64,000 nucleotides of DNA from Palaeococcus pacificus DY20341. GTDB taxonomy: Archaea > Methanobacteriota_B > Thermococci > Thermococcales > Thermococcaceae. The stretch covers positions 1,710,480 to 1,774,479 of the forward strand of contig NZ_CP006019.1 in NCBI RefSeq assembly GCF_000725425.1, in the 5' to 3' direction. Position 1 is the first letter of the stretch. Each line of letters begins with the position of its first letter. The notes beneath the pieces are model-generated. The model saw only the letters and a list, made by a program, of their open reading frames with translations. It did not search any database and had not been told where the DNA came from. Made by a program: the position numbers and the translations under genes. Positions 1 to 64,000 of this stretch are shown here, one piece after another.

Positions 1-1
1 C

Positions 2-118
2 AACTGGTACAAGAGCTACATGTTCAGGATACAGACACTAGAAGGTTCAAAAGGCTTTGAAGACGAAATAACTCTCGGTCAAGAGCTTTACGATGACGAT
101 GAGAGCTCTACAACATGA
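2..118 (+). CDS. C-terminal end of an unidentified protein (cut by window edge)
   Basis: The second frame is open from the window edge to a TGA at 116-118 and encodes the last 38 residues of a protein. It reads NWYKSYMFRIQTLEG and ends in an acidic tail (LYDDDESSTT). Only the tail is visible, so I cannot name the family. The 273 bases that follow, before pdaD, are AT-rich and carry the pdaD promoter, so this gene most likely ends its own transcription unit. Confidence 0.6.
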   Translation, partial: NWYKSYMFRIQTLEGSKGFEDEITLGQELYDDDESSTT

Positions 119-278
119 AATTCCTGAATAAATCCTTTTTCAATCTTTACCCCGTATTTTTATTTAATCTAAAACGCAGTTTTTATCCGTTAGTTTTTAG
201 TTCTATCGGTTCTTATTTAGCCATTTTAAGAGTTCTCAAAAATTTACGGACAGTTTCGCTTTTGGGCCGAAAACGAAA

Positions 279-288
279 TATTTATAAG
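279..288 (+). promoter_or_regulatory. archaeal promoter (BRE/TATA) for the polyamine genes
   Basis: A CGAAA stretch followed by TATTTATAAG matches a BRE plus TATA box. Transcription would start near 310-314, giving a leader of about 80 nt before pdaD. The leader contains small AT-rich dyads, the clearest being CGAATA-T-TATTCG at 357-369. Confidence 0.55.
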
Positions 289-391
289 CTAACGGTTGAG
301 CCATAATTAGTAGAGCGTGAAATAAGTAGTGGATTATTATCCAAATCACGAACAAACGAATATTATTCGAAAAAAAAGGTGGTGGAGAGAT

Positions 392-865
392 ATGAGCTGG
401 ATAACCCCAAAAAAAGCAATTATGGTTGCTGCGAGTGCAGAAGGTGGAACCAAGTTAAATGCATTTGATAACGCTCTCCTAAAAATGGGCATTGGGAACG
501 TCAATTTAGTTAAGCTGAGCAGTGTTATTCCTGCTCACATAGAGTGGATTGAGAAGATGCCCGAAGTTCCAATAGGAATGCTCCTTCCAACAGTTTACGC
601 CCATATAGAGAGCGATGAGCCCGGTTCAACAATAAGCGCCGCTTTGGGTGTTGGTATAAGTGAAGACAATAATGGAGGACTAATTTACGAATACAGCGGA
701 TACTGCACAAAAGAAGAAGCCATAGAGATGGTAAAGAAAATGGTTGAAGAGGGCTTTAGAGTTAGAGGATGGAAGCTTAAGGAGTTTAAGGTTGTAGTTT
801 CAGAGATTACTGTTAAGGATAAACCCGCGGCAGCTTTAGCCGCAGTAGTTATGCTCCCATACTAA
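392..865 (+). CDS. pdaD: pyruvoyl-dependent arginine decarboxylase
   Basis: Converts arginine to agmatine, the first step of thermococcal polyamine synthesis, in the cytoplasm. The 157-residue length fits the family. The self-cleavage site is visible as KLSSVIPAHIEW: the proenzyme is expected to split between Ser43 and Ser44, and the second serine becomes the pyruvoyl cofactor of the larger chain. I chose the ATG at 392 (MSWITPKKA) because GGTGGAGAG lies just upstream; the frame is open further upstream but shows no family similarity there. speD and speE follow in the same direction, which supplies the aminopropyl donor and transferase for the same pathway. Confidence 0.96.
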   Translation: MSWITPKKAIMVAASAEGGTKLNAFDNALLKMGIGNVNLVKLSSVIPAHIEWIEKMPEVPIGMLLPTVYAHIESDEPGSTISAALGVGISEDNNGGLIYEYSGYCTKEEAIEMVKKMVEEGFRVRGWKLKEFKVVVSEITVKDKPAAALAAVVMLPY

Positions 866-922
866 CACTTTCAATATTTTGAACAATGGAAGAGGTGGTC
901 AAGATGGATGGGGGTGAGTGCG

Positions 923-1294
923 ATGATGGGTGTCGAAAACCCATTAGGTATGCATGTGATTTTGGACTTATACGAATGCGATCCCAAAATATTAGACGAT
1001 ATCGAAAAAATAGAAGAAATCCTCACTAAGGCAGCAGAAATAGCCAACGCGACTGTTATTGACAAGAGATTTCATAAGTTCTCTCCTCAAGGCGTTTCTG
1101 GTGCTGTTGTTGTTTCTGAGAGTCATATCACAATTCACACTTGGCCAGAGCATGGCTATGCAAGCGTTGATGTTTATACCTGTGGGGATCACACAATGCC
1201 TGTGAAAGCGGGGGAATACATCATAAAGGCACTCAAATGTAAAAACCCCACAGTTGTTAAAATCGATAGGGGGATTCTCTTCAGAAAGGACTGA
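923..1294 (+). CDS. speD: S-adenosylmethionine decarboxylase proenzyme
   Basis: Makes decarboxylated AdoMet, the aminopropyl donor used by the SpeE encoded next. It is a short class-1B type enzyme of about 123 residues. The autoprocessing motif is VVSESHITIHTWPEHGYA; cleavage is expected between Glu66 and Ser67, with Ser67 becoming the pyruvoyl group. The CGD motif further on contributes the active-site cysteine. The start is ambiguous: ATG at 908, 923 or 926. I prefer 923 because GGTGAGTGCG sits directly upstream, the same leader sequence as before speE. Confidence 0.95.
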   Translation: MMGVENPLGMHVILDLYECDPKILDDIEKIEEILTKAAEIANATVIDKRFHKFSPQGVSGAVVVSESHITIHTWPEHGYASVDVYTCGDHTMPVKAGEYIIKALKCKNPTVVKIDRGILFRKD

Positions 1295-1355
1295 TTCTTC
1301 TTAATCATCTTTTTAAATCCTTCCTTTGATATTTATTTCGAGAGAGGTGAGTGCG

Positions 1356-2201
1356 ATGCATTTCATTGAATGGTATCCGAGAGGTTATGGTGTTGGGTTT
1401 AAGATCAAAAGCAAGCTTTTGGAAACTCAAAGCAAATTCCAGAGAATTGAGCTTTACGAAACTGAGGGATTTGGAAAGCTCCTCGTCCTAGATGGGACTG
1501 TCCAACTAGTTGAACATGGAGAAGAAAGCTATCATGAGCCTTTGGTTCATCCCGTGATGCTCGCACATCCAAATCCGCGCAGAGTTTTGGTGATTGGCGG
1601 AGGAGATGGTGGGACTCTTAGGGAAGTGCTTAAACATAAAACCGTCAAGAAAGCAACTCTAGTAGAGATAGACGACATGGTTGTCGAGATTTCAATGCTT
1701 TATTTGGGGATAGATAGAGGACTCTTAGAGCGGCTGATGAAAAAGGAAGAGCCTAGGGGAGAGCTCATTATTGGAGATGGCGTTGAATACATGAAGAACT
1801 CAGGAGAGAAGTTCGATGTGATAATAGTCGACTCAACAGATCCCGTTGGTCCCGCAAAGCTCCTCTTCAGCGAGGAATTCTATAGAAATGCATATGATGC
1901 ACTAGGCGAAAAAGGGCTCTATATAACCCAAGCAGGAAGCGTCTACCTCTTTACAAATGAGCTTTTGGATGCTTACAAGAATATGAAGAAGGTCTTTGAC
2001 CGCGTTTACTACTTCAGCTTCCCGGTTATAGGATACGCATCACCTTGGAGCTTTTTAGTTGGCGTCAAAGGCGAGATTGATTTCACTAAGATCGACTTAG
2101 AGAGGGCTAAAGAGCTCGAGTTAATCTACTATGATCCTGAAAAACACGAAACACTATTCCAAATGCCCAAGTATGTCAGGGAGCTTTTAGAAAAAGACTG
2201 A
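1356..2201 (+). CDS. speE: polyamine aminopropyltransferase (spermidine synthase family)
   Basis: Transfers the aminopropyl group of decarboxylated AdoMet to an amine. The 281-residue protein has the Rossmann motif VIGGGDGG at about residues 79-86 and the conserved [12 protein letters not shown] and GEESYHE segments. In Thermococcus the enzyme of this family is known to act on agmatine, giving N1-aminopropylagmatine; that specificity is inferred here from the adjoining agmatine-producing pdaD. The start is the ATG preceded by GAGAGGTGAG; the upstream in-frame extension is not conserved-looking. Confidence 0.95.
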
Positions 2202-2254
2202 AGGCTTCCCAAACTATTTTAACTTTTAATTACTAATCCCTGTATGGTGAAAGC

Positions 2255-3586
2255 ATGGAGGTTAGATGTCATAAATGCGGTAGGGCCTACTCATCAATCA
2301 TTCCTCCCAGCTGCATCTGTGGGGAGGGGCTTGAGATTACATATGACTATTCTAAAGTGGACGTTAAAAAGTGGAGAATGAGAAACAGAGGTGTCTGGCG
2401 CTATAAAGAACTTCTACCGGAAGTCAAGAAGATAGTGAGCTTAAATGAAGGAGGAAGCCCTCTTTTTAAAGCCAAGCTTAGTAAAGAGTTGGGATTAGAA
2501 GTCTTCATAAAGGACGAGACGAGAAACCCAACGGGCTCTTTTAAAGATAGATTTGCAACCGTTGCGGTTTCTTATGGACTGCCTTTTGCCGAAAATGGAT
2601 TTATAGTGGCAAGTGATGGAAACAGCGCTGCTTCGCTAGCAGCTTATGCAGCAAGAGCAAACAAAGAGGCATTTGTAGTTATTCCTAGGAGGGTGGATAA
2701 AGGAAAGCTGATCCAAATGATAGCCTTTGGAGCTAAGATAATCCGTTATGGAGAGAGCGTTGACGAGGCTATTCCCTACGCTAAAGAGCTTGCAAAGCTC
2801 AATGGGCTCTATGATGTAACCTCTGCAAGCAATTTAATAGGCATAGAAGGACAGAAGACGCTTGCTTTTGAACTCTGGGAGGAGCTAAAGCCCACACACA
2901 TTTTAGTCCCCACCGGAAGCGGGAGCAATATATACAGTATTTACAAGGGATTTAAGGAGCTCTTAGAGATTGGTGCTGTGGAAGAAATTCCAAAGCTGAT
3001 AGCAGTGCAAACTGAAAAGTGCTCCCCCATAGCAAGTGAGATACTAAACATTAAAGGGAAGAAGGAGTTTACGAAGGCCCTGGCGCTCTATGTCAAAGAC
3101 CCCCTCAACAAAGAGAAGGCTGTTAGAGCTGTAAAAGAGAGCGGAGGAACAGCTGTCCTTGTTAGGGAAGAGGAGCTAGACATGGGAGAGAGGCTGTTAA
3201 CTAAAGAGGGCGTTTTTGCTGAGTATGCCTCGGCAGTTGTTGTTCCTGCCCTGTTAAAGCTAAAGGAGGAGAACTACTTCGAAAAGGATGATAAAATAGC
3301 CTTAGTAATTACAGGCTCAGGGTTAAAGAGTTTTTATGAAGAAAAAGAGCGCTCAATCATGACAGGAACAAAACTCGAGATTTTAAGGCTCCTTAGGGAT
3401 AAGCCCAGCTATGGCTATGAGATCTGGGAGAACATATCCAAACCCATGAAATATCAAGCTGTTTACCAACACATAAAGGAGCTTGAGAGCTTAGGGCTCA
3501 TCAAAGAGGCCTATAAACGGGGTAGGAGGATTTACTACACACTCACTGGAAAAGGAGCTAGAATACTGGAAAACCTTGAGGAGTAG
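2255..3586 (+). CDS. thrC: threonine-synthase-like PLP enzyme fused to a PadR winged helix
   Basis: Residues 1-25 form a small zinc-ribbon-like segment (CHKCG, later CIC). Residues 60-360 are a fold-type II PLP domain with the lysine motif NPTGSFKDRF (Lys97 should bind PLP) and a glycine-rich phosphate loop (PTGSGSN). This fits threonine synthase, which turns O-phosphohomoserine into threonine. Residues 369-443 are a separate PadR-type winged helix (SYGYEIWENI, then VYQHIKELESLGLIKE and a YYTLTGKG wing). The reading frame is continuous, so this is a true fusion and not two genes. GGTGAAAG precedes the ATG. Substrate is inferred; related PLP lyases cannot be excluded. Confidence 0.88.
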   Translation: MEVRCHKCGRAYSSIIPPSCICGEGLEITYDYSKVDVKKWRMRNRGVWRYKELLPEVKKIVSLNEGGSPLFKAKLSKELGLEVFIKDETRNPTGSFKDRFATVAVSYGLPFAENGFIVASDGNSAASLAAYAARANKEAFVVIPRRVDKGKLIQMIAFGAKIIRYGESVDEAIPYAKELAKLNGLYDVTSASNLIGIEGQKTLAFELWEELKPTHILVPTGSGSNIYSIYKGFKELLEIGAVEEIPKLIAVQTEKCSPIASEILNIKGKKEFTKALALYVKDPLNKEKAVRAVKESGGTAVLVREEELDMGERLLTKEGVFAEYASAVVVPALLKLKEENYFEKDDKIALVITGSGLKSFYEEKERSIMTGTKLEILRLLRDKPSYGYEIWENISKPMKYQAVYQHIKELESLGLIKEAYKRGRRIYYTLTGKGARILENLEE

Positions 3587-3646
3587 ATTTTTAAACCTTT
3601 GACGCTATGTTTATGTTATCACAATCATGTCAAAGGAGGGGGTCAT

Positions 3647-4111
3647 ATGGACAAGGTTTATCTAACTTGGTGGCAAATAGACAGAGCTTTGTTCTCTCTC
3701 GCTGAAGAGCTCAGACAAAAGTTCATGCCGGATGTTATAGTGGGAATAGCAAGGGGAGGGCTGATTCCAGCTGTTAGACTCAGCCATATATTAGGGGACA
3801 TTGAACTCAAAGTGATGGATATAAAATTCTATACTGATATAGGTACTCATGGCGAAAAGCCAGTTATAAAAATCCCAATCCACGGCGACCTGAAGGGAAA
3901 GAAAGTAGCAATAGTGGATGATGTCAGTGATACAGGAAAAACGTTAGAAGTGGCCATTGAAGAGGTCAAAAAACTTGGAGCGGAGGAAGTAAAGGTAGTC
4001 TGCCTCTCAACCAAGCCTTGGACTTCAGTTGTGCCAGATTTTTATGTATTCAGAACTGACAAGTGGATAGTCTTCCCATGGGAAGAATTCCCTGTGGTCG
4101 CTAGGGAGTGA
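3647..4111 (+). CDS. purine-type phosphoribosyltransferase
   Basis: A 154-residue type I phosphoribosyltransferase. The PRPP-binding loop VAIVDDVSDTGKTL and the N-terminal loop VGIARGGLIPA are intact. The short form with a C-terminal tryptophan-rich end (KWIVFPWEEF) resembles archaeal hypoxanthine/xanthine-guanine salvage enzymes, which make nucleotides from free purine bases and PRPP. The exact base cannot be read from sequence. The ATG at 3647 follows a strong AAAGGAGGGGG ribosome site; upstream in-frame codons are not homologous. Confidence 0.85.
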   Translation: MDKVYLTWWQIDRALFSLAEELRQKFMPDVIVGIARGGLIPAVRLSHILGDIELKVMDIKFYTDIGTHGEKPVIKIPIHGDLKGKKVAIVDDVSDTGKTLEVAIEEVKKLGAEEVKVVCLSTKPWTSVVPDFYVFRTDKWIVFPWEEFPVVARE

Positions 4112-4112
4112 T

Positions 4113-4131
4113 GTTGGATAAATTATCCGAC
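4113..4131. repeat. palindrome GTTGGATAA-A-TTATCCGAC
   Basis: Nine-base arms matching at eight positions around a single central base, two bases after the phosphoribosyltransferase stop. The spacer is too short for an RNA hairpin, so a protein-binding DNA site is more likely. It lies about 170 bases before nrdJ, in a 188-base gap with no other gene signal. Confidence 0.4.
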
Positions 4132-4287
4132 AACCTTTAGTTTTACACTTTTTAATTGGGTGTCTACAAACTTCTTGCATTTTTGACATGATGCCAATTC
4201 TCTGAGAGATAAGTTTTTAGCGTTGGAGAGCCTTCATTATACTACCTATCATTCTAACAACTATGCAGATATGTTCCGATAAAATGA

Positions 4288-6969
<2,682 letters not shown>

Positions 6970-6970
6970 A

Positions 6971-6990
6971 CTTTTTTCTTATCCCTTTTC
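6971..6990 (+). terminator. T-rich terminator after nrdJ
   Basis: Runs of T begin directly after the nrdJ stop (CTTTTTTCTT, then CCCTTTTCC). This is the usual form of archaeal intrinsic termination and needs no hairpin. The promoter of the next gene (CCTTTTATACC near 7000) follows at once. Confidence 0.45.
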
Positions 6991-7037
6991 CTTAATCCTT
7001 TTATACCCATGAAGCAACTTTCTCTTGGGGTGGTCTC

Positions 7038-8177
7038 ATGCAGTTTGAAGATGCTTATAAAGAGGTTTATGAGATAGTCAAGCCAAAGTACAAGCTCTTT
7101 ACAGCCGGTCCAGTAGCTTGTTTTCCAGAGGTTTTGGAGATAATGAAAGTCCAAATGTTTAGCCACAGAGCAAAGGAGTATAAGGAAATCCACGTTGATA
7201 CGCTCAAGCGCTTGAGCGACTTTTTAGAGGCCAAAAATGGAGAAATAATTCTCTTCCCAAGCTCAGGAACAGCTTTTATGGAAGCTGCCGTTAGGAACAC
7301 CATCCCGAGAGGTGGGAAAGTCCTCGTAACGATAATAGGTGCTTTTGGAAAGCGCTTTAAGGAAGTCGTCGAGGCCAACGGAAGGAAGGCCATAACTTTG
7401 GAGTACGAACCCGGGAAAGCCGTTAAGCCCGAGGACTTGGACGAGGCTTTAAAGAAGAACCCCGACGTTGAGGCTGTTACAATCACATACAACGAGACAT
7501 CCACAGGTGTTTTGAACCCACTCCCAGAGTTAGCTAAGGTTGTTAAGGAGCACGATAAGCTTCTCTTTGTAGATGCTGTTAGTGCTATGGGTGGAGCTGA
7601 TATCAAGTTCGATGAGTGGGGTATTGATTTAGTCTTTGGAAGCTCCCAAAAGGCCTTTGGAGTTCCTCCAGGGTTAGCGGTTGCTGCTGTGAGTGAGCGT
7701 GTTTTTGAGATAGCTGAGAAGATGGAGGAGAAAGGCTGGTACCTCGATTTACCCCTCTACAAGAAGTTCAACGCCACGAAGAAGGGAACACCCTCAACGC
7801 CTCCAATGCCCCAGATATTTGGCTTAAACGTCGTGCTCCGCATCATAGAGAAGATGGGCGGCAAAGAAGAGTGGCTCGGCATGTACGCAAAGCGCTCCCA
7901 AATGATTAGGGAAGGCGTCAAGGAGATGGGTCTTAGTGTGTTGGCCGAGCCCGGATATGAGAGCCCAACCATTACAGCAGTTGTCGTCCCAGAGGGCATG
8001 AAGGGCGAGGACGTATACAACACGATGCGTGAGAGGGGCTTTGAGCTCGCTAAGGGCTATGGAGCCGGCATAAAGGAGAAGACCTTCAGAATTGGAAACA
8101 TGGGCTACATGACTTTCGAAGACATCCAAGAGATGCTCAGCAACTTAAGAGAAGTAATAGAAGAATTAAAGGATTAA
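7038..8177 (+). CDS. class V PLP aminotransferase (serine/alanine-glyoxylate type)
   Basis: A 379-residue fold-type I PLP enzyme. The N-terminal FTAGPVACFPEVLEIM and the Lys205 motif FGSSQKAFGVPPGLA are typical of the alanine/serine-glyoxylate aminotransferase group, which interconverts an amino acid and a 2-oxo acid. FVDAVSAMGG holds the aspartate that contacts the pyridine ring. The physiological amino donor is not readable from sequence; homologues take part in serine or glycine metabolism. The ATG follows GGGGTGGTC. The 3' end overlaps the convergent ATPase gene by 4 nt. Confidence 0.9.
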   Translation: MQFEDAYKEVYEIVKPKYKLFTAGPVACFPEVLEIMKVQMFSHRAKEYKEIHVDTLKRLSDFLEAKNGEIILFPSSGTAFMEAAVRNTIPRGGKVLVTIIGAFGKRFKEVVEANGRKAITLEYEPGKAVKPEDLDEALKKNPDVEAVTITYNETSTGVLNPLPELAKVVKEHDKLLFVDAVSAMGGADIKFDEWGIDLVFGSSQKAFGVPPGLAVAAVSERVFEIAEKMEEKGWYLDLPLYKKFNATKKGTPSTPPMPQIFGLNVVLRIIEKMGGKEEWLGMYAKRSQMIREGVKEMGLSVLAEPGYESPTITAVVVPEGMKGEDVYNTMRERGFELAKGYGAGIKEKTFRIGNMGYMTFEDIQEMLSNLREVIEELKD

Positions 8178-8767
8178 ACAGCTTTTTCAAGCTTTATTTT
8201 TCCTTCATCTTCTTTGACCCTGTAAATCACGTCGACGCTTCTCGAATGCGTCCTGAAGTCAAAGGCGAGCTTAACTATGAACTCAAAGCGCTTTAGGGTT
8301 TCGTCATCTATTTTGAGCCAGTGCTTTATCTCCCCCACCAGATCATTTGAGAGCACGAGGGAAGTAATTATGAATGGATAGTCATCTATGAGTTCCTGAA
8401 GAATTAAAGGCACGCTGACAGTGTGGAGCGTATCTATAACAACGTAGTCCGGGTTTATTTTCCTTATCTGTTCTATAACATCATTAGTCCTGCTTTTAAG
8501 GCTTTGAGAATCGAATTGAGTATCAATCACGTTTATGTTCTCTTTAAATGGCTTAAACTCTCCGTAGGCAGTTACAACAGCTATTTTCCAATCATCGGGG
8601 ATTAAGTGAATCAAAGCCTCGACGAGCTTCGTTTTACCGCTCCTGCTCTTCCCCACAATTAAGATATCGCTTTTCTTCAAGAGGGCATCCCTTAAAACCT
8701 CCAGCTGCTCTCTACTAATGCTCCCGTATCTTAAGAGGTCATCTGGTGTGAATATGTACACTCCCAC
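8174..8767 (-). CDS. small stand-alone P-loop ATPase, secretion-ATPase-like
   Basis: A 197-residue protein with Walker A GKSRSGKT at residues 39-46 and a Walker B-like strand (PDYVVIDTLH) at about 107-116. The core resembles the nucleotide domain of type II/IV secretion (VirB11/GspE) ATPases but lacks their N-terminal domain and any membrane segment. No pilin or secretion partner is adjacent, so its role is unknown. The gene has its own TATA-like element (GGTTTATATT on this strand lies downstream for panE instead) and a GGTGGTAAAAA leader before the start. Confidence 0.7.
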   Translation of the reverse strand: MGVYIFTPDDLLRYGSISREQLEVLRDALLKKSDILIVGKSRSGKTKLVEALIHLIPDDWKIAVVTAYGEFKPFKENINVIDTQFDSQSLKSRTNDVIEQIRKINPDYVVIDTLHTVSVPLILQELIDDYPFIITSLVLSNDLVGEIKHWLKIDDETLKRFEFIVKLAFDFRTHSRSVDVIYRVKEDEGKIKLEKAV

Positions 8768-8810
8768 TTTTTACCACCATAAAGCATAGGGCAAGAAAGA
8801 ATATAAACCT

Positions 8811-9710
8811 TCACCTTACTAAAGCCTCTTTCGCCTTAATGAGAGCCACTAAAAGCTCGTTCATAGGAGCTTTAAGTCCAATTGCTTCTGCATACTCTAC
8901 AATTTTGCCGTTTATGTAGTCTATCTCCGTCTTCTTGCCCCTCTTCAAATCCTGAAGCATCGAGTTGTAGTTATCACTCGTACGCTTCAGCGTATCTATA
9001 ATAACCTCTATTGGATGTTCCTCAAAGCTAATACCCCACTGCTGTGCCACCATGCATCCTTCACGAGCTATACTTACTAAAATGTCTTGGAGATAATCGT
9101 TCTCAAGGAGATAGCCGTTCTTAACTTCAAGGAGAGCACCTAATGGGTTTATAGCCGAGTTAACTATGGCCTTGAGCCACTTCCACCCAATTATATTGTC
9201 GCTAACTTTAGTCTTTATCCCCGCAGCATTGAAGAGCATTGCAATTTCCTCGGCAAATCTGCTATTTCCTTTGGGATAAACACCAATGCGCGTAATGCCC
9301 TTCCCAGTCCACCTGATGACGCCCCACTTTTCAAGCATTGCTCCATTTGTGGTTATACCCCCGAGGACATTCTTTGTATATTTTAAAGCCAAATCCTCAT
9401 TTCCGAGACCGTTTTGAATGCTTAAAACCCAAGTTTTATCTCCTATAATTCCTTTAACACACTCCAAAGCAGCTTTTGTAGAATAAGACTTGGTGGCCAA
9501 TATCAGCAGGTCAGGATTTTCGTTAGGTGCATGAGTGATAGCGTTAGGATAAACCGTGAATTCCTCAACGCCCGTAACTTTGAGTCCCTCCTCATTTATG
9601 GCGTTAACATGCTCTTCTCTCCCAATTAGCGTTACATCTTCCTCAACTCTCGCCAGCAGAGCACCAAAAAGTGAGCCAATTGAGCCGGCGCCGAGGATGT
9701 ATATTTTCAC
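8811..9710 (-). CDS. panE: 2-dehydropantoate 2-reductase (ketopantoate reductase)
   Basis: Reduces 2-dehydropantoate to pantoate for coenzyme A synthesis. The 299-residue protein has the N-terminal dinucleotide motif GAGSIGS and the catalytic region [21 protein letters not shown] with its conserved lysine and asparagine. The start is a GTG at 9710 preceded by GGTGAG; the longer in-frame extension has no Rossmann similarity. Archaeal CoA synthesis uses pantoate kinase and phosphopantothenate synthetase afterwards; the latter is also in this window at 24993-25781, though not in the same operon. trmJ diverges from the 47-base promoter gap. Confidence 0.93.
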
Positions 9711-9757
9711 TTTTCTCACCAAAAGAGTTTTTAAAGCAGAGATTAAAAGCCTTTCCG
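9711..9757. promoter_or_regulatory. divergent promoter between panE and trmJ
   Basis: The 47-base gap holds GTTTTTAAAGC, a TATA-like box about 25 bases before the trmJ ATG (so trmJ is probably leaderless), and GGCTTTTAATC reading toward panE. The two promoters overlap, so the genes may compete for polymerase. Confidence 0.45.
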
Positions 9758-10504
9758 ATGGAAATGGAAGTAGCGGTAATACTTGTAGAACCAGAGTACC
9801 CCATAAACCTCGGCTCAATAGCACGCGTAATGAAGAACTTTGGTGTTGATGAGCTTATCCTAGTCAACCCTAAAGCGAGGCCAGAGGATGAGCTCGCTAG
9901 AAAGTTTGCGGTTCATGCAGTTGATATTTTAGAGAACGCTAAAATTACAAAAAGCCTAGATGAAGCGCTAGGAATGGTCAACTTTGCTGTCGGGACGAGT
10001 GGTGTAGGGGGAAAGGATTACATCCCTGAGAGAACACCCATAACGCCCGAGGAGTTTGCAAGAAGGATTTTTCTAACAGGCGGAAAGGTTGGAATTGTCT
10101 TTGGACGCGAGAGTAGGGGTTTAGATAACGATGAGCTAGAGAAGCTCGACTTCACAGTTACGATACCCACAAGCGGTGCTTATCCAATAATGAACCTAAG
10201 TCATGCTGTAGCAGTTATTCTTTACGAAGTCTACAAACAAAGGATAAAAACCGAAGAAGTAGAACGCCCAAAACCTGCAGGAAGGCTTGAAAGAGAGGTC
10301 TTCATCCAACAGTGGCGCGAGCTCATGAATGTCCTAAACACTCCGAAAGACCCATATAGGAAGAAGTACACCGAAATAATGATGCGCCGCGTTTTGGGAC
10401 GGGCGTTCATCTATGAAAAAGAAATTTACGCAATTATCGGGCCCCTTAGAAGGGCAGTAAGGAGTTTAAAGAAGTGCAAAGAGAAGGGATGTTTATATGA
10501 TTAG
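9758..10504 (+). CDS. trmJ: tRNA 2'-O-methyltransferase TrmJ (SPOUT family)
   Basis: A 248-residue SpoU/SPOUT methyltransferase. Motif 1 is [15 protein letters not shown], motif 2 is [11 protein letters not shown], and motif 3 is [22 protein letters not shown], which together form the AdoMet knot. TrmJ methylates the ribose of nucleotide 32 in tRNAs; archaeal enzymes act mainly on cytidine 32. The C-terminal basic region ([16 protein letters not shown]) is the usual dimer/tRNA extension. The start ATG lies 25 nt after the TATA box. The stop overlaps the start of the ogt gene by 8 nt, indicating one transcript. Confidence 0.93.
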
Positions 10505-11024
10505 CGTTGAGCAGTTTAAGGTTGAGAACAGGAGTATTTGGATAGGCGTTATTTACGGAGATAAGATCCAAGGTGTGGTCTATTCTCTCGAAGGAGAAGG
10601 CTTTCTAAAAGAAAGGATAGAAGAGCTAACAAGGTTTCTAAGAAAGCGCGGTGCTGATGTTAGATTAGAGGAAGAAAAAAGCACATATCCACAACTTGTT
10701 TTTGATGTTTTAAAAGGCAAATTAGACAACGAGGAAGTTCTCAATATCCTGAGTTTCGAAGGAACAACACTATTTGAGCGGAAAGTTTATGAGGTATTAA
10801 CAAAAAAAGTTAAACGCGGACAGGTAATAAGTTACAAAGAGCTAGCCCATATTGTGGGAAGTTCACCAAGGGCAATTGGAGGAGCGATGAAAAGGAATCC
10901 ATACCCAATAATCGTTCCATGCCACCGTGTAATTTCAAGTAATGGAATCGGCTTTTACACACCAAAAGTCGAGTACAAAAAGTTTTTGCTCGAAATAGAG
11001 GGGGTGAAAAAGTGGACAAGCTGA
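10497..11024 (+). CDS. ogt: O6-methylguanine-DNA methyltransferase
   Basis: Removes alkyl groups from O6 of guanine by suicidal transfer to a cysteine. The 175-residue protein has the active-site motif IVPCHRVI with acceptor Cys142 and the helix-turn-helix SPRAIGGAMKRNP that binds DNA. Its N-terminal part is the variable domain seen in archaeal MGMT. The gene overlaps trmJ by 8 nt at its start and the TPR gene by 13 nt at its end, so the three are likely coexpressed although their roles differ. Confidence 0.95.
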   Translation: MISVEQFKVENRSIWIGVIYGDKIQGVVYSLEGEGFLKERIEELTRFLRKRGADVRLEEEKSTYPQLVFDVLKGKLDNEEVLNILSFEGTTLFERKVYEVLTKKVKRGQVISYKELAHIVGSSPRAIGGAMKRNPYPIIVPCHRVISSNGIGFYTPKVEYKKFLLEIEGVKKWTS

Positions 11025-12037
11025 AAGCTTACCTAATTGGTTTCATCTTAGCGATCGTGGCAATAACAGTGGGAATAATTTACAAGTGGGGCTTTTGGAT
11101 GCTCGTGCGCATCGTCTTGAGCCTTGGCTTTTTGGGATTAACCTTAACGATGGCATTTTTCTTGGCGTTAACGCTCTACGCTGAAAGCTGGAAGTACGCC
11201 CTCTATCTAGTGGTGCCAACAGCCCTGAGCGGCTATGCTACATACTTAAGTGTCACATGGCAAAAGCTTAACATCGTCGGCGGGATAATAGTGCTCTTCA
11301 TTCTCGGTTTGGCCTTTGGGATCTGGTACATCAGCGAGCCTGATCTTGGCTTAATGGATCGCTTTAAGAGCGCAGAGAGCTTGGAGCGAGCAGGGAATTA
11401 CAAAGCTGCCGCAAGGAAGTACGAAAAGAAGGGCAACTATTTAAAGGCCGCCGAGATGTACGAAAAGCTCGGATGGATGGAAAGTGCAGCGTGGGCATAT
11501 GAAAAAGCCGAGAAATATGACAAAGCTGCGGAAATCTACGAACAGCTTTATGAGAAAGAGAAAGACACCTACTATCTAAAGGAGGCTCATGAATATTGGA
11601 AAAAGGCTGGAAACATGGACAGAGCCGCTAAAGCTTTGGAAAAGTATGCCAAAGAAGAACCATGGTTCTGGGAGGATGTTGCAAAGCTCTACGAGGAGTT
11701 AAAGAACGAGGAAAAAGCTGTTGAGGCTTGGAAGAAAGCTTTGGAGTACTACATTAGCGAGGCTCAAGAGGAAGGTGTCTTCTGGGAGGACGTTGGAAAT
11801 ATTTACAAGCGCCTTGGCGATGAGGAGAAAGCAACGGAAGCATACGAGAAGTTCCTCGAATACTGCCTCAAGGAAGCGGAGGAAGACGAGGCTTGGTGGA
11901 AGCATGTTGCAGAGACATATGAACTCCTAGGGGAAGAGGAGAAAGCTAAAGAAGCTTGGGCAAAATATGAGGAATACAGGAAGAGGATAATGCAGGGAAT
12001 TGAGGAAAACAAGGAAGAACGTGAAGAAAAAGCTTAA
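11012..12037 (+). CDS. membrane-anchored TPR-repeat protein
   Basis: The first 105 residues contain about four hydrophobic segments. Residues 118-320 are tandem helical TPR-like repeats rich in A, E, K and Y (units such as NYKAAARKYEKKGNYLKAAEMYEKLG). The final three repeats carry long insertions with the pattern WEDV followed by Y-LGDEEKA. TPR arrays bind partner proteins, and this one should face the cytoplasm. No enzyme motif is visible. The ATG at 11012 lies inside the end of ogt with GGGGGTGAAAAA just upstream, implying translational coupling. The stop overlaps a small antisense gene. Confidence 0.75.
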   Translation: MDKLKAYLIGFILAIVAITVGIIYKWGFWMLVRIVLSLGFLGLTLTMAFFLALTLYAESWKYALYLVVPTALSGYATYLSVTWQKLNIVGGIIVLFILGLAFGIWYISEPDLGLMDRFKSAESLERAGNYKAAARKYEKKGNYLKAAEMYEKLGWMESAAWAYEKAEKYDKAAEIYEQLYEKEKDTYYLKEAHEYWKKAGNMDRAAKALEKYAKEEPWFWEDVAKLYEELKNEEKAVEAWKKALEYYISEAQEEGVFWEDVGNIYKRLGDEEKATEAYEKFLEYCLKEAEEDEAWWKHVAETYELLGEEEKAKEAWAKYEEYRKRIMQGIEENKEEREEKA

Positions 12038-12159
12038 TCCTTTTTGCTTATGCTTTTTACCTCAAATTTGTTCTTTTTTCTCTCAAAGCGCCACTTTTCT
12101 ATAGCCCTTACAAAGGGACACCTTCTACGCCACTCCTCAAATAAACTTCGAAGTCCCAT
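12034..12159 (-). CDS. small basic protein, 41 aa, convergent with the TPR gene
   Basis: A 41-residue reading frame begins MGLRSLFEEWRRRCPFVRAI and ends with a lysine-rich tail. GGTGAT precedes its ATG, and a TATA-like element (ATTTATAAATCC, about 12186-12200) lies about 25 bases further up, so it has its own promoter and ribosome site. It ends by overlapping the last 4 nt of the TPR gene. The arginine/lysine-rich composition and a single cysteine are all that can be said; I do not recognise the family. It is too short for usual gene callers but is better supported than the other small frames. Confidence 0.6.
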   Translation of the reverse strand: MGLRSLFEEWRRRCPFVRAIEKWRFERKKNKFEVKSISKKD

Positions 12160-12220
12160 AGTATCACCAAAATAAATTATAGAAAAAGGATTTATAAATA
12201 AAATTATGAAAAAACTTTCA

Positions 12221-13603
12221 TTAATGCCATGTCACCGTCTTATGCATCACCTTTCCAGCTAAAGCATCTTTTAACGCCTGCTCCATTATTTCCAAGCCCT
12301 TCTCAGCAATTTCCTGCGTTATGACCAAAGGCGGTGTGATCCTCACTACGTTCCCAAACATACCATAGCTTGGGAGTATTAGGCCGAGCTCAAACGCTCT
12401 CCAGCATATCTTGCCCGTAAGCTCTGGATCAGGTTTTTTGTTCTCTTTTACTATTTCAACGCCTATCATTAAGCCTTTCCCTCTAACATCGCCTATAACC
12501 TCATACTCCTCCTGCATCTCCTTGAGGCGCTTCATTATGAATGAGCCTACTTTCTGAGCATTTTCGAGCAGTTTTTCCTCCTCGATTATCTTAAGCGTAG
12601 CATAAGCTGCCGCTGAAATCACAGGGTTAGCCGCTGGCGTCAATAGAGCACTCCCGCTTGTCATATCCATCAGTTCAGCTTTTCCTATGACGCCGCTAAG
12701 CCCCATCCCACTTGCAACCCCTTTTCCAAAGGCCAAAAAGTCAGGCTCAACTTTAAAGTGCTCGCTAGCAAACCACTTACCTGTCCTCCCGATTCCCGTT
12801 TGCACTTCATCCATGGCAAAAAGAATGCTATGCTCATCTAGAACTTTCTTCAGCTCTTTGAAAAAGCCTTCTGGGGGAACAACTATTCCAGCATCGCCTT
12901 GGATTGGCTCAGCTATTAAAACGCTCACTTCATCAGGGGGAACGACGTGGGCTAAGATGTAGTACTCGAGATAGTCTAAGAAAGCGTTTATCAGCTCATC
13001 GGGGTTTTCATAGCCGTCTATCCGCCAAGGGTTGCGGTAAGGGTTGGGATATGGAATCCAAACGACATTGGGCACTAATGGGGAGAAGCCTCTTTTTTGG
13101 GAGCTTTGAAAGGCAGCTATCGATGTTGCCCCATAGGTCTGACCGTGATATGCTCCTATAAACGCTATCACCCAAGGCTTCCTCGTTGAAAAACGCGCTA
13201 TCTTTAGGAGTAAGTCCATTGCATCGCTCCCGCTGAGGCCGAAGAGGATTTTGGGGCCTTCAAGTGGAGATTTTTCCGCTAAAATCTCCGCAACCTCTAT
13301 AGCTCTCTTGCTGTAGGTGTAGCCTATCATCGAGTGCTGTATCTTAGAGACCTGTTCTTGAACCTCCTTTACGAGCTTTGGGTGGGCATAACCCGTTGAA
13401 GCCGCGGCAGCGCCGGCTAAGAAATCTATGAAAACGTTCCCATCAACATCCTCTATTAACGCTCCATAGCCTCTTTCCGGAACGACGGGAAAGAGTTTAA
13501 CTCCAAGTCCTTGAGAGACTACTTTTTTCTCTCTTTCAATTAATCCTTTTGCTTTTGGCCCTGGGGGAGTAACAACTATCTTTGGAAACTCATCAAAAGA
13601 CAT
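12221..13603 (-). CDS. class III PLP aminotransferase / possible amino-acid racemase
   Basis: A 460-residue fold-type I PLP enzyme with Asp265 in AMDEVQTGIGRTG and the PLP lysine Lys294 in LAFGKGVASG. The sequence resembles the thermococcal group that includes ornithine aminotransferase and broad or alanine/serine racemases, which are all built on the 4-aminobutyrate aminotransferase fold. The upstream gene of the same operon is an alanine/glycine symporter, which favours small neutral amino acids and hence the racemase option, but this is inference. The ATG at 13603 is preceded by TTGGAGGAAATAA. Confidence 0.85.
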   Translation of the reverse strand: MSFDEFPKIVVTPPGPKAKGLIEREKKVVSQGLGVKLFPVVPERGYGALIEDVDGNVFIDFLAGAAAASTGYAHPKLVKEVQEQVSKIQHSMIGYTYSKRAIEVAEILAEKSPLEGPKILFGLSGSDAMDLLLKIARFSTRKPWVIAFIGAYHGQTYGATSIAAFQSSQKRGFSPLVPNVVWIPYPNPYRNPWRIDGYENPDELINAFLDYLEYYILAHVVPPDEVSVLIAEPIQGDAGIVVPPEGFFKELKKVLDEHSILFAMDEVQTGIGRTGKWFASEHFKVEPDFLAFGKGVASGMGLSGVIGKAELMDMTSGSALLTPAANPVISAAAYATLKIIEEEKLLENAQKVGSFIMKRLKEMQEEYEVIGDVRGKGLMIGVEIVKENKKPDPELTGKICWRAFELGLILPSYGMFGNVVRITPPLVITQEIAEKGLEIMEQALKDALAGKVMHKTVTWH

Positions 13604-13646
13604 GTTTATTTCCTCCAACAGTTAATAAAAAAGTAGAGAGGAGAGT

Positions 13647-15020
13647 TCATGGATTTGCCGCAATAAATTCATTGGTGTACTCCTTAACTACCTTGTACAG
13701 TATTAATAGTCCCAATAGGTTGGGTATTGCCATAAGTCCATTCATCATATCTGAGAATGTCCAAACGTTTTCCAAGACTGTTGTTGCACCAATGTAGATG
13801 AAGATAACGAAGAGCAAGTTGTAAAGTAAGTGAAGCTTTGGATACAGCTTAGCGAACTTTTCAGGGTCTTTTTCAATCCATTTAGCCAAGTAAAGCACAT
13901 TTTGCCTTCCATAGAATGACCACGCCAAGACGGTCGAATATGCAAAGAATATAACACCTATTATGACCATCACTTCTCCAGCGTGTCCAAAAGCTCTTGC
14001 AAATGCCTCTTGTGTTAATGCAGTGCTCGTTTTGTCAGTTTGCCAAGCTCCAGTTGCAACAATTGAGATTCCGGTTAATGAACAAATTATGAGTGTGTCT
14101 ATAAGTGGGCCAAGCATTGCAACGTGAGCTTGTCTTGATGGGTGGTCGGTTCTTGCTGCGGCGTGGGCTAAAGTTGCAGTTCCAAGACCAGCTTCGTTTG
14201 AGAAGAGACCTCTAGCAACACCCCATCTTATCGTCGTTCCTACTGCTCCACCAGCTACTGCACTTCCAGTAAAAGCATCCCTAAATACCAATGAGATTGC
14301 ACTTGGTAACTGTCCAGCAAACTTTATCCATACTCCAACAGCGAATATAAAGTAAATTATTGCCATAAATGGAACCAGTGCCTCTGTGACTTCACCAATT
14401 CTTTTGATTCCTCCAACAATAACCACGAATGTCAAAAATGCAAATAGTGCTCCTGTAGCCCAGTTAGGAACGCCAAACGCAACATCCATTCCTAAAGCGA
14501 GGGAGTTGGCTTGTGTCATGTTTCCAATTCCAAATGCTGAAATTGCCGCAAATATTGCAAAGAGAATTCCCATGGTCTTTCCTAAACTACCTCCTACGCC
14601 CTTTTCGAGGAAGTTGAAAGTTCCACCAATCATGGTTCCATCGGGTAGTTTGTCTCTGAATGCAACACCAAGCAATCCTTCTGAATACCTCGTTGCCATT
14701 CCAACTAAAGCGGTGACCCACATCCAGAACAGTGCTCCGGGACCACCGAGGTGAATTGCCGTTGCAACACCAGCGATATTTCCAATACCAACCGTTCCTG
14801 CGATAGTAGCCATTAAAGCCTGGAATGGAGTAATATCTCCCTCACCGGTCTTTTTCCTACCTTCAAAGAGGGTAAATTTAATCGACCATCCAAGCCTCCT
14901 GAACTGTATTCCCCCGAGAGCTATTGTTAGGAATAGTCCCGTACCAACAAGCAAAACCATCATAGGGGGACCCCAAACCACGCCATCAAGCCAATTAATA
15001 AAGTCCATTATGGCACCCAT
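13647..15020 (-). CDS. alanine/glycine:cation symporter (AGCS family)
   Basis: Sodium- or proton-driven importer of alanine or glycine in the cytoplasmic membrane. The 457-residue protein has about 11-12 hydrophobic segments and the family signatures GPGALFWMWVTALVGMATRYSE, ATIAGTVGIGNIAGVA and GLFSNEAGLGTATLAHAAART. GGAGGTG precedes the ATG. The downstream class III PLP enzyme starts 44 nt after this stop, so the pair probably forms an import-and-conversion operon. A 218-base gap to the guide RNA holds its promoter (AATATATTTG on this strand). Confidence 0.95.
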   Translation of the reverse strand: MGAIMDFINWLDGVVWGPPMMVLLVGTGLFLTIALGGIQFRRLGWSIKFTLFEGRKKTGEGDITPFQALMATIAGTVGIGNIAGVATAIHLGGPGALFWMWVTALVGMATRYSEGLLGVAFRDKLPDGTMIGGTFNFLEKGVGGSLGKTMGILFAIFAAISAFGIGNMTQANSLALGMDVAFGVPNWATGALFAFLTFVVIVGGIKRIGEVTEALVPFMAIIYFIFAVGVWIKFAGQLPSAISLVFRDAFTGSAVAGGAVGTTIRWGVARGLFSNEAGLGTATLAHAAARTDHPSRQAHVAMLGPLIDTLIICSLTGISIVATGAWQTDKTSTALTQEAFARAFGHAGEVMVIIGVIFFAYSTVLAWSFYGRQNVLYLAKWIEKDPEKFAKLYPKLHLLYNLLFVIFIYIGATTVLENVWTFSDMMNGLMAIPNLLGLLILYKVVKEYTNEFIAANP

Positions 15021-15205
15021 CTAAAACACCTCCAAGTCATTTTATGTACTTTGAAGATTTTTGTAAGTCATTACAGCGATATTATTGACATCAATGTACT
15101 TTACAAATATATTCTAAACCCCCTCCACTTATTTAAAATTTGTGGACTGTATTTGATAGAATTCGAATTTTCATTATAGGCCTCTGAAAAAATTTTAGGA
15201 GAAGG

Positions 15206-15214
15206 TATATATAA
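15206..15214 (+). promoter_or_regulatory. TATA box of the guide RNA / coiled-coil transcript
   Basis: TATATATAA at 15206-15214 places the transcription start at about 15235-15239, exactly where the C box of the guide RNA begins. No better promoter exists between it and the coiled-coil gene. Confidence 0.6.
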
Positions 15215-15235
15215 TGCGCAAAACTTATACCCTAT

Positions 15236-15290
15236 GGAATGATGAGTCTGGAGCCCCCTGATTGATGATGAGGTTTCGCGGGGCTGACCG
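15236..15290 (+). ncRNA. C/D box 2'-O-methylation guide RNA (dual guide)
   Basis: All four boxes are present with canonical spacing: C box ATGATGA 15239-15245, 12-nt guide, D' box CTGA 15258-15261, 3-nt spacer, C' box ATGATGA 15265-15271, 12-nt guide, D box CTGA 15284-15287. GG before the C box can pair with CC after the D box as the terminal stem. Such RNAs bind L7Ae, Nop5 and fibrillarin and direct ribose methylation at the target base paired to the fifth guide nucleotide before D or D'. The D' guide (GTCTGGAGCCCC) would target GGGGCUCCAGAC at its C; the D guide (GGTTTCGCGGGG) would target CCCCGCGAAACC at the first G. Confidence 0.88.
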
Positions 15291-15299
15291 GTGTTAAAG

Positions 15300-15566
15300 A
15301 TGCTCAAGAAAAGAGTTTGCAAAGACCTCTATGAAGAAATTGAACGGCTTGAAAAGTCAATTATTGAATTAGAGGATGAGATAATTATACTCAAAGCCCA
15401 GCTAAAAGCAAAGACTGAGGAAGTAAATAGCCTAGCAATAGAAAATGCAAACTTAAGGTACAAGTTAGAACGACTGCAAAAAACTTACAGCCAGATGGTT
15501 GAGATACTCAAAAAAATTAAGTTCCCTATAATTCTGCTAGACGAGGATAGCGAAAGCGAGAAATAG
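15300..15566 (+). CDS. small coiled-coil protein
   Basis: An 88-residue protein that is almost entirely a predicted coiled coil, with heptads from about residue 8 to 75 (ERLEKSIIELEDEIIIL, then YKLERLQKTYSQMVEILKK) and an acidic tail DEDSESEK. No catalytic motif is seen. The ATG at 15300 follows CCGGTGTTAAAG, whose GGTG begins 2 nt after the D box of the guide RNA; a GTG at 15291 is the alternative start. The gene has no separate promoter, so it must be read from the transcript that contains the guide RNA. Function is unknown. Confidence 0.75.
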   Translation: MLKKRVCKDLYEEIERLEKSIIELEDEIIILKAQLKAKTEEVNSLAIENANLRYKLERLQKTYSQMVEILKKIKFPIILLDEDSESEK

Positions 15567-15828
15567 TTAAGCTTTCTACGTGTTCTAAATTCTGTAGTAG
15601 ATTTGTTATTGAGAAACACACTAAATATGGCTCAAATAGTCGTAAACCGTATAATATTGCTCTTACTACCATTAATTCATAGTTATATTACGGATAGCAG
15701 CCAAATAAAAATTTCAAATTCTCAAAATCCTTTTTCTATCAACTTTTCACATAGCTAAAAAGCAAAAGAACTTTTAAGAGAGAAGACCTTTTAATTAGTA
15801 GGCAGAGTTTTAGAGAAAGGTGATTAAA

Positions 15829-18558
15829 ATGTCAATGGACATGGGCACAAGAATGTTCAAGGAGGAAGGATGGATAAGGAAGACCTGTAAGGTGTGTGGG
15901 AAGCCGTTTTGGACGCTCGACCCAAATAGAGAGACCTGTGGAGATCCTCCCTGTGATGAGTACGAGTTCATAGGAAAGCCGGGAATACCGAAGAAGTATA
16001 CACTCGAAGAGATGCGTGAGGCGTTCTTAGGCTTCTTCGAGCGCAATGGTCACGGTAGAGTAAAACGCTATCCTGTCCTACCAAGATGGAGAGACGATGT
16101 TTTACTTGTAGGAGCTTCAATAATGGACTTCCAACCATGGGTTATTAGCGGAGAGGCTGAGCCTCCAGCGAACCCCTTAACCATCTCCCAACCATCAATT
16201 AGGTTCACTGATATAGACAACGTTGGAATAACCGGAAGACACTTCACCATATTTGAAATGATGGCACACCATGCTTTCAACTATCCCGGAAAGCCAATAT
16301 ACTGGATGGATGAAACCGTAGAGTATGCCTACGAGTTCTTTACAAAAGATTTGGGCATGAAAGGGGAAGATATAACTTTCAAGGAGAACCCATGGGCAGG
16401 CGGAGGAAACGCTGGACCTGCATTTGAAGTGCTCTACAAGGGGTTGGAGGTCGCTACGCTCGTTTTCATGCAGTACAAGAAAGCCCCTGAAAACGCACCA
16501 AAAGAGCAAATTGTCGAGATCAAAGGCGACAAGTACGTTCCAATGGAAACTAGGGTTGTTGATACAGGCTACGGTTTAGAGAGATTAGTTTGGATGAGCC
16601 AAGGAACACCAACGGCTTATGATGCTGTTTTAGGCTACGTTGTAGATCCCTTAAAGAGAATGGCAGGTGTAGAGAAAATAGACGAGAGAATTTTAATGGA
16701 AAACTCCCGCTTAGCTGGAATGTTCGACATCGAGGATATGGGAGACCTCAAGGTTCTAAGGAGAGAAGTGGCAAACAAAGTGGGAATAAGCGTTGAGGAG
16801 CTCGAAAAAGCTGTTAGGCCATATGAGCTTATCTATGCCATAGCGGACCACACTAAGGCTCTAACCTTCATGCTGGCGGATGGTGTTATTCCATCAAACG
16901 TGAAGGCCGGCTATTTGGCGAGACTCCTCATTAGGAAGAGCATAAGACACATGAGGGAGCTCGGCATTGAGGTTCCACTCAGCGAGATAATGGCCATGCA
17001 CATAAAAGAGCTCCACAGGACGTACCCAGAGTTCAAGGAGATGGAGGATGTTATTTTAGACATAGTAAACGTCGAAGAGAAGCGCTATAAAGAGACGCTC
17101 AAGAGAGGAAGCGGCCTCGTTAAACGTGAGATTGCTAAGCTCAAGAAGCAGGGTAAGAAGGAGATACCCCTTGAGAACCTCATACTCTACTACGAGAGCC
17201 ACGGACTAACTCCCGAAATCGTCAAAGAGGTTGCTGAAAGTGAAGGAATAAAAGTCCATGTCCCAGACAATTTCTATACATTAGTGGCAAAGGAAGCTGA
17301 AAGGACTGAAGAAGAGGAGAAAGAAAAAGCTTTAGTAGACTTTGAGCTTGTCCAAGGCCTGCCCGACACGAGGACGCTCTACTACGAAGACCCATTCATG
17401 AAAGAATTTGACGCTAAAGTCCTGAAGGTAATCGAGGATTGGGTAATTTTAGACCAAACGGCCTTTTATCCTGAGGGTGGAGGACAGCCATGCGACTTAG
17501 GCGAATTAGAAGGAGTTGAAGTCCTCGATGTGCAGAAGATAGGAAAGGTAATCCTCCATAAGGTGAAAGATGCGAGCAGGTTTAAGGAAGGTCAAGAAGT
17601 GCACGGTAGAATTGACTGGGAGAGGAGAATCCAGCACATGAGGCACCACACGGGAACTCACGTCCTCATGGGAGCCCTAGTTAGGGTTTTAGGAAAGCAC
17701 GTTTGGCAGGCAGGTTCTCAATTGAACACAGATTGGGCTAGGCTTGATATAGCTCACTACAAGCGCATAAGCCAAGAGGAGCTTAGGGAAATTGAAAAGT
17801 TAGCCAATAAGATAGTTATGGAGAACCGCAAAGTCACTTGGGAGTGGCTTCCAAGAACAGAGGCAGAACAAAGGTATGGCTTTAGGCTCTACCAAGGTGG
17901 AGTTGTGCCAGGTAAAGTCATTAGAGTGCTGAATATTGAAGAGTGGGACGTCCAAGCATGTGGTGGAACTCACTTGCCACACACAGGCTTAATAGGACCA
18001 ATTAAAATCCTGAGGACAGAAAGGATACAAGACGGTGTTGAGCGTATAATCTTCGCCGCTGGTGAAGCAGCTATTAAATGGATGCAAGAGAGTGAGGCAA
18101 TAATAAAGAAGACGAGCGAAATCTTTAGAGTTCCCCCAGAGAAGCTCCCAGAGACGGCGCAAAAGTTCTTTGATGAGTGGAAGAAAGCTAGAAAAGAGGT
18201 TGAGAAGCTCAAGAAAGAGCTCGCAAAGCTCCTCATTTACGAGCTCGAAGCCAAAGTGGAGAAAATTGGAGAGATTGAGTTCATAGGAGACGTCGTTGAA
18301 GGAGACATTGATCACCTAAGAGAAGCAGCGCTCAAGCTAAAGAGGCCCAATAGGGTAATAGCAGTGATAAGTGAAGATACTGGAGCAGTAGTTGTGGCCG
18401 TTGGGGATGAGATAGAGCATAAGGCAGGCGAGCTCATAAGGGTGATAACCTCAATAGCCGGCGGTGGCGGTGGCGGAAAGAAGGACTTGGCCCAAGGAAA
18501 AATAAAGAATGTCCTGAAGGCAAGAGAAGCCCTTGAAGAATTAAAGAAGAGGCTTTAA
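15829..18558 (+). CDS. alaS: alanyl-tRNA synthetase
   Basis: Attaches alanine to tRNA-Ala and edits mischarged serine and glycine. The 909-residue protein begins with an archaeal zinc-binding segment (CKVCG...CGDPPCDEY), followed by the class II catalytic core ([26 protein letters not shown]). The editing domain has HTGTHVL at about residue 606 and the [10 protein letters not shown] motif. The C-terminal part ends with a coiled region and the glycine-rich [17 protein letters not shown] at 15829 follows AAGGTGATTAAA; the promoter element is ACTTTTAAGAG near 15770. The 262 bases before it hold nothing else recognisable. Confidence 0.97.
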
Positions 18559-18602
18559 CCCCCTTCCCTTTTCTTATACTTAACCGTCATTGTCTCATTT
18601 GT

Positions 18603-19358
18603 TCAGAGACCCGTTGGGGCATCTATGAAGAGCACTTCAACTCCAAACTTTTCTTTTAAGAGAGGCATCAAAGATTTGACACCCAAAGTTTCAGTGGCAT
18701 AATGTCCAGCAGCAATTACGTTTAAGCCCCCCTCTTTTGCCATGTGGAAGTTCTGGTGCAGAAACTCACCCGTTATGAAGAGATCAATGCCTTTTTCTAT
18801 GGCTTCAACAGTAGCAAACCCTCCCCCACCGCTAACAACTGCTACGCTTTTAACTTCCTCTCTGCCGAACTCAAAAGCCTTAACATTTGTGTCCAGCTTT
18901 TCGGCAAGGGTTTGGGCTATAAATGACATGTGCTTTGGCTCTTCAAATTCTGCCACATAGCCTACGGAAATGCCACCATAGCTGCCAAAAGGCTCTTTTG
19001 GCTCAAGCCCGAGGAGCTTTAAAAGCTGAGCGTTATTCCCTACCTCAGGATGAGCGTCCAAGGGAAGATGAGCCGCGTAGAGATTAAGTTCGTTTTGAAG
19101 GAGGAACTTTAACCTCCTCTGGATAAGCCCTCTCACGTACTCTATGCCGCCCCATATGAGGCCGTGGTGAACTATGAGCAAGTCCGCACCCCACTTGTTA
19201 GCACGTTCAAAAGTCTCCATTGAAGCATCTACAGCAAAAGCTATCCTTTCCACTTCGCTCTTTCCCTCAACTTGGAGACCGTTCCTCGATTTATCTGGGA
19301 ATTCGTTAATCCTCAGGTACTCATCGAGAAAGCTTACGATTTCATAAAGGTCTGTCAT
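18603..19358 (-). CDS. Nif3-like dinuclear metal-binding protein
   Basis: A 251-residue member of the Nif3/DUF34 family, sometimes annotated as GTP cyclohydrolase I type 2 homologue. Metal-binding segments are visible: VHHGLIWGG, AAHLPLDAHPEVGNN, GEFLHQNFH and GHYATE. The biochemical role of the family is not settled; it binds two metal ions and forms hexameric rings in known structures. The ATG at 19358 follows GAGGTGAGCACG; a GTG at 19367 would add three residues. It converges with alaS and diverges from elp3. Confidence 0.9.
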   Translation of the reverse strand: MTDLYEIVSFLDEYLRINEFPDKSRNGLQVEGKSEVERIAFAVDASMETFERANKWGADLLIVHHGLIWGGIEYVRGLIQRRLKFLLQNELNLYAAHLPLDAHPEVGNNAQLLKLLGLEPKEPFGSYGGISVGYVAEFEEPKHMSFIAQTLAEKLDTNVKAFEFGREEVKSVAVVSGGGGFATVEAIEKGIDLFITGEFLHQNFHMAKEGGLNVIAAGHYATETLGVKSLMPLLKEKFGVEVLFIDAPTGL

Positions 19359-19467
19359 CGTGCTCACCTCAAGATGTATTCGCCAACTGAATTATCCACT
19401 CAGTGAACATACTCCGCAAGCAACATTTTTAAACATCCCGGCTTTTGTTAAACCAAAGGTGAGAGAA

Positions 19468-21237
19468 ATGGAAGATTATTGGAAAGCCTGTGAGGAGATT
19501 GCAAAGGCCGTAATCACTGGTGAGATTGAGGATAGGAAAAAACTGAACACGCTTAAAATTAAGGTAGCGAGAAAGTATCATCTAAGCAAAATTCCCGCTA
19601 ATTCGGACATCCTTAGAGTAATGAGTAAGGAGGATAGAGAGCGCTTTAAAGACTTCCTCAAGAAGAAGCCCACCCGTACTATAAGCGGTGTAGCCGTTGT
19701 TGCAATGATGACGAAGCCCTTCCCATGCCCCCACGGACGTTGCATCTACTGCCCTGGCGGACCGAGCGAAGGCTCTCCCCAAAGCTACACTGGAAAAGAG
19801 CCCTCTGCCCTTAGAGCTGTCCAAAATGTTTATCACCCTTATTTAATCATGATGAACCGCCTAAAGCAGCTCTACGATATAGGGCACGACATAGACAAAG
19901 TTGAGGTAATCATTCAAGGAGGAACTTTCCCGGCTGTGGACTTGGACTATCAGGAGTGGTTCATAAAAGAGGCCTTCAAAGCCATGAACGACTTTCCGCA
20001 CTTCAGGGATATAGAGGGCCTCGAAGAAAAACTCCGACGCTGGATTATCCATAAAGACGAGAGAGTTTTTGAGAACAAGGCATTCAAAGAGGCGTGGGAA
20101 AAAACCCACAGAAAGCCCTACTATTATCTAGAGGAAGAGCAGCGCAAAAACGAGAGGGCAGCGGTTAGGATGGTCGGCCTAACGATAGAGACGAGGCCGG
20201 ACTGGGCATTTGAGAAGCACATAGACAGGATGCTTAAGCTCGGGACAACGAGGGTCGAGCTCGGTGTCCAAACGGTTTTCAACTTTATATACGAGCGCAC
20301 CAAAAGGGGCCACACCGTGGAAGACACCGTTAAGGCTACACAGCTCTTAAAGGACGCTGGCTTAAAGATAAACTACCACATGATGCCCGGTCTTCCGGGG
20401 AGCAACTTTGAGAGAGATTTAGAGTCATTTAGAATTATATTTGAGGATTCGAGGTTTAGGCCGGATATGCTCAAAGTTTACCCTACGCTGGTAACGAGTG
20501 ACACAACGCTCTATAAATGGTGGAAGCAAGGAGAATATGCCCCATATCACACGGAGGAGGCTATAGAACTGCTTGTCGAGGTCTACAAGTTCCTTCCCAA
20601 ATGGGTTCGCGTTATGAGGATTCAAAGGGACATCCCCGTTGGCTTAGTCGTTGATGGTGTTAAGCACTCCAACCTCGGCCAGCTCGTGTTTAATGAACTC
20701 GTGAAGCGCGGTATTAGGCCAAAGGAGATACGCTTTAGAGAAGTTGGCCATATAATGCAGAAGTTTGGAGTGGAGCCAGAGATTGAGCACATCAAACTCT
20801 TAAGAGAGGACTATGAGGCGAGTGAGGGTCATGAGATATTCTTAAGCTTCGAGGACGTTAAGAACGACATTTTGATAGGTTTCATTAGGGTTAGAATACC
20901 GAGTGAGAAAGCCCATAGGAAGGAAATTAACCGCGTTCCCTCCGCCATTGTTAGGGAGCTCCACGTTTATGGTCCCTTAGTGCCTATAGGGGGGAAGCCC
21001 AAGTATGAGTGGCAGCACCGCGGCTACGGAAAGGAGCTTTTAGCTGAGGCAGAGAGGATAGCGAGAGAGGAATTTGATGTCAAGAAGATGCTCATTATAA
21101 GCGGTGTCGGTGTTAGGAACTATTACAGGAAGTTCGGATATAGAAAAGACGGACCCTACGTGAGTAAAAGACTTGATAAGAAGGGTTACGCCAATTTTGG
21201 AAAGAGCGGGAGCTTTGATGCACACTTGAACACTTGA
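19468..21237 (+). CDS. elp3: Elp3-type tRNA U34 carboxymethyl-forming radical SAM/acetyltransferase
   Basis: A 589-residue single-chain Elp3. The radical SAM domain has the cluster motif CPHGRCIYCPGG with cysteines spaced C-x4-C-x2-C, followed by VIIQGGTFPAVDLDYQEWF and LTIETRPDW. Residues from about 450 to the end form a GNAT acetyltransferase domain (HRGYGKELLAEAERIAREE binds acetyl-CoA). Archaeal Elp3 acts alone to start 5-carboxymethyl modification of wobble uridine in tRNA. The ATG follows AAAGGTGAGAGAA; the longer frame overlaps the divergent Nif3 gene and is not homologous. Confidence 0.96.
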   Translation: MEDYWKACEEIAKAVITGEIEDRKKLNTLKIKVARKYHLSKIPANSDILRVMSKEDRERFKDFLKKKPTRTISGVAVVAMMTKPFPCPHGRCIYCPGGPSEGSPQSYTGKEPSALRAVQNVYHPYLIMMNRLKQLYDIGHDIDKVEVIIQGGTFPAVDLDYQEWFIKEAFKAMNDFPHFRDIEGLEEKLRRWIIHKDERVFENKAFKEAWEKTHRKPYYYLEEEQRKNERAAVRMVGLTIETRPDWAFEKHIDRMLKLGTTRVELGVQTVFNFIYERTKRGHTVEDTVKATQLLKDAGLKINYHMMPGLPGSNFERDLESFRIIFEDSRFRPDMLKVYPTLVTSDTTLYKWWKQGEYAPYHTEEAIELLVEVYKFLPKWVRVMRIQRDIPVGLVVDGVKHSNLGQLVFNELVKRGIRPKEIRFREVGHIMQKFGVEPEIEHIKLLREDYEASEGHEIFLSFEDVKNDILIGFIRVRIPSEKAHRKEINRVPSAIVRELHVYGPLVPIGGKPKYEWQHRGYGKELLAEAERIAREEFDVKKMLIISGVGVRNYYRKFGYRKDGPYVSKRLDKKGYANFGKSGSFDAHLNT

Positions 21238-21357
21238 CCTTCTATTCTTTCTTATCGCCATGTCGCTACTCGTTCAGCCAATCGAATTAATACTTCAAAA
21301 AGTTTTAAAAGTTAAAATGCTTTAATTTCTTGGATAAGCTTTAAGCGAGGGGGTAAA

Positions 21358-22515
21358 ATGAGGAAGCTCCAGCCAGAGAAGGGTTACCTCACCATAAAAG
21401 GCTTAGGCTCCTGGGTAACACACCTAATGGGCCCATACTTGACACTCTGGCTCAAGAACATAGGGCTTTCTTATACTCAAATAGGCCTTGCTCAATCAGT
21501 CTCATCATTTACCTCGTTCATAACGGACTTTCCCACCGGAGGTCTGGCGGATCGCTATGGAAGAAGGCTCAACTATGCCTTTGGACTGTTCCTATTTAGC
21601 ATAGGGTTGCTCATCATAGCGCTTTTCAAAAGCTTCACTCTCGTTTTGCTTGGCATGACGCTTGGCGGTCTTGGGCAGGCGTTTATGAGCGGTACTTTAG
21701 TGCCTTGGCTCTATGATTCCTTAGATGACAAAAGGAAAGCCTACAATGTCTTCAGCAAGATGAAAACTATAAACGGCATTTTAGGTGCTGTAGCTGGAGC
21801 GACAGCAAGTTTGCTTTCTAGATATTATTTAAACCTTCCATTAATCCTATCTGGTGCTTTTGGACTGCTAACAGCAGTCTTGGCTGTTCTCCTTCTCGAA
21901 GAGAACTATGGTCATCATGGAGATAAGGGCTATTGGGCAATATTAAAAGGCGGTGCAAAGCACATTTTGGAGAATAGAACCCTTCACCTCCTCTTAGCTT
22001 CAAGTCTGCTCCTGACTTTTTCGGCTCGCACATTCTTTATGTTCTGGATGCTGTTGGCTAAAAACATTGGCTTAAAAGGAGAATACCTCGGTTATGTCTA
22101 CACCCTATTGATACTTTCCACTTCGTTAGGCGGGGCAATATCAGTGAAGCTTTCAAAGATGATAGACTACAAAAAAGTGGCCGTCGCTGGCACTGTTGCT
22201 TTTGGGATAGTTTTGGCGCTAATGGGTTTTACCCATAGTATTTACCAGCTCTTAGTCCTCCTAGTTGCGATAGAAGTTGTAATGAGCGTTAGAGGACCCG
22301 CAATGCTCACATTAAGAAACGAGATAATACCCTCAGAAGGGCGCTCCACGATAACGTCAGCACTAAGCACCATAACGAGCCTCTTTGCAATGATCGCTAA
22401 CATTGCCGTAGGTGCCATAGCAGATGCAATGAGCTTGAAAACGCTCTATATCATTGCAGGATGCCTAGCTTTGGCGGCATCATTATTCATTGCAATGGCT
22501 ACAAAGAGAGCTTAG
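21358..22515 (+). CDS. MFS transporter
   Basis: A 385-residue polytopic protein with about 12 hydrophobic segments. The loop 2-3 signature GGLADRYGRRLNYAFGL is typical of the major facilitator superfamily, and SVRGPAMLTLRNEIIPSEGRSTITSALS is a second conserved cytoplasmic region. Substrate is unknown; the short length and lack of long loops resemble drug or sugar efflux members. GAGGGGGTAAA precedes the ATG, with a TATA-like AGTTTTAAAAG 50 bases upstream. Confidence 0.9.
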   Translation: MRKLQPEKGYLTIKGLGSWVTHLMGPYLTLWLKNIGLSYTQIGLAQSVSSFTSFITDFPTGGLADRYGRRLNYAFGLFLFSIGLLIIALFKSFTLVLLGMTLGGLGQAFMSGTLVPWLYDSLDDKRKAYNVFSKMKTINGILGAVAGATASLLSRYYLNLPLILSGAFGLLTAVLAVLLLEENYGHHGDKGYWAILKGGAKHILENRTLHLLLASSLLLTFSARTFFMFWMLLAKNIGLKGEYLGYVYTLLILSTSLGGAISVKLSKMIDYKKVAVAGTVAFGIVLALMGFTHSIYQLLVLLVAIEVVMSVRGPAMLTLRNEIIPSEGRSTITSALSTITSLFAMIANIAVGAIADAMSLKTLYIIAGCLALAASLFIAMATKRA

Positions 22516-22647
22516 CTCAATGCTGGAGTTAACGGCAACAACTTTAACTTTTTAACTGAGATTAAAATTCCTAATTAGCAAAGAAATTCATACCTCAAAA
22601 AGTTTAAAAGAAGGTTTCACTATACCTAAAAATAACCGGTGATAGAC

Positions 22648-23172
22648 ATGAAGCTTACTCAAGAACAGGAAATGCTTTTAAAAATCGTGCTCCCCCTCAT
22701 CATCCTATCTGCTGCCATCATAGGCGGCCTCTGGTACAGGATACTCTCACATCAGACCGTTCCCTATGACCTTGTGGCTCCCAAGGGAGCAATATATTTT
22801 GTAGGAAATGTGAGCCTTGGGGATTACACTCAAGAAAACGCCGTGGATTTACAAGGAATACTAGTTCTAAAGGGGAACACCCTCTTTGGAAAAGAAGTCG
22901 AAATAGGTGTACAGGAGGGCTGGTGCGTCGACTTGGTTGTTTGGGACGGAAAAAAGTATGAAGTCAAAGAAAAGTGTGCTAGCTCTGTTAAGCTCAGCAT
23001 GAATGCCTTTTACGTGACACAACACTATTACTGGTACATGGAACGCGGCTACCATTTAGTTCTCCACAAGAAAGATAGCTCTCCTATTGCGAAATATGAG
23101 CGTGTTTACATAAACACCACGGTTGAAGGTGAAACCAAAAAAGGTTCTTTAACACTAACATACAAGGAATAG
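22648..23172 (+). CDS. single-pass membrane protein of unknown function
   Basis: A 174-residue protein with one N-terminal hydrophobic segment (IVLPLIILSAAIIGGLWY, residues about 14-31) and an extracytoplasmic domain of about 140 residues rich in beta-strand character. Two cysteines (GWCVDLVV and KEKCASS) could form a disulfide outside the cell. I do not recognise the family. The ATG at 22648 follows CCGGTGATAGAC. It is the only gene between the MFS transporter and the cysteine-cluster protein and could share a transcript with either. Confidence 0.65.
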   Translation: MKLTQEQEMLLKIVLPLIILSAAIIGGLWYRILSHQTVPYDLVAPKGAIYFVGNVSLGDYTQENAVDLQGILVLKGNTLFGKEVEIGVQEGWCVDLVVWDGKKYEVKEKCASSVKLSMNAFYVTQHYYWYMERGYHLVLHKKDSSPIAKYERVYINTTVEGETKKGSLTLTYKE

Positions 23173-23214
23173 CTACACCTCTACTTTTTTAAGCTCTAAA
23201 AGAAAGTTTAAAAT

Positions 23215-23709
23215 ATGCGATTCAAACCCAAACCCCTAAAAAAAGATGTTCACTTTGAGTGCAAATTTTGTTTAGACTGCTGCCGAGGGCGCTTTATCTA
23301 TCTCACTCTATACGATATAAAGCGCATAGCCAAAAACGGGCACGATGTAGAAGATTTTATTATGCTCAGCATGGACAGTGGAAAAATACGGTTCGTGCTC
23401 TCCTATAGAGAATGGGACCTAGGATGCATTTTCCAAGATTTGGAGACCGGGAAATGTAAAATCCACGATTACAATCCCCTAGTATGCCAGCTTTACCCGT
23501 TCATGGTCTCTCATAAACCCTTAGGCATTGAAGGTGAAGAGGCATTTGAGTATAGAGGGGAAAAGCTCTGGCTCTACTACGATGAGAGCTGTCCTGGCGT
23601 TGGAGAAGGCGAAGAAATTATTAACATGAAAGAGATAGCCGCTTTAGGAGTTAAGTTCAAGGAAGAGCTCGATAAAACAGATTTAGAAGGGTTTAATAGT
23701 TTACTATAG
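23215..23709 (+). CDS. CxxCxxCC-type metal/iron-sulfur cluster protein (YkgJ family)
   Basis: A 164-residue protein with FECKFCLDCCRG (C-x2-C-x2-CC) near the N terminus and GCIFQDL, GKCKIHDYNPLVCQLYP further on. This is the pattern of the YkgJ family, whose members bind zinc or an iron-sulfur cluster; function is not established. The ATG at 23215 has no ribosome site but lies about 20 bases after AAGTTTAAAAT, suggesting a leaderless message. nip7 starts 10 nt after its stop with GGTGACCTAA, so the two are probably cotranscribed. Confidence 0.8.
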   Translation: MRFKPKPLKKDVHFECKFCLDCCRGRFIYLTLYDIKRIAKNGHDVEDFIMLSMDSGKIRFVLSYREWDLGCIFQDLETGKCKIHDYNPLVCQLYPFMVSHKPLGIEGEEAFEYRGEKLWLYYDESCPGVGEGEEIINMKEIAALGVKFKEELDKTDLEGFNSLL

Positions 23710-23718
23710 GTGACCTAA

Positions 23719-24219
23719 ATGGAGCTAAGGTATAGAAGGGCCTCATCATGGGAGTTTGATCTCATAATAAAGGAAGCTGAGAAGTACGGAAAGCTTAGGC
23801 ACGAATTTTTTGGAATAGTTGAGGGAAAGTTTAGGGATGTCTATGCCGTGAATGAAGAAGTTTGGAGGAAAATTGAATCATTGAAGATTAAGCCCCACTC
23901 TTTTGGGACTTTTGTAGGGACTATAAAAGTGGATAAAAACCTCGTTGAGAAGTTCTACCCAAATATAGAGTTCTTCTACTTCGTTGATATCGAGAAGAAC
24001 TATGCTATCTTAAAGCACCGCTCTGCGTTTAGATTTACGACTGGAAAAGGCATCCATAAAGAAGGTGTAAAAGAGTATAACTGGCAGGGAAGCAAAAAGC
24101 TCGTGATTCTAGATGAAAATGGAACCATATTAGGGTTAGGGCTTATCCAGCCTACCAAAAAACCCTTCATTAGGAACATAACCGATGTAGGGGAGTTCTT
24201 AAGGAGACACAAAAGTTAG
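23719..24219 (+). CDS. Nip7-like ribosome biogenesis protein with PUA domain
   Basis: A 166-residue protein whose N-terminal half ([20 protein letters not shown]) is the pre-PUA domain and whose C-terminal half, from about residue 95, is a PUA RNA-binding domain ([30 protein letters not shown]). Length and order match archaeal Nip7, a homologue of the eukaryotic 60S assembly factor that binds U-rich RNA. The gene sits 10 nt after the cysteine-cluster gene. Confidence 0.82.
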
Positions 24220-24230
24220 GCAATTGCCGA

Positions 24231-24240
24231 AAGATTTATA
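24231..24240 (+). promoter_or_regulatory. promoter of the HTH regulator gene
   Basis: GAAAGATTTATATGC combines a BRE-like purine stretch with a TATA box about 27 bases before the ATG at 24265. There is no ribosome site, so the message is probably leaderless. Confidence 0.6.
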
Positions 24241-24264
24241 TGCATTTATTGCAAATACTAATTC

Positions 24265-24996
24265 ATGTTGGAAAAGGAGAAGGAAGCCCTAGCAAAAAGG
24301 ATTGCCGGAGAAATAACCCTCTCAGCAGACCCCGGGAAAACCATGAGAAAATGGAGAGAGATTTTTGGGGTTAGCCAAACTGAACTGGCCGATTATTTGG
24401 GTGTTTCTTCTTCAGTTATCAGCGATTATGAAGGTGGGAGAAGAAAGAGCCCAGGTGCTTCTACGATTAGGAAGTTTGTTGAAGCATTGATACACATAGA
24501 CGAAAAGAGGGGAGGAAATGTAATTAGGGCATTTAGCAAGACTATAGGAAGCGATCTGCCCACAGATGCTATTTTGGATATGAGAGAATTTGCCCTTCCA
24601 GTCACTATTAAAGAGCTCGTAGATGCCATAAAAGGGGAAATCGTAGCTAATCTTGACCTCATGGATAGAAAGCTCTACGGCTACACAGTTGTGGACAGCA
24701 TCCACGCCATTTTAGAGATGAGCAGCGAAGACTTCCTAAAGCTCTACGGCTGGACAACGGAGAGAGCTTTAATCTTCACAAAAGTCACCACCGGGAGGAG
24801 TCCAATGATAGCGATTAGAGTTCAAGGCATGAAGCCTGCCGTTGTAGTGCTCCACGGGGTTAAAAAGCTCGACGAGCTTGCCGTAAAGATATCCGAAAGG
24901 GAAAGAGTTCCCCTAATAGTTTCTCATATTGAAAACGAAGACGCACTCATAAGCTCCCTAAGGCGGCTTGTAGAAAAGAAGGAAAAAGAGGTTTAA
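24265..24996 (+). CDS. archaeal HTH transcription regulator (XRE-type)
   Basis: A 243-residue protein. Residues about 25-80 form a Cro/C1-type helix-turn-helix (REIFGVSQTELADYLGVSSSVISDYEGGRRKSPG). The remaining 160 residues, with LYGYTVVDSIHAILEMSSEDFLKLYGW and AIRVQGMKPAVVVLHG, form a conserved archaeal domain that may sense a ligand. Targets are unknown. It is transcribed from its own leaderless promoter and its last 4 nt overlap the convergent phosphopantothenate synthetase gene. Confidence 0.85.
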   Translation: MLEKEKEALAKRIAGEITLSADPGKTMRKWREIFGVSQTELADYLGVSSSVISDYEGGRRKSPGASTIRKFVEALIHIDEKRGGNVIRAFSKTIGSDLPTDAILDMREFALPVTIKELVDAIKGEIVANLDLMDRKLYGYTVVDSIHAILEMSSEDFLKLYGWTTERALIFTKVTTGRSPMIAIRVQGMKPAVVVLHGVKKLDELAVKISERERVPLIVSHIENEDALISSLRRLVEKKEKEV

Positions 24997-25781
24997 ATTT
25001 CCCTTCTTCTCCAAATTCCTTCTTTAGATAATGCATCCAGCCTGTTTCTCATGTGAATTAAAACATCACTCAAAGTTTTGGCATTGTCATAACCTTTCAC
25101 TATTGCCTCAAGCTCTTCTTTCGGCTTTCCTTTGAGCTCCTCCGCTATCTCTATCATTTTTGGATATGCCCTGACTATGTTGTCCACTATAGTGATGTCG
25201 GCCATCCTAGCACTCCTAGAAAGCGGATTGAGGTCAACAGTTATCACAAACTTGCCCATTGCAACTAATGCCTCCGTCCTGTCGCCGTCCTCTAAAGGAA
25301 CGACAATGACGTCGGCCTTCCAAATGCCCTCCTCATCAACTTTGCCTCTCTCGCTCTCGAGGTTTGGGATTCTCTTTGTGGGGTTTATTCCCAAAATTTC
25401 AACATCAGGATCAAACTCCCTCAGCGCCTTTTCAATAGCTTTAACCCTCTCCTCCGTGCGGTAGAAGAGGTTTATCTCAAGCTTAGCCCCAAGAGATTTG
25501 GCCAACTCTATGGTTTCTTTAGGGACTAAAGCGGCCACATTACCGTTGACGGAAACCACGGGATGTTCAGCTAAGAGGAGCTTTGCAACAGCCGTCCTCA
25601 TCGCTCTTTCAGCAGGCTCTATGGTTTTTTCACCTATGAGGTAGTCAAAGGCCTCCCCACGGCCGTGGGCAATAGTCCCTGCTTTTGCCAAAATACCCTT
25701 CTCCAAAGCTTCCTCTATTTTATGTCTGTAGTATAAGCTCCAATAGCGAGGATGGGACTTTGGAACTTTAAACTCTGCCAT
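24993..25781 (-). CDS. 4-phosphopantoate--beta-alanine ligase (phosphopantothenate synthetase)
   Basis: Joins 4-phosphopantoate and beta-alanine using ATP in the archaeal branch of coenzyme A synthesis. I recognise the 262-residue sequence as the DUF137 family (PKSHPRYWSLYYRHKIEEALEKG, VSVNGNVAAL, VPLEDGDRTEALVAMGK, TVDLNPLSRSARMADITIVDN). The start ATG lies 1 nt from the stop of the upstream surface-protein gene and uses GGTGGTAAA that lies within that gene's end, so its translation depends on that message or on an internal promoter not seen here. panE elsewhere in the window belongs to the same pathway. Confidence 0.94.
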   Translation of the reverse strand: MAEFKVPKSHPRYWSLYYRHKIEEALEKGILAKAGTIAHGRGEAFDYLIGEKTIEPAERAMRTAVAKLLLAEHPVVSVNGNVAALVPKETIELAKSLGAKLEINLFYRTEERVKAIEKALREFDPDVEILGINPTKRIPNLESERGKVDEEGIWKADVIVVPLEDGDRTEALVAMGKFVITVDLNPLSRSARMADITIVDNIVRAYPKMIEIAEELKGKPKEELEAIVKGYDNAKTLSDVLIHMRNRLDALSKEGIWRRREI

Positions 25782-25782
25782 T

Positions 25783-27330
25783 TTACCACCTCTTTTTCTT
25801 CAGTGTCGCTGGAATTAGAGTGAGGGTTAAAATTAGGGCGGGCCCACATATTCCTCCTTCCTCACTTGGAGTAGTTGTTGGCGTTGTCGTTGACTCTTGA
25901 GAGGTATAGACTGTAGTTGTTGTAACGGTTGTAGTGGTTGTTGTAGTCGTACTCAAAGGAGTTGAGGTAGTTGTAGTGGATGATGTTTCTGAGGGCGAGG
26001 TCGTGGTTGTTGTGGTCGTAGTGGTGGTTGAAGTCGTTTGAGTTGTGGTTGTAGTGGTAGGAGTTACGGTTGCTTCCTCCTTTTTTCCAAAAGTTATGAG
26101 CATTGCGTCACCTTTTATTGGGGCATTGATGTACCCTTCAACGTTTTTAACATATACTTTAACCGGTTTCACTGTAAATGACAGTGAAATAGGAGCTATA
26201 TCATTGTGAGAGACCTTGGAAAGGGTTATGTCAAGCTTCTTTGTTAGTGTTTCTTTAGTGACATCCGAAAAGTTCGGAATAGAGAACTCCACTGCGGAAG
26301 TCTCTGTGTAGCCAGCTATGTAAAGGACTCCATCCTCCAAGAAAGCGCTCATTGGTATGGTAACTCCACTGCTCACAAAAGTGCCCACCCACTCGAACTC
26401 ATCCTCATTGAATCTAGCTATGAACGTGTTGAAGCTCTTCATCTCAAAGTTGCCCCACTTTCCTACCGCTAAAATTTTCGAGTTGTTGAACAAAACAGCG
26501 TTTATGCTATCTCCAAAGCCAAGCCCAAATGATACTGCCCACTCTAGAGTCAAGTTTTTATCGAGCTTCATCAAAAAGGCATTCCCAAATCCTATGTTCT
26601 CAACGCTTCCAGAGAGATAAACAAAGCCATTGTTAATGGTCACGTACTCAACTTCATCTCTTCCAGGGTTTTCCCACTTTTCAGCGGAGATAAACTCCCC
26701 CGCCTTATCAAACATTACAATGTAAACGTCATCTCCATCCGAGCATGCTACATAGATAGAATCGCCCACGTCCAAAGCTTTAGCTTCAAAAAGGTTCTCT
26801 CCAAACTCTTTAATCCATATAAGATTGCCCTCCAAATCGAGCTTTGCCAAAAATGCTCTCTTGATGTTGCCCGTTGGCTTAGTATATCCTGCTATGTAAA
26901 TGGCATCATCAGCAATTTTTATAGCGTTTGCACCATCGTTGAACGCTCTTCCTATCGATTTGAAGTATATCACATCCCCATCAAGCGAGAGTTTTGCTAA
27001 GAAAGCATCTCCTTTTTCAAATACCGTATCTCCCATCTGGCCCACCACATAGATGTACCCATTGTAGAGAGCGGCATCCTTGGGCCATATAATCACATCA
27101 CCGTAAATAACCTTAGAGAATTCCTGAGCATCACCGGTTAAGTGCGTTAGAAATAGCCCCCTATATTCTGAAAAGCTCTCTGTTGGGCCGACTAAAATAG
27201 TAAAATCTTCCATTGGGAAAAGTGCTACAGCACCATCGTACCTCTCTCCTCCCCAAGAAGTGTAATCGACTTCATAAGCACTTGCAAAGGGCACTAAAAT
27301 TAGCATGAACAAAAGGGCTAGCCATCTCAT
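25783..27330 (-). CDS. exported beta-propeller-like surface protein with Thr-rich stalk and CGP-CTERM tail
   Basis: A 515-residue protein. Residues 1-18 are a signal peptide (MRWLALLFMLILVPFASA). Residues 20-385 contain repeats such as GNAFLMKLDKNLTLEWAVSFG and DAFLAKLSLDGDVIYFKSIG, which fit a beta-propeller. Residues about 420-490 are almost pure Thr/Ser, a likely glycosylated stalk. The end EEGGICGPALIL plus a hydrophobic stretch and KKKRW is the CGP-CTERM sorting signal of Thermococcales, where the tail is thought to be processed and replaced by an anchor. The start at 27330 is chosen for GGTGATGAGG; ATG 27336 is also possible. Ligand unknown. Confidence 0.85.
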   Translation of the reverse strand: MRWLALLFMLILVPFASAYEVDYTSWGGERYDGAVALFPMEDFTILVGPTESFSEYRGLFLTHLTGDAQEFSKVIYGDVIIWPKDAALYNGYIYVVGQMGDTVFEKGDAFLAKLSLDGDVIYFKSIGRAFNDGANAIKIADDAIYIAGYTKPTGNIKRAFLAKLDLEGNLIWIKEFGENLFEAKALDVGDSIYVACSDGDDVYIVMFDKAGEFISAEKWENPGRDEVEYVTINNGFVYLSGSVENIGFGNAFLMKLDKNLTLEWAVSFGLGFGDSINAVLFNNSKILAVGKWGNFEMKSFNTFIARFNEDEFEWVGTFVSSGVTIPMSAFLEDGVLYIAGYTETSAVEFSIPNFSDVTKETLTKKLDITLSKVSHNDIAPISLSFTVKPVKVYVKNVEGYINAPIKGDAMLITFGKKEEATVTPTTTTTTQTTSTTTTTTTTTTSPSETSSTTTTSTPLSTTTTTTTTVTTTTVYTSQESTTTPTTTPSEEGGICGPALILTLTLIPATLKKKRW

Positions 27331-27371
27331 CCTCATCACCAGAGATATTACTCGCTCAAACTAAATAAGGT

Positions 27372-27839
27372 TTACCAACCGCTTTTTCTGCTCCCAAAGA
27401 ATAAGTCTGAAAGCTTTGGAAGGTCTTCTACTCTAAATTCGTCGTAAAACTCTTTAGTTTGTTCAGGACTTAGTTTTTCAAGCTCATCCGGAACATCTTC
27501 GATGAGAGCGTACTCGAGATGATCTCCTTTTCTAGCTATCTCAAGAGTATAGATTTTCTTCTTTAAGCTCTGAGCCCTTTCAATTTCTCTAACAACGCCA
27601 GAAGTAAGCTTTCCAACTATGGCAATGGCAACGAACACATCTGACTCATCGATGAGGTGCTCCGTCGGCCTGAGCCCATACTTAGAGGGAACTATGATTT
27701 TACCCGGAGCTAAATGTTTTTCAATGATTCCAATGCAGTCCTTCTCAGTCTTCGTGTTGTATAAGAGGGTAGGCTCACTCATGTAAACAGTTATTCCTGC
27801 TTTCTCTTCCTCCTTTTTTCGCCTTAAAAAGCTAAACAT
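27372..27839 (-). CDS. uncharacterised protein, possibly nucleoside deoxyribosyltransferase-like
   Basis: A 155-residue protein. After a short basic start (MFSFLRRKKEEEKAG) it has VYMSEP, a stretch ESDVFVAIAIVGKLTSGVVREIERAQSLKKKIYTL, and an acidic helical tail. This strand pattern recalls nucleoside 2-deoxyribosyltransferase and TIR-like folds, but no catalytic residue can be fixed, so the label is tentative. ATG at 27839 follows GAGGTGATCATT; that ribosome site directly overlaps the end of a probable C/D guide RNA. The surface protein gene follows 41 nt downstream in the same direction. Confidence 0.6.
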   Translation of the reverse strand: MFSFLRRKKEEEKAGITVYMSEPTLLYNTKTEKDCIGIIEKHLAPGKIIVPSKYGLRPTEHLIDESDVFVAIAIVGKLTSGVVREIERAQSLKKKIYTLEIARKGDHLEYALIEDVPDELEKLSPEQTKEFYDEFRVEDLPKLSDLFFGSRKSGW

Positions 27840-27846
27840 AATGATC

Positions 27847-27904
27847 ACCTCAGGTGGGGATAAAACGTCTTCACCAGTCCGCTGGGATGACACTCATCAT
27901 CGGT
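27847..27904 (-). ncRNA. probable C/D box guide RNA
   Basis: On the minus strand: C box ATGATGA (27900-27894), 12-nt guide GTGTCATCCCAG, degenerate D' CGGA, 3-nt spacer, C'-like GTGAAGA (27874-27868), 14-nt guide, D box CTGA (27853-27850). ACC before the C box can pair with GGT after the D box. The outer boxes and the C-D' spacing are canonical; D', C' and the second spacing are not perfect, which lowers confidence. A TATA-like element centred at 27932 predicts a start near 27906, matching the RNA 5' end. Confidence 0.6.
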
Positions 27905-27926
27905 CACTATGAAGTAGGGAAAACAT

Positions 27927-27940
27927 CTTAAAAACTTAAG
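27927..27940. promoter_or_regulatory. shared symmetric TATA element for divergent transcription
   Basis: CTTAAAAACTTAAG can be read as a TATA box on both strands. To the right it lies about 23 bases before the ATG at 27955 (leaderless); to the left it lies about 27 bases before the 5' end of the probable guide RNA. Confidence 0.5.
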
Positions 27941-27954
27941 CCCAATACTATTTT

Positions 27955-28620
27955 ATGCCCGAGATAGAGCTGGGAGGAAAGAGAATCCACTATGAGCTTA
28001 TACTAAAGAGGGTTAAGTACCTTAGGGTTTATCTCGCCCCGGATGGGAGGCTAATCGTAGTCTCTCCTACAAGGAATGTTGAACCTATTTTAAAAGCAAA
28101 GAAAGCGTGGATTTTAAACAAAATTAACAGGATAGAAAAAATAAAAGAGCTCAGCTCAAAATTTCCATATTTGGGGCGGTTCTATGATGTTGAAGAGGGT
28201 GAAAGTTTTAATATTCTTGAAGATAAAATTTTCATTCCCACCAGAAAACAGCTGGAAAGGAATCTTAGAAAAGAGCTTAAGAGCACAATTGAACCTCTTA
28301 TAGAAGAGAGGGCAAAAGTGTTAGGTGTTGAGCCAAATAAACTCTTCGTGAGAAAGCAGAAGACAAGATGGGGAAGCTGTTCTGCCAAAGGCAACCTCAG
28401 CTTCAACCTAGCATTAATGGCGCTTCCAAAGAGCCTCATAGACTACGTCGTGACTCATGAGGTAGCCCACCTGAGAAAAATGAACCATTCAAAGGACTTT
28501 TGGAGCTTAGTATCAAGATTCCACCCGGACTGGAAGAAAAAGCGAAAAGAGTTAAAGGACTGGTGGCTTATAGTTCACAACAATCAAATTTGGAAGGATC
28601 TCTTGGAGGGAAAGAGGTGA
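27955..28620 (+). CDS. YgjP-like zinc metallopeptidase domain protein
   Basis: A 221-residue protein of the YgjP/DUF45 (M48-like) group. The zinc site is visible as HEVAH at residues 168-172 with a further histidine in MNHSKDFW (His178). KTRWGSCSAKGNLSFN just before it is the family hallmark. Natural substrate is unknown; related domains occur with DNA repair or restriction proteins. The message is probably leaderless. The stop overlaps the start of the next metallohydrolase gene (GTGA), so the two are translationally coupled. Confidence 0.85.
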   Translation: MPEIELGGKRIHYELILKRVKYLRVYLAPDGRLIVVSPTRNVEPILKAKKAWILNKINRIEKIKELSSKFPYLGRFYDVEEGESFNILEDKIFIPTRKQLERNLRKELKSTIEPLIEERAKVLGVEPNKLFVRKQKTRWGSCSAKGNLSFNLALMALPKSLIDYVVTHEVAHLRKMNHSKDFWSLVSRFHPDWKKKRKELKDWWLIVHNNQIWKDLLEGKR

Positions 28621-29372
28621 AGATTATAATTCTCGGCTCTGGTATATATAGCGGTACTCCCAAACCTCTATGCGACTGTGAGAACTGCTCAAGAGCTAGA
28701 AAATATCCTCAATATAAGCGAACAAGGTTTTCAATGTATATCCCTAAAATCAAAGCTCTTATAGATCCATCTCCAGATTTGCACTACCACCTTGAGCGCC
28801 TCAACATGCCCGTTAAACATGTTTTTATCACTCATGCTCACTTCGACCATATAGGCGGTTTACCCGAACTCCAGATTTTTAAGCACATCAAGCTTTACGC
28901 GCACGCTAAGACTCTCGAAGTGGCGGAATACCTACAAAAGCGGTTTGTAGGAGAGAGCAGATGGAACTGGGAATATTTCCCTTTAGAATTCAACAGGTGG
29001 TACGACTTTGGTTTTAAGGTTTATCACTTTAAAGTTGCCCATCAACCAATAGAAGTTGCAGGAGGATTTATAATTCAAATTGGAAACAAAAAAATAGTGA
29101 TTACCGGAGATACTGGCCCAGAAATACTTGAAGATAAAAAGACTCTGGAAGAGATTAGCAACGCCGACCTGCTCGTTGCTGAGATGACACACAAACACTC
29201 AATTCCGAAGACACATCTCGGAGTTGAAGACGCAATAAAGCTCGCTCAAAAAGTCAGGGCAAAGAAAACAGTTTTTGTTCACATAAGCCACACAAACTAC
29301 ACGCACGAAGAGCTGGAAGAAAAAGCAAAGGAGTACTTAATAGCGAGAGACTTTATGCATCTCGAAATCTAA
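28617..29372 (+). CDS. metallo-beta-lactamase fold hydrolase (PhnP/ribonuclease Z-like)
   Basis: A 251-residue MBL-fold enzyme with the metal motif HAHFDH at residues 73-78, the aspartate in ITGDTGPE and the late histidine in VHISHTNYTHEE. The N-terminal PLCDCENCSRAR is the extra zinc-binding segment seen in PhnP-like phosphodiesterases, which cleave cyclic phosphates. The actual substrate is unknown. The start is GTG at 28617, overlapping the preceding stop, with GGAGGGAAAGAG upstream; the longer in-frame extension runs inside the previous gene and should be discarded. The 3' end overlaps yjbQ by 4 nt. Confidence 0.85.
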   Translation: MKIIILGSGIYSGTPKPLCDCENCSRARKYPQYKRTRFSMYIPKIKALIDPSPDLHYHLERLNMPVKHVFITHAHFDHIGGLPELQIFKHIKLYAHAKTLEVAEYLQKRFVGESRWNWEYFPLEFNRWYDFGFKVYHFKVAHQPIEVAGGFIIQIGNKKIVITGDTGPEILEDKKTLEEISNADLLVAEMTHKHSIPKTHLGVEDAIKLAQKVRAKKTVFVHISHTNYTHEELEEKAKEYLIARDFMHLEI

Positions 29373-29800
29373 ACATCCACAATATCCCCGTAGCCAATCG
29401 CTTGGAGGATTACTTTCCTCCTCCTAGGCCTTACGTCGAGCTCAACGAAGAATATCTGCTGCCAGATTCCTCTAATGAGCTTTCCATTCGCAATGGGCAG
29501 CACTAATGACGGGCCTAAAAGTGTAGCCCTAAGGTGAGAGTGAGCGTTGCTATCAATCATATCATGATTGTAGCCCCCGCCTTTAGGTACAAGCTCCTCA
29601 AGGATTCGTTTGAAGTCTTCCAGGAGACCATCTTCGTCCTCTATCGCCACAACAGCACCTGTTGCACCAGGAACAAAAACCAAGAGCTGGCCGTTTTTAA
29701 CTCCAGCCCTCTCAACGAAGCGCTCAATCTCTTCTGTTAAGTTGACCAGGTCAATCTCGCCCCTCGTGGAGAAGTGAAACTCCTCAGTTACCACCTTCAT
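29369..29800 (-). CDS. YjbQ family protein
   Basis: A 143-residue UPF0047/YjbQ protein. Conserved features are VPGATGAVVAIEDEDG, the histidine-rich DSNAHSHLRATLLGPSLVLPI and WQQIFFVELDVRPRRR. Members form trimers with a conserved His/Asp cleft, and the E. coli homologue has been linked to weak thiamine phosphate synthase activity; the true role is not settled. GGAGGG precedes the ATG, which lies inside the end of vanZ (17-nt overlap). The operon also contains an HTH-ThiN regulator, which supports a thiamine connection by context. Confidence 0.88.
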   Translation of the reverse strand: MKVVTEEFHFSTRGEIDLVNLTEEIERFVERAGVKNGQLLVFVPGATGAVVAIEDEDGLLEDFKRILEELVPKGGGYNHDMIDSNAHSHLRATLLGPSLVLPIANGKLIRGIWQQIFFVELDVRPRRRKVILQAIGYGDIVDV

Positions 29801-30083
29801 TCCAAACCCTCCAAGCTAAATAACCACAGGTGAAGCCTATTAAGTTTGCCATCATGTCTCCAGTAGAAAACACCCTTCCCGGCACGAATAACTGGAGGAA
29901 CTCTAGGAGAAAAGGAAGTCCGAGCAAATACTTGGCACTTCCATCAGCCAAAACGCCCAAAAGGGCAAACTCTAAGAAATGGACAAGTTTATCCCCATTG
30001 GGTATTGGCGATGTAGGGACTTTTGGAGAGAGATTTAAAACAAATAAAAGCAGAACGTAGAAGAAAAGGAACCTACGCTTCAT
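29784..30083 (-). CDS. VanZ-like small membrane protein
   Basis: A 99-residue protein with three or four hydrophobic segments and the VanZ-type motifs GDKLVHFLEFALLG and EFLQLFVPGRVFSTGDMMANLIGFTCGY. The family includes teicoplanin-resistance VanZ and many uncharacterised archaeal proteins; no activity is known. The start ATGA overlaps the stop of the upstream HTH-ThiN gene and its end overlaps yjbQ, so it is the middle gene of a tightly packed three-gene operon. Confidence 0.82.
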   Translation of the reverse strand: MKRRFLFFYVLLLFVLNLSPKVPTSPIPNGDKLVHFLEFALLGVLADGSAKYLLGLPFLLEFLQLFVPGRVFSTGDMMANLIGFTCGYLAWRVWNEGGN

Positions 30084-30976
30084 AGACAGCTCTCCAACTT
30101 CTTAATCTTCTCCACAACTTCTAAGGGATTTCTGCCAAAAATATAGACGCAAGGCTCAATTCCAAAAGCTCCCCTGTCAACAACAGCATCCAGAGGTTCT
30201 TTAGCATTTTCAAACAGCATTCTTATGAGCTCTACAGTTTTTTCCTCGTCCCTCTCCCCTTCTTCTATGTCTTCAAATGAAAATCCCGCCTCTTTCAATG
30301 CTCTCTCGATCTCATCGTCGAACTTTATGTTTATCACGCTCCTGATCTCAGGGCGGACTTTGGAGACATCAACCAATATCTGGGCAGTGTGCTTGCTAAC
30401 TCCAAACTCTGGGGGGAGGGCAAAAGCTTTTCCTTTGGCGTTGGTTATCCTGCCGGGAACAGCAGCGACGTCCTCACTCCCCTTGGGGCTCGGAAGAGCA
30501 TATGCAAAGTTGCTCCTAATCTCCGGTATCAACCATAAGAACTTCTCATCCTTCAAAAGCTCCCTCAATGCTAAGTTAAGAGTCTCCAGGACCTCTCCTT
30601 TTGAAGGAATTTCACCAAAAATCTCCCTGCACAAGCTGGGATCTTTTAGGTTAGCATATTTTAGATAGGCAGAACAGAGCTCGCCTTGAATCAGCTCAAA
30701 AAATTTCCTCGCTGTGTACTTAACAACCTCCTCATCATCAGCGCCATAGGAAATCATGTTGGCAATTTCTCTCGCCATTTCCCCAATAATAACCTCAATG
30801 TCCTCACTAAGCTGCTTATACTTCCCGGACAGATATTTGCTCACCATCGCTTGAGTTATACCGAGCTTTTCAGCTATTTGAGCTTGAGTAAAACCTTTTT
30901 CATAGAGATGCTTAGCAACCTTTGCCCTCAGGCTAGGGCTTATGACCTCCGCCCAAAATGAGCACGGTGTTCTCAT
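30080..30976 (-). CDS. HTH-ThiN transcription regulator (probable thiamine regulator)
   Basis: A 298-residue protein. Residues about 14-60 are a helix-turn-helix (RAKVAKHLYEKGFTQAQIAEKLGITQAMVSKYLSGKY). The C-terminal part from about residue 125 is a ThiN domain (LPEFGVSKHTAQILVDVSKVRPEIRSVINIKF, VVDRGAFGIEPCVYIFG). In enzymes ThiN makes thiamine phosphate; fused to an HTH it is known in archaea as the thiamine-responsive repressor ThiR. I infer binding of thiamine phosphate as effector. GGTGAGCGG precedes the ATG. It leads an operon with vanZ and yjbQ and is divergent from pyrB. Confidence 0.82.
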   Translation of the reverse strand: MRTPCSFWAEVISPSLRAKVAKHLYEKGFTQAQIAEKLGITQAMVSKYLSGKYKQLSEDIEVIIGEMAREIANMISYGADDEEVVKYTARKFFELIQGELCSAYLKYANLKDPSLCREIFGEIPSKGEVLETLNLALRELLKDEKFLWLIPEIRSNFAYALPSPKGSEDVAAVPGRITNAKGKAFALPPEFGVSKHTAQILVDVSKVRPEIRSVINIKFDDEIERALKEAGFSFEDIEEGERDEEKTVELIRMLFENAKEPLDAVVDRGAFGIEPCVYIFGRNPLEVVEKIKKLESCL

Positions 30977-31042
30977 CCGCTCACCCCTTAATAACTTCCA
31001 AAAACTTAGTTATAAAACTTGCCATATACAAATTTATGTTAA

Positions 31043-32466
<1,424 letters not shown>

Positions 32467-32480
32467 TTTTCTTTTTATTC
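32467..32480 (+). terminator. T-rich end of the pyrBI transcript
   Basis: TTTTCTTTTTATTC directly follows the pyrI stop and fits archaeal T-tract termination. The rest of the 169-base gap holds the promoter of the next gene (ATTATTTAAATTCC near 32605) and nothing else I recognise. Confidence 0.4.
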
Positions 32481-32635
32481 CACTGCTTTTTTGAGTCCAG
32501 CGATTAACCATTGCCTAACCTTTGGCAAATATAACTATGCATATGCGTATTAAAATTCCTTCATTATTTTTCACGTATGTTAGCAGCGATTCAGACACGA
32601 AAATTATTTAAATTCCAAGTTCATATTTAACCAAC

Positions 32636-34162
32636 ATGAATAGTATGAAAAAACATGCCTCAGCCCTTATAATTGTGATTTTTGTCATGTCCTCCGCATG
32701 CATTAATGTGTCCTCACGGGATATCGTCGAGCATTTTGAACTCTACTTTAAAATAGAGAGCTCAGAAGAGGTTTTTAAAGTACACTCGCTTGAACTCTAT
32801 ATAGAGAACCTAACGCTTGGAAACTTTTCTTTCGGAAGTATTGTGGTTGATGATGTAGTATCGCCTGTCAAAGCCTTCAACATGAGTAAAATGGAAAAAG
32901 GGGAGTACACCTTAAGCTTTAGAGTTACCGGCCGTATTGTAGATGCTTCCAACACCACACACAGAATAAGCGAGAGCCTCTCTACTAATGTTAAGGTACA
33001 AGAAGGTGGGGTTACAATTGGGCTTAGGATCATCAAAGAGAGCGAGAATTATAAAATCAAGATAGGAAATATCTACAATTCTCCAATGAAAGATGAAGAT
33101 GTTCTGCTCGTTAGGGCCTCAGTTCTCACAAAAGATGATCACAGAGAGCTTGTTGAAGCAATAAGAGAAAACCAAAGACTTAGAGAAAAACTTCTCGAAG
33201 AGTTTAACTCAACGGGGAACTATGCTTACTACCGCTCTTACATAGATTTGAGCTATCCAATCAGAGCATTTGCCGATTTAGGAAGAGAACGGGAGCTTAC
33301 CGAAACAGAACTTAAAATACTCACGCTAACACTCGAAGCAAACAACGCCTACTACTCAAACCACACATCTCCCAACAAAAGCTACTACATCGTTGCATTC
33401 TCGAATGAAACGCCTTACGAATTTATACCTAAAATAGAGGGCAAATTCCAAAGCAAGCTGCCCTTCGTCTATTATAAAGGTAGGGGATTTTACCCATACC
33501 CCGTTACCGCAGTCAATTGGATAACCTCATACTTCAATAGGAGAGATTATGAAAAAGGTATTGCCCTCTTAAACGAGCTTGATAGCCTTATGGAAGTCGA
33601 AGAGCTCAATGGAGAGAGATATGCACTCTTTAAGATTTACTTCCATTACCGGAACTCGAGCATCCCATGGGTTTCCTCCTTTTCTCAAGGAATTGCTGCT
33701 GGACTCTATGCAAAAGCTTACAACATCACAAAGAATGAAACTTATCTTGAAAAGGCACAGCTCTTAATAAATTCTTTCGAGCTGAAGGGAGAAGAAGGCT
33801 TTGTAATAAACACGACCTATGGCACGTGGTTTTTGGAGTACAACTTCGATCCAACATTTCTCGTCCTGAACGGACACATAATCACCATGAAAGGCCTTTA
33901 CAACTACTACCAAGTCACAGGGGATGAGAGAGCATTGGAACTCTTCAACGAGGGAGTTGAGAGTGTTAAGAAGGCCTTAAAAGATTGTGATGCAGGAGAT
34001 TGGAGCCTGTACTCCGTGAAGGGACTAAGAGCAAGTGAAAGCTATCATCGGCTTCACATAGAACTTCTGGTGTGGCTCTACAACACTACAGGAGATAGGT
34101 ACTTTTTGGAGTACGCTGAAAAATGGAAGGAATATATAGAAAAGAAAGGGATTACTCCTTAA
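32636..34162 (+). CDS. lipoprotein with D-glucuronyl C5-epimerase C-terminal domain
   Basis: A 508-residue exported protein. The N terminus (KKHASALIIVIFVMSSAC) is a signal peptide ending in a lipobox-like cysteine. The middle region has beta-rich character and several N-glycosylation sequons. Residues about 270-505 match the alpha/alpha-barrel of glucuronyl C5-epimerases: YPYPVTAVNWITSYFNRRDYEKG, PWVSSFSQGIAAGLYAKAY, ILNGHI-like FLVLNGHIITMKGLYNYY and ASESYHRLHIELLVWLY. In animals and bacteria such enzymes convert glucuronate to iduronate in polysaccharides. The substrate here is unknown. The start could also be the Met three codons downstream; the gene appears leaderless. Confidence 0.78.
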   Translation: MNSMKKHASALIIVIFVMSSACINVSSRDIVEHFELYFKIESSEEVFKVHSLELYIENLTLGNFSFGSIVVDDVVSPVKAFNMSKMEKGEYTLSFRVTGRIVDASNTTHRISESLSTNVKVQEGGVTIGLRIIKESENYKIKIGNIYNSPMKDEDVLLVRASVLTKDDHRELVEAIRENQRLREKLLEEFNSTGNYAYYRSYIDLSYPIRAFADLGRERELTETELKILTLTLEANNAYYSNHTSPNKSYYIVAFSNETPYEFIPKIEGKFQSKLPFVYYKGRGFYPYPVTAVNWITSYFNRRDYEKGIALLNELDSLMEVEELNGERYALFKIYFHYRNSSIPWVSSFSQGIAAGLYAKAYNITKNETYLEKAQLLINSFELKGEEGFVINTTYGTWFLEYNFDPTFLVLNGHIITMKGLYNYYQVTGDERALELFNEGVESVKKALKDCDAGDWSLYSVKGLRASESYHRLHIELLVWLYNTTGDRYFLEYAEKWKEYIEKKGITP

Positions 34163-34739
34163 CCACATGCGGGAGAGCCCTGATTACAGGAAAGCTAACC
34201 AAAAAGCCTCCAATGACATCAACTACCGTTTGTATTGCATTTGGAAGGCTTATTGCTAGCCAGAAGGGCATGTGTGTGAATTCTTCCACGACTGGGATCA
34301 CCTGCTCCCTTGGAATGCCGAACCATATGGGAATAGCGTAGTAATAATTCATAGCTATCATTAGGGGAGCTCTTATTAGGACGGCGAATGTTAAAGCTAG
34401 CACTATAAAGATTGGAGTTTTCGCTGAGTTTAAGCTTGAGGTGCTGAAGCCTGTGAGCCTCTTGGCAATTTCAAGGCCTAAGAGGACGCTTAAAGTTGCA
34501 AAGAACTTCATACTCGCTCCCAGCCAAGAGGACTGAGCTATAAGTGTGAGGCCCAAAAAGAGCAGGGCTAAGCCTAAAAATGACTCTCTAAAGCTATAAA
34601 TGAAGTAGATAATCATTATTGGAACTGCCACGAAGTCTATGTCCATGCCCCATGGTGTCTTGATTTTAAAGGGCGAGACTTGGAGCATTAACGCTAAAGC
34701 CAGCATTAATCCTATTAAAGCAACTTCCTTCGCTTTCAT
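34152..34739 (-). CDS. ECF transporter S component-like vitamin uptake protein
   Basis: A 195-residue membrane protein with about six hydrophobic segments. The start MKAKEVALIGLMLALALMLQ and the region WGMDIDFVAVPIMI resemble the substrate-binding (S) subunits of ECF vitamin transporters, with most likeness to riboflavin-type members. No energising module is adjacent, so it would share one encoded elsewhere. The ATG at 34739 follows CACGGTGATATC. Its tail overlaps the convergent lipoprotein gene by 11 nt. Two palindromes cover its promoter (34751-34802), so it is tightly regulated. Confidence 0.75.
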   Translation of the reverse strand: MKAKEVALIGLMLALALMLQVSPFKIKTPWGMDIDFVAVPIMIIYFIYSFRESFLGLALLFLGLTLIAQSSWLGASMKFFATLSVLLGLEIAKRLTGFSTSSLNSAKTPIFIVLALTFAVLIRAPLMIAMNYYYAIPIWFGIPREQVIPVVEEFTHMPFWLAISLPNAIQTVVDVIGGFLVSFPVIRALPHVVKE

Positions 34740-34750
34740 GATATCACCGT

Positions 34751-34802
34751 GAACAATTATTGTTCCAAAATTTATAAAAGTTTGTTCCAAAATTGGAACA
34801 AA
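34751..34802 (-). promoter_or_regulatory. operator pair around the ECF S-component promoter
   Basis: Two dyads flank a TATA-like CTTTTATAAATTT core. The distal one, 34781-34802, has 10-base perfect arms TTTGTTCCAA and TTGGAACAAA around AA. The proximal one is GAACAA-TTA-TTGTTC at 34751-34765, followed by a further TTGTTCCAAAA half site. The recurring word TTGTTCC shows that one regulator binds both. Confidence 0.7.
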
Positions 34803-34850
34803 AGAGCGGTAGAGCCATTGAGTAATTATTGAAAAATGAAGAAGAGATGC

Positions 34851-35579
34851 TCAAAGGAAGGCACTTCTGTGTTTGTAAAACATGTATGTTGCATACCCTA
34901 GGAACACCACATCGATCAATCCCAGCAACAGGAAGAGGAATATTATTCCCTGCGCTACGCCGAGGGATGTTCCAAAGGCCTGTGCAACCGCGTTTATTTC
35001 TTCGGGGTTTCCTACAGCGTGGATACCATAGTTTACGGCATAAGCTCCTGTGATTATTGGGATTGGTGTTACCGCAAATGCCAGCATTAGTCCGGTATAA
35101 CCCCTCTTCTTCAGGCTTAGAAGGGAGAGTAAAACAGGTATGAGGAGGAGCAGTGAAGTGAACTTAAATCCCAGCGGGAACAGACCGGATATGATGAAAA
35201 ACGATATCAAACCCCACACATACGCTTTATATGCTCTATTAACGTACTTCATATAGCCGGCAAAGTCATATGGAGCAGCTTTTGAGTACCTCAAAATTGC
35301 CCTAACATCCTTTACATATTCCTTCTCACCTAATCTTTCAATTGTTTTATTGTTTGTGGCATTCTTTAATTTTGTCGCTCTCTTTAAGAAGAAGCTTGCG
35401 AGCTCCTCGTTATCTATAACCACCTCATCCTTAAGGGCAGAGAAGTTTTCCTCAGCTTCTCTAATCATTTTCAGTACTTTTTCCTTGTTCTTTGATGAGA
35501 GTGAGCTTAAATCTTCAACTTTCTTTTCCGTCTCTTTTAAAACTTGAACTATTTGGTCAAGAAGTTCTATGCTTTTCAC
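34851..35579 (-). CDS. membrane protein with N-terminal coiled coil, unknown function
   Basis: A 242-residue protein. Residues 1-75 are charged and predicted helical/coiled (LLDQIVQVLKETEKKVEDL). The rest contains about four to five hydrophobic segments (WGLISFFIISGLFPLGF, SLLLLIPVLLSLLSL, GLMLAFAVTPIPIITGAYA, GIIFLFLLLGLIDVVFLGY). I do not recognise a family. It lies downstream of the NSS symporter and its small subunit in the same direction with a 39-base gap, so it may belong to that transcript. Confidence 0.65.
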   Translation of the reverse strand: MKSIELLDQIVQVLKETEKKVEDLSSLSSKNKEKVLKMIREAEENFSALKDEVVIDNEELASFFLKRATKLKNATNNKTIERLGEKEYVKDVRAILRYSKAAPYDFAGYMKYVNRAYKAYVWGLISFFIISGLFPLGFKFTSLLLLIPVLLSLLSLKKRGYTGLMLAFAVTPIPIITGAYAVNYGIHAVGNPEEINAVAQAFGTSLGVAQGIIFLFLLLGLIDVVFLGYATYMFYKHRSAFL

Positions 35580-35618
35580 AAGAATTCACCCCCAAAAAGA
35601 TAAAAGAATAGGAAGGCT

Positions 35619-35723
35619 TTAAGCCTTTTGCTCAGCCTTCATCAGTTTGCTAATTGCCAAGTACATCCAAATTAGGATTACTCCCCATGCAAATGCCATA
35701 AATGCGAGAGCACTGCCTTTCAT
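35619..35723 (-). CDS. MetS-like small subunit of the NSS symporter
   Basis: A 34-residue protein, too short for most gene callers, made of one membrane helix (ALAFMAFAWGVILIWMYLAI) and a short basic tail. GAGGTGGGGAAA precedes its ATG, and it starts 10 nt after the NSS symporter stop. Single-helix partners of this size (MetS family) are known beside NSS transporters and are needed for transport by MetP in Corynebacterium; by position, length and topology this is the equivalent. Sequence identity to MetS is low, so the assignment rests on context. Confidence 0.68.
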   Translation of the reverse strand: MKGSALAFMAFAWGVILIWMYLAISKLMKAEQKA

Positions 35724-35733
35724 TTTCCCCACC

Positions 35734-37302
35734 TCACAGCCTTATAATGACCTCGTTCTTCTCCAGCTCCTCGCCATACTTCTTCTTTATTGCCATGTAT
35801 GCTTCTACTGCACCTATTATGAGGATGAAGAGCATCATGCCTCTAGCGAGCCATACCCAGTTGGCAAATTCTGGCTTGGCAACATAGCTTGGCACTGCCT
35901 TGAAGTATCCGCTTTCAATGTAGCTCTTTGTTGTGAAGAACAACAGTATGAATGTGTATGCTGGGGCTATGTACTTGATGAGTATCATAACCCACTCTGG
36001 AACCTTAATGTATGCACCCTTGTGCAGCTCCTCCCAGAAGTTCTCTGGCTTGAAGAGCCATACGGCAACTATGATGTCGAAGAATCCGAGGATTACCAGT
36101 AAGTATGAACCAACCCAGTTGTCAAGCTCTGTTAAGTAGTAGAGGTCCAATGTGGCCTTTGTTGGGTCTAAAGCCACTGGAAGTCCCAATATCAAGTAGA
36201 GTATGAACACGAATATTGCACCGGTCTTTCTGCTTATCTTCAAGTCCTCTTCCAAGAGAGCGGTTAAATAGTTGTACATAGCTATAGCTGATGTGAAACC
36301 TGCGAACCAGAGTAATAGGAACCATACTGCACCGAAGAATTGACCAGCTGGCATGTTCATGAAGACGTTTGGTAGGGCAATGTAAGCTAAACCTACACCC
36401 GCTTTGACACCTTCTTGACCCAAGTAAGCGAAAGCAATTGGTATAGCAATTGAACCACCCAATATGACTTCAGCAAACTCGTTGAGTGAAACTGTTGCTA
36501 AACCTGAGAGTGCAACGTCGTCTTCTGGGCCTAAGTAGGAGGCGTAGTTTTGTATGATACCCATACCCAAACTCAGGGTGAAGAATATTTGTCCAGCAGC
36601 GGCTAAAGCAGATTGCCAGGTTACTTCGCTAAGTCTTGGCTCCCAGAGGAACTCAAATCCTTTTATAGCACTCCATTCTGGTTTAACTGGAGAGCCCAAA
36701 GTCAAAGACCTAAGAACCAGGAGAATAGCTGCCACATAAAGCAAGGGCATCATAACCTTAACCCATCTTTCTATACCCTTACTAACACCTTGACCCACTG
36801 CAACTCCCAAGAGTGCCACTGAGATACCCCAGAACAGGAGCACCTGTCCAGTGTTGCCCAAGTAGTTAATTAAGAACTGAACGGAGTCCTTTCCGAAGTA
36901 TGCTCCGGTTGCGCTGAAGTATGTGTATGCCGCTGACCATCCTATGATGTGCAGATAATAGCTGTTGAGGAGTGTTGTAACTGAAAATGCCAGCATACCA
37001 CCAATGATACCAAATATCAATGCGGTTCTTGGCTTTAAGCTCTCTCTTGACATTAAGTAGAATGTTGGTCCCAATGTACCGTGGCCGTACTTACCTCCAT
37101 ATCTACCTTCAACCCACTCGACCCACATGATGGGTATACCCAATAGGAACAGCGCTGCAAAGTATGGTATCATGAACGCACCGCCACCGTTCTTGGCGGC
37201 CTGGTACGGGAATCTCCAGAAGTTTCCGAGACCTATTGCGTTTCCTGCCATGGCTAAGATCAAACCAATCTTAGTTGCCCATTTATCTCTTTGTTCAGCC
37301 AT
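35734..37302 (-). CDS. sodium-dependent amino-acid symporter (NSS/SNF family)
   Basis: A 522-residue transporter with about 12 membrane segments. The first helix carries the sodium/substrate motif AMAGNAIGLGNFWRFPYQAAKNGGGAFM, as in LeuT and MhsT, and LSLGMGIIQNYASYLG is the conserved helix 6 region. It imports a neutral amino acid with sodium; the specific one is not readable. The ATG follows AGAGGTGAAATGAAATGG. A small MetS-like gene follows directly. Confidence 0.94.
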   Translation of the reverse strand: MAEQRDKWATKIGLILAMAGNAIGLGNFWRFPYQAAKNGGGAFMIPYFAALFLLGIPIMWVEWVEGRYGGKYGHGTLGPTFYLMSRESLKPRTALIFGIIGGMLAFSVTTLLNSYYLHIIGWSAAYTYFSATGAYFGKDSVQFLINYLGNTGQVLLFWGISVALLGVAVGQGVSKGIERWVKVMMPLLYVAAILLVLRSLTLGSPVKPEWSAIKGFEFLWEPRLSEVTWQSALAAAGQIFFTLSLGMGIIQNYASYLGPEDDVALSGLATVSLNEFAEVILGGSIAIPIAFAYLGQEGVKAGVGLAYIALPNVFMNMPAGQFFGAVWFLLLWFAGFTSAIAMYNYLTALLEEDLKISRKTGAIFVFILYLILGLPVALDPTKATLDLYYLTELDNWVGSYLLVILGFFDIIVAVWLFKPENFWEELHKGAYIKVPEWVMILIKYIAPAYTFILLFFTTKSYIESGYFKAVPSYVAKPEFANWVWLARGMMLFILIIGAVEAYMAIKKKYGEELEKNEVIIRL

Positions 37303-37650
37303 TTCATTTCACCTCTAGGCAAAGTTCAACTAAATACAACATCGATAGACAAATGTTTGCATTACATATAAACACGTGAACCATATAAAAAGCTTTCTCC
37401 TAGTCGATTTCGGCAAAAGACGATTTACTACATATTAAAATTAGGAAAGTTAAGAATTGCCATTCTGTCGGTTGATTTAAAAAGAAAGTGCAACCGCTCT
37501 AGATATCTGTCAAAAATTTGCCTAAAATTAGTTCAATTTACATGAAATAAAACAAAAATCTGAAATTTTTACAATACTGAGAATTTTAGATGGGTGTCTA
37601 AAATACTAGGTGAAGATTTAAAGAGGAAGTAAAAGAGAATGGAAAAGAAA
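37303..37650. other. 348-base intergenic region between gdhA and the NSS gene
   Basis: Both flanking genes run leftward, so this stretch holds the end of gdhA and the NSS promoter. On the minus strand CTTTTTATATGG (about 37384-37395) and GTTTATATGTAATG (about 37360-37372) are candidate TATA boxes. The rest is AT-rich. I see no open frame with a ribosome site, no guide RNA boxes and no long repeat. Confidence 0.5.
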
Positions 37651-38910
37651 TCACTTCTTGACCCATCCTCTGTCGAGCATGGCTTGGTAGACTCTTTGGA
37701 CGGCAACAACGTAGGCGGCATCTCTCATGTTGATGCCTTTCTCCTTGTGAGTGTTGTAGACGTCCCAGAAGGCCTTGGTCATCTTATCGTCAAGCCTCTT
37801 TCTTGTCTCCTCAACTGTCCAGTAGAAGCCGTTGATGTTTTGCACCCACTCGAAGTAGCTGACTGTAACACCACCGGCGTTACAGAGGAAGTCTGGGATT
37901 ACGAGGATGCCCTTCTCATAGAGTATCTCATCTGCCTCTGGTGTGGTTGGACCGTTGGCAAGCTCGGCAACGATCTTAGCCTTGATGTTGTCGGCGTTCT
38001 TCTTGGTGATGACTTCCTCAATAGCGCTTGGAGCAAGGACATCAACTTCGAGCTCGAGCAATTCTTCGTTGGTTATGTTGGTTGCACCTGGGAAGTCCTT
38101 AACTGTACCGTTCTTCTTCTTCCACTCAAGGACTTCATCAGCGTTGAGTCCATCTGGGTTGTAAATGCCGCCCTTACTGTCGCTGACAGCGACAACCTTC
38201 ATTCCGTACTCTTCTGTCATGATCTTGGCCATGTAGTAACCGGCGTTACCGTAACCTTGGATAGCGATGGTCTTGCCCTTAAGGTCCATGCCAAGGGCCT
38301 TAGCTGCCTCTCTAACTGTGAAGGCAGCACCTCTTGCTGTAGCGTCCATTCTAGCGACGATACCACCAACGCTTGGTGGCTTACCTGTGATGATACCAAA
38401 GGCTGGGGTCTTCCTCCTTGCGAGCATCTCATACTCGTCCATCATCCAGCCCATGATCTGTGGATTGGTGTAAACGTCAGGAGCTGGAACATCTGTGTAT
38501 GGGCTGATAATGTCATAAATAGCCTTTATGTATCCTCTCGCAAGCCTTTCCTTCTCCCTGTCGCTCATTTCCTTGGGGTTACAGATAACTCCACCCTTAC
38601 CTCCACCGTATGGGATGTCAACAACAGCAGTCTTCCAGGTCATCCAAGCAGCGAGAGCCTTAACTGTGCTGAGGGTCTCATCTGGGTGCCATCTAATACC
38701 ACCCTTTGTTGGACCGCGGGCCCAGTTGTACTGGACTCTGAAACCGGTGAAAACCTTAACAGAACCATCGTCCATCTCAACTGGAATTGTTACTTCGAGA
38801 ATCCTTTGTGGCCTCTTTAAAAACTCAAGAGCCTCTTCACTTATGTCCATATATTGGGCAGCCCTCTCGAGCTGCTTAACAGCAATTTCAAATGGGTCTT
38901 GCTCAACCAT
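37651..38910 (-). CDS. gdhA: glutamate dehydrogenase
   Basis: Interconverts glutamate with 2-oxoglutarate and ammonia; in Thermococcales it is an abundant hexamer that commonly uses NADP. The 419-residue protein shows KGGIRWHP and PYGGGKGGV (substrate lysines), the nucleotide motif GYGNAG and the C-terminal [14 protein letters not shown]. The sequence is nearly that of the Thermococcus litoralis enzyme, as I recall it. GGAGGGATGAAC precedes the chosen ATG; an ATG two codons upstream is less well spaced. A long open frame on the opposite strand is a codon-usage artefact. Confidence 0.98.
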
Positions 38911-38957
38911 GTTCATCCCTCCAATTTAGGTGATTGGCGATACATACTTGTGCAATA

Positions 38958-38969
38958 GCCTATATAAAC
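38958..38969 (-). promoter_or_regulatory. gdhA promoter
   Basis: On the minus strand AAAGGTTTATATAGGC is a strong BRE/TATA pair about 50 bases before the gdhA start, giving a leader of roughly 25 nt that includes the ribosome site. It resembles the well-studied gdh promoter of Pyrococcus. Confidence 0.75.
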
Positions 38970-39066
38970 CTTTCGCTGAAACTGCTTGGAAAACCGTTAT
39001 TTCTAAACAAAAGGTTATGTATGGAAATGTTATAACAAACAAGAATATTTAGGGGAGTTTTTATTT

Positions 39067-39091
39067 TAAAGAAGCCACGTACGGCTTTCTT
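39067..39091. repeat. hairpin-forming inverted repeat in the gdhA/regulator gap
   Basis: AAAGAAGCC, a 6-base loop ACGTAC, then GGCTTTCTTT can pair with one bulged base and is followed by TTT. It lies between two divergent genes, about 115 bases before the regulator start, so it is not at a gene end. The remaining part of this 297-base gap is AT-rich without recognisable genes. Confidence 0.4.
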
Positions 39092-39207
39092 TTACATACA
39101 GCAATGTCCATTAAAGGGTAACAGTGCTCTAAAATTTTGAGGTGTGAATATCATTTGCTATGAGATTTGTACCAAAAACACATTAAAGTACTAGGAGATA
39201 GGTTTTG

Positions 39208-39735
39208 ATGAAGAACATGACATCCACGAGAGAGCACATCCTCCAGTACATCAAAGAAAACCCGGGGATAACTTTCCGCAGGTTAGTGGAGGATCTCAAT
39301 TTAGGAATAGGAACTGTGCAGTATCACCTGAGTGTGCTTGAAAAAGAGAACTTGATAATCTCAAAGAAAATTGGAGGAAAAAGATACATCTTCCCAAAAG
39401 AGTTTGAAAAGGAGTATGAGCCCTTAATTAGAGCTATCTCTACTTCAACCCAAAGAAAAATACTCCTGCTGCTCTCAGAAGGCAAGAAAAACCAAAGCGA
39501 AATAGCCTCTTTACTAAAGCTTTCTCAAGCTACTGTAAACTATCATATGAACCAGCTGGAAGAGCTGAACTTAATAAAAAAGAATCGAAGAGGAAGGCAG
39601 GTAATATACGAAGCCAACTTTGATGTGGAGACCCTAGTGAGGGTAATTAGCGAATACAGACCAAAGCTTTGGGATAAGCTTGCGGATAGGCTGATTGATT
39701 TAATGCTCGAGATAAAAGGTGAGGAACATGATTGA
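39208..39735 (+). CDS. tandem winged-helix transcription regulator
   Basis: A 175-residue protein with two ArsR-like winged helices in a row: residues about 5-65 (ILQYIKENPGITFRRLVEDLNLGIGTVQYHLSVLEKENLI) and 78-140 (RKILLLLSEGKKNQSEIASLLKLSQATVNYHMNQLEELNLI), followed by a C-terminal helix. No ligand domain is seen. GGAGATAGG precedes the ATG; an ATG three residues on is possible. The gene end overlaps the next gene by 8 nt. Targets are unknown; divergent gdhA is one candidate by position only. Confidence 0.82.
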   Translation: MKNMTSTREHILQYIKENPGITFRRLVEDLNLGIGTVQYHLSVLEKENLIISKKIGGKRYIFPKEFEKEYEPLIRAISTSTQRKILLLLSEGKKNQSEIASLLKLSQATVNYHMNQLEELNLIKKNRRGRQVIYEANFDVETLVRVISEYRPKLWDKLADRLIDLMLEIKGEEHD

Positions 39736-40003
39736 GCATGTGAGTTTAGTCCTAGACTTAATTGTGATATCAATTGCCTTTGCACTGTCCTTAATATCAT
39801 GGAGGGCTTACAAAAAGAGCCACTTAAAGAGTGTGCTTTTCCTATTACTGGCATTTGTGTTCTTTACTATAAAGAAAGCCCTGGAAAATGCTCATCTCAT
39901 ATTCCCAAACATTCACCTGGAATATTTAAACGTAGCTGTGGCGTTGGTGGAGGTAGGGATATTAGGGCTGTTCTTCGTTGCAATAGTCAAGAAAGGTGAT
40001 TGA
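39728..40003 (+). CDS. small three-helix membrane protein
   Basis: A 91-residue protein with three hydrophobic segments (VLDLIVISIAFALSLISW, SVLFLLLAFVFFTI, VAVALVEVGILGLFFVAIV). GGTGAGGAAC precedes its ATG inside the end of the regulator gene. This size and topology is common beside tandem-HTH genes in archaea, which suggests that the membrane protein may report to, or hold, the regulator. That is inference; the family is uncharacterised. Confidence 0.7.
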   Translation: MIEHVSLVLDLIVISIAFALSLISWRAYKKSHLKSVLFLLLAFVFFTIKKALENAHLIFPNIHLEYLNVAVALVEVGILGLFFVAIVKKGD

Positions 40004-40004
40004 A

Positions 40005-40235
40005 GTGCCTTTAGGGATTTATATCTTAAAAACCGTGCCTGGAAAAGAGAAAGAGGTTCAAAAGAAGCTGCTCGAGGAGTTTGAATTCGATGAAGCCTAT
40101 GTAGTTACTGGACAATTTGACATTATAGCGAAAATTTTCGTACCTTTAACGAGGAGAGGTTTTGAAGAGCTCAAAGAGAGGATAGCAGAATTGGAAGGGG
40201 TCAAAGAAGTGAAATATTTAGAGGCCATAGTTTAG
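40005..40235 (+). CDS. stand-alone Lrp/AsnC ligand-binding (RAM) domain
   Basis: A 76-residue protein equal to the C-terminal effector domain of Lrp regulators (YILKTVPGKEKEVQKKLLEEF, EAYVVTGQFDIIAKIFV, ELEGVKEVKYLEAIV) without any DNA-binding part. Such proteins bind amino acids and may co-assemble with full Lrp proteins. The GTG at 40005 follows AAAGGTGATTGAA and lies 1 nt after the preceding stop, so the three genes from 39208 form one operon. The end overlaps the convergent stress-protein gene by 4 nt. Confidence 0.85.
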   Translation: MPLGIYILKTVPGKEKEVQKKLLEEFEFDEAYVVTGQFDIIAKIFVPLTRRGFEELKERIAELEGVKEVKYLEAIV

Positions 40236-40681
40236 CGAACAATTAACATTGGGGGCTTTATAACCCCAGCAACCTCCTCCAATAAACTGCCTATCCTTGT
40301 TTTTCCGCTCTTTCCATAAGCTCCTAAGACCACAAGGGAGTATTTTCCGCTGTTCGCTTCTTTTAGAATCTCCTCTTTTGCTATACCCTCAACCAGCTTC
40401 ATAGAGCAGTTGACCTTCTCTTTGTGGCAGAACTCCAGTAAATCTCTCATAAGCTCGTTTATGCTCTCCTTCATCTCACCCCATATCCTATCCTCATAGT
40501 TCTTTATCTCATCGAGCTTGCCGCTCCTAGCCCCTAAACTGAAGGCCATCGCCTTTGCTTCCCTCCTATCCAAGACAGAGAACAGTATAACCTTAGCATT
40601 CTTCTTTTTTGCGATTGCTATAGCATGCAGAGCCGCTTTTTGGCTCCACTTTGAACCATCAACTAACACTAAAATCTTCAT
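40232..40681 (-). CDS. universal stress protein (UspA family)
   Basis: A 149-residue single-domain USP. It starts MKILVLVDGSKWSQKAALHAIAIAKK and has the glycine-rich nucleotide loop VVLGAYGKSGKTRIGSLLEEV near the end, so ATP binding is plausible. GGTGAGGAAG precedes the ATG. It follows the NhaD-type transporter by 5 nt, and another USP-like gene precedes the transporter, so it probably regulates transport. Confidence 0.85.
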   Translation of the reverse strand: MKILVLVDGSKWSQKAALHAIAIAKKKNAKVILFSVLDRREAKAMAFSLGARSGKLDEIKNYEDRIWGEMKESINELMRDLLEFCHKEKVNCSMKLVEGIAKEEILKEANSGKYSLVVLGAYGKSGKTRIGSLLEEVAGVIKPPMLIVR

Positions 40682-40686
40682 CTTCC

Positions 40687-41961
40687 TCACCACACGTATC
40701 TAACCCAAAGTATCCCCACACCAACAGCAACGGTTAACGTCATTATTATCGCTCCAACCTTAAGAAAGTCTCCAAATGTGATTTTTATCCCTTCCCTCTC
40801 AGCTATACCAATGACGACAACGTTGGCTGAAGCTCCTATCGCTGTCCCATTACCACCCAAACAAGCTCCTAAACTTAACGCCCACCAGAGGGGATAGATG
40901 TTCATTGAAGCTCCCATATTCTTTATCAAAGGAATCATAGCTGCGGTTAGAGGAATGTTGTCAACTATTGCAGAAGCAAAAGCCGAGAACCAGCTTATTA
41001 CAAATAGGGCTCCTCCTTGGCTGTGTATATGGCTTATCATCCATTGAGCCACCTGCAAGATTACTCCCGTCTCCTCCAGACTTCCTACAATTATAAAGAG
41101 GCCTCCAAAGAAAAACAAAGCGGGCCACTCAATTTTTTCCAAGATTCCTTCAGGATCCTCCTTGCTCCAGAGGAGTATGAGGGAAGCACCAAAGAGCGCT
41201 ACAATTGCCGGCTCCAATCCCAATCTATCATGAACAAAGAACAGCAAAACTACGAGCAAAATTATGGTGACGGACTTCCTGAAGAGCGTTAAATCCTTTA
41301 TAGCCGCTTTCTCGTCCAAACGCTCCAAAGTCCTAACAATCTTATTCTTTTTGTCTTTATCAACCTTCAAGCTGTTCCTATATGCGAGATACACAAATCC
41401 AATAGTTAAAATCAAATCGATCAATGCTATTGGCCCCATATTAAGCAAAAAGTCATTGAAGCTGAGCTTTGCAGCAGAGCCTATCATGATGTTTGGAGGG
41501 TCGCCTATAAGCGTCGCAGTTCCACCTATGTTGGAGGCGAATATTTCGGAGAGGAGAAAAGGAATCGGGTTTAGCTCCATGAGCTTTGCTATGTAAATGA
41601 GCATGGGCGTGAGGAGCAAAACAGTGGTTACGTTATCGAGAACAGAGCTTACAACAGCGGTGACAATGGAGAAGAGAATTAAAACTTTAATGGGGCTTCC
41701 TTTAGCAAGCTTCGCCGTTTTTATAGCAATATACTCAAAAAGCCCGCTGTTCCTCGCGGTGTTGACTATTATCATCATGCCCATCAAAAGGAATATAGTG
41801 TCTAAATCGAGATATGTGGGCAGCTTATCCCAGGGGACTATTCTAAGAACAAGAACTATTGAGGCCCCAAACATTGCCGCTACTGCTCTGTGTATCCTTT
41901 CGCTCATTATGAGAGCGTAGGTAAAGAGGAACACTGCAAGTGCTACTGCCTCCATGTTCAT
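40687..41961 (-). CDS. ArsB/NhaD-type ion transporter
   Basis: A 424-residue membrane protein with about 11 segments of the ion-transporter superfamily that includes ArsB, NhaD and the P (tyrosinase-related) proteins. Two inverted repeat cores are seen: SSVLDNVTTVLLLTPM...FASNIGGTATLIGDPPNIMIG and SAIVDNIPLTAAMIPL...LGACLGGNGTAIGASANVVVIG. The substrate may be sodium/proton or an anion; it cannot be decided from sequence. GGAGGTGAAAAA precedes the ATG. It is the middle gene of a USP-transporter-USP operon. Confidence 0.88.
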   Translation of the reverse strand: MNMEAVALAVFLFTYALIMSERIHRAVAAMFGASIVLVLRIVPWDKLPTYLDLDTIFLLMGMMIIVNTARNSGLFEYIAIKTAKLAKGSPIKVLILFSIVTAVVSSVLDNVTTVLLLTPMLIYIAKLMELNPIPFLLSEIFASNIGGTATLIGDPPNIMIGSAAKLSFNDFLLNMGPIALIDLILTIGFVYLAYRNSLKVDKDKKNKIVRTLERLDEKAAIKDLTLFRKSVTIILLVVLLFFVHDRLGLEPAIVALFGASLILLWSKEDPEGILEKIEWPALFFFGGLFIIVGSLEETGVILQVAQWMISHIHSQGGALFVISWFSAFASAIVDNIPLTAAMIPLIKNMGASMNIYPLWWALSLGACLGGNGTAIGASANVVVIGIAEREGIKITFGDFLKVGAIIMTLTVAVGVGILWVRYVW

Positions 41962-41972
41962 TTTTTCACCTC

Positions 41973-42515
41973 CTAATAGATTATAGTTGGAATATTCACG
42001 TGCTGTATAATCTTAAACGCGACCGGACTTAGAGGAGAAGTTTTAGTTATCTCCGAGCCGTAGGCCTTTGAAATGGCAAGTAAATCGTGATCTGCAGCAA
42101 GCTTAATAACATCTTCACCCTTATCACCAAAAAAGAGCCTTGTCTGAACTTTTAATCCAAAATTCTCAAGCTCACTCGATATCTCCCTGAGAATCTTGAG
42201 TCCATAAATCTCTTCTTTACGCTTAAACTCTTCACTGGCATCTCTGCTTAACGTTTGGTTTATTATCGAAAATACCTGAGAGTCTATGATGTAAACCAGT
42301 AAAACTCTCGCATCGTAGGATGAGAGCGTTTCATAGAGCTCCAGAGGGATATCTTTAACAAACCTGTCGAGGGGCATTAAAATCGAACTAATCTCAGGAA
42401 GAACCATTTCCTCTTCAGCAAGCAAAAACTCCTTATATTCTTTCAATATCCTATCATAACGCTTTCCCGCAATGTTCCTAAATTTTCTCCGGATTAATGA
42501 CGAATAGAGCCCCAT
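41973..42515 (-). CDS. divergent USP-like protein
   Basis: A 180-residue protein with a basic N-terminal extension (LIRRKFRNIAGKRYDRILKEYKEF) followed by a USP-type core: SSILMPLDRF as the first strand, ARVLLVYIID, and a central RLFFGDKGEDVIKLAADHDLLAIS. The typical ATP loop is poorly conserved. It is the first gene of the operon and ends 11 nt before the transporter start. Likely a cytoplasmic regulatory partner, by context. Confidence 0.72.
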   Translation of the reverse strand: MGLYSSLIRRKFRNIAGKRYDRILKEYKEFLLAEEEMVLPEISSILMPLDRFVKDIPLELYETLSSYDARVLLVYIIDSQVFSIINQTLSRDASEEFKRKEEIYGLKILREISSELENFGLKVQTRLFFGDKGEDVIKLAADHDLLAISKAYGSEITKTSPLSPVAFKIIQHVNIPTIIY

Positions 42516-42557
42516 TTTACTCCCCGTTTATATTCAAGTGCTCAATATTTAAAACTA

Positions 42558-42613
42558 TTGGTTCAAATTAAGATTTTTTGGTTCATCCATCTAAAATTTC
42601 AAACGATGAACCA
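42558..42613. promoter_or_regulatory. GGTTCA repeats between the USP/transporter operon and the Lon-like gene
   Basis: Perfect 9-base inverted arms TGGTTCATC (42579-42587) and GATGAACCA (42605-42613) are separated by 17 bases. A third copy, TGGTTCAAA, begins at 42558, 21 bases before the first arm. The cluster lies between divergent genes whose starts are at 42515 and 42661, so a regulator bound here could control both. Confidence 0.55.
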
Positions 42614-42660
42614 CAAGGGATATTAAAGGAGAGAATCTTCACAAAAATGGAGGTGAAAGT

Positions 42661-44586
42661 ATGAGAAAAACCATCAGTGCAGCATTCTTGTTTTTAGTTA
42701 TCGTATCGCTCTTATCTCCCCTAGCTTTGGCCCAGTGTCCAAGCGAGGGGACTACGGTTATAATAAAAGCACCAGCGGTTTCAAAGACCTCAAACGGCGA
42801 GCTAATTGGTGTTGCCACTACTTTCTCCATAACCGTCGCCCCTGGAAGCGGGCACGTCTATATCGAAACATGGCCCCTAACCGAGGTGGACATGCAGGCG
42901 AGTGCTCGTTTAGCGGTCCAAGTTGCGGGACAAGTTTTAGGGGTTGATATGGATAAATATGACGTCTACATCCAGGTAAAGTCTGATGCCCCAACCATAG
43001 GTGGGCCCTCGGCAGGGGGCACAATGACCGTAGGAATAATTGCGGCATTAAAGGGGTGGAAATTGAGAGATGACGTGATGATGACAGGCATGATAAATCC
43101 CGACGGCACTATAGGGCCCGTTGGAGGCATTTTAGAGAAAGCTAGTGCAGCGCACAGCGTCGGTGCAACGCTCTTCTTAATCCCCGAAGGCCAGAGAATC
43201 CAAATGGTGCAGCAAACCGAGCAGACACAAATAGGGCCTTTAGTACAAGTAACTAACAAAGTAGAGCCTGTCGATGTGGTAGAGTATGCAAAAGAAAGGT
43301 GGGGTCTTGAGGTTAAGGAAATTAAAGACATTTATGATGCGGTTTTTTACTTCACAGGGCATAGAATAGAGAAGCCTCAAGCCCCCGAGAGCATTAGCAT
43401 AGATACCAGCTTTTTGAAAGATGACGCGCTTAATGACTACGAGAACACGACTAAATACTACAAAGAGGTTGAGCAAAAGCTCAAGGACAGCGATGTTAGC
43501 TATTCCTCATACACTCTACTCAGGAGCGCACTAAACCAGGCGGATCTAAAGCTAAAGAACGCAAAGGATGCCATCGATAAAGGGATGTACTACACCGCGT
43601 TAAGCCTGGACTTCCAAGCAAGGATAACCATAAGGACGGTTGAGTGGAGCTTGGAGGCTCAAGATAACAGGGATATAGAAAATCTCCTAAAGAGCATCGA
43701 TGAGGACATAAAGATCACTGAAAAAGAAGCGGAAAGCAGGACAATCCAAGGAATAACAATGCTCCAGGCAATAGCGGCAAGTGAGCAGAGAATCGAAGAG
43801 GCAAAACGCTATTTAAGCGACGCTTGGGCCGCTTATTACAAAGGGGATTACTGGAATGCAATAGGAAACGGAGCGTTTGCATATGAGAGGCTTCAAACAG
43901 CCAAGTTCTGGGCGGGCTTAGGAGAGAAGTATGCAAATGGCGATGCAATAAGCAGAGACGTTGTGAAAGGGGTAGCTAGGGACTACTTAGACAATGCAAG
44001 ACTTATAGTAACGTATATAACCTCCATGTTCGGTGAGGCGGCGCTCCAAGATCTGCTCAGCGAATTGGACAAAGGCGAGAGCTACTATGAAGAGGGTAAG
44101 TATTCAGCGGCTTTATTCTCGGCAATTGAAGCTCAAGCTAGGGCAAATATAATACTCGACACAATTGGTATAGACAACGAGACCGTTCTAAGAGACAAGC
44201 TCAACAGCATGAAGCAGGACGCAAAGACCGCCATAGCCATAGCCCAAAGCCAAGGCATCTACCCCCTTCTGGGAATAGCTTACTACGAATTCGCACAAAG
44301 CTATGAGGAGCAAATGGGCATCGACAACCTGGTAACAGCAATGACCTTCTACCAATACGCTAAAGAAACATCCACAATATTCCTCCAAAATAAGGGCGTT
44401 CCAAAGATAGAATCCCCAGCTACGCCAGCTGTTCCTTTGATAAACACGACGAGCACTCAAACCCCAATAGAAAATGAAACAAGCACCCAAACCGATGATT
44501 CGAGGAGAAACGAGGCAGTAATCTATGCATCGGGAGCGCTTTTAGCAGGCCTGCTCCTCGGAATCGGACTTGGAAGGAAGCTTTAA
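42661..44586 (+). CDS. exported, membrane-anchored Lon-type (S16) serine protease
   Basis: A 641-residue protein. Residues 1-24 are a signal peptide (ending LSPLALA). Residues about 30-220 are an S16 proteolytic domain with Ser117 (GGPSAGGTM) and Lys160 (GGILEKASAA); their 43-residue spacing equals that of the Lon catalytic pair. There is no ATPase domain. Residues 230-570 are helical with TPR-like units (YYEEGKYSAALFSAIEAQARANI). A Thr-rich linker and a final hydrophobic helix (ASGALLAGLLLGIGLGRKL) anchor it outside. GGAGGTGAAAGT precedes the ATG. Substrates are unknown. Confidence 0.88.
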   Translation: MRKTISAAFLFLVIVSLLSPLALAQCPSEGTTVIIKAPAVSKTSNGELIGVATTFSITVAPGSGHVYIETWPLTEVDMQASARLAVQVAGQVLGVDMDKYDVYIQVKSDAPTIGGPSAGGTMTVGIIAALKGWKLRDDVMMTGMINPDGTIGPVGGILEKASAAHSVGATLFLIPEGQRIQMVQQTEQTQIGPLVQVTNKVEPVDVVEYAKERWGLEVKEIKDIYDAVFYFTGHRIEKPQAPESISIDTSFLKDDALNDYENTTKYYKEVEQKLKDSDVSYSSYTLLRSALNQADLKLKNAKDAIDKGMYYTALSLDFQARITIRTVEWSLEAQDNRDIENLLKSIDEDIKITEKEAESRTIQGITMLQAIAASEQRIEEAKRYLSDAWAAYYKGDYWNAIGNGAFAYERLQTAKFWAGLGEKYANGDAISRDVVKGVARDYLDNARLIVTYITSMFGEAALQDLLSELDKGESYYEEGKYSAALFSAIEAQARANIILDTIGIDNETVLRDKLNSMKQDAKTAIAIAQSQGIYPLLGIAYYEFAQSYEEQMGIDNLVTAMTFYQYAKETSTIFLQNKGVPKIESPATPAVPLINTTSTQTPIENETSTQTDDSRRNEAVIYASGALLAGLLLGIGLGRKL

Positions 44587-44673
44587 CTTCTTTATATTTC
44601 CCTCAACACTTTTTTAACGACAGGATCAATTATCCATCCCATTTTTCAAGTTTCTAAGATAGGATTGAAAAGC

Positions 44674-44693
44674 AACTTACGCCACCGTAAGTT
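44674..44693. repeat. perfect 8-bp stem hairpin between convergent genes
   Basis: AACTTACG, loop CCAC, then CGTAAGTT; a further CTTACGGGGG copy of one arm follows. It lies 88 bases after the Lon-like stop and 28 bases beyond the cca stop. It may block or end transcription from one or both genes; a T-rich stretch (ACACTTTTTTAAC, about 44606-44618) earlier in the gap is a separate terminator for the protease gene. Confidence 0.5.
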
Positions 44694-44720
44694 ACTTACG
44701 GGGGCAGGTTATAAAAGGTT

Positions 44721-46073
44721 TCATTTAAGGTTCCACTTCTTCTTGCTCAAAAAGAGGTAAGCTTCCCTCTTCAGGCCCGGTGGGACAAAATCCACCAAAA
44801 TATCCGCCTCTTTAATGGCATCCCTTAGGTTCCTTCCCAAAGACACCTGGTTCTTCTCCAAAAGATCGATTATAACGTCAACGATATAGGACTTTTGATG
44901 TTTTTCGCTGAACAGATTCCTCCCCCTAACCCAGACCATGTCGTGCTTTTTGTAGAAGTTTAAGCCCCTAGAGGTGTAAAACTCCGGGCCGGGGTGGACT
45001 TTTATCTTTGGACGCTCAAGCCCCTCAACCTCAAGCATTATGAAAGCTTTCTCCCCATAGCCCCAGTTTGCGTCGTAAACGTTAAAGCCCGCCTTTTCAA
45101 CGGCCTTCCAAAGCCCCCTAGCACTCTTCTCAAGCTGCGGCAGAAGGACGTCGTCAATAAATGAGGGCTTCTCAAAGAGGAGAACTAGTAGGTGGGTGCC
45201 CTTCCTTTGGATAAGCTCCCTGTAGTCAGCAGCTTGAGGTTCCTTCGGAAAGAAGAACTCTATACTAGGCTTTTCAAGAAAGTCCCTAGCCTTGAAGTAA
45301 AAGCGCGCAAACTTCTCCCAGCTTAACGCAGAAGCAACATTTCTCCTTGGATCAACAGGGTCTAAAACGATTAGAGGTGCCTCTTTTTCACGCTCTATCG
45401 TTTTTAAAGCCCTTTCCCTCTCCTTCTTAAGCCACCCCTCGGGGTCTATGATTTTCTTCCTGTGCATAAAATCAGCGCTCTTTAAAACATCCAGGAAGGA
45501 GCCGGACTGTATTATCAAAAGCTCTGTTAGATAGCCAGAAAACCCCTTAACATAAATCTCGCTGCCGTAAACGTTAATACCCTTGAAGAAGCGCTTTAAG
45601 AGCCTAACCTCATCGTTTCTTCCGTTCAGATGCTTAAGCACCCAGCGGTTGTGCAGTATGGAGCGGTCAACGGCCGTCCTCACTTCTCTCCACGAGTTAA
45701 CATCGTAACAGGGGACTAAATCAACGTCAAAGCCCTTGTACTTGCCGCTTATGTAGGGGTGCTCAGCGTAGGCCTTTTCATATGAGTCCAAGCGCTTCCC
45801 TATTGCTTCAGCCAGTTTAAATCCTTCTTCCTTGAGCTCATTTAGCGGAACATCAAGAGGAAAAGCAAGGAACAAGTCTATGTCGTGGTCTCCCGCTAAA
45901 TAAGTATCCTTAGCGAGGGAGCCTACAAAGTAGGGCTTGACCTCTAAGCCAGCTCTCTCTATCTCCTCTCTAACCAAGCCTAGGAGCTCGCCCTTTATCC
46001 TCTCAACAAGCTCGCGCTCCTCTTTGCTTGGCTTTATCTTTTGAAGGACTTCCTGCAGGATATCTCTCGTCAT
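44721..46073 (-). CDS. cca: CCA-adding enzyme (archaeal class I tRNA nucleotidyltransferase)
   Basis: Adds CCA to tRNA 3' ends. The 450-residue protein has the nucleotidyltransferase motif FVGSLAKDTYLAGDHDIDLFLAF with two catalytic aspartates, a third carboxylate in KGFDVDLVPCYD, and the archaeal body and tail domains (RPKIKVHPGPEFYTSRGLNFYKKHD). The ATG at 46073 is preceded by a TATA-like TTATTTATATACC about 35 bases upstream and only a weak GGGG ribosome signal. It follows thpR, another RNA-end enzyme, in the same direction. Confidence 0.96.
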   Translation of the reverse strand: MTRDILQEVLQKIKPSKEERELVERIKGELLGLVREEIERAGLEVKPYFVGSLAKDTYLAGDHDIDLFLAFPLDVPLNELKEEGFKLAEAIGKRLDSYEKAYAEHPYISGKYKGFDVDLVPCYDVNSWREVRTAVDRSILHNRWVLKHLNGRNDEVRLLKRFFKGINVYGSEIYVKGFSGYLTELLIIQSGSFLDVLKSADFMHRKKIIDPEGWLKKERERALKTIEREKEAPLIVLDPVDPRRNVASALSWEKFARFYFKARDFLEKPSIEFFFPKEPQAADYRELIQRKGTHLLVLLFEKPSFIDDVLLPQLEKSARGLWKAVEKAGFNVYDANWGYGEKAFIMLEVEGLERPKIKVHPGPEFYTSRGLNFYKKHDMVWVRGRNLFSEKHQKSYIVDVIIDLLEKNQVSLGRNLRDAIKEADILVDFVPPGLKREAYLFLSKKKWNLK

Positions 46074-46124
46074 CACTTGCTACCCCACTATCAAGAGGTA
46101 TATAAATAAGTCGATAGCCAACTA

Positions 46125-46679
46125 TCAACCTAAATCAACACGCTTTATCGTCTCGTAAATCGGACCCTTGGGCGTTAGAGTGCTCTTCCTGAGCTCTATA
46201 GCTTCAACTGTGAATTCACCGAAGTCCTCATTGACAAGCTCCTTTAAAGTGAGCATGAGCTCGACCTTGTCCCTGACGTACTTTACCCTTCCAATCGTTA
46301 TGTGCGACACAAACTCCTTGTCCTTTTTGAAGCCGAGCTTCCTCATGGCGTTTTCAACGTCCTGAGCAATTTTTTTGATTTCCTCATCTCCCTCTAAGCC
46401 CGCCCATATAACGCGGATGTAGTTGTAGCTTGGGAAAACGCCTATACCCTTAACCTTAACGCTGTGCTTCCTGTATTTTTTAGCTATACCCTCCAAAATC
46501 TCGCCTATCTCCTTTGCCTGCTCCTCTGTAATCTCCCCCAAAAACTTAATCGTTAAATGCAGGTTTTCCGGCTCAACGAACTTTATCTTAGCTGCCTTAG
46601 CACGCTCAATCTTATCCTGCGCTTTAACGAGGTTTTCTCTAACCGCATCGTTAATCTCAATTGCTATGAAAGCTCTCAT
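46125..46679 (-). CDS. thpR: RNA 2',3'-cyclic phosphodiesterase (2H family)
   Basis: Opens 2',3'-cyclic phosphates at RNA ends; also called 2'-5' RNA ligase. The 184-residue protein has the two H-x-T motifs of the family, HLTIKFLG (His41) and SHITIGRVK (about His130). GGGGTGATGGCT precedes the ATG. Within this window it stands next to cca, so tRNA end repair is a reasonable functional link. Confidence 0.93.
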
Positions 46680-46723
46680 AGCCATCACCCCTCATTTTTT
46701 GACTCTCCTCCCAAATTACCTAT

Positions 46724-47164
46724 CTATTCACCAATCATCTCATAAAGAATTTTCAAACGGTATGCGTGTTTGAGCTCTTCCTGACGCATCATCTTGAATA
46801 TATCGCTCAGGGAGCCGCTTAGTATTTGACTTAGCCTATCATAGAGCTCATAGGAGTGCTTCTCCCTGATGAGGGCCTCTAAAATTAAATCCTCTAAATC
46901 AGCTGGCTCTGCACGCTCATCTTTAAAGTATGGCTCTAAGCTCAGTGAGTCCAGATAGTCTATAACCGCCGTTCCTTTTAATGTGTCTTCCTCTAAAAAG
47001 GACTCAATCGTTCTCTTGTGCCTCAGCTCTTCGCCGGCGAGCCATTTGAAGTGCTCCACCATGCTGGGGAGTTCATAAGTTGCAAAAGTCTCCCCGAGCT
47101 TGTATAGGTTGTAAAGTTCGTTCTCCTGATGAATTATACTTTTTAGGAGTTCCTCAAGGTTCAT
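46724..47164 (-). CDS. ferritin-like diiron protein (short)
   Basis: A 146-residue four-helix bundle of the rubrerythrin/ferritin-like superfamily. Candidate iron ligands lie in HQENELYNLY, GEELRHKR (E-x2-H), REKHSYELY and QEELKHAYR (E-x2-H). There is no rubredoxin domain. Such proteins handle iron or peroxide. Another ferritin-like gene ends 15 nt upstream, so the two are cotranscribed and could form a heteromer. Confidence 0.78.
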   Translation of the reverse strand: MNLEELLKSIIHQENELYNLYKLGETFATYELPSMVEHFKWLAGEELRHKRTIESFLEEDTLKGTAVIDYLDSLSLEPYFKDERAEPADLEDLILEALIREKHSYELYDRLSQILSGSLSDIFKMMRQEELKHAYRLKILYEMIGE

Positions 47165-47179
47165 TCTATCACCAAACCA

Positions 47180-47740
47180 CTATTTTTGAAGCAGATCATT
47201 TATCATGTCGTGCACGCTTTCCTCTGCTTTTGCTCTCTTGTAAAAAAGATATTGGCTCTTTACAAAGTCGTAGTGCCTTTTTTCATCCATTGCGAGTTCA
47301 AAGAAGATTGCTTTGTACTGCTCATCTGGAATGTTCCTCCCGATGAAGTTGTATATGCTTTCCGCAAGCTTTTCGGACTCTACTGCGATTTTTAGGATAT
47401 CTAAATAGCTCTTTGCTGTTTTTATTGCGGGCTTGCCCTTCGTTGCAATCCCAATCCACGTCTCAGCTTTTATTTTTCCAGGCTCTTTATCCGGAAACAG
47501 CTCATTGAAGATACGAATAATCTTTTCCTTGTGTCCTTTCTCCGCCATAATGAACTCCTCAAACCTTTTCTTTGCATGGGGCTCCTCAAGCCTCTTAGAG
47601 AGAAAAGTATAAAGTTCTACAGCCTCCTCCTCTCCTCTTATAGCATAGCTGAGTACCTCATAAAGGGGCTCTTTAGTAAGCTCCTGCAAAATTTGGCTAA
47701 CTCTCTCCTCAACCTCTTTTTCAATCTCAAAGCTCTCCAT
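47180..47740 (-). CDS. ferritin-like diiron protein (longer)
   Basis: A 186-residue helical protein with the same ligand pattern as its downstream neighbour: GEEEAVELY, AEKGHKEK, ESEKLAESIY and DEKRHYDFV (E-x2-H twice). The middle segment KAETWIGIATKGKPAIKTAKS is longer than in simple rubrerythrins. GGGTTGTGT precedes the ATG, and a TATA-like CTTTATACTTT lies about 35 bases further upstream. No rubredoxin-type cysteines are present, so electrons must come from another protein. Confidence 0.78.
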   Translation of the reverse strand: MESFEIEKEVEERVSQILQELTKEPLYEVLSYAIRGEEEAVELYTFLSKRLEEPHAKKRFEEFIMAEKGHKEKIIRIFNELFPDKEPGKIKAETWIGIATKGKPAIKTAKSYLDILKIAVESEKLAESIYNFIGRNIPDEQYKAIFFELAMDEKRHYDFVKSQYLFYKRAKAEESVHDMINDLLQK

Positions 47741-47784
47741 ACACAACCCTCACATATAGTGTAGCGCTCAAAAAGTATAAAGAT

Positions 47785-48582
47785 TTAACCACCCAGCTGA
47801 ACTTTCAGGTAATCCAAAAGGTCCCCTATGGTCGGCAAAATCAAGTCTGGCTTGATCTCACTCTTCTCAACGTCCTCAAGCGTATTAACACCCGTAAGAA
47901 CCATTATCGCCTTAGCACCAATCTTTTTAGCAAAAGCAATATCAGTATCTAACCTGTCGCCAACCACCCAAAGTTCATCCACTTTTAGCTTCTCCTTGAT
48001 GATCTCATAGACAGGCTGGTTGGGCTTTCCTATTACAAGAGGTTCATTTCCACTGGAAGCTTTTAGGGCCGCTAGTATGGAGCCCGCCCCCGGAAGTATT
48101 CCTTGCTCACCGGGGTAAGTTGTGTCCGGATTGGTGCCCACAAAAAGAGCACCATTTCTAATGGCTAAAGTTGCATACTTGAGCTTCTCATATGTGAGCT
48201 TGGTGTCCAGGCCCACGACGACGTATTTTACATCGTGCCACCGCTCTTTAATTTCTTCCATACCAATAATTGGCCAGCCGATGTTTTTTATCTCCTCTAT
48301 TAAGCCTCTCCCACCGATTACAAACGTCTCTCCTTTCTCGAAGTGCTTCTCCAAGTAGTGGGCAGTTGCATAGCCAGATGTGATTATCCTTTCTTCGCTC
48401 ACGCTTATGCCCATCTTTTCGAGCTTTTCCCTGTACATAGCAGCATTTCTCGTGGAGTTGTTTGTTAAAAAGATGAAGGGAATTCCTCTTGATTTTAAGT
48501 ACTCAACAACCTCTTTAGCGCCGTCTATAGGGTTGCTTCCCCTATAAATTACACCGTCCATGTCAAAGATGATACCTATCAT
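47785..48582 (-). CDS. HAD-superfamily phosphatase (NagD type)
   Basis: A 265-residue HAD IIA enzyme. The nucleophile motif is IIFDMDGVIYRG (Asp7, Asp9), motif II is FLTNNSTRN, the lysine is in VIGKPNQPVYEII, and motif IV is VVGDRLDTDIAFAKKIG. NagD-type members hydrolyse small phosphates such as nucleotide or sugar phosphates; the substrate is not readable. A TATA-like ATTTTTAAAC lies about 35 bases before the ATG. Confidence 0.92.
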   Translation of the reverse strand: MIGIIFDMDGVIYRGSNPIDGAKEVVEYLKSRGIPFIFLTNNSTRNAAMYREKLEKMGISVSEERIITSGYATAHYLEKHFEKGETFVIGGRGLIEEIKNIGWPIIGMEEIKERWHDVKYVVVGLDTKLTYEKLKYATLAIRNGALFVGTNPDTTYPGEQGILPGAGSILAALKASSGNEPLVIGKPNQPVYEIIKEKLKVDELWVVGDRLDTDIAFAKKIGAKAIMVLTGVNTLEDVEKSEIKPDLILPTIGDLLDYLKVQLGG

Positions 48583-48621
48583 AACGACCCCTAAAGAAGA
48601 AGAGTGGAGAAGTTTAAAAAT

Positions 48622-49944
48622 TCACTGGCCAAGTAGCCACTTCCATATAGGTTTGAAAATTATTTTTTTACCGTCCATCTTTTTAATATCCTCATAATCC
48701 CTAGTCAGGATCACTCCCTCTTTCATGCTAAATGCATCAAGTGCCCTAACCATTCCCCTGACCCCTCTATCCATGCTTTCTTCAATATCCCAGCTTACCT
48801 GGATCAACTCTTGGATATTGGAACCATTTTTAACCACAAAATCCACTTCAATTTGGGTTCTGGGCTCTCTCCAGTAGTACAGCTCGAGAGAGGGATTCCT
48901 TAATAACCTAGAGCGCAACTCTAAGAAAACAATATTCTCAGCTAGGTACCCATAATCCTCAGAAACCAAAAAAGTGTTTGCGTTTCTCAGTCCGGTGTCC
49001 ACACAGTAGACTTTTCGGGGATTTCTGAGCTGTGCTTTCAGGGAATAAGAGAATATTGGCAGGAAAAAGAACATCTTAGCATCTTCAATATAAGATGTGA
49101 AGTGCAGAATATCCTCTTTTCTAACATTCAGCTCCTGTTTTGCAAATTTGTAATAGCTGGAGGCACTGAAATACCTCGAAACATTTGAAGCTAAAAATTT
49201 TAGCAGATGCCGCAGAACATGGAATTTTTTAACGTTGTATCTCTCAACAATATCCTTATAGAACATTACCTCAAAATATTCCTGAAGTGTTCTGAGCTTC
49301 AAAAATTCATCATCCATCAATACAACCTCTGGAAAGCCTCCCCACTTTAGATACTCATGGAAAAGGGCTTTGATTTTAAAGCGTTCTGAGGTATACACCG
49401 CTCGATCTTCCACAATGCCCTTAGCCCTTAAAAATTCCCTAAAAGAAAAAGGCTGAATTTCAAAGGTTATACTTCTTCCTCTTAAAGAGGTGGCAATTTC
49501 TCTGCTGAGAAGCTTTGAGCTCGAACCGGTTACAAAAACCCTAAGCCCCCTATCCAGAGACCTTCTCACAAAAGCTTCCCATCCCGGCGCGTTTTGGACT
49601 TCATCCAAAAATAAATAAAGCTCCTCATTGGCATTTTCCGGAAACAGCTCATAATAGGCATCAAGCATTAGAGACAGGTCATTTTCTCTCAAAGGTAAAA
49701 TCCTATCATCCTCCAAGTTAACATAGAGGATTCTATCTCTTGGAACATCATTTGAAATTTTATTTATCAGCTGAAATATTAAAAAGGTCTTCCCACTCCT
49801 TCTTGGTCCAACTATAGACACTGCCTTGTGATTTAGGTTTAAAGGGATATTATACTCCCTCTCAACCCCATAGGGGAGCTCTCTCTCAAAACTTTCCATA
49901 AGGATTATTTTGAACAGTTCCTTTCTGTCCACACCTTTCACCAT
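48622..49944 (-). CDS. archaeal AAA ATPase with DUF4143-type C terminus
   Basis: A 440-residue ATPase with Walker A GPRRSGKT at residues 46-53, Walker B ELYLFLDEVQNAPGWE and the sensor TGSSSKLLSREIATSLRGR. The C-terminal half (ELYYWREPRTQIEVDFVV) is the nuclease-fold-like DUF4143 region. This group is widely amplified in archaea and its role is unknown. The ATG at 49944 (MVKGVDRKE) is chosen because the promoter palindrome at 49958-49983 lies just upstream; the longer frame would run through it. Probably leaderless. Confidence 0.85.
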   Translation of the reverse strand: MVKGVDRKELFKIILMESFERELPYGVEREYNIPLNLNHKAVSIVGPRRSGKTFLIFQLINKISNDVPRDRILYVNLEDDRILPLRENDLSLMLDAYYELFPENANEELYLFLDEVQNAPGWEAFVRRSLDRGLRVFVTGSSSKLLSREIATSLRGRSITFEIQPFSFREFLRAKGIVEDRAVYTSERFKIKALFHEYLKWGGFPEVVLMDDEFLKLRTLQEYFEVMFYKDIVERYNVKKFHVLRHLLKFLASNVSRYFSASSYYKFAKQELNVRKEDILHFTSYIEDAKMFFFLPIFSYSLKAQLRNPRKVYCVDTGLRNANTFLVSEDYGYLAENIVFLELRSRLLRNPSLELYYWREPRTQIEVDFVVKNGSNIQELIQVSWDIEESMDRGVRGMVRALDAFSMKEGVILTRDYEDIKKMDGKKIIFKPIWKWLLGQ

Positions 49945-49957
49945 TGTTCCATATATC

Positions 49958-49983
49958 GGACCAAAATTTAAATTTTTTGGTCC
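49958..49983 (-). promoter_or_regulatory. palindrome over the TATA box of the DUF4143 ATPase gene
   Basis: GGACCAAAA and TTTTGGTCC, 9-base arms, enclose an AAATTTAA-type TATA core about 25 bases before the ATG. A protein bound here would exclude TBP, so repression is expected. Confidence 0.65.
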
Positions 49984-50011
49984 ATATAAAGGATCAAAAA
50001 TTAAAGAGCAG

Positions 50012-50611
50012 TCACTGCTCGGCATAGATGTTTATGGAGATTTTTGCAGTGTCCGTTTGGCATTCGTTTCCAGCACTCGGCGATAGCTGGAGAGAAAGTT
50101 TTACTTTTAGCGTTTCTCTGGGCATTAATTTTTCGTTTAAGATGCTTATGGCTGAGGAGCTGACATCTTTTAGGTTCTTTCCAATGTAATCTGTTAGACT
50201 ATACGTTTGATTTCCTTTAGTTATCTCGAAGTCCCTTATGAGCAAATTTTGGCTCAGCTCACCCACATCTGTGGTGTTGTCCACTAGAGATTCCGCATCC
50301 GTTAGCGAGCCTTTTTCTAAATCCTGCACATCAAAATCCAAGCGCAGCGTTGAGATATCAACATCACCGCCGTTCTTAATGTAAAACACCACATCCCTAG
50401 AGTCGCCGGGCTTTAGGTTGTTAAAGTCGAAGAGCTTTAAATCATCGTAGAACTTGCTCCCATCTTTGCTTATCCTAACATCAAACTCCCCCGTCGAGAT
50501 TTCATTGTTTTGAGAAACACTCCTGTCGCTGAAGAGGGCGGTGCTGATGTGCATGCTTCCCATTCCTAAGAGAACGCCCACCATTAAAACCGCTAACAAT
50601 CCCCTGTTCAT
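50012..50611 (-). CDS. exported TasA/camelysin-like protein
   Basis: A 199-residue protein. Residues 1-28 are a signal sequence of the SipW-dependent type (LLAVLMVGVLLGMGSMHISTALFSD). The mature start FSDRSVSQNNEISTGEFDVRIS, the segment FNNLKPGDSRDVVFYIKNGGDVDIS and late strands LKVKLSLQLSP form the Ig-like fold of TasA and camelysin. TasA makes biofilm fibres in Bacillus, and an archaeal homologue forms bundling pili in Pyrobaculum, so a filament subunit is possible; this is inference. GGGTGAGTTGT precedes the ATG. No signal peptidase gene is adjacent. Confidence 0.75.
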   Translation of the reverse strand: MNRGLLAVLMVGVLLGMGSMHISTALFSDRSVSQNNEISTGEFDVRISKDGSKFYDDLKLFDFNNLKPGDSRDVVFYIKNGGDVDISTLRLDFDVQDLEKGSLTDAESLVDNTTDVGELSQNLLIRDFEITKGNQTYSLTDYIGKNLKDVSSSAISILNEKLMPRETLKVKLSLQLSPSAGNECQTDTAKISINIYAEQ

Positions 50612-50751
50612 ACAACTCACCCAACTAAGTTTTTACAATTGATTTTTGTAATATTTAACATAAATATTTTTTGAACAAAAAGATTACTAAGATGAGTAAA
50701 AACAGGGAGTGGTAAATGAATACAATGTCTAGGATTGGGACAGCTCAGGGG

Positions 50752-51738
50752 CTAAATCTCCCGCACGTCGATATTAAGTTTCAAGCTCAAGATGGTGCCG
50801 TTTATTGCGTCGAGGATCCTTTGAGCTGCATCTGTTTGGGCATAATCACCGTTTATTGGCTTTGGAAGAGGAGGCTCTTTGTCTTTAAAGAGCAAAAACC
50901 AGAGCTGCCATTTTCCTGGTTTATCTATGCTAAATGTATAGTTGGTTTCCCATTGGGGGGTCCAATTGCCTTCGATATCTATTGGCTTGTGGGGAAGGGT
51001 AACGTTGAGCGTGTCCATTAAGTACATGTTGTGGATGTGAGTTTGATTGGTGTCGAAGTCATATGTCAGGTTGACGAGCCATACCTCAACATAATATGTG
51101 ACGTTCCTGTACTCATGGTTCGCTATGCCCAAAATCACGGTGGCATTTTCACCCACGAAAAGCTCCGTTGGATAATCCGCGGCTTTTCCACTGGGGCCTA
51201 AAATGTAGAACTCCGTGAACTTCTCGCCTGGCTTTGGGTGGGTTATTACGTAGCCCAAAGTTGCTATTGAAGAAATTATCGCGATTATTAAAATCACGGT
51301 TAAAGCTTTATCCAAGCGGCTTGCTTTTTCCCACTCGAGCTCTTCTTTAAGCTTTTGGACATCAATTCTCGGAATCCACGGGTCAATAGCCTTCATCCTG
51401 CGGTAAATAGCTGTAATGCCAAAGAGGACGTTGAAAATAGTTAAGCTAACTAATATGGGGGTTAGCCTTATTCCCCAAGGCGTGTAGTTTAACGCCAATC
51501 CTATGAGCGGCACTATTGCAATGCTCAGCCCGAAGCTTAAAGCTAAGCGCTCGAGGTTGTCGAGCTCCTTCTTGTTTGGAAACAGGGCAGTTATAAACAC
51601 ATAGCCCGGGAAGAAGAGCACAAATGCCAAACCAAGGGCTTTTCTAGCAATGCTATTGGGAAAGAACACTATGAGCAGGTCGAGAATGAGTGAGAGCGCT
51701 GTGATTGTGAGCAGATCCCAGTAATCTCTCCAGTCCAT
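50752..51738 (-). CDS. DUF1616 membrane protein
   Basis: A 328-residue protein. Residues about 8-110 contain four hydrophobic segments (LLTITALSLILDLLIVFF, GLAFVLFFPGYVFITALF, LALSFGLSIAIVPLIGLAL, LVSLTIFNVLFGITAIY), a fifth lies near 145 (ALTVILIIAIISSIATLGYV), and the C-terminal 160 residues form an exported beta-rich domain (ELFVGENATVILGIANHEYRNVTYYVEV) with several N-glycosylation sequons. This is the DUF1616 architecture, known from archaea and of unknown role. GGTGGTCAA precedes the ATG. The surrounding genes suggest an envelope function. Confidence 0.8.
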   Translation of the reverse strand: MDWRDYWDLLTITALSLILDLLIVFFPNSIARKALGLAFVLFFPGYVFITALFPNKKELDNLERLALSFGLSIAIVPLIGLALNYTPWGIRLTPILVSLTIFNVLFGITAIYRRMKAIDPWIPRIDVQKLKEELEWEKASRLDKALTVILIIAIISSIATLGYVITHPKPGEKFTEFYILGPSGKAADYPTELFVGENATVILGIANHEYRNVTYYVEVWLVNLTYDFDTNQTHIHNMYLMDTLNVTLPHKPIDIEGNWTPQWETNYTFSIDKPGKWQLWFLLFKDKEPPLPKPINGDYAQTDAAQRILDAINGTILSLKLNIDVREI

Positions 51739-51808
51739 TTGACCACCAATACTAGAGGAGTGGGAATGTTTAAAATGGTTTTGATAACACAGCGTTGAAA
51801 CAAAAATC

Positions 51809-53191
51809 TTACGAATTCATCAACCCCTCCAGATCCTTTAAATCCCAGCATAGGGCATCGGGAGCCCTCTTTTTGAAGCTCTTTGCAATTATGAGGAATT
51901 CTCTTTCTCCTTTCCACTTAGTTAAGTCCGCTTTCTCCTTGAGTTCTTTGAAAAGGGCAATCCCATTGACATTGTCCCTCCATTTTACCTCAATGAACAG
52001 AGCTTTATTGCCCTTAGTCGCAACTAAATCAATTTCGTAGCTTCCTTTTTTGCTCCGGCCCCATTGCGGACCTATCTCATCAAACTCTATAACTTTCCTT
52101 TGATTCAGCTCCAAAAGGATGTCTTTTACAATTCTTTCGAACACCCTGCCAAAATAATTGGAGAAATTACCCTCTATTTTCCTCATTAACGCCTCATAGT
52201 TCCCGGTTTCAACCAAATTCTGGTTTTTTCTTATAAAGGTAAACCAAAAGTTCAGGAAGTAATCATTGATAATATAACGGGACTTCTTGGTTTTCTTTTC
52301 CAGTACAGGATTTTCCTTTGAAATCAGGTTGAAGTACTCCTCCAAGGCTTTCAGGTACTTTGGTATCGTTGTAGGCTTTTGAGAAATTGCATTTGCTATC
52401 TCTACAAGGGTGTTTCTGCTGCTTGCAATTGCCTCCAATATAGAAAAGTATATTTTGTGGGCTCTTCCAAATTCCTCTATGAGAAGAGCCTCACCCTCAT
52501 TCTGAAGGATTGAAGAAAACTTCAGCATCTGTTCTAAGAAATCAAAGAAGGTCCTCTCTCTAAAGAGCTCCAGGTATTCATAGTATTTCGGCACTCCTCC
52601 GAAAATGCCATAGAATTTTATTTTCTCTTCAAGATCTTTTACTCCAAGGTCATTCAGCATTTGAAAAACCGTACTCGGCCGCAGGGGTTTGAGGTTGATA
52701 TAAAGATCAGCCCTGCCGTATAGAGGGGATTTCCTTAAAAGAAACACTTTCCTCATCATTCCAATATAAGAGCCCGAGAGAATAACAAAGAATCTTTTTT
52801 CTTCCTTATATCTGTCCCAGAATTTTTGAAGATCATGGATTATTGAAGGATTTATCTTTAAGAAGTTCTGAAACTCATCAAAAAATATGGCTAGTTTATC
52901 CTGAGTTTTAAATAAAAAGTTCAACAAGTCCTCAAAGTTTTCAAATTTCGGTGAATAGCCGAGTTTTTCTTCAATCTCATCTTGGAAATCTTCCAGTAAG
53001 AGGCTTTCTTCTTTAACTGAAACAAAGAAATCAAGATAGGGAATGTTTTTTCTGGAGAAAAATTCTCTAACAAGCCTTGTTTTCCCAATTCTTCGTCTTC
53101 CAGTAACAATAATAAGAGATGAGCGAGAACGGGTTAGACTGAACGCTTTTTCTAAAGCTTCCATCTCCTCTTCTCTGTCATAGAATTTCAT
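51809..53191 (-). CDS. archaeal AAA ATPase with DUF234-type C terminus
   Basis: A 460-residue ATPase with Walker A TGRRRIGKTRL at residues 30-40, Walker B LAIFFDEFQNFLK and the sensor SGSYIGMM. The middle is a winged helix (TLVEIANAISQKPTTIPKYLKALEEYFNLI). The end YEIDLVATKGNKALFIEVKWRD has the D...E-x-K pattern of a restriction-endonuclease-like fold. The family is expanded in Thermococcales and may act on DNA; no function is proven. GGTGGATACTT precedes the ATG and a palindrome lies directly before it. Confidence 0.86.
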   Translation of the reverse strand: MKFYDREEEMEALEKAFSLTRSRSSLIIVTGRRRIGKTRLVREFFSRKNIPYLDFFVSVKEESLLLEDFQDEIEEKLGYSPKFENFEDLLNFLFKTQDKLAIFFDEFQNFLKINPSIIHDLQKFWDRYKEEKRFFVILSGSYIGMMRKVFLLRKSPLYGRADLYINLKPLRPSTVFQMLNDLGVKDLEEKIKFYGIFGGVPKYYEYLELFRERTFFDFLEQMLKFSSILQNEGEALLIEEFGRAHKIYFSILEAIASSRNTLVEIANAISQKPTTIPKYLKALEEYFNLISKENPVLEKKTKKSRYIINDYFLNFWFTFIRKNQNLVETGNYEALMRKIEGNFSNYFGRVFERIVKDILLELNQRKVIEFDEIGPQWGRSKKGSYEIDLVATKGNKALFIEVKWRDNVNGIALFKELKEKADLTKWKGEREFLIIAKSFKKRAPDALCWDLKDLEGLMNS

Positions 53192-53202
53192 AAGTATCCA
53201 CC

Positions 53203-53219
53203 AATAGGATTATCCTATT
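53203..53219 (-). promoter_or_regulatory. palindrome at the start site of the DUF234 ATPase gene
   Basis: AATAGGAT-T-ATCCTATT, 8-base perfect arms around one base. On the minus strand a TATA-like CTATAAATAT (near 53226-53235) lies just upstream, so the dyad covers the predicted transcription start, 12 bases before the ATG. Further up, ATCATTCA occurs twice (about 53263-53295), a weaker repeat. Confidence 0.6.
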
Positions 53220-53299
53220 TTTGGATATTTATAGTTTTTGGTCTTTTAGGAATACAAGGGTATCAGTACAATGAATGATCGTTCATTTTATTGAATGAT

Positions 53300-53542
53300 T
53301 CAACCAGCCAGAACCTCATACACCTTTTTCATGACTATGATTGCGAATATGACTAATAGGAGCTCCACTATGGGCTTCATGCCCTCCTTCTGCTCTCTGC
53401 TCAAAAAGAGGCCTCCCACTTCCAGAGTTATCAAAAGCCCTATTAGGGTTAGCGTGAGGAAGACATCAACGCTTTTTGTGGCTAACGCGGAAATTAGAAC
53501 CCACAGAGAGAGGAAAAGAATTATGTAGTCCTCTACATCCAT
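53300..53542 (-). CDS. small membrane protein
   Basis: An 80-residue protein with three hydrophobic segments (YIILFLSLWVLISALA, VFLTLTLIGLLITLEVGGLFL, VELLLVIFAIIVMKKVYEV). No family is recognised. It overlaps the end of the 252-aa membrane protein gene by 10 nt (ATGGATGTAG), so it is translated from the same message, and the pair is divergent from the MoxR operon. Confidence 0.65.
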   Translation of the reverse strand: MDVEDYIILFLSLWVLISALATKSVDVFLTLTLIGLLITLEVGGLFLSREQKEGMKPIVELLLVIFAIIVMKKVYEVLAG

Positions 53543-54291
53543 TCCCTAACTCCTCCAAGCCTTTTAGCTTTTATCTCAATCCCATAGTCCTTCTTCTCGA
53601 CGCTTTCAACATGTATCAGCTCTCCCGTGGCTTTAGCTAATCCCAAGAGAATTGAGGAGCATATTGGACAGGCAACTTTTTCGCATGATTGAGGATCACA
53701 CTCAATATCCGGCTGGACGACTACTCTAAAGCCTTTTTCAACTTCTTCTATATAGACACTTTTAGCCAATCCAAGAGCCCTTAAAACAGAACCCGATGAG
53801 GCCTCAACTTCTGAGTAGCTGGTGCTCTCAAGGGGATACTCCAGATGCTCCTCATACTTCTTTAATAGCTCTAGACCCGGAGGCCTAAGGGAAAGGCCCA
53901 TCTGCCTCTCGTTGCTTACATTTGTTAGGAAAACAACATCAGAGCTCAGCTTTCCCAAATTAAGGTCAAACTCCTCATGAAGAGGAACAAATAAGCCTCC
54001 CTCCGGGAGGTTCTCATAAGGGGGAATATAAACAGCGTTGCCCTCCAAACCTAAATCCGTTATCATCTTCTCCAGCAGGAGGTTATATGAATTCATAACA
54101 TTATTCAATGCTTCCTTCTTTATATAGCCAGAGCTTTTAAACGTGAAAATAATCACTCCCAGAAATATTCCCGCCAATCCAAGATTAATTAAGCCCTGAT
54201 TTCCATTTATTGCTCCAAAAATACCAGCAAAAGCTCCCACAAGTACAAGGAACGCGCTCGTAATGTGTTTAACTTCATATTTTAACTCCAA
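53533..54291 (-). CDS. membrane protein with a four-cysteine motif
   Basis: A 252-residue protein with two N-terminal hydrophobic segments (ITSAFLVLVGAFAGIFGAI, GLINLGLAGIFLGVIIFTF) and a cytoplasmic domain of about 190 residues. The domain contains CDPQSCEKVACPIC, a C-x4-C-x4-C-x2-C arrangement able to hold zinc or an iron-sulfur cluster. I do not know the family. It is divergent from the Ig-like/DUF4129 gene with a 68-base gap, and coupled to the 80-aa gene. Confidence 0.65.
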   Translation of the reverse strand: MELKYEVKHITSAFLVLVGAFAGIFGAINGNQGLINLGLAGIFLGVIIFTFKSSGYIKKEALNNVMNSYNLLLEKMITDLGLEGNAVYIPPYENLPEGGLFVPLHEEFDLNLGKLSSDVVFLTNVSNERQMGLSLRPPGLELLKKYEEHLEYPLESTSYSEVEASSGSVLRALGLAKSVYIEEVEKGFRVVVQPDIECDPQSCEKVACPICSSILLGLAKATGELIHVESVEKKDYGIEIKAKRLGGVREWM

Positions 54292-54359
54292 TCCCCTCCC
54301 CCTCGTAAACTTTGAGCAAAAATTTAAAACATTTGCCCTTGATTAAATTGAGAGGGACT

Positions 54360-56201
54360 ATGAAGAGAATCATCACCCTGGCTTTAATCATGTTGATTCT
54401 TTCACCACTGGGATTAGCATTGGATAGGCAAATCCCTCTGGAGGAGGCCAAGAAAAGCGATGAGGGAGTGTACAGATTTTTGGAAATCCTGCTCAACTAT
54501 GCAATCTCCTCCACCAACGCCATAGTGGATGAGAGAAACACGTCTATAGACTACAGCAATCTTTTAGGGGCTAGGTTAAATCAAACGGTGGAGGAAATAA
54601 GTTTTTACAAATCGAAGGGCGTCACCAGTGCAGTGGAGGAATATATCCCCCCATTTTTGGGGCTCCATGATGGAATTAGGGATATAATAAAGGGCCAAAT
54701 GCTATTTTTAGGGAACATTGATAGGGTGAAGGAGAAAGACCGCAGAGCGTATGCGCTTGCGCTCAATGGTGTTGAGATGGGAAAGGAGGGTATTCTGAAG
54801 GTAAACGAGAGCATAAGGGCAATAGCCGAGTTCACGTTCGTAAGCGAGGAGCAAAACGAGCTCAAGCTAAATACCGACCGGCTTGAGGAGAACTTAAAAA
54901 AGATTCAGAAGATGTTCCAAAGCTATGAGAGGATACTAAGAGAATATGACGTCCTTGGAGGGGAGGACAGATTAACGTTATACGCCTCCGATTTGAACCC
55001 GCCAGTATTTGAGAACGTGACTTTCTACGGTCATGCTAAGGGCCTCGAAAAAATTAATCTTCATGTAAAAGATTCCAACGGTCTAGAAACCATACTTCTA
55101 GTCTCAGTTTCCAAGGATCGATTCCGCTTTGTGTATTCCTTTAGTGAAATAGGGACCTACAAAGTCTTTGTTACCGGAAAGAAAAACGGCAAAATTTTGA
55201 GATCAAATACGTTGATATTAAACGTCTCAAGAATACCAACAGAGATAATTGCTTATGGTGGGAGCGCATACATAGGAACAAGCTTCGAACTTACAGGAGT
55301 TCTTCAGGACTACCGGGGTAATCCCCTAAAAGGACAGACGGTTTTTATAACGTTTAAAAACACCTCTATGAGTACCGCAACTGACGATACCGGTGCATTT
55401 AGCGCAAATCTCACCAGCAAGCAGGCGGGGAGATATGAAGTTAAAGTATCCTACAATGGAGATGAGCTCTACGCTCCAACATCCTCAACAGTAAAAGTGG
55501 CATTTTTGAGGCGCCCTCTTATGATAAAGCTCAACTCTCAAGAAAAAATCAAAGTAGGGAAGCCTTTGAAAGTAGAGGCAGTCGTAGCCTCAAAATACGA
55601 AGTGCCCATAACTATTTATGTCGATGGAAAGCAATACAAGGAGATAAAAGCAAAAGGCAACTTTGAATTTACTGTCGTGTTCAATGAAACAGGCAGGCAC
55701 GATATTCAAGCGGTTTTTCAAGGTGATAGCTTTTACGCTCCGTCAAAATCCAACATCCTGAGTGTTGAAGTCATCGAAGGAGTTCCAATTCTAAAAGCAA
55801 TATTATTCTTAATCTTAAGTGTGGGAGGCTTTTTAGCATATAAAGCGCTCTCAGCGAAGACAACGATAGATGGAATGAGTGAGGAGGAGTTTTTGGCACT
55901 CTTAAAAGCCCAAGAAAAGGAGGAGAAGAAACAGAAAAAGAGAAGCAAAAAGCTCAACGACTATTACAAGGTTTTATACTCAAGGCTCATCAAAACCTAT
56001 AGACTCAAAAGGAGCACGACCCCAAGGGAGCTCTTAGCCCGGGTCAAAGATGAGCCCTTCGTAGGGGATTTAGCCATCGCAACGATACTCCACGAGAAGT
56101 ACACATACTCAAAGAAAAGACTCAGCTCAAACGAGATTATCGAGTTCATAAGGTCTGTGGGCAGAACGTTATTAGGGTTTTTAGTGAGGGATGAGCTGTG
56201 A
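54360..56201 (+). CDS. exported Ig-like protein with cytoplasmic DUF4129 tail
   Basis: A 613-residue type I membrane protein. Residues 1-22 are a signal peptide (IITLALIMLILSPLGLALD). Residues 30-200 are helical. Residues about 210-490 hold three Ig-like domains (the second with LQDYRGNPLKGQTVFITFKN). A membrane helix (LKAILFLILSVGGFLAYKAL) near 500 leads to a cytoplasmic DUF4129 region (YYKVLYSRLIKTYRLKRSTTPRELLARV). DUF4129 accompanies transglutaminase-like/MoxR/DUF58 loci. GAGAGGGACT precedes the chosen ATG; the upstream in-frame extension crosses the promoter. First gene of a five-gene operon. Confidence 0.82.
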   Translation: MKRIITLALIMLILSPLGLALDRQIPLEEAKKSDEGVYRFLEILLNYAISSTNAIVDERNTSIDYSNLLGARLNQTVEEISFYKSKGVTSAVEEYIPPFLGLHDGIRDIIKGQMLFLGNIDRVKEKDRRAYALALNGVEMGKEGILKVNESIRAIAEFTFVSEEQNELKLNTDRLEENLKKIQKMFQSYERILREYDVLGGEDRLTLYASDLNPPVFENVTFYGHAKGLEKINLHVKDSNGLETILLVSVSKDRFRFVYSFSEIGTYKVFVTGKKNGKILRSNTLILNVSRIPTEIIAYGGSAYIGTSFELTGVLQDYRGNPLKGQTVFITFKNTSMSTATDDTGAFSANLTSKQAGRYEVKVSYNGDELYAPTSSTVKVAFLRRPLMIKLNSQEKIKVGKPLKVEAVVASKYEVPITIYVDGKQYKEIKAKGNFEFTVVFNETGRHDIQAVFQGDSFYAPSKSNILSVEVIEGVPILKAILFLILSVGGFLAYKALSAKTTIDGMSEEEFLALLKAQEKEEKKQKKRSKKLNDYYKVLYSRLIKTYRLKRSTTPRELLARVKDEPFVGDLAIATILHEKYTYSKKRLSSNEIIEFIRSVGRTLLGFLVRDEL

Positions 56202-57214
56202 GAGGGGTCGCTTATGGCATATTACTGGCACTCGGCATCTTCATGCTCATAATGCCGCTATCCCTTCCATTGTTCATGACAAACGCAGAGTTCAGCGTTT
56301 TGAATCCCCGCTGGAATGGATGCTCCAGCTTTGGGAAGTTGCTTTACAATGAGTCTAAACCAACCCCAATAGTGTCCCCCTTTGACTCCTTCGGCCTCGG
56401 AAGTAAAGAAGGAGCACTGATAATAATCGGGCCGGATTTGGGGTATTCACAAGGGGAAATTTTGGAGATCAAAGCATTTCTAGAGAACGGCGGGACTTTG
56501 GTTTTGATGGACGACTTTGGAACAGGCAATGAGATCTTGGAAGGCCTCAATCTAACCGTGAGGTTTGCAAAAGAGCCGTTCTTGGATATCTTCTACTACA
56601 AAAATGAGAACTTCCCGCAGCTCGTCAAGATTTTGGATCCGGCTTTGGGCAAAGGAGTGGACAAGATCGTGCTGAATGTACCCTCATCTCTTTTAAACAC
56701 CCAGGGCGATATATACACGAGTAAAGTGACCATCCTAGGGAAGAACCAGAGAGAATATCCAATAATGACCGAGCTGAGCTATGGAAATGGAAGGATAATC
56801 CTATTTTCCGACCCAAGCGTGTTCATAAACGACATGTACAAAATAAACGAGCAGTTCATAAGAAACTTTGTGGAGTATATAAACGCAGACAGAATTTACA
56901 TCGATGAAGCACACCACTCAAACTTCAACATCTACCAGCAGGGCTACATAAGGGTAAAGAGAGTTATAGACAGAGAAAAAATCTTCTACATATTCTTAAC
57001 CGTCGCTGTGATAGCACTCATCATTGAGAGCGGTTTGGCCTTGAACCTTGCTGAAAAAATCGCCAATTTGATTTCAAAATTCATCCCGAAAGAGGAGAAG
57101 AAGTCAATCGAAGATATTGTAGCATCTCTGTCCAAAGAGGGGTATGATGAAAAGGTTTTATTGAAGATGATTGGAGAAATTGAGACAGGTAAAAAGTTAG
57201 GTGGTGAAAAATGA
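56198..57214 (+). CDS. DUF4350 membrane protein
   Basis: A 338-residue protein with an N-terminal helix (ILLALGIFMLIMPLSLPLF), an exported glutamine-amidotransferase-like fold (ALIIIGPDLGYSQGEILEIKAFLENGGTLVLMDDFGTGNE and ILFSDPSVFIND), the family signature YIDEAHHSN, and a second helix near residue 270 (IFYIFLTVAVIALIIESGLAL) before a short cytoplasmic tail. The catalytic cysteine of amidotransferases is missing, so a binding role is likely. The start is GTG at 56198, overlapping the previous stop; MoxR overlaps the end by 4 nt. Confidence 0.8.
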   Translation: MRGVAYGILLALGIFMLIMPLSLPLFMTNAEFSVLNPRWNGCSSFGKLLYNESKPTPIVSPFDSFGLGSKEGALIIIGPDLGYSQGEILEIKAFLENGGTLVLMDDFGTGNEILEGLNLTVRFAKEPFLDIFYYKNENFPQLVKILDPALGKGVDKIVLNVPSSLLNTQGDIYTSKVTILGKNQREYPIMTELSYGNGRIILFSDPSVFINDMYKINEQFIRNFVEYINADRIYIDEAHHSNFNIYQQGYIRVKRVIDREKIFYIFLTVAVIALIIESGLALNLAEKIANLISKFIPKEEKKSIEDIVASLSKEGYDEKVLLKMIGEIETGKKLGGEK

Positions 57215-58140
57215 ACGGAAAGGAGTTCCTCGAAAAGCTCGAGGATGAAATACACAACGCTGTTGTTGGAAAAGAAGATGTCATAGAGCTTTTGGCAGTT
57301 GCCCTGCTCGCTGAAGGTCACGTTATACTCGAAGGCATTCCGGGGGTCGCGAAGACTACTATAGCCAAGAGCTTTGCCAACGCGATTGGGTTAAAGTTCT
57401 CGAGAATCCAGCTCACCCCCGATCTTCTCCCGGCGGATATTATAGGCACGCTCTACTACGACCAAAAGAGGGGAGAGTTTAAAATCAAAAAAGGACCGAT
57501 CTTTGGCAATATAATCCTTGCAGATGAAATAAACCGTGCACAGCCCAAAACTCAAAGCGCTCTGCTGGAGGCGATGCAGGAAGGCCAAGTGACTATAGAA
57601 GGTCACACATTAAAGCTCCCCCGGCCTTTTTTGGTTATCGCAACCAAAAACCCTCTCGAGTTCGAAGGGGTCTACACACTGCCCGAGGCTCAGCTGGACA
57701 GGTTTATGCTCCAAATAAAAGTCGGCTATCCAACCAAGGACGAGGAAATGAACATGCTCCTCAGAAAAGACAGAGGAAAGTTTAGAGAAGTGGAGCAGAT
57801 ATTCACCCCCACCCAGATATTGGGCCTCATGCAGAGGGTTAAGCAAGTCAAGACGAGCGAAGCTGTGCTGGAGTACCTATACAAGATTATAGCGAGAACT
57901 AGGAGAGATGATAGACTTCTGGTAGGAGCATCCCCGAGAGCCGCGGAGCACTTATTATACGCATCCAAAGCGCTGGCTTTCCTCAGGGGAAGGGATTATG
58001 TCATTCCAGATGACATAAAAGCCGTAGCGGTAAGTGTGCTCGTTCACAGGCTTTTAGTTAAAGCCGAATACGAGCTCGAAGGAGTGAAAGCGGAGGAAAT
58101 AATAAGAGAGATCCTCGATGAAATAGAGGTGCCCATATGA
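57211..58140 (+). CDS. MoxR family AAA+ ATPase
   Basis: A 309-residue AAA+ protein with Walker A EGIPGVAKTT (42-50), Walker B ILADEINRA, sensor 1 ATKNPLEFEGVYTLPEAQLDRF and sensor 2 GASPRAAEHLL. MoxR ATPases act as chaperones that mature or insert metal into VWA-domain partners; the DUF58 protein encoded next is the expected partner. GGTGGTGAAAA precedes the ATG, and 4-nt overlaps join it to both neighbours. Confidence 0.94.
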   Translation: MNGKEFLEKLEDEIHNAVVGKEDVIELLAVALLAEGHVILEGIPGVAKTTIAKSFANAIGLKFSRIQLTPDLLPADIIGTLYYDQKRGEFKIKKGPIFGNIILADEINRAQPKTQSALLEAMQEGQVTIEGHTLKLPRPFLVIATKNPLEFEGVYTLPEAQLDRFMLQIKVGYPTKDEEMNMLLRKDRGKFREVEQIFTPTQILGLMQRVKQVKTSEAVLEYLYKIIARTRRDDRLLVGASPRAAEHLLYASKALAFLRGRDYVIPDDIKAVAVSVLVHRLLVKAEYELEGVKAEEIIREILDEIEVPI

Positions 58141-59420
58141 AGCGTGAGGATATGCTGTGGACGCTCATAGGACTCAGCTTCGTCCACGGATACTTAGCTT
58201 CCAATCCATTTAGTGCGGTTTTTGGGGCGAGCTTGGGTGGCTATTTGATATACTCAAGAATGACGTTTAAGCCAAAGGTTGAAGTTGAGAGGAGTGTTGA
58301 TGAAAACCTCGAAGAGGGGAAAAAGGCTAAAGTAACCCTTAAGGTCAAAAATCTCGGGAGCAAAGTGAAGATTAGAGTGAAAGAAAATGCTCCCCCCTGG
58401 GTGCAAGTAGAAGAGCCAGAGCCGGTGCTGCTTTCGCCCGAAGAGACAGCGTATATCGTATACCACATAATCCCCAATAAGAGGGGGGAATATGAGCTCT
58501 CAACAAAACTCGAGGTTTATGATCCCTCCGAGCTCTATTTTGAGGAGTTTGATGTGGGCACGTATAGATTGGAGGTCTATCCTTCAGTGGACTCTCTACG
58601 GGAAGCTGCAAAAGAGGACTACAACATTAGAATAGGGCAGATCTATAAGAAGAGCATGCTTTTGGGTCTGGAGAGCATGGAGCTCTATGGACTGAGAGAA
58701 TACCTCCCGGGTGATGACTTGAAGAAGATAGACTGGAAGGCGAGTGCGCGTTTGGGAGAGCTCATTGTTAAGGAGTTCCTAAAAGACAGCGAGAGCGACG
58801 TTTACCTGGTTCTAGATGCCACCAGAGAGATGAGAAAAGGGGTCAAGAGGGCAAAGATAGACTACGCCTCAACACTTGCCCTTCACATGGCCACATTACT
58901 TCTAAAGAGGAACTACAGCGTGGGGATGATAGTATACACCGATGAGGGCTTTAGAATAATTCCCCCATCGAGGGGAAGGGAGCAGCTCAACAGGGTAAGG
59001 CTGGCGGTTAAGTTTAAACCCGAGAAGGGACTGCCAAGCTTAAAAGGGAACATCTCAAAGTTCAGCGAGAAAGGAAAGAGGTTCCTCAGGAAACTCTTCC
59101 CCAGGAAGAGAAGAAGCTTTGTCGAGGCACTGTTAAACATAAAAAATCCATCCTATTTAATAGTGATTACAGACCTGATGGGCCATACCTCCCAGCTCTA
59201 CAGGGTCATTATGATGCTCAAGAAAAAGCACAAGGTCATTATACTCTCCCCAAACCCGATACTGTTCTATGCAGAAAAGCTTGATGAAAATGAGCTGAAG
59301 TTTCTCTATAAAAGGTATTTGGAAAGGGAAAAGATGCTGAAAAGATTCAACGCCCTTGTCCCCACGATTGATCTGGGGCCGAGCGACTACCTAAGGGAGA
59401 TTGTGAGGGAGATAAGATGA
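58137..59420 (+). CDS. DUF58 protein with VWA-like domain
   Basis: A 427-residue protein with two short N-terminal hydrophobic segments, a beta-rich domain (VKVTLKVKNLGSK-like, residues 45-150) and the DUF58 core LREYLPGDDLKKIDWKASARLGELIVKEF, followed by a von Willebrand A-like region (DVYLVLDATREMRKG, ASTLALHMATLLL, YLIVITDLMGHTSQL). A basic insertion of about 30 residues (KRFLRKLFPRKRR) interrupts the VWA part. It is the usual partner of MoxR. ATGA overlaps link it to the flanking genes. Confidence 0.92.
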   Translation: MKREDMLWTLIGLSFVHGYLASNPFSAVFGASLGGYLIYSRMTFKPKVEVERSVDENLEEGKKAKVTLKVKNLGSKVKIRVKENAPPWVQVEEPEPVLLSPEETAYIVYHIIPNKRGEYELSTKLEVYDPSELYFEEFDVGTYRLEVYPSVDSLREAAKEDYNIRIGQIYKKSMLLGLESMELYGLREYLPGDDLKKIDWKASARLGELIVKEFLKDSESDVYLVLDATREMRKGVKRAKIDYASTLALHMATLLLKRNYSVGMIVYTDEGFRIIPPSRGREQLNRVRLAVKFKPEKGLPSLKGNISKFSEKGKRFLRKLFPRKRRSFVEALLNIKNPSYLIVITDLMGHTSQLYRVIMMLKKKHKVIILSPNPILFYAEKLDENELKFLYKRYLEREKMLKRFNALVPTIDLGPSDYLREIVREIR

Positions 59421-59980
59421 TGTGGCTGATAGCTTCGCTCATAGGAGGGTTTATACTAAAAGCCAAAGCTGTTGTCTTACTTCCCCTGGCTTATCTGGCA
59501 TCAAAGAAAAGCAAAGAGCTGGCTTTGGCAGTTTACTTCTTCTATGGGGTTATACTCGTGAATGAAGTTTTCATCAGGGATGTGCTGTCATATGAAGGAG
59601 TGAGAACATTCATCCTAATAGTGCTCCCGTCGCTAATGGTGCTCAAGGAGGTATTGGAGGGCTTTGAAGTGCCCAAGAATATTGATGCTATATTACTATT
59701 TCCAATAATTTTTCTTTTCTTGGGGATTTTACATGAAGTTTTGTTTTTTGCAGGTATTATTTTTATGGTATTTCCAAAGCTGAATATTAAACACTTTGTT
59801 ACGGCGAAAAACTTATTAATCTCGATTGGGTTGTTATTTCTAGGATTAATCACCATAAGATTAGCCTATGAACCTCTCTACACCCCGGAGACCCAAGTTG
59901 CCATAGTAACAGCTTTCACAATATTGGCTACTCTAAAGGAGCTCACGGAAATAAGACGGGTCGAATTTAGGTGGGAGTAA
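59417..59980 (+). CDS. polytopic membrane protein, last gene of the MoxR operon
   Basis: A 187-residue protein with about six hydrophobic segments and little else. Members of MoxR/DUF58 loci often include such a protein, but no family is recognised. The start overlaps DUF58 by ATGA. An 89-base gap follows, in which I see no clear terminator, so the glycosyltransferase genes may be partly read through. Confidence 0.72.
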   Translation: MMWLIASLIGGFILKAKAVVLLPLAYLASKKSKELALAVYFFYGVILVNEVFIRDVLSYEGVRTFILIVLPSLMVLKEVLEGFEVPKNIDAILLFPIIFLFLGILHEVLFFAGIIFMVFPKLNIKHFVTAKNLLISIGLLFLGLITIRLAYEPLYTPETQVAIVTAFTILATLKELTEIRRVEFRWE

Positions 59981-60069
59981 AGTTGAAGATTTCCGCTTAT
60001 AACTAAGAGCTGACCATTGAGTCAGATGTTGCTTTGGCCGGCGATATCTGTTGAATAGGAGGGCAAATC

Positions 60070-60777
60070 ATGGATAAAAAAAGGCTGGTGGTGCTGCTTC
60101 CGGCGTTTAATGAGGAAGACACTATTGGAATGGTTATAGACGAAATCCCTTTTGAGAAACTGCAAAATTTGGGATATGATATCAAAATTGTTGTGGCAAA
60201 TGGTCCGAGCACAGATAGAACAGAAGAAATCGCCAAGAAAAAAGGAGCAGTTGTGTATAATATCGCAAAGGGCGGAAAAGCAAGGGATGTAAAACATGCT
60301 CTTAATATGATTGATTTTCATTATGATTATCTCGTTATGCTCGATGCGGATTATACATATCCTTCTGAGCATATCTATGATGTAGTCAAAGCTTTGGAAA
60401 GGTACGATGTTGTTATAGGCTCAAGACTGAAAGGAAAGATTGAGGACGGTGCAATGCCTAAAGTCAACAAGTTCGGAAATATGATGTTAAGTTTAATGGC
60501 GAATATTTTGTATGACAAACGAGTAAGCGATGTGTGCACGGGTATGTGGGGTTTTAGAAAGTATGTTCTAGATTCAATTGAAATCGATGCCGATGGTTTT
60601 GACCTTGAGGCAAACCTTTATGTCGAGAGCGCAAAGAAAGGCTTTAAAATTGGAGAAGTCCCAATCAATTATAGAAGAAGGCCCAATAAACCTAAGCTTG
60701 GAAATGGATCAAGTTTAGGTGCGGTTAAGACAGGACTGAAGATTGGATGGTACCTAGTTAGAAAGAGAATTAAATAA
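60070..60777 (+). CDS. family 2 glycosyltransferase, dolichol-phosphate mannosyltransferase-like
   Basis: A 235-residue GT-A enzyme. It opens LVVLLPAFNEEDTIGMVIDEIP, has the metal-binding DADYTYPSE and the acceptor motif GSRLKGKIEDGAMPKVNKFGNMM, and ends with RRRPNKPKLGNGSSLGAVKTGLKIGWYL. This pattern fits polyprenyl-phosphate hexosyltransferases such as DPM1/AglD that load a sugar onto a membrane lipid for glycosylation. No membrane helices are present. AGGAGGGCAAATC precedes the ATG. Confidence 0.9.
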   Translation: MDKKRLVVLLPAFNEEDTIGMVIDEIPFEKLQNLGYDIKIVVANGPSTDRTEEIAKKKGAVVYNIAKGGKARDVKHALNMIDFHYDYLVMLDADYTYPSEHIYDVVKALERYDVVIGSRLKGKIEDGAMPKVNKFGNMMLSLMANILYDKRVSDVCTGMWGFRKYVLDSIEIDADGFDLEANLYVESAKKGFKIGEVPINYRRRPNKPKLGNGSSLGAVKTGLKIGWYLVRKRIK

Positions 60778-60793
60778 CGGGGGTATATTACTC

Positions 60794-61927
60794 GTGTCAG
60801 CTATTTTAATAATTTCACCCCATACAAAAGTTAGATTAAAAACAACACCCACCGAGGGGGTGGAAAGTAGAATATCCTATCTTGCCCAAATATTTGCCAA
60901 AAATAAAGAAATCCTAATTATTGAGCCATCAGACTTGAAAGATTATGAAGAAAGTTATAACAGAGTTTATTTCTATGCATTTGATTTTATAAAAATAAAG
61001 AACATGCGTCTGGGATCATATTTTTTATCTTTAAATCCATTTTATTACTATGCACTTTTTAGATATCTAAAAAAACATCACCCTTCAATTATCCTAATAA
61101 GTCAGCCCTGGGGAATTTTTTCTACTTATTTAGTTGTAAAGAAAATTTTTGGGCTTAATTCTTCTATTATACAAGATTCCCATAATGTTGAAAGTGAGTA
61201 TGCAAAAATTATTATAAAAGACAATAATATCCCAAAAGTAATCAAACTATTTTATCTTATCACCATAGGCTTTATTGAGAAATTATCCCTAAATTATGCT
61301 GATTATATATTGGCAATAAGCCATAAAAATAAAAAAACATTCATAGAAAAATACAGGGCAATCCCAGAAAAGATAGTCGTTATTCCACCACTTGTTAATG
61401 TTGAAAAAAGACCAAAAGTCAAGAAGAGTAAAGAGAACAAGCATCAAGTTTGGGCTGTATTTCATGGCATCTATAGGACAGTTCAAAACAGAGAAGCTAT
61501 TGACATTATAAAAAACAGACTCACAAGAGAGTTTAGAAAATATAAGAATTTCCAATTCATAATTTTTGGCAAGGGAGTTCCTAAGATGAATAATGGCACA
61601 TTGATATCCCTTGGATTTATTGAGGATATTTATAGTGTCCTTAGAGAATGTGATATTGCTGTTGTACCATTAGTAAGTGGCGAAGGTGTTAAGCTTAAGG
61701 TCTTGGACTATATGGCTGTTGGTTTGCCGATAGTAACGACTAAAAAAGGCGCTGAGGGGTTAGAGTTGGTAAGTGGTAAGCATGCAATAATAGTAGATGA
61801 CGTGAATGAAGAGTTCATAAAAGCTATTGAATATTTAATTGAAAATCCCAAAATAAGAAGAAAACTAGGGTATAATGCAAGAAAAATAGCTGAGAAGAAA
61901 TATGAGTGGAAAAAAGATAGGAGATAA
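60794..61927 (+). CDS. family 4 (GT-B) glycosyltransferase
   Basis: A 377-residue GT-B enzyme. The C-terminal donor-binding region is clear: VVPLVSGEGVKLKVLDYMAVGLPIVTTKKGAEGLEL, with the E-G-x-K-x-K-x-L-x-Y pattern of a GT4 group. The N-terminal half is basic and AT-rich in codon use (many AAA, ATA, TTA codons). The start is GTG at 60794 after ACGGGGGTATATT. Sugar and acceptor are unknown. Base composition is clearly more AT-rich than the housekeeping genes. Confidence 0.85.
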   Translation: MSAILIISPHTKVRLKTTPTEGVESRISYLAQIFAKNKEILIIEPSDLKDYEESYNRVYFYAFDFIKIKNMRLGSYFLSLNPFYYYALFRYLKKHHPSIILISQPWGIFSTYLVVKKIFGLNSSIIQDSHNVESEYAKIIIKDNNIPKVIKLFYLITIGFIEKLSLNYADYILAISHKNKKTFIEKYRAIPEKIVVIPPLVNVEKRPKVKKSKENKHQVWAVFHGIYRTVQNREAIDIIKNRLTREFRKYKNFQFIIFGKGVPKMNNGTLISLGFIEDIYSVLRECDIAVVPLVSGEGVKLKVLDYMAVGLPIVTTKKGAEGLELVSGKHAIIVDDVNEEFIKAIEYLIENPKIRRKLGYNARKIAEKKYEWKKDRR

Positions 61928-61967
61928 AATTGGTAATGACAGTAAATTATTTGTTCGGTGAGGAAAA

Positions 61968-63062
61968 ATGAATATTTTAGTTCTCTCTCCTAAACCTCCA
62001 TGGGCTCTAGGTGGGGTTGAAAGAGTAGTTAAGGAAACTACACTTCGCATAGCCAAAACGAGGGAAATAAATATTGAAATATGGTGCAAAGGATCCAAAA
62101 ATGAAATCTTGTTCTGGAATGGAATAAAAGTTAGAGTATTCAAATCTTTTTTTGGACTTAGTCTAACTTTGATTGGGGAGCTAAAAAGGGCACAAAAAGA
62201 ATTTGATGTTATTCACATTCATGGAACCTCAAATCTATACCCTCTCGAGGTGTTAATGGCTATAGAAAACTGGAGTAAAGTAGTTGTTTCCTCTCATTAT
62301 CATCCACAAGGGAGCACTCTACTGTTTAGATTAACAAAGCCAATTTATGATAAATTCATTGTTTCTCAGTATCTTAACAAAGCTAAGAAGATTATCTGCG
62401 TTTCAAACACTGAAAAGAACATCCTATTAGATACCTTCAAATTATCAAGAGACAAAATGAGAATCATATACAATGGGGTTCCAATAGAGAAAATTAAGAA
62501 ATTCAGAAACAAAAGAAAAATACTGCATGATAAAGTTTGTATTCTATATTTTGGGAGATTAGAGAAATATAAAAATGTGCATATCCTTATAAAATCCTTA
62601 AGGTATCTTCCAGAGTCCTTTATTCTTACTATTGTAGGCGATGGTTCATATAAAAGAGAATTAGAATATCTCACAAAAAGAATAAATTTAAAAAATAGAG
62701 TAAAATTCCTAGGGGTGCTTTCTGAAGAGGAGTTATATACCACACTACATTCTTGCCATATAATTGTTAATTTATCCAATATCGAAGCTTTTGGACTTAT
62801 GGTTGTGGAAAGTTTAGTTGCTAATAAACCAGTAATAGTTAATAATAAGCTGGGGCTTAGAGAGCTGGCAGAGTACTTTACTGAAAGCATCGTCCCAATT
62901 AATGAACCTACACCTGAAGATGTTGTTAGAGCTATCAGAATGTTGTCTTCAAAAAGAAAAGTCAAGGTAAGAGGACTAAAAAATTTTAAGTGGGAAAGAA
63001 TCGCAAAATTGTATTATGTCCTTTACAAAAGCGAATTAAAGAGGGAAGGTGGGGCAGAATGA
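61968..63062 (+). CDS. family 4 glycosyltransferase
   Basis: A 364-residue GT4 enzyme. The N-terminal acceptor domain has PKPPWALGGVERVVKETTLRIAK and DVIHIHGTSNLYPLE; the donor domain has LYFGRLEKYKNVHILIKSL, VGDGSYKRELE, and the catalytic E-x7-E region SNIEAFGLMVVESLVANKPVIV. Many members build surface polysaccharides or N-glycans. GGTGAGGAAAA precedes the ATG. It is followed by a membrane protein gene with a 4-nt overlap. Confidence 0.93.
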   Translation: MNILVLSPKPPWALGGVERVVKETTLRIAKTREINIEIWCKGSKNEILFWNGIKVRVFKSFFGLSLTLIGELKRAQKEFDVIHIHGTSNLYPLEVLMAIENWSKVVVSSHYHPQGSTLLFRLTKPIYDKFIVSQYLNKAKKIICVSNTEKNILLDTFKLSRDKMRIIYNGVPIEKIKKFRNKRKILHDKVCILYFGRLEKYKNVHILIKSLRYLPESFILTIVGDGSYKRELEYLTKRINLKNRVKFLGVLSEEELYTTLHSCHIIVNLSNIEAFGLMVVESLVANKPVIVNNKLGLRELAEYFTESIVPINEPTPEDVVRAIRMLSSKRKVKVRGLKNFKWERIAKLYYVLYKSELKREGGAE

Positions 63063-64000
63063 GATTCACAGAAATATCGAAGAAAATAGCCGCGTTCACC
63101 TTAGTCATTTCTCTTTCTGTCTTACTATATGTATTCACAAAACAAGGAGATAAACTTAGTTTAACGTTTTTCCAGGTCTTATCTGTCGTTATTGGAAGTT
63201 TTGGTTATTTGATGTTACCCAAAAGTTCTGAAATACTTAGAATAAGAAAAGTTTCGAAGTTTAAGATGTTCTTTTTACTTTTGATATCTTTAGGGTTGTT
63301 TATGCTATCTGTAATTAGTATATTAGCACAAGAAAACACCAATAGGGGAGCTATTACTCTCCTTGTGTTTTCGATAGCACTCAGTCTCTTAATCTTTTAT
63401 GGAATTATATCCCCCCCTATTACATCTAGATATATCCTACTTACAATACTATTGCTCACGGGTTTCATCTCAACATTTTATGTAGGGGGAATCATTCAGT
63501 ACCAAGACGATCCTGGTGCATATTTAGTAATGACTAAATCCCTTATCACTCATAGCAAGGTTACACCAATTCCTTTGTGGTTTCACCACTATGGTATACC
63601 TAACTACAACATATGGCAAGCTATACTATTGTTAGTGCCAGAAATCCACGAAGCAAATTTGCAGCTAATTTCAACAGTAATACTAGTATTTAATTTTCTT
63701 CTTCTATCATATATTCTGTTCAAAAAAAAGTTTAACAAAAAAATTGCTTACGTTGCTATGGTACTCTCATTAATTTTCCCTATAACTTTAAAATGGGCAT
63801 ATGTCCAAGACAGCAGGGCTTTTGCTATGATTTTCATATTGCTTGGTTTGATATCCTATCTCTCCTTTGAAAAATCGCCTGCCTATATTATCATATTAAT
63901 TCTCTCATGGTTTTCAATCCTAAATTCCCACTATTTTTACTCTCTCGTGTTTGTAATTTTAATCTTCATACCGTTAATTGTTCTAGTAGCATTGCCAATA
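63059..64000 (+). CDS. large polytopic membrane protein, possible GT-C glycosyltransferase (incomplete)
   Basis: An open frame from ATG 63059 (overlapping the GT4 stop as ATGA) to the window edge gives 314 residues without a stop. It has about eight hydrophobic segments. After the fourth or fifth helix comes GGIIQYQDDPGAYLVMTKSLITH, an acidic pair in the first long outer loop as seen in GT-C enzymes that use lipid-linked sugars. The rest (PIPLWFHHYGIPNYNIWQAILLL) fits the same type. An O-antigen polymerase-like role is the alternative. GGTGGGGCAGA precedes the ATG. AT-rich like its neighbours. Confidence 0.7.
   Translation, partial: MRFTEISKKIAAFTLVISLSVLLYVFTKQGDKLSLTFFQVLSVVIGSFGYLMLPKSSEILRIRKVSKFKMFFLLLISLGLFMLSVISILAQENTNRGAITLLVFSIALSLLIFYGIISPPITSRYILLTILLLTGFISTFYVGGIIQYQDDPGAYLVMTKSLITHSKVTPIPLWFHHYGIPNYNIWQAILLLVPEIHEANLQLISTVILVFNFLLLSYILFKKKFNKKIAYVAMVLSLIFPITLKWAYVQDSRAFAMIFILLGLISYLSFEKSPAYIIILILSWFSILNSHYFYSLVFVILIFIPLIVLVALPI

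Follow-up and report, generated by a model that had tools for sequence, protein, structure and literature searches.

A box C/D guide RNA lies directly upstream of a coiled-coil protein gene across the Thermococcales

In the Thermococcales, an order of heat-loving archaea, the box C/D guide RNA sR23, of a kind that helps to modify other RNAs, is encoded immediately 5' of a gene for a small coiled-coil protein, and comparison of the genomes indicates that this layout is order-wide, old and conserved. The preliminary description of this DNA proposed that one transcript gives either a processed guide RNA or a translatable message. That proposal is supported here, and mutually exclusive fates of a single transcript are the probable explanation of the locus: in Thermococcus kodakarensis, the published circular form of the guide ends within the start codon region of the gene. 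The order-wide conservation of the pair, its fixed spacing, the natural cases of uncoupling and the correspondence in coordinates with a mapped guide end are new here; the pair was not found named in the main texts of the literature surveyed. If a transcript must choose between guide and message, the supply of modification machinery and the expression of a gene would be coupled without a dedicated regulator.

Organization of the sR23 locus

The window, that is, the whole 64,000-nucleotide stretch analyzed, belongs to a Thermococcales chromosome of 1,859,370 bp. Positions 15237-15289 (+ strand) match the Rfam covariance model of sR23 (RF01138), scoring 73.1 bits where the curated threshold is 45. 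The RNA carries the complete set of boxes, together with two guides of about 12 nt, in the order box C (ATGATGA, 15239-15245), D' guide (GTCTGGAGCCCC, 15246-15257), box D' (CTGA, 15258-15261), box C' (TGATGA, 15266-15271), D guide (GGTTTCGCGGGG, 15272-15283) and box D (CTGA, 15284-15287), all on the + strand. The locus is confirmed as a genuine sR23, far beyond chance, because the same model search detects the RNA in 90 of the 94 genomes of Thermococcales and in 0 of 14 control genomes.

Downstream, the GGTG ribosome site of the coiled-coil gene (15290-15293, +), read against a 16S 3' tail of GATCACCTCCT, begins 2 nt past box D, exactly as had been described. The ATG at 15300 lies 12 nt 3' of box D and opens a gene for an 88-aa protein (15300-15566, +; stop at 15564-15566). 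The next gene 3' is alaS, encoding alanyl-tRNA synthetase (15829-18558, +), which has its own GGTGA site, and the neighbor on the other side is divergent (13647-15020, minus strand).

A TATA box (TATATATA, 15206-15213, +) is the candidate shared promoter. Given a TATA-to-start distance of ∼23 bp (PMC4247193), transcription is predicted to begin at 15230-15237 (+). TATA-like octamers are enriched 20-40 nt 5' of box C, occurring at 75% of linked loci versus 40-43% of control windows further upstream, and a TATA-like match inside sR23 occurs at only 2 of 74 linked loci. The earlier claim that the gene has no other promoter holds at the level of sequence. The companion claim of a start at the C box is approximately right for the window, where the predicted start falls at or a few nucleotides before box C; as a small correction, the mapped start in T. 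kodakarensis lies 13 nt before it. By sequence, the arrangement expected of a leader is present: a promoter lies 5' of box C, and the open reading frame lacks one of its own. One mapped transcription start is reported in a relative.

Conservation of the guide-gene pair

The coiled-coil protein was found in 85 of the 94 Thermococcales genomes, as one copy each, and appears to be confined to the order, as no match was obtained in the genomes searched from other families of the class. Among 88 sR23 loci inspected for start-codon spacing, the distance from box D to the start is fixed in 75, at 4-6 nt (66 loci), 12 nt (8 loci) or 20 nt (1 locus); these 75 include the locus of G001 (spacing 5 nt), and the other linked-locus tallies use 74. 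The preliminary description had made conservation of this order in other Thermococcales a test of its proposal and a lack of it grounds for rejection, and conservation is what was found. The spacer bases between box D and the start vary, whereas the spacing hardly does, and the interval between the coiled-coil stop codon and alaS varies between 35 and 369 nt across loci, unlike the near-constant spacing to box D. No other in-frame start lies upstream in 63 of the 74 linked loci.

The coiled-coil gene has a median dN/dS of 0.21 over 128 pairs, indicating purifying selection; the protein is therefore real and constrained, and a chance open reading frame is ruled out. Simple inheritance of the alaS neighborhood is also ruled out as the origin of the pair, since at least 10 genomes keep sR23 and the coiled-coil gene linked without having alaS as the neighbor. 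The coiled-coil gene in turn stays with alaS where sR23 has moved away. Membership of the protein in the YabA family (PF06156) was considered and set aside as doubtful: it scores 30.2 against a cutoff of 30 in Pfam and 31.6 against a cutoff of 130 in NCBIfam, a match best read as shared coiled-coil composition. The earlier suggestion of autogenous control by this protein is without support.

A very similar 45-nt sequence precedes sR23 in G001, G015, G025, G073 and G076, which represent three genera; this similarity may reflect recombination or transfer of the sR23 locus.

Box D in the register of the ribosome site

Counted from the GGTGA register, the distance from the Shine-Dalgarno (SD) sequence to the start is 4-5 nt in 29 of 37 window genes, and the box D-to-start distance of the 4-6 nt class falls in the same register as this mode. 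In this majority class, the SD register is taken up by GGGG or GGAG plus the box D CTGA, a combination similar to GGAGGTGA apart from a mismatch; where the spacing is 12 nt, the GGTG 3' of box D fills it. Each of the 66 loci with 4-6 nt spacing lacks another SD and has GGGG or GGAG before box D; the variants GGGT, GGGA and GGAT are restricted to loci that are unlinked, dead or spaced at 12 nt. When box D is counted into the site, SD-like pairing reaches a mean of -7.55 kcal/mol versus -5.69 ± 2.35 kcal/mol for shuffled sequences, a modest gain. These patterns are suggestive of box D serving as the SD in most relatives, although the pairing energy is modest and the independent events are few. 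In terms of motif and distance, a box C/D motif, predicted to form a kink-turn, lies at or next to the SD or the start codon.

Displaced, lost and separate genes

At four loci (G029, G041, G067 and G069), the coiled-coil gene is shifted 130-850 nt downstream of sR23, and box D is immediately succeeded by a T-run (CCGTTT...). The shifted genes carry SDs of their own (-7.4 to -11.3 kcal/mol, versus a mean of -7.6 kcal/mol for the linked g3 loci) and, by inspection, their own TATA-like sequences. In three other genomes (G006, G008 and G010), which we infer to belong to the Pyrococcus group, sR23 and the gene occupy separate places and both are intact; in two of them the gene still adjoins alaS. 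G058, G087 and G078 keep an intact sR23, although their gene has suffered truncation, frameshift or loss. An intact sR23 thus persists in six genomes (G058, G078, G087, G006, G008 and G010) that have no functional copy of the gene beside it, and the guide is therefore independent of the gene. The linked gene, for its part, apparently relies on the promoter of the guide. Together, the linked, displaced and lost loci form a clean natural series for testing the coupling in the genetically tractable T. kodakarensis.

One sR23 copy (G076:C5:113101-113152) is apparently fused into the coding region of alaS, and part of a coiled-coil gene lies at a distance of 3.5 kb; this is possibly an assembly join.

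Predicted targets of the two guides

Both sR23 guides are complementary to stable RNAs, and methylation is predicted for each. The D guide is predicted to form 10 bp with 16S rRNA around position 340, counting the A at 15271. The D' guide hardly varies within the order. It is predicted to pair over 10 bp with the anticodon arm of tRNA-Trp (GGGCUCCAGA), so that methylation would fall on C32; the same residue of tRNA-Trp in P. furiosus is noted as a predicted C/D target in a passage that then qualifies the actual observation (PMC7668247). Against the genome's own 16S and 23S rRNAs, the D' guide gave nothing above 7-8 pairs. A target search by exact match with four G's missed tRNA-Trp, and the gene was found through its intron, which scores as Rfam sR40.

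The tRNA-Trp gene (L165 2397-2540) was not called by ARAGORN, and its intron matches both Rfam sR40 and sR3. This genome contains two complete 16S-23S rRNA loci (G000:C1:763188-767965, +, and 1524095-1528840, -).

The mapped guide in T. kodakarensis

A circular C/D RNA of 62 nt, alias Tko-sR50, has been reported in T. kodakarensis at 1371729-1371790 (±5 nt), with 176,232 small-RNA reads and a transcription start at 1371720 taken from Jaeger 2014 (PMC9014305, Table 1). In genome G023, the coordinates of Tko-sR50 enclose both sR23 (1371731-1371782) and the coiled-coil ATG (1371787-1371789), and the coordinates of sR52 in the same table fall on the sR55 of G023. From these matches at two loci, we infer that G023 is T. 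kodakarensis. Matched to the published coordinates, the mature 5' end lies 4 nt before box C, and the 3' junction lies ∼1 nt past the AUG (±5 nt), so that the mature guide takes in the start codon. On this reading, the circular guide includes the AUG of the gene and its production should destroy the start of the message, so that one transcript apparently cannot yield both products.

Probable two fates of one transcript and competing explanations

In the probable scheme, a single promoter would give a transcript starting just 5' of box C and running through sR23 into the coiled-coil gene. L7Ae, Nop5 and fibrillarin would bind the C/D boxes, leading to trimming and often circularization into a stable guide of ∼60 nt. 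With the guide 3' end reaching the start codon region, the message start would be removed, and capture would block translation. On an uncaptured transcript, which would serve as a read-through message, translation would begin at the ATG located 4-12 nt 3' of box D. The ribosome would use either an SD abutting box D, as with GGTG in the window, or, in most relatives, an SD-like GGRG-CTGA of which box D would form part.

Within this two-fate scheme, one sub-case is ordinary promoter sharing in a compact genome, with weak expression of the gene from untrimmed transcripts and no regulation, to which we give somewhat less than an even chance. Archaeal C/D RNAs often share the promoters of their neighbors, and 5' overlap lowered reporter expression, according to the account of Tripp 2017 given in PMC7994747; eleven snoRNAs lie in 5' UTRs of T. 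kodakarensis (PMC4247193), and several genomes retain an intact sR23 although the gene has decayed, disappeared or relocated. However, promoter sharing does not sit easily with a start spacing that is nearly invariant over the order despite variable spacer bases, or with a linkage that outlasts changes on both flanks.

The other sub-case is a true regulatory leader, in which free snoRNP core proteins on the box C/D kink-turn would cover the ribosome site and repress the gene, and the level of the protein would report the supply of core proteins. The preliminary description had cited repression by L7Ae at a leader kink-turn as known from engineered systems; the scope of the effect was understated, as natural archaeal l7ae mRNAs are reported to be repressed in this way by L7Ae (PMC5539422; PMC6298567). 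Regulation by L7Ae or the snoRNP at the sR23 leader is plausible. The overlap or abutment of box D and SD in the linked classes, and the invariant GGGG/GGAG before box D at loci with no other SD, favor a regulatory leader; on the other hand, the GGRG correlation represents few independent events, and the protein has no known snoRNP link. On balance, this sub-case is possible but rather less likely than not.

Outside the two-fate scheme, a single cut just past box D could release both the guide and a leaderless message starting at the ATG or within ∼5 nt of it. At the 66 loci with 4-6 nt spacing, the message would keep a leader of at most 8 nt, and ∼14% of T. kodakarensis messages are leaderless (PMC4247193). 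Such a cut is nevertheless improbable: a guide with the T. kodakarensis junction would destroy the start, the 12-nt class retains its GGTG site, and maturation is described as end trimming rather than a single cut (PMC7994747). Least probable of all is a hidden promoter for the gene inside sR23, unlikely given the scarcity of TATA-like matches there, or read-in from an upstream transcript, for which some genomes offer same-direction upstream genes but the window offers a divergent neighbor.

Relation to known systems

Several known systems resemble the sR23 pair. In 2014, guide RNAs were reported within 5' UTRs of Thermococcus (Jaeger 2014, PMC4247193); as at sR23, the guide lies in the leader and has to be released by processing, and regulation in cis through the kink-turn was proposed there as a possibility. 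The main text of that work does not name the sR23 pair, to which order-wide conservation, fixed spacing and the register of box D and SD are added here. Overlap of C/D RNAs with gene 5' ends, lowering expression, was reported in 2017 (Tripp 2017, as related in PMC7994747). In that account, the start codon likewise lies just 3' of box D, downstream expression is lowered, and decayed downstream genes are expected, which is what is observed at sR23 loci; such overlaps are said to be infrequent (7%) and to differ from one organism to another, whereas the sR23 pair is kept over the whole order.

The autoregulatory leader of L7Ae (Daume 2017, PMC5539422; Huang and Lilley 2019, PMC6298567) also places a kink-turn beside the SD of an archaeal 5' leader. 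There the bound protein hides the ribosome site, as it may at sR23. Unlike sR23, which is a complete C/D guide ahead of an unrelated gene, that leader is a single hairpin, has no guide product and belongs to the gene for L7Ae itself. The C/D RNA of the tRNA-Trp intron (sR50; the Rfam sR40 match in L165) is similarly carved from a two-product transcript. However, both of its products survive splicing, whereas the mapped end of the sR23 guide includes the start codon of the message.

Other guide RNAs with a leader layout

The sR23 layout is not unique, as sR55, sR58 and sR60 in the same genome are arranged alike. In the window, sR55 (27848-27904, minus strand) precedes an open reading frame ending at 27372, its box D CTGA running into GGTGATC-ATT-ATG. 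This layout, with box D overlapping a good SD and leading a different gene, recurs in the readable sR55 loci of other genomes. Both sR58 (L111 1506-1560, minus strand) and sR60 (L164 12040-12094, + strand) lie directly 5' of open reading frame starts, with SD-like sequences overlapping box D; sR58 was found by a pattern demanding a nearby ATG and is not an unbiased example. In sR36, sR41 and sR34, the leader layout is absent, and sR40 is the tRNA-Trp intron. A 20-kb genome sampling yielded only three further C/D RNAs, too small a number to estimate reliably how often such RNAs occupy leaders.

A bolder and rather doubtful generalization is that sR23, sR55, sR58 and sR60 form a conserved Thermococcales class of RNA switch. 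In such a class, box D would double as or overlap the SD, ribosomes and guide machinery would compete for each nascent transcript, and protein output would be tied to free snoRNP core proteins.

Two minor observations concern sR55. A second, weaker sR55-like match in G023 (G023:C1:963854-963913) corresponds to the published T. kodakarensis circular RNA sR31 (963853-963919). In many relatives, a CCACC located 5' of the sR55 box D could pair with a GGTGG located 3' of it.
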